Origin: a virus
Length of the DNA stretch: 25,092 nt
Reading direction: 5' to 3' (one strand)
IMG/VR virus record: IMGVR_UViG_3300021389_000144
Coordinates: 1-25,092 of that record
Part shown: piece after piece, positions 1 to 25,092 of the stretch
How the letters are laid out: each line of letters opens with the position of its first letter
How positions within the stretch are numbered: the first letter of the stretch is position 1
Notes under the pieces: model-generated
What the model was told of the DNA's origin: nothing
Databases searched by the model: none
The model's input: the letters and a program-made list of their open reading frames with translations, nothing else
Made by a program: the position numbers and the translations under genes

Positions 1-225
1 GATCGCATAGAGATTGTTGGCGATTACAAACATATTCAAGTTCGCACCAAGACTGCGGTAATTGAAGATGGTGTTGAATTATCGTCAGCCTATAGCCGCC
101 ATGTAGTCGCACCTGACGCAGACATCACAGGTGAAAGCACAGAGGTGCAAGCCATCTGTAACGCAGTACACACACAAGCAGTTAAAGACGCATACTCCGC
201 ACACTTAGCAGCACAAGAGGTATAA
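1..225 (+). CDS. Unknown small phage protein, C-terminal part (5'-truncated by window edge)
   Basis: Frame 1 is open from the first base to a TAA at 223-225, giving 74 residues with no start inside the window that must be used. The product begins DRIEIVGDYKHIQVRT and ends AAQEV. It is polar, has no membrane segment, and contains a basic, beta-prone first third followed by an Ala-rich helical end. I do not recognise a family. It lies 6 bases before a tail-fibre gene, in the same direction, so it probably belongs to the virion module. Small proteins of this kind just before fibre genes are common in marine phages, but no function is claimed. Confidence 0.6.
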   Translation, partial: DRIEIVGDYKHIQVRTKTAVIEDGVELSSAYSRHVVAPDADITGESTEVQAICNAVHTQAVKDAYSAHLAAQEV

Positions 226-231
226 CTAGCC

Positions 232-2925
232 ATGACCAGAGCAAGAGACTTAGCAGATAGCGCAGATAAAGACATTGCGGGTACACTTACTCTGGATGGC
301 CTTACAGTAGCGGGTAACGTCAGTGCTGATGGCGGCACGATCAAGCTGGATGGGAATTATCCTACTGGTACAGGCAACGTGGCGTTGGGTAATACTGCGT
401 TGGATAGTGTTGAGGCTGGTGGTACTTACAACGTAGCTGTTGGAGATGCTGCTGGTACGGCAATAACAACGGGCGATAACAATGTAGCAGTTGGCGCAGA
501 TGCACTTTTACTTAACAGTTCAGGCGGCAGTAACACTGCATTGGGGACGAGTTCGGTAAGAAGCAACACAACAGGCGCAAATAATGTTGGGTTAGGGCAA
601 GCCGCTCTCTACTCCAACACCACCGCCAGCAACAACACTGCTGTGGGGTATCAGGCTGCATACACAAACAGTACTGGGTCTGCCCTTGTTGCAGTTGGTC
701 GTAAAGCCTTATATTCAAATACTGGGTCAGGACATACGGCTATTGGTTATAATGCGTTAACGCTAAATACAACAGGCACAAACAACGTTGCTGTAGGACA
801 AGACGCACTACAGCAAAACACCACCGCAAATAACAACACGGCGGTTGGATATCAGGCGGGTTATAGTAATACTACGGGAACAGGTAACTTGTTTTCGGGA
901 TACAGTGCAGGTAGAAATACGACCACTGGTAATTCTAATACTTATGTAGGTAAAGATGCAGGTCGTTTAGCTACTAATGCAGGTGACAACGTATTCGTTG
1001 GTACAGATGCAGGTTATTCTAACACAGCAAACGATAACACAGGCGTAGGTCAGGCGGCACTGAAAGCCAACAATTCTGGTCGTTACAACACAGCTATAGG
1101 TCGTCAAGCCTTACGCCTTAACACCACCGCAAGCAACAACACGGCTGTTGGTTATCAAGCGGGTTATAGTAATACTACTGGTGATGCCTTAACTGCGCTT
1201 GGTCAAGGTGCTTTGTTAAGCAATACTACAGGCGATCAAAATACTGCACTTGGGAAAGATGCCCTTGGCTTAAACACGACAGGCCGCCAGAACACTGCGG
1301 TTGGTATGCAGGCATTGGATGACAGTACGTCAGGTAACTATAACACTGCATTGGGTCATGGGTCTTTACGCCTCAACACCACCGCCAGCAGCAACACGGC
1401 TGTTGGGTATCAATCACTCTATAGCAATGTAACACACACAACGCTAACTGCTGTTGGTTATAAAGCATTGTACAGCAATACCGCAGATGACAATACTGCT
1501 GTTGGTTGGCAAGCCATGACCTCCAATACCACAGGCGGTTTAAGCGTTGCAGTTGGGCGAAGCGCATTAGAAGATAACACTACAGGCAGTTCTAATACCG
1601 CAATGGGTTATGCCCCTTTATCTAATAATAGTACGGGTAGTAACAATGTAGCCATTGGGCGTCAGGCACTCCTCAACAACACCACCGCCAGTAACAACAC
1701 TGCGGTTGGGTATAAAGCGGCTTATAGTAATACTACAGGCTACGAGAATGTAGCTTTGGGGTTAGAGTCACTTTTGACAAACTCAACAGGTATTAGAAAC
1801 ACAGCTACAGGCCGTGACTCATTACGTCTTAATACTACTGGTAGTTATAATGTTGCAAATGGCATGGAAGCCTTACGTTCCAACACCACCGCCAGCAACA
1901 ACACGGCAGTTGGGTATCAAGCTGGGTATAGTTCACTTACTGGCAATTGGAATAACTATTTAGGAAGAGGCGCAGGTTATAGTAACACTGCTGGCATTCA
2001 CAATAGTGCGTTTGGAGAAGCTGCTTTATACAGCAACACAGGTTCTTATAACACTGCTTATGGCTCATCTGCCCTCTACAACAACACCACCGCATCCAAC
2101 AATACGGCAGTTGGGTATCAGGCGGGGTATAGTAATACCACGTCGCCTTATAACACGTTTATCGGGGGTTTGGCTGGGCAAAGCACAACAGGTAGTCGCA
2201 ATACTTTTGTTGGGTATAACTCTGGGCTTACTGTAACTTCTGGACAAAGAAATACCATCTTAGGCCGTTTTAGCGGCAACCAAGACGGCTTGGACATCCG
2301 CACTTCAAGCAACAACATCGTGCTGTCGGATGGGGATGGTAATCCTAGAGGTTATTATCATGGTGGTTTAACTTCGCCTTTATGGGTGTTTGTCGGGCCT
2401 ACTGTTAATCAAAATTCACTTCAGTTTCACAGTACAGCTTCAACAAATCCATTTGGGCCAGCAATACAGTTCAAAAATGCATCGCCTAATAACACAAGTG
2501 TTTATGCTTTAAACTTTAGTGACAGTACAACAAATAGATTTAGGGTCTGGTCTAATGGTAATGTTGTAAATACTAACAACAGCTATGGTGCTATTTCTGA
2601 CGAAAAGCTAAAAGAAAACATTGTTGATGCTGCATCACAGTGGAACGATATTAAAGCTTTGACTGTTCGCAAGTATAGCATGAAAGCCGACAACCTTGAT
2701 GCCCCCAACATGCTTGGTGTTATTGCTCAAGAGGTTGAAGCGGCTGGCATGGGCGGTCTTGTGTTTGAAAGCCCAGATAGAGATGATGACCTAAATGATC
2801 TTGGAACAGTCACTAAGCAAGTCAACTACTCCATCCTCTACATGAAAGCAGTAAAGGCACTGCAAGAGGCAATGGATCGCATTGAAACCCTAGAGGCAAA
2901 AGTAACTGCCCTAGAAAACGCATAA
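232..2925 (+). CDS. Tail fibre/spike with YadA-like repeats and C-terminal S74 self-cleaving chaperone domain
   Basis: This 897-residue protein is probably a trimeric receptor-binding fibre. The N-terminus (about 1-40, RARDLADSADKDIAG) is a likely virion attachment segment. Residues about 42-684 are a long run of units of about 17 residues with the pattern N-T-x-G-x-x-N-T-A-V-G-x-x-A-L, like the beta-roll head repeats of YadA-type adhesins. A spacer follows. The C-terminus (about 786-897) is a peptidase S74 intramolecular chaperone: the motif SDEKLKEN carries Ser789 and Lys794, the Ser-Lys spacing of the known dyad, followed by GVIAQEVE and a terminal coiled coil. In this family the domain helps the trimer fold and then cuts itself off just before the Ser, which here would release about 109 residues. 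The repeat codons are richer in C (AAC, ACC, GGC) than the genes downstream, suggesting mosaic origin. Fibre assignment is strong; the receptor is unknown. Confidence 0.85.
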   Translation: MTRARDLADSADKDIAGTLTLDGLTVAGNVSADGGTIKLDGNYPTGTGNVALGNTALDSVEAGGTYNVAVGDAAGTAITTGDNNVAVGADALLLNSSGGSNTALGTSSVRSNTTGANNVGLGQAALYSNTTASNNTAVGYQAAYTNSTGSALVAVGRKALYSNTGSGHTAIGYNALTLNTTGTNNVAVGQDALQQNTTANNNTAVGYQAGYSNTTGTGNLFSGYSAGRNTTTGNSNTYVGKDAGRLATNAGDNVFVGTDAGYSNTANDNTGVGQAALKANNSGRYNTAIGRQALRLNTTASNNTAVGYQAGYSNTTGDALTALGQGALLSNTTGDQNTALGKDALGLNTTGRQNTAVGMQALDDSTSGNYNTALGHGSLRLNTTASSNTAVGYQSLYSNVTHTTLTAVGYKALYSNTADDNTAVGWQAMTSNTTGGLSVAVGRSALEDNTTGSSNTAMGYAPLSNNSTGSNNVAIGRQALLNNTTASNNTAVGYKAAYSNTTGYENVALGLESLLTNSTGIRNTATGRDSLRLNTTGSYNVANGMEALRSNTTASNNTAVGYQAGYSSLTGNWNNYLGRGAGYSNTAGIHNSAFGEAALYSNTGSYNTAYGSSALYNNTTASNNTAVGYQAGYSNTTSPYNTFIGGLAGQSTTGSRNTFVGYNSGLTVTSGQRNTILGRFSGNQDGLDIRTSSNNIVLSDGDGNPRGYYHGGLTSPLWVFVGPTVNQNSLQFHSTASTNPFGPAIQFKNASPNNTSVYALNFSDSTTNRFRVWSNGNVVNTNNSYGAISDEKLKENIVDAASQWNDIKALTVRKYSMKADNLDAPNMLGVIAQEVEAAGMGGLVFESPDRDDDLNDLGTVTKQVNYSILYMKAVKALQEAMDRIETLEAKVTALENA
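355..2283 (+). repeat. Tandem array of about 51-bp (17-codon) degenerate repeats inside the fibre gene
   Basis: The coding sequence is a head-to-tail series of 16-18-codon units. A nearly identical C-rich unit encoding NTTASNNTAVGYQ or a close variant recurs seven times, with its AAC-ACC-ACC-GC core starting at 616, 817, 1120, 1375, 1678, 1882 and 2083. The spacings are 201, 303, 255, 303, 204 and 201 bases, that is 4 to 6 units. Units between these copies are more diverged and more AT-rich. Confidence 0.85.
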
Positions 2926-2930
2926 GGAGA
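2924..2930 (+). promoter_or_regulatory. Strong Shine-Dalgarno site for the gene at 2936
   Basis: AAGGAGA overlaps the TAA stop of the fibre gene (2923-2925) and ends 5 bases before the ATG at 2936. This is one of the best ribosome-binding sites in the plus-strand module and fixes the start of the next gene. Confidence 0.7.
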
Positions 2931-2935
2931 AAGAC

Positions 2936-3157
2936 ATGACTGATACACCAACTGCGGAAGAAATCGCACAACACTACACAGCAATGGGTCACTCTGTTGA
3001 TCTATTAAACGCTGGCAAACCAGAGGACATGGAAGATGCCGATTGGGCTGACACTGTGTCACGCAACGTAGAGCATCTACAGTTGATGGTTGCTAAGGAC
3101 TTCTGGACTACAGAAGATATGACCGCTGCTAATGCAGCTATTGCAGCTAACACTTAA
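2936..3157 (+). CDS. Small acidic phage protein, function unknown
   Basis: This is a 73-residue, soluble, acidic and mostly helical protein starting MTDTPTAEEIAQHYTAMGHS. It has no cysteine or membrane segment. The start is supported by an AAGGAGA site that overlaps the stop of the fibre gene. I do not recognise a family with certainty. Its position directly behind an S74 fibre, with the gene for a beta-repeat protein 10 bases downstream, suggests a fibre-associated or assembly role, but nothing in the sequence proves this. Confidence 0.6.
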   Translation: MTDTPTAEEIAQHYTAMGHSVDLLNAGKPEDMEDADWADTVSRNVEHLQLMVAKDFWTTEDMTAANAAIAANT

Positions 3158-3167
3158 AAGGTAACAC

Positions 3168-3842
3168 ATGTTCGGTACAGCATTTGCTTCTACACCCTTT
3201 GCGTCACAGTCAGAGATACGCTTTCTGATTGACGGTGTAAGTGCGATTGGTGCTACCAGCACTGTTACCGTTACTGCTGCATCAGATGTACCAGTCACAA
3301 CACCTACCTTAACATCTAGTGTAGGATCTGTTGTAGTTGTAGCAGAGGCTAATACAGCCATTACAGGCGTATCCGCTACAGCATCTACTAACACGGTAGG
3401 TATAGTAGCAGAAGCTAATGTTGTACCAACGGGGGTTGACTCTACAGGCGTTATAGGTACAACTGTAGTGGTTGGGGATGCTAACTTATCTATTAGTAGC
3501 CCAGCGCTTACAGTAGGTATAGGTGTAGTTAATGCTACTGCTGCAGCTAATGTTGTACCTACTGGTGTAGTCCTTACAGGGGCTATAGGGACTTTAACTA
3601 CACGAACCAGTAACGTTATACTTATATCCACACCAGCTTTAACTGTTAATACTAACAGTGTTACTGTTGTAGCTACTAACTTTGACTATGACTCTTTAAA
3701 AGATAGTTATGATCGTAAGAGAGTTTTATTTATAGTAGGTACACCTCAGACATACACAGTGGCTATACCATCAGATAAGAAGCAAAGAACTGTTAGCATT
3801 GCAGCTATTGACAGAGACAACACAATAAGAATTGCAGCGTAA
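3168..3842 (+). CDS. Beta-repeat virion protein with seven 22-residue tandem repeats
   Basis: This 224-residue protein is rich in Val, Thr, Ala and Gly. Residues 17-170 are seven consecutive units of exactly 22 residues with no insertions; typical stretches are ANVVPTGVDSTGVIGT and ANVVPTGVVLTGAIGT, followed by a run of alternating hydrophobic and polar residues. The pattern predicts a regular beta structure, as in phage fibres or decoration proteins. The C-terminal 54 residues (DSLKDSYDRKRVLFIVGT onward) are different and charged, and may be a capping or docking domain. It sits between a fibre gene and the tail adaptor gene, 10 bases after the previous stop. Function is inferred as structural only; no enzyme motif is present. 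Confidence 0.6.
   Translation: MFGTAFASTPFASQSEIRFLIDGVSAIGATSTVTVTAASDVPVTTPTLTSSVGSVVVVAEANTAITGVSATASTNTVGIVAEANVVPTGVDSTGVIGTTVVVGDANLSISSPALTVGIGVVNATAAANVVPTGVVLTGAIGTLTTRTSNVILISTPALTVNTNSVTVVATNFDYDSLKDSYDRKRVLFIVGTPQTYTVAIPSDKKQRTVSIAAIDRDNTIRIAA
3216..3677 (+). repeat. Seven in-frame 66-bp repeats
   Basis: These encode residues 17-38, 39-60, 61-82, 83-104, 105-126, 127-148 and 149-170 of the protein at 3168-3842. The Gly-Val or Thr-Pro/Pro-Ala positions fall at the same offset in each unit. The third and later units mostly begin Ala-Asn or Asn. DNA identity is low to moderate, so the repeat is old or is kept by selection on the protein. Confidence 0.8.
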
Positions 3843-3853
3843 GGAATACGTAC

Positions 3854-4171
3854 ATGTCATACAAGTGGCCTGATAAAGATAAAGATGAAATACTAGACTA
3901 CAACATAGATTGGTCACGTTTTCTAGGTGATGACACTATTGTAGGTGTGTCTTGGTATGTAGATGACGCTGATGGTGTAAAGACTGCTGTTAGTCCTGCC
4001 TCTGTAGTCAACGGCCTACAGATGGTACAACAGACTAATACTGCAAGTGTTTCTACTATTAGGTTCTCACTTGGTACGAATAACATTAGGTATCGTATCT
4101 CTTGTAAGATTACAACTACAGAAGGTCTGCAGTATGAGCGCTCTGTATTTCTACGTGTTAAGGAGAAGTAA
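3854..4171 (+). CDS. Small beta-rich phage structural protein
   Basis: This is a 105-residue soluble protein beginning MSYKWPDKDKDEILDYNIDW. After an acidic N-terminus it shows alternating strands: the VGVSWYV segment, the RFSLGTNNIRYRISCKI segment and a final SVFLRVKEK strand. The pattern resembles an Ig-like or small beta-sandwich fold, with the Tyr-x-(Ile/Leu)-x-Cys type motif seen in such domains. It lies 11 bases after the beta-repeat protein and 2 bases before the tail adaptor gene, so a small structural or tail-assembly role is likely. The family name is not known to me. Confidence 0.6.
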   Translation: MSYKWPDKDKDEILDYNIDWSRFLGDDTIVGVSWYVDDADGVKTAVSPASVVNGLQMVQQTNTASVSTIRFSLGTNNIRYRISCKITTTEGLQYERSVFLRVKEK

Positions 4172-4173
4172 GA

Positions 4174-4863
4174 ATGTCTTATAACTTTATAGGCTTGGTT
4201 AATGACGTTAATAGACGCTTAAACGAGGTTGAGCTTACTTCATCTAACTTTGCTACAGCTACAGGTTATTACAACCTTAGTAAAGACTCAGTTAATGCAT
4301 CTATTCGGCACATACATCAAGAAGAGTTTGAGTGGCCTTGGAACCATGCAGAAGAGAGTGAGGTACTTTTACCAGGTGAAGTACGCTACAGTATGCCTTA
4401 TGATGCTAAGACTGTTAATATGAACTCCTTTCGTATTCGTAGAGATGCAAGTCTAAGTGTAGAAACTCAACGATTAAAGTTACTTAACTACGAAGAATAC
4501 CTTGACAAATACATAGATTACGAGTATAACTCTGATGTTAATACTAGAGGAGTTCCTAAGTATGTTGTACGAACACCTAGTAGAGAGTTAATCTTTGTAC
4601 CAGCACCTGATAAAGCCTATGAGGTTGTGTATGAGTACTACACTGTTGGTGTTGATATGAGCCTAGCTACAGACGTACCTTCTGTTCCAGAAGAATATAA
4701 ACACGCTATTGTAGATGGTGCAATGTATTATGTTTACTTGTTTAGAGGTGATACTCAGACAGCACAGTTATCCCAACAAAAGTTCTTACAAGGCATTAAA
4801 CATATGCGTAGTTTGAATATCAATAGAACTGAATATATTAGAGATACGAGAGTACACTTTTAA
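4174..4863 (+). CDS. Tail tubular protein A-like head-tail adaptor (T7 gp11-like)
   Basis: This 229-residue protein resembles the adaptor that joins the portal to the nozzle in T7-like and P22-like phages; T7 gp11 is slightly shorter. Visible hallmarks are an N-terminal helix with VNDVNRRLNE, a region with EEFEWPWNHAEE followed by beta strands (VLLPGEVRYSMP), the segment PSRELIFVPAPD and the C-terminal helical stretch with VPEEYKHAIVDGAMYYVY and later FLQGIKHMRSL. The stop overlaps the ATG of the nozzle gene by one base (TAATG), which fits the conserved adaptor-nozzle gene pair. The call rests on overall pattern and gene order rather than on a catalytic motif. Confidence 0.7.
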   Translation: MSYNFIGLVNDVNRRLNEVELTSSNFATATGYYNLSKDSVNASIRHIHQEEFEWPWNHAEESEVLLPGEVRYSMPYDAKTVNMNSFRIRRDASLSVETQRLKLLNYEEYLDKYIDYEYNSDVNTRGVPKYVVRTPSRELIFVPAPDKAYEVVYEYYTVGVDMSLATDVPSVPEEYKHAIVDGAMYYVYLFRGDTQTAQLSQQKFLQGIKHMRSLNINRTEYIRDTRVHF

Positions 4864-6410
4864 TGGCAACGCAGTGGACAACATTTCCTATTGAGTTTAG
4901 GGGTGGGTTAATATCTAACCTATCCCCTTTACAACATGGTACAAACGCTGTTGGGTCTGCTACTATTCTACAGAACTTTGAAGCTAACAAAGAGGGTGGC
5001 TACTCTAAGATTAAAGGTTTTGAAAAGTTTAGTACATCCACTATCCCCGGTTCTGGACCTACCTTAGCTCTTAAAGTAATTAGTTCTGGTCGTATTGTAG
5101 CAGCCCGTAAGAACGCTAGTAACTTCACTCAGTACTACTACAGTACAGGTAACTCTTGGAATAGTATGGCTACTAGTGCTAGTACTAATGGGGGTAAAGC
5201 TAGGCACGTTCTATATAACTTAGACGGTGATGATAAAGTCTTATTTGTAGATGGTACTAACTACCCAGCTATCTATAATACTAATGGCAACACTATGTCG
5301 TTTATGACTGCCTCAGATAGTACAGATGTTAGTGGTGCAGAGCAGGTAGCTATATTTAAGAATACTGCATTCTATGCTAAGGGTAGTAACTTATTCTTTA
5401 CTGCTCCATTCAGTGTAGATGATTTTAGTGTCGCTAATGGTGCAGGATCTTTTAACGTAGCTAATGACATCACTGGTTTAGCAGTCTTTCGTGAACAGCT
5501 TATTATCTTCACTCAGGACAGCATTAAGAGACTGACTGGTAGTAGTGCTGCAGACTTTGCAGTATCGCCTATTACAGACCGTATTGGTTGTATTAATGGT
5601 GACACTATTCAAGAGATTGGTGGTGACGTTATTTATCTAGCACCTGATGGTATTAGGTTATTGAGTGCTACTGACCGTATTGGTGACTTTGCACTTGATG
5701 TAGCCTCTGATCAAATTTACAAGGATGCTAACACCTTCTTAGCAAGTACATCTAGCTTTACATCCCTTGTATTACGTGAGAAAGCTCAGTACCGTATCTT
5801 TGCTTACATTGGATCTGAACAGGCAGAGGTGGGTAAGGGTCTTATAGCTACTAAATTTATTTCTCAGGGTGCATCAGGTATGTCTTGGTCTACCACTAAG
5901 GGAATTAAGGCTTTTGTAGCAGATAGTCGTTATTCTGGTACAGCAGAGATGGTAGTTTTCTCTCACGATAATGGTTACGTATATCAACTAGAGACAGGTT
6001 CAGACTTTGATAGTTTAGACATTGAGGCTATTTATGAGTCTCCTTATATGCCTATCACAGACCCACAGACAAGAAAGTCTTTTTATAAGCTAACTTTATA
6101 CGCTGAACCTAAAGGTAATATGAGTTTAGATCTTAACATACGTTATGATTTTAGTACCAGTACTGACACATCTACTCTTCAGCCAGCTACACAACAAATC
6201 AGCAGTACAGGTGATAGAGTATTTATCTTTGGGGCATCTGATGCTGTATTTAATACTGCTACATTTGGTGGTGAGCTTGACAGAGTATATACCACTAACA
6301 TCGTTGGCTCTGGTAAGACTATAGCTATGCGTATTGAAGACAACTCAACTAACCCTACATTTACTCTTGACACTGGGCTGTTAGAGTACAGACAAAACGA
6401 TAGACAGTAA
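4863..6410 (+). CDS. Tail nozzle protein (tail tubular protein B / P22 gp10-like)
   Basis: This 515-residue, beta-rich protein is the probable hexameric nozzle that extends the short tail and retains packaged DNA. The N-terminus (FPIEFRGGLISNLSPLQ, then ATILQNFEANKEGGYSKIKG) has the family pattern of an opening strand followed by NFE...GG(Y/W)xK(I/R)xG. The middle holds beta-propeller-like segments such as FTAPFSVDDF, TGLAVFREQLIIFTQDSIKRL and IGGDVIYLAPDGIRLLSATDRIG, typical of this family. A C-terminal beta domain ends at TGLLEYRQNDRQ. Its start overlaps the stop of the adaptor gene, and a fibre gene follows 9 bases later, a standard podovirus order. I am confident of the role, less so of which subfamily. 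Confidence 0.8.
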   Translation: MATQWTTFPIEFRGGLISNLSPLQHGTNAVGSATILQNFEANKEGGYSKIKGFEKFSTSTIPGSGPTLALKVISSGRIVAARKNASNFTQYYYSTGNSWNSMATSASTNGGKARHVLYNLDGDDKVLFVDGTNYPAIYNTNGNTMSFMTASDSTDVSGAEQVAIFKNTAFYAKGSNLFFTAPFSVDDFSVANGAGSFNVANDITGLAVFREQLIIFTQDSIKRLTGSSAADFAVSPITDRIGCINGDTIQEIGGDVIYLAPDGIRLLSATDRIGDFALDVASDQIYKDANTFLASTSSFTSLVLREKAQYRIFAYIGSEQAEVGKGLIATKFISQGASGMSWSTTKGIKAFVADSRYSGTAEMVVFSHDNGYVYQLETGSDFDSLDIEAIYESPYMPITDPQTRKSFYKLTLYAEPKGNMSLDLNIRYDFSTSTDTSTLQPATQQISSTGDRVFIFGASDAVFNTATFGGELDRVYTTNIVGSGKTIAMRIEDNSTNPTFTLDTGLLEYRQNDRQ

Positions 6411-6419
6411 GGAAACACA

Positions 6420-8186
6420 ATGGCAGGTTATACTAGACAGGATACTGCAAACAACATTGCCAATGGTAACGTTATTGATGCAGATGACTTTGATGCAGAA
6501 TACAATGCAGTAGAGAATGCTTTTAATGCTTCCACAGGACATAAGCATGATGGTACTTTAGGTGAGGGTGCACCTATTGAAAAGGTTGGCCCTAATCAGG
6601 AACTAGTTGTATCTTCTACTAATGTTAATCCTAAGACTAGTAATACTTTAGACTTAGGTACTAACTTACTGCAGTATAAAGATGGTTACTTTGATGGTAC
6701 TGTTTATCAGGATTCATCTGTTGTAGGTGTTAATGCTTACATGACACTCTCTGATAATGAGATTGATGTATCTACTGGGGGCCTTACCTTAGATGCAGCA
6801 GGTGATATTACACTTGATGCTGACGGTGGAGATATACTACTTAAAGATGCAGGTACTACCTTTGGTACTTTTACTAACGATGGTAACAACCTCATTGTAA
6901 AGTCTGGCTCTACTACAGCAGTTACTTTAAGTGGTGCAGACGCTACACTATCTGGTACTTTAGCAGTAACAGGTACTACTACTCTTAATGGTGCTGTTAC
7001 TGTATCTGGGTCAAACAATGTTACCGTAAACTCTGGTGATGTAACTTTATCTAGTGGTAATCTTGTTGTTGGTGGTACTATTACTTCTACAGGTGCTATT
7101 ACAGCTAATGGTGGTGTTACTGGCAATCTTACTGGAAATGTTACTGGAACTGTGTCAAGTATAAGTAACCACGACACAGGAGATTTATCAGAAGGCTCTA
7201 ACCTATACCACACTACTGCAAGAGCAAGGGCTGCTATATCTGCAACAGGTAGTCTAAGTTACAATAGTACAACTGGTGTAATGAGTTTTACACAGGGCGA
7301 CACAGACACAATATCAGAAGGCTCTACTAACCTATACCACACTACCGAAAGAGCAAGAGGTTCTATCTCTGTAACTGATTCAGGTGGTGATGGTAGCTTA
7401 TCTTACAACAGTACTTCTGGTGTTATTACATATACTGGCCCTAGCGCTGCTCAAGTAAGGGCACATTTTAGCGCAGGTTCTGGCATTGGTATCTCTAATG
7501 GTACTATTAGTCACTCTAACACATCTTCTCAGGAATCAGTAAACGGATCTGGTCGTACCTATATCCAAGACATAACCTTAGACACTTATGGACACGTTAC
7601 AGGTTTATCTACTGCTACTGAAACTGTAGTGAACACCAATACAACTTATAGTGCTGGTGGTGGCCTAAGCTTATCAGGTACAACCTTTAGTCACACTGAT
7701 ACATCTAGCCAAGACTCTGTGAACAACAGTAGCGGAACAGTAATTCAAGATGTAACGCTTGATGGCTACGGCCATATAACGGGTTTGTCATCAGTTAATC
7801 TAGATGGTCGTTACTATACTGAAAGTGAATCAGATAGTAGGTTTGCTTACAAGGCAGGTTCTGGTAGCCAAAACTTTAGCGCTGCTAACCTATATGCCAC
7901 AGCATTCTTCTATAGTTCAGATGAACGCCTTAAGGAAAACATTTTACCTGTAACTAACTCTCTTGATGTTATAAATCAACTGCAGGGTGTTTCTTTTGAT
8001 TGGTCTGAAACAGGTAATCACGACATAGGTGTAATTGCTCAAGAGGTTGAGTCTATTATACCAGAGGCTGTTGTAGTTAAAGATGATGGATTCTTATCTG
8101 TTAATGCAACACCTATTATCGCACACCTTATTGAGGCTGTTAAAGAACTTAAAGCAGAGGTAGACCGTTTAAATGACAAGCCGTAG
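6420..8186 (+). CDS. Second tail fibre with S74 self-cleaving chaperone domain
   Basis: This is a 588-residue fibre. The N-terminus (YTRQDTANNIANG, then VIDADDFDAEYNAVENAF and TGHKHDGT) is a typical virion-attachment segment for marine phage fibres. A thin beta-rich shaft follows (about 120-250, many short Gly/Thr/Asn strands). Next are two pairs of internal repeats: SEGSNLYHTTARARAAIS with its copy ISEGSTNLYHTTERARGSIS, and IQDITLDTYGHVTGL with IQDVTLDGYGHITGL. The C-terminus (about 497-588) is a peptidase S74 domain: SDERLKEN gives Ser500 and Lys505, followed by IGVIAQEVE and a coiled coil. Predicted cleavage before Ser500 would leave a mature fibre of about 499 residues. It differs from the fibre at 232-2925 except in the chaperone, so the virion probably carries two fibre types. 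Its end overlaps the next gene by 14 bases. Confidence 0.85.
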   Translation: MAGYTRQDTANNIANGNVIDADDFDAEYNAVENAFNASTGHKHDGTLGEGAPIEKVGPNQELVVSSTNVNPKTSNTLDLGTNLLQYKDGYFDGTVYQDSSVVGVNAYMTLSDNEIDVSTGGLTLDAAGDITLDADGGDILLKDAGTTFGTFTNDGNNLIVKSGSTTAVTLSGADATLSGTLAVTGTTTLNGAVTVSGSNNVTVNSGDVTLSSGNLVVGGTITSTGAITANGGVTGNLTGNVTGTVSSISNHDTGDLSEGSNLYHTTARARAAISATGSLSYNSTTGVMSFTQGDTDTISEGSTNLYHTTERARGSISVTDSGGDGSLSYNSTSGVITYTGPSAAQVRAHFSAGSGIGISNGTISHSNTSSQESVNGSGRTYIQDITLDTYGHVTGLSTATETVVNTNTTYSAGGGLSLSGTTFSHTDTSSQDSVNNSSGTVIQDVTLDGYGHITGLSSVNLDGRYYTESESDSRFAYKAGSGSQNFSAANLYATAFFYSSDERLKENILPVTNSLDVINQLQGVSFDWSETGNHDIGVIAQEVESIIPEAVVVKDDGFLSVNATPIIAHLIEAVKELKAEVDRLNDKP

Positions 8187-8688
8187 ATTAACTACTAACA
8201 CTAAGTTACTAGGTCGTTACGGAAGTGGGGATGACTCCTCTAGACCTGAATATGGTCGGTGGCGTATATTAATTGGATCTGGTTCATCTGACATGTTTAT
8301 ACCAGAGAAGACTTCCGCAGAGAGAGAGGCTGTGTATAACCACTTTCCCTATAAGTATGGTAGTAAGTCTGCCTATGGATTGACCTCACTTACCGCATTA
8401 TTTGATAATACTACTCGTATGGGAACAGGGCCATGTTGGGATAACGGCTTTTCAGGTACTTATAATACACCAGCTAGTTGTCCCTCTGGTTTTACTCAGC
8501 AAGGTAGTGTTACAAATACACCTAACATCAACCCAAATGACTGGAGTGGTGTATCAGGCATACATCAAAATGACCCCGGTTGGCTTTTTTACTTAGAGAA
8601 TGATTATGGTTGTCCCGCTAGTTTCCCAGACGCAGGTATATCAATCAGATACTGTTCAATGACAGCAGACCAAGTAGGATACGTATAA
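8173..8688 (+). CDS. Four-cysteine protein after the fibre gene, possible tail-tip or surface protein
   Basis: This is a 171-residue protein starting inside the end of the fibre gene (14-base overlap) and ending in TAATG with the thioredoxin-like gene. There is no signal peptide or membrane segment. The second half is Gly/Ser/Thr/Pro/aromatic-rich with four cysteines (88, 103, 147, 161) in contexts such as GTGPCWDNGF, ASCPSGFTQQG and DYGCPASFPD. This pattern looks more like a secreted or virion-surface, disulfide-capable domain than a cytoplasmic enzyme. No family is recognised. Placement after the fibre suggests a fibre tip, adhesin or fibre-assembly factor. Two disulfides are possible, but this is inference. 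Confidence 0.6.
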   Translation: MTSRRLTTNTKLLGRYGSGDDSSRPEYGRWRILIGSGSSDMFIPEKTSAEREAVYNHFPYKYGSKSAYGLTSLTALFDNTTRMGTGPCWDNGFSGTYNTPASCPSGFTQQGSVTNTPNINPNDWSGVSGIHQNDPGWLFYLENDYGCPASFPDAGISIRYCSMTADQVGYV

Positions 8689-9062
8689 TGACAATAACAA
8701 CAGTTACACAGCAAGACTTAATTAATAAACGGAGCGAAGAAGACTCTTGGGATTTGGTCGTATTACATCACAGTGAATGTTCAGCATGTGTAGATATGGT
8801 AACTCAATTAGAGGCTATTAAAGACAACTATCCTACAGTTACGTTTTCTAAACTAGATATAACCTCTTCAGATATACCTTTATTTGCACCCCCTGTAATT
8901 CCCTCTATTATAGCGTTACATAATGGTACACGTATCTGGGAAGCGTTAGGTACATTTCCTAATACGACTAAGATTGAGGAAACTATTACAGATTGGCTAA
9001 ATCGTAAGGTTAATTTTGATAGTATCTCAGGTGGCACCTCTATACACGAATTCAGTCAATGA
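8688..9062 (+). CDS. Thioredoxin-like protein with CSAC motif
   Basis: This is a 124-residue protein with a thioredoxin-fold pattern. A first strand DLVVLHHSE leads to the redox motif C31-S-A-C34, then a helix (VDMVTQLEAIKDNYP), a strand (VTFSKLDIT), the cis-proline segment PPVIPSIIALHNG with Pro72, and a C-terminal helix ending in TDWLNRK. A tail of about 20 residues follows that thioredoxins usually lack. Active-site spacing and cis-Pro position support a thiol-disulfide oxidoreductase. It is embedded in virion genes, overlapping by one base the four-cysteine protein gene upstream and by 4 bases the cysteine-rich small gene downstream, far from the ribonucleotide reductase operon that has its own glutaredoxin. 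It may act on virion cysteines or simply be carried here; which is not known. Confidence 0.75.
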   Translation: MTITTVTQQDLINKRSEEDSWDLVVLHHSECSACVDMVTQLEAIKDNYPTVTFSKLDITSSDIPLFAPPVIPSIIALHNGTRIWEALGTFPNTTKIEETITDWLNRKVNFDSISGGTSIHEFSQ

Positions 9063-9229
9063 TGTTCTTAGATTCTGGAGACAACTATAAAAAGAAATTA
9101 GACATCTGTAAAAGCTGTGAAAGTTACAATACTGCCACTACTGCGTGTAAAGAGTGTGGATGTTTAATGTTGTTTAAGGCTAGACTGTCTGGAAATAATT
9201 GCCCTTTAAATAAGCATAGTGTAGATTAA
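9059..9229 (+). CDS. Small zinc-ribbon-like cysteine-rich protein
   Basis: A 56-codon frame starts at ATG-ATG (9059 or 9062), overlapping the stop of the thioredoxin-like gene, and ends at TAA 9227-9229, two bases before the next start. The product contains CKSC (Cys17, Cys20), then CKECGC (Cys30, Cys33, Cys35) and a final NNCPLNKHSVD (Cys48). Two CxxC pairs in so short a protein suggest a zinc ribbon; the CKECGC...CPL arrangement resembles small phage proteins of unknown function. The tight overlap on both sides and the conserved-looking cysteines argue that it is a real gene despite its size. Confidence 0.65.
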   Translation: MMFLDSGDNYKKKLDICKSCESYNTATTACKECGCLMLFKARLSGNNCPLNKHSVD

Positions 9230-9231
9230 AC

Positions 9232-9480
9232 ATGGATACTCTGACAACAGAAAAACTAGAAGCTATGCTAGACAGAGCCGCTAAGAAGGGTGCTAAGCAA
9301 GCCCTGTGTGACTTAGGTTTGTCAGACTTAGATGCAGCTAATGATATTAAAGAGTTACGTGGTTTGTTAGACTCATGGCGTGATACTAAAAAGAGTATAT
9401 GGAAGACACTCGTACAATTAGGAACAGTTGCAGTACTGACATTCATAGCTACTGCTGTATGGATGCAAGTAGGCAAATAA
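9232..9480 (+). CDS. Single-span membrane protein (DUF6127-like), possible holin or lysis accessory
   Basis: This is an 82-residue protein. The first 55 residues are charged and helical (LEAMLDRAAKKGAKQALCDL, then DAANDIKELRGLLDSWRD), followed by one strongly hydrophobic span at about 57-79 (LVQLGTVAVLTFIATAVWM). The layout resembles the small DUF6127-like membrane proteins I associate with alphaproteobacterial phages and prophages; that match is from memory. A membrane protein of this size next to internal virion proteins and a lysozyme-domain gene could be a holin or a lysis accessory, but a single C-terminal span with a cytoplasmic N-domain is not diagnostic. It starts 2 bases after the zinc-ribbon gene. 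Confidence 0.65.
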   Translation: MDTLTTEKLEAMLDRAAKKGAKQALCDLGLSDLDAANDIKELRGLLDSWRDTKKSIWKTLVQLGTVAVLTFIATAVWMQVGK

Positions 9481-9491
9481 GGATAAGATAG

Positions 9492-11561
9492 ATGGCAAAA
9501 CGTTTCTTAGGATTTACACCAGAGCAGAGAGGCAAGATACTGCCTGAGTTAGCTGGTATGCAAGAGGATGAACAACGTAAAGTTATTGCATCTAATCCTG
9601 CCTATCAGCAGAAGCTTGGTAATGCTACAGAGCAAGCAATGCGTATACTCAACCCAGAGCCAGTGAAGGCTAATGAGGGTGTGTATGTTCGTGGATTTAA
9701 TCAGGGTGGGCAGGCTTCTTTAGACGCTGCACAGCAACGTGTAAGTGATGCAATGGCTGCACTACAAACTGCTAGAGATGCTCAAGCAGCTAACCCAGAG
9801 GATGAATCCTTAGTAGAAGCAATTAATACTAAACAGGCTGCACTAACTAGGGCACAGGAAAGTTTAACCACTGCCCAGACACAGTTTAAGACTACAGAGA
9901 TGCCATCTAATGTAGAGATGACTTCTGCTGCTGTTACTGACCCTGAATCTCTAGTAACACCTACAGAGGTAGCTAAAGTAGAGACTGACGATAAGCAAGT
10001 TATAGCAGAGGGTACTGGACAAGTAACTGGACCTGCGCCTACTGCTACAGTAACAACTGCTGAGACTGCTGCTCCTGTTGTCGCCCCAGAGAAAACACCT
10101 GCACCTACAGTAGAAGCCACAACTGTATCAGATGAAATAAATGCTACACTTGACAAGCTTACTGCAGCAACTGGACTACCTAGTGATGAAGCACTAGCTA
10201 AGGCTGCAACCATGAAGCCAGAAGAACTGGCACAGCTTGGATTAGATGCAGCACAGATTACAGCCGCACAAACAGTTAAAGCACCTGACGCTCGTAAGCT
10301 AGAAGAAGGTGAGATGATTGAGGGCGCTACCGTAGATATGGAGCGTGTCCGTAAAGAGACTAACTTTGAGGCAGCTACAGGCGCACCATCATCTGATGCT
10401 ACAGTACAGGGTCAGCTAACTGGCCTGATGCAAGACTTTGAAGGTAAAGAACCACCAGCATGGGCAGCAGGAGCTATGAGGGCTGCATCTGCACAGATGG
10501 CGGCAAGGGGTCTTAGCTCTTCTAGTATAGCTGGTCAGGCTATCGTACAGGCTGCAATGGAGAGTGCTATCCCTATCGCATCTCAGGATGCTAAGACTGC
10601 AGCAAGCTTTGAGTTACAGAACTTATCTAACAAGCAACAGTCTGCTATGTTTGCTGCACAACAACGTGCTGAGTTTCTCAACCTAGAGTTTAACCAAGAG
10701 TTCCAGACTCGTGTAGCTAATGCAGCTAAGATCTCTGACATAGCTAACATGAACTTTACTGCAGAACAACAGATAGCACTAGAGAATGCTAGAATGGCTC
10801 AGTCAGTGGATCTAGCTAACTTGGATGCAGCTAATGCTAAGGTGTTGTCTGATGCTGCAGCTATGTCTCAGTTAGACATGACTAACTTAAACAACCGTCA
10901 GCAAGCACAAGTGCAACAAGCTAATGCGTTCCTACAGATGGACATGAAAAACCTTGACAATGAGCAACAAACTAGTGTATTTAAGACACAGCAACGTGCT
11001 AATGCTTTGTTGTCTGATCAGGCTGCTGAGAATGCAGCTAAACAGTTTAACGCATCTAGTGAGATACAGGTTCAACAGTTCTATGATAACTTGAGTGCCT
11101 CTCTAGGGATGTTTAACTCAGAACAAACTAATGCTCAGAATAGGTTTAACGCTGGTGAAACTAATGCTGTAGAGCAGTTCAACAAGAAGATGCTGGATCA
11201 GCGCCAACAGTTCAATGCAACAAACCAGTTAATCATTGAGCAAGCAAACGCATCATGGTATCAGTCTGTCGCTACTATGGATACTGCAGCACAGAATGAA
11301 GCTAACCGTGCTGATGCTGCTGCAGCAACTAATATGACTGCATTAGCATTCAGTGCTATGATGCAAGAAACTAGAGATATGATGAGTTATGCATGGCAAG
11401 CTGCAAATAATGACGCAGACAGAGCAACAAACTTGGCTATCGCTCAGATGCAATCAGATGACGCTAAACAGGCAGCAAGTGCTTCTAAGTCTGCTGGTTT
11501 CTGGAGCGCTATTGGTAACTTTGGAAGCGCTGTCATCGAAGGTTACATTAAGCGAGGTTAA
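9492..11561 (+). CDS. Internal virion / ejection-type protein with 22-residue helical repeats
   Basis: This is a 689-residue, Ala- and Gln-rich protein. Residues 1-135 are helical with a coiled-coil-like stretch (about 75-132). Residues 140-215 are a Thr/Ala/Pro/Val-rich, probably disordered linker. Residues about 325-367 hold a small-residue segment (RAASAQMAARGLSSSSIAG, then QAIVQAAMESAIPIA) that I associate with podovirus internal or structural proteins. Residues 374-505 are six in-register 22-residue helical repeats (patterns DMTNLNNRQQAQ and DMKNLDNEQQTS), with related but weaker repeats to about 590. The end (SAGFWSAIGNFGSAVIEGYI) is amphipathic and Gly-rich. The preceding AAGG-like site supports the ATG at 9492. 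The role is inferred as a DNA-ejection or core protein from its position and composition; no enzyme motif is seen. Confidence 0.65.
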   Translation: MAKRFLGFTPEQRGKILPELAGMQEDEQRKVIASNPAYQQKLGNATEQAMRILNPEPVKANEGVYVRGFNQGGQASLDAAQQRVSDAMAALQTARDAQAANPEDESLVEAINTKQAALTRAQESLTTAQTQFKTTEMPSNVEMTSAAVTDPESLVTPTEVAKVETDDKQVIAEGTGQVTGPAPTATVTTAETAAPVVAPEKTPAPTVEATTVSDEINATLDKLTAATGLPSDEALAKAATMKPEELAQLGLDAAQITAAQTVKAPDARKLEEGEMIEGATVDMERVRKETNFEAATGAPSSDATVQGQLTGLMQDFEGKEPPAWAAGAMRAASAQMAARGLSSSSIAGQAIVQAAMESAIPIASQDAKTAASFELQNLSNKQQSAMFAAQQRAEFLNLEFNQEFQTRVANAAKISDIANMNFTAEQQIALENARMAQSVDLANLDAANAKVLSDAAAMSQLDMTNLNNRQQAQVQQANAFLQMDMKNLDNEQQTSVFKTQQRANALLSDQAAENAAKQFNASSEIQVQQFYDNLSASLGMFNSEQTNAQNRFNAGETNAVEQFNKKMLDQRQQFNATNQLIIEQANASWYQSVATMDTAAQNEANRADAAAATNMTALAFSAMMQETRDMMSYAWQAANNDADRATNLAIAQMQSDDAKQAASASKSAGFWSAIGNFGSAVIEGYIKRG
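10611..11006 (+). repeat. Six in-frame 66-bp units encoding 22-residue helical repeats
   Basis: Starting at residue 374 of the protein at 9492-11561, units begin at 374, 396, 418, 440, 462 and 484 with no gaps. Most have Asn at position 4 and Leu or Phe at position 5. Twenty-two residues equal two 11-residue turns, the period of some amphipathic membrane-binding helices. Confidence 0.7.
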
Positions 11562-11565
11562 TAAC

Positions 11566-12792
11566 ATGGCAAGTGAAGTACAATTCTCATTCGATGCTCT
11601 AAGCTTTCTAAAAGAGGCTTTACCAGAGCAAGAGGTTACTAAGCCAACTGAGTCGTTGGTTACTAGGAAAGCTCCTGCTGTAGAGCCTGTTAAAGCTCAA
11701 GATGAAAACCAGACTATGCTACGTGAGTTTGCTACTAGGCTTAATGATCGTTATGACTTAGCTAGTATCAATCAACAAAAGCCCTCTATTGATTACAAAA
11801 GCTCTATGATACAACAGTACCTTGATAGTATCGAAGAGTACAGTCGTGACGATCAAATGAGAAGTGCTATTGATAAGGCTCTAATGGAAGCTACTAGACC
11901 CCCTATAGGGCAAATGTCAGATACAGCTAGGACTGCCATCTTTAGTGGTGCTGATATGCGGGGTTCTGAGTTGACTATGATGAACAACGCTAGGGAAGCT
12001 CAGGATGTATTTCAGCCTATGGTTACGCCTGTCTATAGGGGTGAACAACCAGAGATGGCAGACAGCCCAGCGCCTGTTGATACACCTAGTATAGATACTC
12101 GTAGTAATGAGATGTTAGAGAAGCCTAAAGGTATTATGAATAGACCCGCACTTACAGATGGTGATATGGGTTTACCAGATATACCTACTTTTGGCGTTGG
12201 TTCTAGAAAATTTAACAGCTCTGTAGTAGACGAAATGGTTTCACTAGAGGGTATGGGTGGTGATGACCTTTCTGCTACACCAACATACTCTTATGGCATT
12301 ACTAAAGAGAAAGCAGATGAGTATAATTTAGTACCATCGAATTTCAATACTATGCGAGAGTTTGCGGATGCTTTTGCTGGTAAATATATAGAAGAAAAGT
12401 ATGAAGCTAATAAGTCCATATTTGACAATGTTGATGAAGAGTTTCATAAACCTTTAATGAGCTATTTATGGAATGCTGGTAGTTTTGGTAGAAATCAAAG
12501 AAAAGCCCTTAGTAAGAAAAACCCAGACGTTAGGGGATTTATAAAAGAAATGCGAGATGCAATACACTCTGAAGGTTTCGCGTCTTCTGGTTTATCCGCT
12601 AGAAGAGCTAAAGAAGCTAACCTTTTAGGTGAAGGTCTTGCAAATTGGGAAGATATTGTTAAAGTAGAAGTGTCAGGGACAAAAGAAAAACCTGTGTTTA
12701 AGTGGGTTACCGCATCTGGTAATGTTGTGGAAGAGTTCGCATCAGGTAAAAAGCTACACCCCAATAATAAACTGTCTGACGTAACTTTATAA
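11566..12792 (+). CDS. Virion protein with C-terminal lysozyme-like (muramidase) domain
   Basis: The start is taken at ATG 11566, just after the tandem TAA-TAA that ends the previous gene, giving 408 residues; the frame is open further upstream but overlaps the previous gene deeply. Residues 1-205 are helical and then low-complexity, with no known domain. Residues about 216-360 look like a lysozyme fold: VVDEMVSLEGMGGDDL with candidate catalytic Glu228, TYSYGIT (240-246), PLMSYLWNAGSFGRNQ (297-310), and GLSARRAKEANLL (342-354), the last resembling the GLxxRRxxEAxLL pattern of phage muramidases. A C-terminal beta segment follows. Lying between internal virion proteins, it may open the cell wall during DNA entry; alternatively it is the endolysin. 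The next gene, a membrane protein, overlaps its stop (TAATG). The catalytic assignment is inference. Confidence 0.6.
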   Translation: MASEVQFSFDALSFLKEALPEQEVTKPTESLVTRKAPAVEPVKAQDENQTMLREFATRLNDRYDLASINQQKPSIDYKSSMIQQYLDSIEEYSRDDQMRSAIDKALMEATRPPIGQMSDTARTAIFSGADMRGSELTMMNNAREAQDVFQPMVTPVYRGEQPEMADSPAPVDTPSIDTRSNEMLEKPKGIMNRPALTDGDMGLPDIPTFGVGSRKFNSSVVDEMVSLEGMGGDDLSATPTYSYGITKEKADEYNLVPSNFNTMREFADAFAGKYIEEKYEANKSIFDNVDEEFHKPLMSYLWNAGSFGRNQRKALSKKNPDVRGFIKEMRDAIHSEGFASSGLSARRAKEANLLGEGLANWEDIVKVEVSGTKEKPVFKWVTASGNVVEEFASGKKLHPNNKLSDVTL

Positions 12793-13214
12793 TGTTTGGC
12801 TTACCTCTAGAACTTATCACTATGCTCTTCTCAACAGTGTTGGGGGGAGTAATGTCTATATGGGGTCAGTCTAATAAACAGAAGGCTGAACAACAGAGAG
12901 CATTGATAGGTGCAGCAAGTCAGGCCCGTGAACACGGTAAGACAGATAAGCACTTTGCTTGGACTAGACGTATCATAGCATTATCTGCAGTTTTCGCAAT
13001 TATTGTCTTGCCAAAGCTAGTAGCAGTGTGGTATCCTGAAGTTACCGTCATAGTAGGGTATACTGAAATGAATGGTGGGTTGTGGAACTGGTTGTTTGGC
13101 CCATCAGAGAGCATCATGTGGGTATCTGCACGAGGCTTTGTTATCACACCCCTAGACACACACATCGTATCAGCCATTGTAGGACTTTACTTTGGCGCTG
13201 GATTTACTAAATAA
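12792..13214 (+). CDS. Membrane protein with about three transmembrane segments, holin candidate
   Basis: This is a 140-residue protein. Hydrophobic stretches are at about 3-23 (LPLELITMLFSTVLGGVMS), 60-80 (RIIALSAVFAIIVLPKLVAV) and 117-138 (VITPLDTHIVSAIVGLYFGAG). Between the first two is a polar, basic helix (QSNKQKAEQQRALIG). Its ATG overlaps the stop of the lysozyme-domain gene by one base, so the two are translationally coupled. That coupling makes a holin or another lysis or entry membrane factor plausible. No family is identified with certainty, and an inner-membrane role in DNA ejection is an alternative. Confidence 0.6.
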   Translation: MFGLPLELITMLFSTVLGGVMSIWGQSNKQKAEQQRALIGAASQAREHGKTDKHFAWTRRIIALSAVFAIIVLPKLVAVWYPEVTVIVGYTEMNGGLWNWLFGPSESIMWVSARGFVITPLDTHIVSAIVGLYFGAGFTK

Positions 13215-13225
13215 GGTACAACAAA

Positions 13226-13777
13226 ATGGTTGATTTACTAAACGCCCCTATCCCTGGTCAGTCTCTTACGGACACACCTAAGAACTCACCGTGGGAAAGC
13301 CCACCTGAGATGGTTAAGGTTCCAGAGATTGTAGATTTCTATATTGGTAGCCTTGCTGATGATGACAAGATGGAAGACTTAGCTATCCTGTTTGAGCTTG
13401 GTGCTGATCTACGTGGGGTAGTAAAGACTATTACTACTGCAGGTGCTATGAAGGGCTTACACACAGTTGAGGCTGGTATATTAGCTGCCCCTGTTATTGG
13501 TGCTTTCATAAAGGCTGCAATGTCTGAGTACGATGTTAAGGTTAAAGAGACAAGTCTTGACATGGAGAAAGCTCAGTCAATGAAAGAGAAGGATCGTCTT
13601 AAGTTGTTGACTATGGCAGCTATAGAAAAAGAGGCTAAGCAGGATGGTACAACCTCTGGCATTCTAGATGAGATTCGTGAGAACATGGACGTAAAAGAAG
13701 AGGCTCCTATGTCAGAGCCTACAGAAGAACAACCACAAGAAGAACCTAAAGGTCTTATGTCGAGAGGTGCAGTATAA
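13226..13777 (+). CDS. Conserved-looking virion-associated protein, unknown function
   Basis: This is a 183-residue protein starting MVDLLNAPIPGQSLTDTPKN, preceded by an AAGGT site. It has a Pro-rich start (about 1-32), a helical core with a Gly/Ala-rich, mildly hydrophobic stretch at about 84-98 (EAGILAAPVIGAFI), a charged helix (about 100-145) and an acidic Glu/Pro-rich tail (about 155-173). It ends PKGLMSRGAV. A similar PKGIMNR occurs in the lysozyme-domain protein encoded upstream. The stop overlaps the next ATG (TAATG). Its place among internal proteins suggests a virion or assembly role; no enzyme motif is visible. Confidence 0.6.
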   Translation: MVDLLNAPIPGQSLTDTPKNSPWESPPEMVKVPEIVDFYIGSLADDDKMEDLAILFELGADLRGVVKTITTAGAMKGLHTVEAGILAAPVIGAFIKAAMSEYDVKVKETSLDMEKAQSMKEKDRLKLLTMAAIEKEAKQDGTTSGILDEIRENMDVKEEAPMSEPTEEQPQEEPKGLMSRGAV

Positions 13778-15825
13778 TGGCTGACTGGCAAGCATTTGCA
13801 GAGAGTTTCCTAAATCGTAGTGCTGAAGGTATTCGTGCTAGAAACTTAGCTGCAGAGGAATATGAAGAGCGTCAACGTGAGTTAGCTCGTACTACAGGCA
13901 CTAAGAGCTTTAAGATTAAGAAGTCTACAGCGCAACAGATGGGTGCTTTAGGCTCTCAAGCTAAGTCTCTAGGAGCTACAGACGCTATGATTGCTGCAGC
14001 TATTGATAGTGGCCCTACTGGTTTGGTTGACCTCTCTAAAAACTTAGGGGATCTTAAGACTTCACTAGGTGACAGATGGACACCAGAGGCTGCTCTTAAT
14101 TCTGTCGATATCCCAGAGGCTTACGAGACTATGAAGTATGAGCCTGACTGGATGCAGAAACGTATTAAGTCTACTGTTGGTTTAGGTGATCCTACTGTCG
14201 GTGACTATAAGGCTCCTGAAAGTTCTTTCCTAAAGAGTATCTTTGGGTTTGATGCTCGTGATCAGGCTAGGGTTCGTCTTGATTCAGAGTTAGGTGTAGG
14301 TGGTTATAGCTTACTTGATTTAAATGAGTTAGCAGCACAGTCTGATTATGAGTCACTTATGGAAGGTGCTTACGTCAACTTCTCACCAGTTAAAGTGTTT
14401 GACCCAGATGATATTGACACTGAGACACTTAACTTAGATAGACAGGTTGAGCTTAGACTAGAGAACAACCCAGAGTTTGTAAAACTGGAAACACAGTTGG
14501 CTTCTATTGAGGACTCTAGTAACACTATGTACTCGGGTACAGAAGGTGCAGCACTTAGGGCAAAACACATGTCAGAAGTACAATCTCAAATAAGTGCAAT
14601 GAGGGCACAAGCCGCTACAACTTATGCTAGAGGTAGAGCTTCTATTTACAGTGGTGGTGGGTATTATGAATCTATGGCCCCTGCACTAGAAGCATTTGGT
14701 GTAGATATTGCATCACTCACACAAAAACCAGAAGATGAAGAACTACCCCCTATCACTAAGGCCGCTGTTGCAGTAGAGGAAAAGGGTGGTGCTACTGACT
14801 TTGTTGAAGATAATAGTGTTACATACAGTCACCCTACATTTAATCAGTACAGTGATGACGGTAAGATAAAGTTCACACATGATTCATCTGGGAAGGTTCA
14901 GTCTGCTGTAGTAACTGTAGCTGGACAGCAGGTTGTTGTGAATGATCCTGCTGAAGTAGAAGAACTATTTGACTACACTCTATCACCAGATAAGACTACT
15001 GCTGGCCCAGAGTTAGACTTAACTAATGTTGGTGCAGATCTAAGTGAAACTCCTGCAGGTGATATGCCAACACTTAACCCTGCTCTAATGACTGAGGAAG
15101 AGTTTGACTCTTTAAGTAGGCAACAGAAAGAAGCTGCTGGCCTTCCAGTTAGTGCCTTGGGTGACTGGATGACTTCACATCTTAGTGAAGAGGATCGTGA
15201 TGCTCGTGTAGCTATGATAGACCTCAAGCGTAATGTTGATCCAGAGGCTTTCTATAAGATCACTATGTCTGGTTTAAACTTGAATAGACCTATGAAAGTA
15301 AAAGGGTCTAACCTTAAGTACATCCCAGATGCAGCTATAGCTAGGGGCTACAACAACGTAAGCATCTCTAGTTTTGATATAGATGAGGATATCCCAAGAA
15401 AGACTGTAACTAAACGTAAGCTTATCAAGACTTACGAGACTGCTGGTGCAGAGGGTGAAGTACAGATAGAGGGCGAAGCTAACACTGGCATGATGTCCCC
15501 TATTAAACCTAAGCGTAGACCTGACGGTACTGAGACTGCTCCTACTGAGGAAGAGGCTTCTCAGCAAGTACTTGAGGCCAGCAAGCCACTAGAAGAATTT
15601 GTTAAGGGTTACGGTCAGGATGTTGTTACCTATCTTGTCGAGAATGGTTTTGCTGCAGATGATGACACTGATGAGATCAGAGAAGGTCTTGCTATGTGGT
15701 TTGATGAAAATGCAGGTAAGCTAGGAGAGATGCCAGACTTTGATGACATGGGTGGATTAGTCTTCCTAATGAAGCAAGCCCTGTCTGGTGTAAAACCTGA
15801 CCTATCAGACAACCCAGAGGTTTAG
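13777..15825 (+). CDS. Large internal virion-type protein, unknown function
   Basis: This is a 682-residue, acidic, soluble protein. The N-terminus (AFAESFLNRSAEGIRARN, then EYEERQRELARTTG) is a charged helix; residues about 50-90 are Ala/Gly-rich. The middle (about 215-290) is helical with a coiled-coil tendency. Residues about 355-395 form a beta region (FTHDSSGKVQSAVVTVAGQQ). The C-terminal third contains a basic stretch (SPIKPKRRPDG, about 572-582) and ends in acidic helices (FVKGYGQDVVTYLVENGF onward). It is flanked by the gene at 13226 (one-base overlap) and the 1196-residue internal protein (3 bases later). Size, composition and order fit an ejected core protein, like the large internal proteins of T7-like phages, but there is no specific homology I can name. 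Confidence 0.6.
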   Translation: MADWQAFAESFLNRSAEGIRARNLAAEEYEERQRELARTTGTKSFKIKKSTAQQMGALGSQAKSLGATDAMIAAAIDSGPTGLVDLSKNLGDLKTSLGDRWTPEAALNSVDIPEAYETMKYEPDWMQKRIKSTVGLGDPTVGDYKAPESSFLKSIFGFDARDQARVRLDSELGVGGYSLLDLNELAAQSDYESLMEGAYVNFSPVKVFDPDDIDTETLNLDRQVELRLENNPEFVKLETQLASIEDSSNTMYSGTEGAALRAKHMSEVQSQISAMRAQAATTYARGRASIYSGGGYYESMAPALEAFGVDIASLTQKPEDEELPPITKAAVAVEEKGGATDFVEDNSVTYSHPTFNQYSDDGKIKFTHDSSGKVQSAVVTVAGQQVVVNDPAEVEELFDYTLSPDKTTAGPELDLTNVGADLSETPAGDMPTLNPALMTEEEFDSLSRQQKEAAGLPVSALGDWMTSHLSEEDRDARVAMIDLKRNVDPEAFYKITMSGLNLNRPMKVKGSNLKYIPDAAIARGYNNVSISSFDIDEDIPRKTVTKRKLIKTYETAGAEGEVQIEGEANTGMMSPIKPKRRPDGTETAPTEEEASQQVLEASKPLEEFVKGYGQDVVTYLVENGFAADDDTDEIREGLAMWFDENAGKLGEMPDFDDMGGLVFLMKQALSGVKPDLSDNPEV

Positions 15826-15828
15826 TAA

Positions 15829-15978
15829 ATGAAAGTAATGACATTAGAAGAGATACGTAAGTTAAGGGCATCATCAAGTGTCCCTAAAGCTTTAGATGTT
15901 CAGACTAATAAGGCTCTACCTTCTACTATACCAGAGGGTATGAAAACCATGACTCTAGCTGAGATACGTAAGTTAAGA
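15829..15978 (+). repeat. Duplicated start segment, two copies 111 bp apart
   Basis: Copy one is 15829-15867 and copy two 15940-15978; each begins ATGAAA and encodes MK-x-MTL-x-EIRKLR. The last 17 bases of both (GAGATACGTAAGTTAAG) are identical. A CCAGAGG sequence lies shortly before each copy, though this is a common codon pair in this genome. Confidence 0.75.
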
Positions 15979-18900
15979 TCTCAGCAGATGGATGAAGAGG
16001 ATGACTATCCCTTTGATGATGATACCAAACTTAAGAAGAAAGATTTGAAGGTTGGTAGGAACGCTAAAGACATACGTAACTATATGGAGCAGCGCTTTGG
16101 TGTTGATTACAACCCTAAGCAGGGTAAGTCAGATGATGAGGTTGTAGAAGATTTTGTCGATCACATGCGTTACTTTAACAGCAACATTGTAACTACCGCT
16201 GGTGAAGTTAGATACATACATGATGCTGATGAGGACAAGAAAGCCTCTGCAGCTAAAGCCTATGAACTGTATGACCGACTAGGTAGCGTCTTTACTAATG
16301 ATGGTTTATCTGGTGCTGTAGATGGTATGAAAGACTACTTCATGTCTACAGTCAAAGACCCCTCTAACTATATAGGTCTACTCACTGGTGGTATTGGTAA
16401 AGCCTCTGGTGTAGGTCTTACTCAGGCTGGTCGTATGTCAGTTAAGAGGGCTGCAGTAGAAGCCGGGAAGAAGGCTGTTGCTAGTGGTGCGACACAACAG
16501 GCAGCTAAGGAAGCTGGTGAAGAGGCGGCTAAACAAGCGGCTAAACACTTTGCATCAAATGGTGTTAAGAACCAAGTCTCAGCTAAGATACGCAGACAGG
16601 CAGCACGTAGAGAGCGTGAGATATTTATACAAGAGGCTAAGAAGAAAGCCCAGAGAAAAGTACTCCAAGAGCAATCTAAGAAGGACACAAAGAAGATCCT
16701 GATAGGTACAACTGCCTTAGACTCTACCTTTGCTGTAATGCATGATGTTACACTACAGAATACTTTACTAGAGGCTGGCGCACAGAGAGACTACAACTAT
16801 GTTCAGACAGGCTTTAGTTCTTTGCTTGGTGGTATTGGTGGACTAGCACAGTTAGGCTTTGGCAAGTTTGCTGGTGCATCTGGCTTATCAGACTCAGATA
16901 TCTTGTTGACATCAGCTAAGGCTAGAACTGAGTCAAGGGAAGCTGTAGAGGAAGCTACAAAGCAGTTAGTAAACAGACAGGCTCGTGCAGACTTTAAGAT
17001 TAGTGAAGAAGCGGCTAGAGATGCAGCATCTATGATTATGGAGAAAGCTAGGGCTTGGGATGTTAAGGTAGCTGCAGGTAAGGACAGCTTTGATGATGTT
17101 CCTACATCTGTAGACTTCATTAAAGATATAATGCTAGGTGAAAAGGGTGACGGTAAGGGTGGCATAGTTAAGCTATTCAAAGACCAAGGACTGAAACTAC
17201 CTAGAGATTACACTGTCTCTGATGTAATGACTACCATTGTTAAGTCTATGCCTATGGAAGAACTGGCTAAGATTAACAAGTCGCTAGAACCTAAAGGCTT
17301 TACTCTTGGTCAGACTACAGAGATGGCTACAAGCTTAGGTGATCTACTTGCTTTAGAGATCCGTAAGGGTGGTCAAGTCTTGAATGTAATGTCTCAGGTT
17401 CGTAAGACCCTAGATGCTGCAACTCTACATGGGCATCAACTTATTGATGGACAAGTTAGTGCTATTAAGGCTCTAGAAGATGAGGCTGCTAAGTCAACTA
17501 GAACTAAGTATGCTCAGTATGGTCAGAACTTATGGCGTAGGATGCTTGTGTCATCACCCGCTACTACTGCTGTCAACGTAATGGGCTTTGGACAATTCTA
17601 TGTAGGTCAAACCCTAGCAGACTTATTCACTGGAACCGCTAACACAATGTACGGTTTAGCTATGGGTGGGACTAGGACTGCTAAGGGTAGGGAAGCCCTA
17701 CGTGTAGGTAAGGTGTACAGACAGATACAGACACAGAAGATACGTAACTTACTAGATCCCTACACTACCCATGATGCTTACATGGAGTTCCTGTCACAGA
17801 ATAAGGATGTAGGTAAGGTTCTCTTTGAGAGCTACACTGGTGGTGTTCAACGTAGCGCTGGGCGTTATGGTATTGATGAGAATGCTAAGTGGTTTAAGAA
17901 AGCAGAGGCTGTAGCTGATGGTGCTAACCGTTTAACTGGTGTTAAGATTCAAGACACATTTACTAAGTCACAAATGTTTATTACTGAGATGGACAAGTGG
18001 TTGCGTGTCAATAAAGACATCTCTCTGCAAGACGCCCTAAAGAAGGGTGACTTGTCAGTTATCGATGATGATGTGATTGGTGGTGCATTAGACACAACCA
18101 TGAAGTCTGTGTTCTCTAAGGACTACACCACAGATGATCAGCTTTTAGCAAGTGTAGCTAAAGGTGTTGAAGGTATATCTAATATGCCTGTCATTGGTAC
18201 GATCTTACCCTTTGGTCGTTTCTTTAACAACACACTAGCCACAGCATATCAGTGGAGTGTAGGTGGTATGGTTGAGGTTGCATCAGCTATCGTAAAGAAA
18301 GAGAAGCGTAATATCAAGACAACAGAAGCCTTCGCTAGAAGCTTAGTGGGTGTAACGTCACTACGAATGGCGATGGACTACGATGAGCAGAAGCGTGAGA
18401 AGGGTTACGCTTGGTATCACATGGACACAGGTGGCGGTAAGATAATAGATGCTAAGAACATGTTCCCTGTATCACTGTGGCTTGCTGTAGGTCGTGCTGG
18501 TAATTTGTCACGTAATGGAGAGATGGTTCCTAAAGAATTGATTGAAGATATTACAGCACAGTTAGCTGTTGGTCAGTTCGCTAAGGATATCCAGTTTGGT
18601 AATGACTTGTACAATGCTTTCGATACAATGTTTAACCAAGAGGAAGGTGCAAGGCAGATGTCATTCAATGCTCTGTATAAACAGGGTGGTAACATCTTAG
18701 CTGGTTTCACTAGACCACTTGATGCAGTAAATAGAATGGTAGGCTTTATCAATGACTCAGACGCAGCTAAGGATGCTAGACAGGAAGTAGGACTAAGCAC
18801 ATTCAGTGTAGGTGCTACTAAGTATGTTGATAACATTCTAGAGATCTTTGGAGATAAGATTGAGGGTGTGACTGGTGAAGAGCTTAGAGTAGCTACTAGA

Positions 18901-19419
18901 GAAGGCACCATTAAAGATGCTGCACCTGTACTAAGGATAATGGGTATCACACAGTTACCAGCTAGAACAGCTACAGAGAAGGCTTACTCTATGGCTGAGA
19001 TGCATCCTTGGAAAGCTAATGAAAGATCTCAGATACCTGCGTATGATAAACTATTCAATGAAATTATTGCGCCAATCTTTGAAGATAAGCTTATGGATCT
19101 TATAAACAGCGAACCGTTTAAGAAGGGCACTGTTGCTCAACGTAGACAGCAGCTTACATCTTTGAAAGGCTCTATAAAGACATCTATAAGAAAGCACATG
19201 ACAGAGAACCTAGACCCTGATGGTACACTGAAAGCCTTGAAACGTAAGGCTACTATCTCTGGAAATAAAAACTCTAGGTCAGAGGCAAAGAAGTTTTTAG
19301 AGGAAAGGTACGGGTACACTGGCTCCATTCAAGAGTTAGAAGGGCCAGAGGCTTTTGAGTTACTTCAAATATACTTCTCTTACATTAAGATGTTTGAGGA
19401 ACAACAGAAAAGAGAATAA
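15829..19419 (+). CDS. Largest internal virion / DNA-ejection-type protein (1196 aa)
   Basis: The ATG at 15829 follows TAG-TAA and an AGAGG site 8 bases upstream. A 13-residue segment is duplicated at the N-terminus: MKVMTLEEIRKLR (1-13) and MKTMTLAEIRKLR (38-50). Then come an acidic linker, a globular region (about 75-165), a Gly-rich segment and an Ala/Lys-rich helical stretch (about 210-290, with AKQAAKHFA and ARREREIFIQEAKKKAQRK). Hydrophobic patches occur around 335-350 and 570-600; the latter (LVSSPATTAVNVMGFGQFYVG) resembles a motif seen in large phage internal or polyvalent proteins. Further conserved-looking segments are GGVQRSAGRYGIDENAKWF and ILPFGRFFNNTLATAYQW. It ends at the terminator. 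Being last in the virion operon and the largest, it fits the role of T7 gp16-like ejected proteins, but no lytic transglycosylase motif is visible. Confidence 0.65.
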   Translation: MKVMTLEEIRKLRASSSVPKALDVQTNKALPSTIPEGMKTMTLAEIRKLRSQQMDEEDDYPFDDDTKLKKKDLKVGRNAKDIRNYMEQRFGVDYNPKQGKSDDEVVEDFVDHMRYFNSNIVTTAGEVRYIHDADEDKKASAAKAYELYDRLGSVFTNDGLSGAVDGMKDYFMSTVKDPSNYIGLLTGGIGKASGVGLTQAGRMSVKRAAVEAGKKAVASGATQQAAKEAGEEAAKQAAKHFASNGVKNQVSAKIRRQAARREREIFIQEAKKKAQRKVLQEQSKKDTKKILIGTTALDSTFAVMHDVTLQNTLLEAGAQRDYNYVQTGFSSLLGGIGGLAQLGFGKFAGASGLSDSDILLTSAKARTESREAVEEATKQLVNRQARADFKISEEAARDAASMIMEKARAWDVKVAAGKDSFDDVPTSVDFIKDIMLGEKGDGKGGIVKLFKDQGLKLPRDYTVSDVMTTIVKSMPMEELAKINKSLEPKGFTLGQTTEMATSLGDLLALEIRKGGQVLNVMSQVRKTLDAATLHGHQLIDGQVSAIKALEDEAAKSTRTKYAQYGQNLWRRMLVSSPATTAVNVMGFGQFYVGQTLADLFTGTANTMYGLAMGGTRTAKGREALRVGKVYRQIQTQKIRNLLDPYTTHDAYMEFLSQNKDVGKVLFESYTGGVQRSAGRYGIDENAKWFKKAEAVADGANRLTGVKIQDTFTKSQMFITEMDKWLRVNKDISLQDALKKGDLSVIDDDVIGGALDTTMKSVFSKDYTTDDQLLASVAKGVEGISNMPVIGTILPFGRFFNNTLATAYQWSVGGMVEVASAIVKKEKRNIKTTEAFARSLVGVTSLRMAMDYDEQKREKGYAWYHMDTGGGKIIDAKNMFPVSLWLAVGRAGNLSRNGEMVPKELIEDITAQLAVGQFAKDIQFGNDLYNAFDTMFNQEEGARQMSFNALYKQGGNILAGFTRPLDAVNRMVGFINDSDAAKDARQEVGLSTFSVGATKYVDNILEIFGDKIEGVTGEELRVATREGTIKDAAPVLRIMGITQLPARTATEKAYSMAEMHPWKANERSQIPAYDKLFNEIIAPIFEDKLMDLINSEPFKKGTVAQRRQQLTSLKGSIKTSIRKHMTENLDPDGTLKALKRKATISGNKNSRSEAKKFLEERYGYTGSIQELEGPEAFELLQIYFSYIKMFEEQQKRE

Positions 19420-19421
19420 AA

Positions 19422-19445
19422 AGAGGGGGCTTTGCGGCCCCCTTT
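19422..19445. terminator. Bidirectional rho-independent terminator between converging operons
   Basis: GGGGGC (19425-19430) pairs with GCCCCC (19437-19442) around a 6-base TTTGCG loop, extended by A24-T43, G23-T44 (wobble) and A22-T45. Read on the minus strand, it is followed by TCTTTTTATT, a good U-tract. On the plus strand it is followed by TTTACTTTAG. It lies 2 bases after the plus-strand stop (19419) and overlaps the minus-strand stop (19444-19446), so it can end transcription from both sides. Confidence 0.85.
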
Positions 19446-19650
19446 ACTTTAGTTTAAATAGTTCTGCAGCAAACCTCGCTATAGTAGCAGCATCATCAAG
19501 TCTTTCTAATGCCCTGTCTTTAGGTCTAGACTCATATAAGTTATCTTGTATGTGCTTCTTAGCTGGTATTAACAAGGTTACTAGTTGATCATAGAACTGC
19601 TCTTGTCTGATCTTTGTGTGCCTTTTGGCTTCTTCTTCTATGTCGATCAT
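19444..19650 (-). CDS. Small charged helical protein, unknown
   Basis: The start is set at ATG 19650, which overlaps the TAA of the gene before it (TAATG), giving 68 residues from MIDIEEEAKRHTKIRQEQFY; a start 27 bases further upstream is possible but lacks this coupling. The protein is mostly helical with mixed charge (PAKKHIQDNLYESRPKDRAL) and ends in ATIARFAAELFKLK. No family is recognised and there is no membrane segment. It is the last gene of the minus-strand operon, its stop lying in the terminator hairpin. It may be a small accessory of phage takeover. Confidence 0.55.
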   Translation of the reverse strand: MIDIEEEAKRHTKIRQEQFYDQLVTLLIPAKKHIQDNLYESRPKDRALERLDDAATIARFAAELFKLK

Positions 19651-19838
19651 TACGCACTTTCTGGTACTTGGAAACAATATGTTTTAGCTGATGATTCTGG
19701 TGTAGGTCTAGTACTCATAAGACGTTCTTCCATTTCGGAAGCTAGTTGATTACAGGACTTAACGTCCATAAATAAACCATCGAAGGACTGAACTTTAATC
19801 TTACCTTCAAACATCATTATGAGTACTAAGACATACAT
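19650..19838 (-). CDS. Small protein, unknown
   Basis: This is a 62-residue protein starting MYVLVLIMMFEGKIKVQSFD, with a short hydrophobic N-terminus (about 1-9) too short for a certain membrane span, then a polar body with two cysteines and a Thr/Pro/Ser-rich end (STRPTPESSAKTY). The ATG at 19838 overlaps the stop of the 39-residue membrane protein gene, and its own stop overlaps the next start, so it sits in a coupled chain. An internal start at MMFEGK would give a soluble product. Its function is not known. Confidence 0.5.
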   Translation of the reverse strand: MYVLVLIMMFEGKIKVQSFDGLFMDVKSCNQLASEMEERLMSTRPTPESSAKTYCFQVPESA

Positions 19839-19957
19839 TAGAACCAGCCTTTTACTTGATCAATGATTACTGGGCCATACTCTGCAGTAAGGCTTACAAC
19901 TTCACCAACAGCAACCATACCAATAGTTGCAACCGCCATAAATTCAAGTCCTGTCAT
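19838..19957 (-). CDS. 39-residue membrane microprotein
   Basis: A 39-codon frame from ATG 19957 to TAA 19838-19840. The product starts MTGLEFMAVATIGMVAVGEV and ends YGPVIIDQVKGWF: a single hydrophobic stretch of about 20 residues with a short polar tail. It starts one base after the glutaredoxin stop, has a good AAGGAG site 6 bases upstream, and its stop overlaps the next ATG. These signals support a real gene despite its size. Possible roles are a small membrane regulator or lysis/holin-type peptide; none is shown. Confidence 0.6.
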   Translation of the reverse strand: MTGLEFMAVATIGMVAVGEVVSLTAEYGPVIIDQVKGWF

Positions 19958-19958
19958 G

Positions 19959-20189
19959 TTATTCTCCTTTCAAGAGAGTTTTGAGTTCTGAGTAACCACC
20001 TATGTGATTACCCTCCCGATCCCAAATTTGTGGAACCGTCTTTATACCAGACTTTTTAAATAAGTCAAGTACCCATTTAGAGTCATTGAGAGAGTAGTAC
20101 TGAACTTCAATACGATTGTCTCTCAATAACCCCATAGCTTTGGAGCAGTGAGGGCAGTCAACCCGCCCCACTAATACATATACACTCAT
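19959..20189 (-). CDS. Glutaredoxin
   Basis: This is a 76-residue glutaredoxin-fold protein: a strand (VYVLVGRVD), active site C12-P-H-C15, a helix (SKAMGLLRDNRI), the strand VQYYSLND, the cis-proline motif TVPQIWDREG and IGGYSELKTLLKG, which matches the GG(Y/F)-E/D-L ending of the family. It would reduce disulfides using glutathione or another donor. Its ATG overlaps the TGA of nrdJ by 4 bases, so it is co-translated with the reductase whose C-terminal cysteine pair it probably re-reduces. The CPHC active site differs from the classic CPYC but is seen in NrdH/Grx-like phage proteins. Confidence 0.85.
   Translation of the reverse strand: MSVYVLVGRVDCPHCSKAMGLLRDNRIEVQYYSLNDSKWVLDLFKKSGIKTVPQIWDREGNHIGGYSELKTLLKGE
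19964..19969 (-). promoter_or_regulatory. Shine-Dalgarno site of the microprotein, inside the glutaredoxin gene end
   Basis: The minus strand reads AAAGGAGAATAACATG: AAGGAG lies 6 bases before the ATG at 19957 and is part of the last codons (Lys-Gly-Glu) of glutaredoxin. It is the main evidence that the 39-codon frame is translated. Confidence 0.7.
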
Positions 20190-22084
20190 GTCAGATCCAC
20201 TATCTCACAAGTATCGCCACTACATGCCATAGTCTGACTACCTGCAGTATTGTCTTCATCTTCGTACTGACTTAGCTCTGACCAGTCAATGTTCTTTGGC
20301 ATAGTTGATAGCAACTCTTCATACTCTTCCTTTGAACAATCCTGGTAGGGGGCTTGCTGATAAGTATGATCTGAGTGTGGCAAGAAAGACACACCTGACA
20401 TCTCATCGAAGTACTTATACACAAACGCACCCACTTCCATCCACTCAGAATCCCGTACTGAGATAGTCACGCTAGGCTTATGCTCACACCAGTGTCTTTG
20501 ATATGTTAGCCAAGTCTCTAGTTGCTCAATGGCAGTCATATCATTACGTGTAACAGCACCCTCTGGTGACTTAACAGGGAAGCTAAACACTGTAGTAGTG
20601 TCACCCTTCATTACACATGGCTCATTAGGAACACCCTTGTCCTTCATAAACTGTGTCAGGGGATCCTTATTATCACCACGCACAGTACGGACATAATAGG
20701 GACTATGGCGAGCATGTATCCCAGAGGCTGAATCCACCAACTGACTGACTGTGCCCGATGGTTTGACGCAGCTAATCGCAGTGCTATGAGGTATACCAAG
20801 GCGGTCAGCCCATTCAGCATTAGTAGTAACAGCCACATTTCTAAGGTGCTCAAGAGTTTTCTCCAGTCCAGCATTTGCTGATGTCATAAGAGGGTTGTCC
20901 ATTATTCCCGTAAGTGACACACCAAGCAAGCGCTCTTCTTCTGTGTTGTTCGCCCACACCTTCCGCAGGTAGGGAAACTTTGTGTAGGATGATTGAATGG
21001 TTCCCAGAATCGTAGCCAAGCGAACCTTTCTTTCAAGATCGTCGATAGTATCTGTAGCACGTACAACACACTCCGTTAAGTTACAGAACTGATATGGGCG
21101 TAAGATAATCTCACTACAGGGGTTAGTACCAAAATCATAGTTAGGATCTCTACGGTCATACTTAGCTGCTTGCTTCTTAGAAGCCTCACGATTAAAGATA
21201 CCACGCTCACCAGACTTAGACTCAACCAGTGCTGTCCACTCACGCATAAACGTTTCCATGTCAGGCTTCTCTGTGTAGCTGACACTGTTATTAGCTAAGG
21301 CTCTCCATGATGCAGTCTCCCACCATTGTCCTGACTTAGCGTGACGCATACGATCATCACTCAGGTTAGACAAACTAATCATAGCACTACGGCGTACACC
21401 ACCAACTACGACAATCTGACCAATAAAGCACATCAAGTCGTGACACTCAACGCTAGACAGCTTACGCCCTTGTGCATTCTTGAAGGTTGTAATAGCAAAG
21501 TTAAAGAGTTCCACTAGAGGCGCTGGGCCACTAGCTCTACCACCAAACGTCTTAAGCCTAGCACCTGCAGGACGTACACGAGACACATCCCACTTAGGGA
21601 TCTCACCAGCCCAGAGGAGAGCAAGAACTTGACGGAACGCCTTAGCCCAACCTTCCTTACTGTCTTTGACAACGACAACAGTATCACTGTAGAACAACTC
21701 AGGTACTTCCGGGAGATTACTAACGTACTGCCTCTCGACGCTGAAACCGACACCAGTACCACACAAGAGGATGTACATAGCCTCATCGAAGGACTTAGGG
21801 TCATCTACGGGTAAGTAGCTACAGTTATACCCAGCAGTGTTGTCTCTGTCAAGTGCTGGTCCTGCAGTCATCATGGCTCGCATAGAGGGCATTACCTCTA
21901 GGTTCATGATGGCTTCACCAATAGCTTTAACGTAGCTGTCCTTACCAGCCTTTGGGTGTACTACATTATCCATGTAGCGCTGTACTGTATCGCCCCAAGT
22001 CTCACGGCCCTTATCGTCATAGTACTTAGCATATCGTGATAGAGCAATGAAGCTCTGGTAGTCTGTTGGTAGATAGTTATTCAT
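20186..22084 (-). CDS. nrdJ: Adenosylcobalamin-dependent (class II, monomeric-type) ribonucleotide reductase
   Basis: This 632-residue enzyme makes deoxyribonucleotides from ribonucleotides using a B12-derived radical. Cysteines match those of the Lactobacillus leichmannii enzyme: Cys88 (YNCSYLP) and Cys334 as the reducing pair, and radical Cys323 in NPCSEI with Asn321 and Glu325. Cys323 and Cys334 are 11 residues apart, as in that enzyme. The C-terminal CX4C pair is Cys621/Cys626 (ACSGDTCE). Other class II signatures are LLCGTGVGFSVE and KPSGTVSQLVDSASGIHARH. It is about 100 residues shorter than the 739-residue reference. No N-terminal ATP cone is evident. It overlaps mazG upstream and glutaredoxin downstream by 4 bases each, forming a nucleotide-metabolism operon. 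Oxygen tolerance and B12 need are family properties: the host must supply cobalamin. Confidence 0.93.
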   Translation of the reverse strand: MNNYLPTDYQSFIALSRYAKYYDDKGRETWGDTVQRYMDNVVHPKAGKDSYVKAIGEAIMNLEVMPSMRAMMTAGPALDRDNTAGYNCSYLPVDDPKSFDEAMYILLCGTGVGFSVERQYVSNLPEVPELFYSDTVVVVKDSKEGWAKAFRQVLALLWAGEIPKWDVSRVRPAGARLKTFGGRASGPAPLVELFNFAITTFKNAQGRKLSSVECHDLMCFIGQIVVVGGVRRSAMISLSNLSDDRMRHAKSGQWWETASWRALANNSVSYTEKPDMETFMREWTALVESKSGERGIFNREASKKQAAKYDRRDPNYDFGTNPCSEIILRPYQFCNLTECVVRATDTIDDLERKVRLATILGTIQSSYTKFPYLRKVWANNTEEERLLGVSLTGIMDNPLMTSANAGLEKTLEHLRNVAVTTNAEWADRLGIPHSTAISCVKPSGTVSQLVDSASGIHARHSPYYVRTVRGDNKDPLTQFMKDKGVPNEPCVMKGDTTTVFSFPVKSPEGAVTRNDMTAIEQLETWLTYQRHWCEHKPSVTISVRDSEWMEVGAFVYKYFDEMSGVSFLPHSDHTYQQAPYQDCSKEEYEELLSTMPKNIDWSELSQYEDEDNTAGSQTMACSGDTCEIVDLT

Positions 22085-22467
22085 CGATTGTCTCCTGATC
22101 CCTTTAGTTTACCACGCTGCTCTCTATCATCCAGCTTGGTCATATTCATTTCCATAGTCTTCTTTAGGTTACCCCCAAAGATGTTCGATAGAGCTACGAC
22201 ATAGAATAGTACATCCCCTAACTCTTTCAACACATCCTCATCACTAAACTTACTCTTGTCACGAAACAGCTTCTTTATCTTTTCTGCTACCTCACCAGAC
22301 TCCCCTACAAGTCCAAGTGTGTTCTCTACTAGGCGCTCTCTTCCCTTGGTGAATACCTTATCCTCTACAAATTGACTGTAGAAGCGTAGTGGGTCATCCC
22401 CATAGTCAGGACTATTCTGGAACATATCAAAGTATCCAAATGCTTCTAGATCCGTTTCGTTAATCAT
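22081..22467 (-). CDS. mazG: MazG-like nucleoside triphosphate pyrophosphohydrolase
   Basis: This is a 128-residue all-helical protein with the MazG metal-binding pattern: E56-x2-E59 in LGLVGESGEVAEKIKK and E82-x2-D85 in LKELGDVLFYVVAL, spaced as E-x2-E-x22-E-x2-D. Such enzymes hydrolyse (d)NTPs to (d)NMPs and pyrophosphate with Mg2+. The protein is a single-domain form with an N-terminal extension of about 45 residues (YFDMFQNSPDYGDDPLRFYS). It lies directly before nrdJ with a 4-base overlap, so its job is likely tied to the nucleotide pool during infection. Substrate preference and any effect on ppGpp cannot be read from the sequence. Confidence 0.85.
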   Translation of the reverse strand: MINETDLEAFGYFDMFQNSPDYGDDPLRFYSQFVEDKVFTKGRERLVENTLGLVGESGEVAEKIKKLFRDKSKFSDEDVLKELGDVLFYVVALSNIFGGNLKKTMEMNMTKLDDREQRGKLKGSGDNR

Positions 22468-22631
22468 TGCCGTTCCTTTATGTTTAGGTTTTCTATTTTA
22501 ATTGCTTCTGAGTCATAGAACAAGTCCTTGATATAATCAAACACATCTTCCTCATGTGCATCTTCTACTGAGGATAATATGTTGTTGTCCTCATCTAGTT
22601 TAAGTAAAAATGTAACACTGAACTTTCTCAT
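22464..22631 (-). CDS. Small protein between the DUF3310-like and MazG genes, unknown
   Basis: The start is chosen at ATG 22631 because it overlaps the TGA of the upstream gene (ATGA), giving 55 residues from MRKFSVTFLLKLDEDNNIL. A start 18 bases further upstream is less likely. The protein is acidic with an opening beta strand, then DAHEEDVFDYIKDLFYDSEA and IKIENLNIKERQ, suggesting a small alpha/beta fold. Its own TGA overlaps the mazG start by 4 bases. No family is recognised; position suggests a role in nucleotide metabolism or its control. Confidence 0.6.
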   Translation of the reverse strand: MRKFSVTFLLKLDEDNNILSSVEDAHEEDVFDYIKDLFYDSEAIKIENLNIKERQ

Positions 22632-22855
22632 TTGTGTGTCTCCACCCAACGTTTACGCATTCTGTTTAGATACCATATAGCTTTATCAATATCCTCTAGG
22701 CCATTCTTGTATTCACATCGCCACATATACTTGAGTACGTTAGCTGCCTGTGGTGCTATTGCTCCAGACATATTCTCTGTCATGGCCTCTATAGCTTCAA
22801 TACATTCTATGCCAGCTTGATTGTAGTGTACTGGTTTGTTTACTGGATCTGTCAT
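22628..22855 (-). CDS. DUF3310-like protein (related to T7 gp1.7 region)
   Basis: This is a 75-residue protein with the DUF3310 signature: DPVNKPVHYNQAGIECIEAI at the start, then a helix with VLKYMWRCEYKNGLEDIDKA and WYLNRMRK. The His-Tyr, Cys-Ile-Glu, Lys-Tyr-x-x-Arg and Asn-Gly-x-x-Asp elements are those of the family. T7 gp1.7, a nucleotide kinase, contains a related domain, so a nucleotide-linked role is plausible, but this protein is much shorter and kinase activity is not implied. Both ends overlap neighbours by 4 bases. Confidence 0.8.
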   Translation of the reverse strand: MTDPVNKPVHYNQAGIECIEAIEAMTENMSGAIAPQAANVLKYMWRCEYKNGLEDIDKAIWYLNRMRKRWVETHK

Positions 22856-23184
22856 GCATTGCCCTTTGTTTTAGTCCACTGAGTTAGAGTTAAGACATTA
22901 CCATCTCTAATAATCTCAGGCTTCTCTTCATCTTCCATATTCTCTTCCATTAACATGTTCCTGTGGTCTTCTACTTCATCTAGGATGTCAGGGTAATCCT
23001 CTACCCAGTCTAAGAAGGCTGACATGAGTGTAACTATATGTATCATGTGTGCCTGTATACTAGGCTCTAGGTCAGGTGAAACATATATACCTGTAGCAAC
23101 ATCACCTTTCCACTTTCCATCCTCTTCAAAGAGAGGCTTGGCAATCAGAGCCACCTCATCCTCTTTTACTTCATAGCGAGCCAT
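22852..23184 (-). CDS. Hypothetical acidic phage protein
   Basis: This is a 110-residue protein: MARYEVKEDEVALIAKPLFE, a beta-rich first third (WKGDVATGIYVSP), a helix AHMIHIVTLMSAFLDWVEDY, an acidic helical stretch (about 68-88, rich in Glu/Asp/Met) and a final segment EIIRDGNVLTLTQWTKTKGN. There is no membrane span despite the Met/Ile-rich helix. It overlaps the next gene by 4 bases and its ATG overlaps the endonuclease I stop by one base. No function is recognised. Confidence 0.6.
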   Translation of the reverse strand: MARYEVKEDEVALIAKPLFEEDGKWKGDVATGIYVSPDLEPSIQAHMIHIVTLMSAFLDWVEDYPDILDEVEDHRNMLMEENMEDEEKPEIIRDGNVLTLTQWTKTKGNA

Positions 23185-23627
23185 TAGGCTTTCCTTCTCT
23201 TTACAGTTATCCTAGCAGTCTTAGAGCATTTACCACGTTCTGTCAACCACTCCTTTGGTATTAGTCTGTGTGACCATTTGAAACCATACTTATCACACCA
23301 GTCAGAGTACCTAGACTTGGCACCCTTGTAGAGTTTTGATCTTGCGTTACTAAAGACAAATCGTATATCTAACTTAGGATGTTGTCTCTGTACTTCAAGA
23401 TGTTTTCTCCTGTCTGCTGCACTAAAGATGCCCTTGGTTTCTATAATAATACCATTGTCCAACTCAAAGTCTGGTGTATATGTGCGGTACTTTAGATCTT
23501 CCCATTCTATCTTTAGCTTCTCGTACCTTACCTCTTTCTGATGCTCAGACAAAAACGCAGCAGCCTCAACTTCAAGGCCACTGCGGTAGGTACGTTTATT
23601 GTGGCGACGATTATTTGTCCTCGCCAT
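23184..23627 (-). CDS. Endonuclease I, T7 gp3-like Holliday-junction resolvase
   Basis: This is 147 residues from ATG 23627 (a GTG one codon upstream is possible), close to the 149 residues of the T7 enzyme. All catalytic positions are visible: Glu19 (RSGLEVE), Asp53 (YTPDFEL), Glu63 and Lys65 (IIETKG), with spacing of 34, 10 and 2, nearly that of T7 (Glu20, Asp55, Glu65, Lys67). Conserved flanks include YEKLKIEW, FSAADRRKHLEVQRQHPKLD, SKLYKGAKSRYSDWC and IPKEWL. The enzyme resolves branched DNA and degrades host DNA, feeding nucleotides to the reductase operon. Its start lies 17 bases inside the preceding gene; its stop overlaps the next start. Confidence 0.93.
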   Translation of the reverse strand: MARTNNRRHNKRTYRSGLEVEAAAFLSEHQKEVRYEKLKIEWEDLKYRTYTPDFELDNGIIIETKGIFSAADRRKHLEVQRQHPKLDIRFVFSNARSKLYKGAKSRYSDWCDKYGFKWSHRLIPKEWLTERGKCSKTARITVKRRKA

Positions 23628-23823
23628 CACCAGCTTCTTCTGTTACCAACATACCCTTTAAGATGTTTACCAGAGTACCAGAGCGATCCTTTAGTACCGC
23701 AAGTTGGTAGTCCAGTTGTTGCTGAATGTTCTGATTAGCTACAAGCTCATTGTAAGCTCGTACCTGATCCTCGTTAGACTCATCAATGTCGTATTGAGTT
23801 TCGTCGATAGTTAGAGTAGCCAT
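23611..23823 (-). CDS. Small phage protein, DUF6447-like
   Basis: This is a 70-residue protein: MATLTIDETQYDIDESNEDQ, then a helical stretch (NELVANQNIQQQLDYQLAVL) and an acidic end (EEAGDGEDK). The N-terminal strand pair and the Gln/Leu-rich coiled-coil-like helix resemble the small DUF6447-type proteins of marine phages; this match is from memory and moderate. An AAAGGA site lies 6 bases before the ATG and overlaps the end of the exonuclease gene. Its end overlaps endonuclease I by 17 bases. Function is unknown. Confidence 0.65.
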   Translation of the reverse strand: MATLTIDETQYDIDESNEDQVRAYNELVANQNIQQQLDYQLAVLKDRSGTLVNILKGMLVTEEAGDGEDK

Positions 23824-23834
23824 TATATTTCCTT

Positions 23835-24689
23835 TCAGTACTCTTTTAGGTAGGTGTATTCTACCATTGGGGGATTATCTGATTTAGATACCTTTGAGGG
23901 TAAGACTTTCATATCAGGGTAACACTTATGTTTGAAGCTACAGAAGCCACACTCCTTCGATAGAACCATGTTGCCACTAGGTTTCTTGTAGTAAGTTTCT
24001 GGAACTGGATCAAAACAACGCTTAAATGGCTCATCATTATCAATGTAGTCCACTAATTGTTGAATCTCTTCTAGTACCTTATTCTTATCTACAGTAGAAG
24101 CATCTACATACTTGAACTCACCGTTAGCTTTATTGATAGCCCACCAGCCACCAACACCTTTACCAGCCGCTTCTGCATAACCTACAAGCTGTGGGATATA
24201 ACCAAAGCTGTCACCCTTCTGTAGCTTCTCTAGTGACTCAAACTTATTCTTGTAAGACCAAGGTGATGCTGACTTAACATCATCAATCTTACCATCTAGT
24301 TCCATGTCATACTCACCAGAGATAGTTCGTCCATCTTTTAGTTCAAGTGTTACCTTAGCGTTATCCTTAAATTCGACACCAGCAGACGTAAGCAACCCTT
24401 TAAACACTGCCTCGACAATATCTCCAAGGATCATGTTCATAAGGAAGTGTGGTGGCATGGGTGCTTTGTCTGCTGGGTCATTCTTTTCAAACCACAACTG
24501 GCACTTAGGTTTACCTATGTTAGACATACGTAACCTAAAACCATCACGAGGACCACCAGCAAACTGCTTTAACATAGCAGCCTTAACATCAGAGGCGACT
24601 TTATCAGCCACCTCTTCTGTAATAGTAGTCTCGCCAGCCATAGCTTTCTGTAAGAAACTGTAGACAGATAGCTCTGCAGGGTGATTCAT
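23835..24689 (-). CDS. Cas4/RecB-type PD-(D/E)XK exonuclease with likely iron-sulfur cluster
   Basis: This is a 284-residue nuclease. Motifs in order: Cys63 (KPKCQLWF), an early acidic helix (LGDIVEAVF), Asp128 (GEYDMELDG), Asp137-Val-Lys139 (DDVKSASPWSY), the Q167-L-V-G-Y171 helix motif (PQLVGYAEA) and a C-terminal Cys trio Cys247, Cys250, Cys256 (ECGFCSFKHKC). One early and three late cysteines are the arrangement that holds a 4Fe-4S cluster in Cas4 and AddB-type nucleases. Its likely role is 5' or 3' exonuclease in host DNA breakdown, replication or recombination, alongside endonuclease I. Its ATG overlaps the stop of the preceding gene (TAATG). There is no CRISPR array nearby, so a CRISPR role is not suggested. 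Confidence 0.85.
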   Translation of the reverse strand: MNHPAELSVYSFLQKAMAGETTITEEVADKVASDVKAAMLKQFAGGPRDGFRLRMSNIGKPKCQLWFEKNDPADKAPMPPHFLMNMILGDIVEAVFKGLLTSAGVEFKDNAKVTLELKDGRTISGEYDMELDGKIDDVKSASPWSYKNKFESLEKLQKGDSFGYIPQLVGYAEAAGKGVGGWWAINKANGEFKYVDASTVDKNKVLEEIQQLVDYIDNDEPFKRCFDPVPETYYKKPSGNMVLSKECGFCSFKHKCYPDMKVLPSKVSKSDNPPMVEYTYLKEY

Positions 24690-25092
24690 TAGAACACCTC
24701 TCCTTCAATGGCGTTATCTTCACAACGTTCATTGTACTTATCTAAAATAGTAGCGTTAGAGTAGTCAATGTATTCCAAGAAGTTCTTGAGGGTTTCATTA
24801 TCCGTGTCTTGAATGTCAACCTTAGAACCTGGAGCCGCTTTAACAACACCAAACTGTGCACCAGATGGGATAGAACCTACATCACTTGTCAGGTTAAACT
24901 CCTGAGTAAGCATTTCAATAGGTGACCTACGCCCCATAGCTGTGTCCAGAGACTTAAGGCTATCACGGTTCTTGATGTCCATAACAAACGGTACATCCTC
25001 TACCTTGATATCAACTGGGTTACCAGTCTCATCCATAGGGTTATCAATAGTGATAAGGCCCATGAATACCTTAACCTTCTTAACTGAACGCA
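24689..25092 (-). CDS. Replication-module protein, open at window edge; possible ssDNA-binding protein
   Basis: The frame is open to the right edge: upstream of the ATG at 25063 it continues as RSVKKVKVF with no stop or start codon, so the true start may lie outside the window. If 25063 is used the product has 124 residues and the only support is a weak AAGGT. The visible part has a beta pattern (VKVFMGLITIDNP, VDIKVEDVPFVMDIK), a Gly/Ser-containing loop and a helix, and ends acidic with a terminal Phe (NERCEDNAIEGEVF). An acidic tail ending in Phe is a feature of phage and bacterial ssDNA-binding proteins, and its place just before the exonuclease fits; this remains a guess. Confidence 0.5.
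   Translation of the reverse strand, partial: RSVKKVKVFMGLITIDNPMDETGNPVDIKVEDVPFVMDIKNRDSLKSLDTAMGRRSPIEMLTQEFNLTSDVGSIPSGAQFGVVKAAPGSKVDIQDTDNETLKNFLEYIDYSNATILDKYNERCEDNAIEGEVF

Follow-up and report, generated by a model that had tools for sequence, protein, structure and literature searches.

An overlapping gene cluster behind the fibre gene

The window analysed here is the whole 25,092-nucleotide stretch of IMG/VR virus record IMGVR_UViG_3300021389_000144. Within it, a gene for a 588-residue tail fibre (6420..8186, plus strand) encodes an S74 intramolecular chaperone at its C-terminal end (Pfam Peptidase_S74, PF13884; 65 bits, above the cut-off of 22). An ORF for a four-cysteine protein of 171 residues, our proposed fibre-tip cap (8173..8688; assigned from the ORF and alignments), overlaps the fibre gene by 14 nt and is joined through TAATG (1 nt overlap) to an ORF for a 124-residue protein with a predicted thioredoxin fold, the motif C31-S-A-C34 and a cis-proline at P72 (8688..9062; profile, model and alignment). 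This is joined in turn through ATGA (4 nt overlap) to an ORF for a 56-residue, six-cysteine, zinc-ribbon-like protein of DUF6171 type, an optional third gene (9059..9229; PF19668, phrog_13558, alignment A7). An earlier note had described three such overlapping genes, and all of them are found as described, on the plus strand. A gene for a DUF6127 protein follows (9232..9480, plus strand; Pfam); since Roseobacter phage CRP-207 carries a DUF6127 homologue directly 3' of its fibre gene, we take this gene to mark the far edge of the cassette. Apart from the cluster, and again as noted earlier, the reductase has a glutaredoxin of its own: a separate CPHC glutaredoxin gene (19959..20189, minus strand; PF00462, 32.8 bits) adjoins the ribonucleotide reductase gene (20186-22084), so this phage has a further redoxin besides the one encoded at 8688.

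The four-cysteine and thioredoxin genes recur as a pair behind S74 fibres

Our comparison covered 24 records, either contigs or genomes, drawn from some four phage backgrounds. The pair was carried by podovirus-type contigs, by contigs of a second lineage, by T4-like contigs and by Vibrio phage Va2, whose two proteins are QPB08540 and QPB08541. The thioredoxin gene lay directly after the homologue of the 171-residue protein, in the same order, in every record (24/24). Loci recovered by scanning for the thioredoxin had the 171-residue homologue just upstream (13/13) and loci recovered with the 171-residue protein had the thioredoxin (15/15); the co-occurrence check proposed in the earlier note thus never found the two apart. 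A search of 50,697 phage records (E<=0.01) found neither gene alone; its sensitivity was low, as even Va2 escaped detection with the L019 tip query. In eight records, some of which are fragments, a search over the full length of the record found each gene in a single copy. Across phage groups, identity to the window proteins was 25-41% for the 171-residue protein and 18-30% for the thioredoxin.

An S74-type fibre lay upstream of the 171-residue homologue in all 22 records with upstream sequence (21 by the SDxxLK motif and Va2 through Pfam; the Pfam S74 domain was present in 7/7 fibres scanned), which is the placement of a gp38-type tip gene just downstream of a fibre with a self-cleaving chaperone. 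The window fibre has the SDxxLK site as SDERLK, and from the fibre self-cleavage site DVYIR^SDGRLK, described in a passage of PMC7917993, we predict that it cuts itself between residues 499 and 500 (7916/7917, ...FFYS^SDERLK). S74 proteins do not need the cassette: it is absent from phage CRP-1, whose S74 fibre scores weakly (20.5 bits, below the cut-off of 22), and from behind the window's own S74 protein at 232-2925. The fibre of CRP-207, a phage without the cassette, shares its N-terminal part with the window fibre and has a Collar domain at its end.

A candidate tip protein with four invariant cysteines

The cysteines of the 171-residue protein are C88, C103, C147 and C161 (spacing 15, 44 and 14, with no CxxC knuckle), and we propose an N-terminal docking part followed by a C-terminal cysteine domain from about residue 78. 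The earlier note had called for a check of cysteine conservation, and the four were invariant in all 17 proteins of alignment A5, from which four close copies (L002, L003, L004 and L020), L028 (partial) and two records found later (L050 and L051) were left out. They were likewise invariant in alignment A8, with L002, and four cysteines each were read from the sequences of L050, L051 and the partial L028. The tip proteins of the L019-L023 group have five cysteines, an odd number (4/4 aligned), and those of Va2 and L007 have two extra each. For the pair of the window and L001, dN/dS of the 171-residue, thioredoxin and zinc-ribbon genes was 0.08-0.29; the tip protein (0.23-0.29; three pairs) lay above the thioredoxin (0.08-0.16; four pairs). 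Given these ratios, the recurrence of the pair in 24/24 records and the invariance of the four cysteines in 17/17, the arrangement of the three genes is not due to chance.

The 171-residue protein and its homologues form a family of small, putative fibre-tip proteins that is marked by synteny and unrecognised by Pfam, NCBIfam and PHROGs. Searches against these three databases and the PDB gave no significant match, the best E value of 17 members against PHROGs being 0.15. The structure model of the tip protein was of middling confidence (pLDDT 74.6; four other models 49.5-61.8) and matched no solved fold in the PDB. Its single BFVD match below E 1, A0A873WBG7 (166 residues, 26% identical, E 1.7e-3), is by length and identity probably the Va2 homologue itself. 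A scan of genome contigs gave six matches, all in Gemmatimonadota and five of them of 21 residues (profile E 0.002-0.006 in four of six). A plasmid search gave matches at E 0.3 in two Shewanella plasmids, one with cysteine-rich C.(S/T)GY repeats.

The middle gene and its predicted thioredoxin fold

The single sequence of the thioredoxin-like ORF scored 16.6 bits against PF00085, under the cut-off of 23.5. Its family profile matched solved thioredoxins (best E 1.8e-9) and its model matched the PDB thioredoxin 3dyr_B (E 3.4e-6, TM-score 0.76 by target length), and together these predict a thioredoxin fold. The CxxC and the cis-proline, both shared with PF00085, were invariant in all 17 aligned rows (16 contigs). 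In none of these rows did we find the WCGPC motif and buried aspartate, at positions that we take to be those of classical TrxA. The cassette proteins differ from members of PF00085 in lacking the tryptophan before CxxC and the Gly-Pro within it, in having a hydrophobic amino acid where the buried aspartate would lie, and in a distinctive P-[LF]-F-[AG]-P that precedes the cis-proline. Thioredoxin folds can act as scaffolds, and this one might be a part of the virion, attached to the cap in a structural or redox-sensing role and active at cell contact. Its gene does lie inside the virion module and tracks the cysteine domain tightly (below); the invariance of CxxC and cis-proline is, however, what would be expected for catalysis and not for scaffolding, and we regard a virion component as unlikely.

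The zinc-ribbon-like gene is optional

The zinc-ribbon-like protein narrowly passed the DUF6171 threshold (PF19668; 27.7 bits, cut-off 27; 28.6 for the L026 copy) and shares the cysteine pattern of DUF6171 and phrog_13558. Both Pfam and PHROGs label the function of this family 'unknown', and a literature search for DUF6171 by name returned no paper. The gene stood third at the locus in 17 of 24 records and was missing from seven, and relatives occur in cyanophages and Stenotrophomonas phages without a match to the tip-thioredoxin pair. The gene is therefore optional, and we rejected it as an obligate third partner; an optional helper is the best reading. The earlier note had suggested that all three genes could be a device that forms or protects disulfides in a tail-tip protein. 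For the first two genes, the constant pairing and the invariant cysteines support, within the reach of sequence data, a device working on the thiols of such a protein; the zinc-ribbon gene, missing from seven records and not tracking the pair in the lineage tested, drops out of it.

The four cysteines of the 171-residue protein could bind a metal (zinc or Fe-S), with the thioredoxin and the DUF6171 protein keeping them reduced or loading the metal. Four invariant cysteines, a six-cysteine neighbour in 17/24 records and the five-cysteine L019-L023 group, which misfits simple disulfide pairing, would all suit this arrangement. Against it stand the seven records without the zinc-ribbon gene, the failure of that gene to track the pair in the lineage tested, the spacing of 15, 44 and 14 without a CxxC knuckle, and the two extra cysteines each in Va2 and L007, which look more like disulfides. 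We judge metal binding improbable; the four invariant cysteines of the cap probably form two disulfides.

The cysteine domain and the thioredoxin co-vary within lineage 2

Mosaic blocks are evident at the fibre end, as from block exchange. Among nine lineage-2 contigs, the cysteine domain correlated with the thioredoxin (rho 0.90, 1/5000; 0.93, 7/720, in a six-contig set), whereas the thioredoxin and the equally close zinc-ribbon gene did not (rho 0.00), nor did the cysteine domain and the zinc-ribbon gene (rho about 0). These correlations were tested post hoc and in large number (21 + 18 + 18, the third set being third codon positions), and the partial L028 was omitted from comparisons needing the tip N-terminal part. 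For that part, the correlation with the final 12 residues of the fibre was 0.77 (60/5000, n=8), a fragile link given that the stretch was shortened from 25 to 12 residues after the last 25 had given 0.19 (119/720, n=6). The intervening S74 domain gave 0.46 with the tip N-terminal part (55/5000) and 0.66 with the last 12 residues (9/5000).

At third codon positions, the tip C-terminal part and the thioredoxin correlated at 0.66 and the thioredoxin and zinc-ribbon genes at 0.43, so that the contrast is more marked for amino acids than for silent sites. The silent-site value also means that block transfer explains part of the co-variation. Taken further, the pair might be kept only through exchange of the whole fibre-end block, with the thioredoxin as a passenger in a general redox role. 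Block exchange and the silent-site rho of 0.66 fit such an account; the decoupling of the equally close zinc-ribbon protein, the failure of the low-sensitivity search to find either gene alone, and the single copy of each in the whole-searched records speak against it, and we doubt it.

A proposed redox chaperone for the fibre tip

With moderate confidence, we propose that the 171-residue protein caps the mature S74 fibre in the manner of gp38 and that a dedicated oxidoreductase of thioredoxin fold has the cysteine domain of this protein as its client. Synteny, cysteine conservation, the predicted thioredoxin fold and the mosaic blocks are the observations behind this proposal. The fibre would trimerise on its S74 domain, which would then cut itself off, and the N-terminal part of the 171-residue protein would dock on the exposed fibre end. 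The C-terminal cysteine domain would form a variable receptor-binding cap, like gp38 on gp37 in T2/S16-type phages. In the reducing cytoplasm, the thioredoxin would keep the cap cysteines reduced or repair wrong pairs until the cap is assembled, and might thus be a foldase or isomerase specialised for one client. The tip location, the disulfides, the client relation and the direction of electron flow are what we infer here.

In passages of PMC7917993, the gp37-gp38 tip of T2-like phages and Salmonella phage S16 has the same kind of fibre, with a self-cleaving chaperone and an SD.RLK site, and likewise a small separate tip protein with N-terminal docking and a variable C-terminal part. The best reading likens our cap to gp38 without a sequence relation: the PHROGs search of the 17 members gave no gp38 homology, and by eye the A5 sequences hold no polyglycine runs or polyglycine-rich receptor domain. 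The 171-residue family differs from gp38 in its four invariant cysteines and in the thioredoxin gene present in 24/24 records. A second parallel is found in part of PMC10579305, where Alteromonas phages A5, V22 and P24, of different families, have a fibre-end block in common and little else. The helper in those modules is a fibre chaperone and not a redox protein, and the words 'thioredoxin', 'cysteine' and 'disulfide' are absent from the main text of that paper.

More tentatively, several distantly related phage groups may possess a client-specific thiol-disulfide foldase for the receptor-binding tip, encoded alongside it and exchanged together with the cysteine domain, through which a disulfide-stabilised adhesin could be built in a reducing cytoplasm. 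Phage fibre helpers are folding chaperones in passages of PMC6918029, PMC10579305, PMC7917993 and PMC7289586. If our proposal is true, a redox chaperone would be a distinct class of assembly factor beside the Tfa/gp38-type and S74-type chaperones, and an adhesin-tied thioredoxin would represent a different maturation route for a receptor-binding protein, raising the question of how disulfides form, or are held in correct pairings, in the cytoplasm of the host. Among the papers listed in our literature searches, one of which displayed 10 of 2,706, we found no account, at the level of titles and abstract openings, of a fibre-linked thioredoxin module; most subscription journals lay outside these searches. 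As a marker, the module should help in predicting which genes of uncultured phages serve host recognition.

Serving the reductase is a common role of phage redoxins, this phage has a reductase, and among eight records a glutaredoxin (PF00462) occurs in two (window and L001) and not in Va2 and five others, where the thioredoxin could thus be the only redoxin; we nevertheless rejected service to ribonucleotide reductase or to host take-over as the leading reading and consider it very unlikely, since the window glutaredoxin adjoins the reductase gene, the TrxA hallmarks are lost from all 17 rows, and in all 24 records the thioredoxin gene adjoins that for the putative tip protein.

Tip and thioredoxin genes occur as a pair behind S74-type fibres

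In the window, a tail fibre ending in an S74 intramolecular chaperone domain (6420-8186, + strand; Pfam, 65 bits) is overlapped by the gene for a 171-residue protein with four cysteines (8173-8688, +), which together with its homologues we call the tip protein. The overlapping gene order continues with a 124-residue thioredoxin-like protein bearing the motif CSAC (8688-9062, +; hereafter the thioredoxin) and a 56-residue DUF6171-type zinc-ribbon-like protein with six cysteines (9059-9229, +; Pfam DUF6171, 27.7 bits), and the next gene encodes a DUF6127 protein (9232-9480). Scanned with the thioredoxin alignment, viral contigs yielded 13 loci, each with a tip homologue directly upstream; the 171-residue alignment yielded 15 loci, of which all 15 have the thioredoxin and 14 a DUF6171-type gene. 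When 50,697 phage records were searched with the tip and thioredoxin of the window (E≤0.01), both queries matched one and the same record, Vibrio phage Va2; sensitivity was limited, as the tip of contig L019, used as the query, failed to find even Va2. The tip and thioredoxin genes of Va2 adjoin, again behind an S74 fibre.

Together these gave 24 distinct records, grouped by flanking genes and tip sequence rather than by a genome tree: eight in the group of the window and the Roseobacter phages, here labelled podovirus-type after the HMO-2011 literature (the window, L001-L006, L018); nine in a second lineage (L026-L032, L050, L051); six T4-like contigs (L007, L019-L023), so labelled because L021 and L007 have matches to tail sheath, neck and terminase; and Va2. 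The earlier note had treated the three genes as a trio. Tip followed by thioredoxin held throughout (24/24 records), but the DUF6171-type gene came next in only 17 of the 24. An S74-type fibre lay upstream of the tip in all 22 records with upstream sequence, L007 and L028 being left out as contigs that begin at or inside the tip gene; the assignment rests on an SDxxLK motif in 21 and on Pfam in Va2, and Pfam found S74 in 7/7 fibres scanned. Eight records, several of which are fragments, were searched over their full length, and each has one tip and one thioredoxin copy (E≤0.01). Outside those eight, L007 carries two different thioredoxin copies behind its tip gene (502-909 and 1101-1454), separated by a 59-residue ORF. 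In L023, tandem genes (2582-3445 and 3446-4393) both have S74-type SDxxLK motifs, and the pair follows the second only.

The window is a virus record of 25,092 bases, and its kin include Roseobacter phages CRP-207, CRP-345, CRP-603, CRP-1, CRP-2, CRP-9 and CRP-13. The CRP-207 fibre shares its N-terminal part with that of the window (66% over aligned stretches within residues 1-350) and has a Collar domain. Since a domain search found no S74 match in this fibre and the DUF6127 gene stands directly behind it, the cassette goes with the S74 fibre end. Other genes occupy the slot in CRP-603 and CRP-345. Phages of Roseobacter, Rhizobium and Acidithiobacillus share the DUF6127 protein (13 records), whose gene in the window lies behind the fibre and tip genes. 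A second, larger S74 protein in the same module of the window (232-2925; C-terminal S74, 31.3 bits) has no cassette behind it.

In one lineage the cysteine-bearing part of the tip co-varies with the thioredoxin

Conservation of the four cysteines, which the earlier note had set as a test, was borne out: C88, C103, C147 and C161 are invariant in 17/17 aligned tip homologues. Total cysteines reach six in Va2 and L007, and five in the L019-L023 group (all four sequences aligned from it). The thioredoxin keeps C31, C34 and the cis-proline P72 in 17/17 rows (16 contigs); the tryptophan before CxxC is absent from all 17, and the position that we take to be the buried aspartate of E. coli thioredoxin holds V, L, I or Y. 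Six cysteines are invariant in 10/10 DUF6171-type sequences. Values of dN/dS were 0.23-0.29 for the tip (3 pairs), 0.08-0.16 for the thioredoxin (4 pairs) and 0.09 for the zinc ribbon (1 pair).

Within the second lineage, the tip is a mosaic of an N-terminal part and a C-terminal part that starts near residue 78. L026 and L027 agree at 36% (28/77) in the first and 90% (83/92) in the second, and L027 and L032 at 90% (71/79) and 65% (60/92); the two parts correlate with each other at rho 0.14. The C-terminal part tracked the thioredoxin across six contigs (rho 0.93; 7/720) and across nine (0.90; 1/5000), whereas the zinc ribbon gave 0.31 against the thioredoxin in the six (109/720), and 0.00 against the thioredoxin and 0.03 against the tip C-terminal part in the nine. 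Third codon positions also correlated (tip C-terminal part and thioredoxin 0.66, 11/5000; thioredoxin and zinc ribbon 0.43, 56/5000), so linkage plays a part, yet the contrast at the amino-acid level is sharper than linkage by itself would give. These tests and those on the fibre end were all post hoc (21 with six contigs, 18 with nine, 18 at third codon positions).

The tip N-terminal part gave rho 0.19 against the last 25 fibre residues (119/720, n = 6) and 0.77 against the last 12 (60/5000, n = 8), the shorter stretch having been chosen, and contigs added, after the 25-residue result. Because the intervening S74 domain tracks both the tip N-terminal part (0.46; 55/5000) and the last 12 residues (0.66; 9/5000), the case for docking is weaker than that for the C-terminal part and the thioredoxin.

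A proposed fibre-tip cap with a probably dedicated thioredoxin

In T2-like phages and S16 the intramolecular chaperone of gp37 is cut off, the authors predict a cut in fPS phages before the S-D of DVYIR^SDGRLK, and gp38 docks by its N-terminal domain on the exposed gp37 end, host specificity being set by the C-terminal domain of gp38 (PMC7917993). Similarly, the window fibre would end at FFYS|SDERLK and a small protein gene then follows; co-variation of the tip N-terminal part with the fibre end is possible, and the C-terminal part is exchanged separately. No PHROG matched the tip better than E 0.15, and the likeness is therefore one of analogy, not homology, by which the tip would be a fibre-tip cap. 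Its best model reached pLDDT 74.6 (others 49.5-61.8) and had no PDB match (best E 1.3; 0/108 chains at Z of 2 or more). One viral protein matched below E 1 (166 residues, E 1.7e-3), probably the Va2 homologue. The thioredoxin model (pLDDT 78.5) matched solved thioredoxins.

The new element is the thioredoxin, which adjoins the tip in 24/24 records and, in the second lineage, co-varies with the four-cysteine domain. We infer a client-specific thiol oxidoreductase, and the lost TrxA hallmarks would suit a reductase of specialised and not general function. Its likeliest job in the reducing cytoplasm would be to hold or isomerise the tip cysteines up to the point of assembly; they would be finally oxidised while assembly proceeds or following release. 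Three findings speak against this model in its simplest form: the odd cysteine number in one group, the silent-site correlation, and a fibre-end result that changes with the length of the stretch compared. Having a separate glutaredoxin (PF00462) is an argument that holds for the window and the L001 record only, these being the two of eight records searched that have one; the other six, Va2 included, gave no PF00462 match.

The zinc ribbon and genes in its place

DUF6171-type homologues in cyanophages lie after an annotated adhesin tip gene in S-SRM01 (L012, 3899-4234) and near a fibre gene, beside a 2OG-Fe(II) oxygenase gene, in S-RIM2 (L044, 4947-5138); around the homologue in Stenotrophomonas phage IME-SM1, no annotated fibre gene lies within 5 kb. 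The DUF6171-type protein is possibly a general fibre-end helper. Where the zinc ribbon would stand, after the thioredoxin, T4-like carriers encode another small protein, some 70-80 residues long (L019 5281-5487, L022 5249-5461, L007 1435-1680), in which an LLPPD/LAPPD-type motif was seen by eye.
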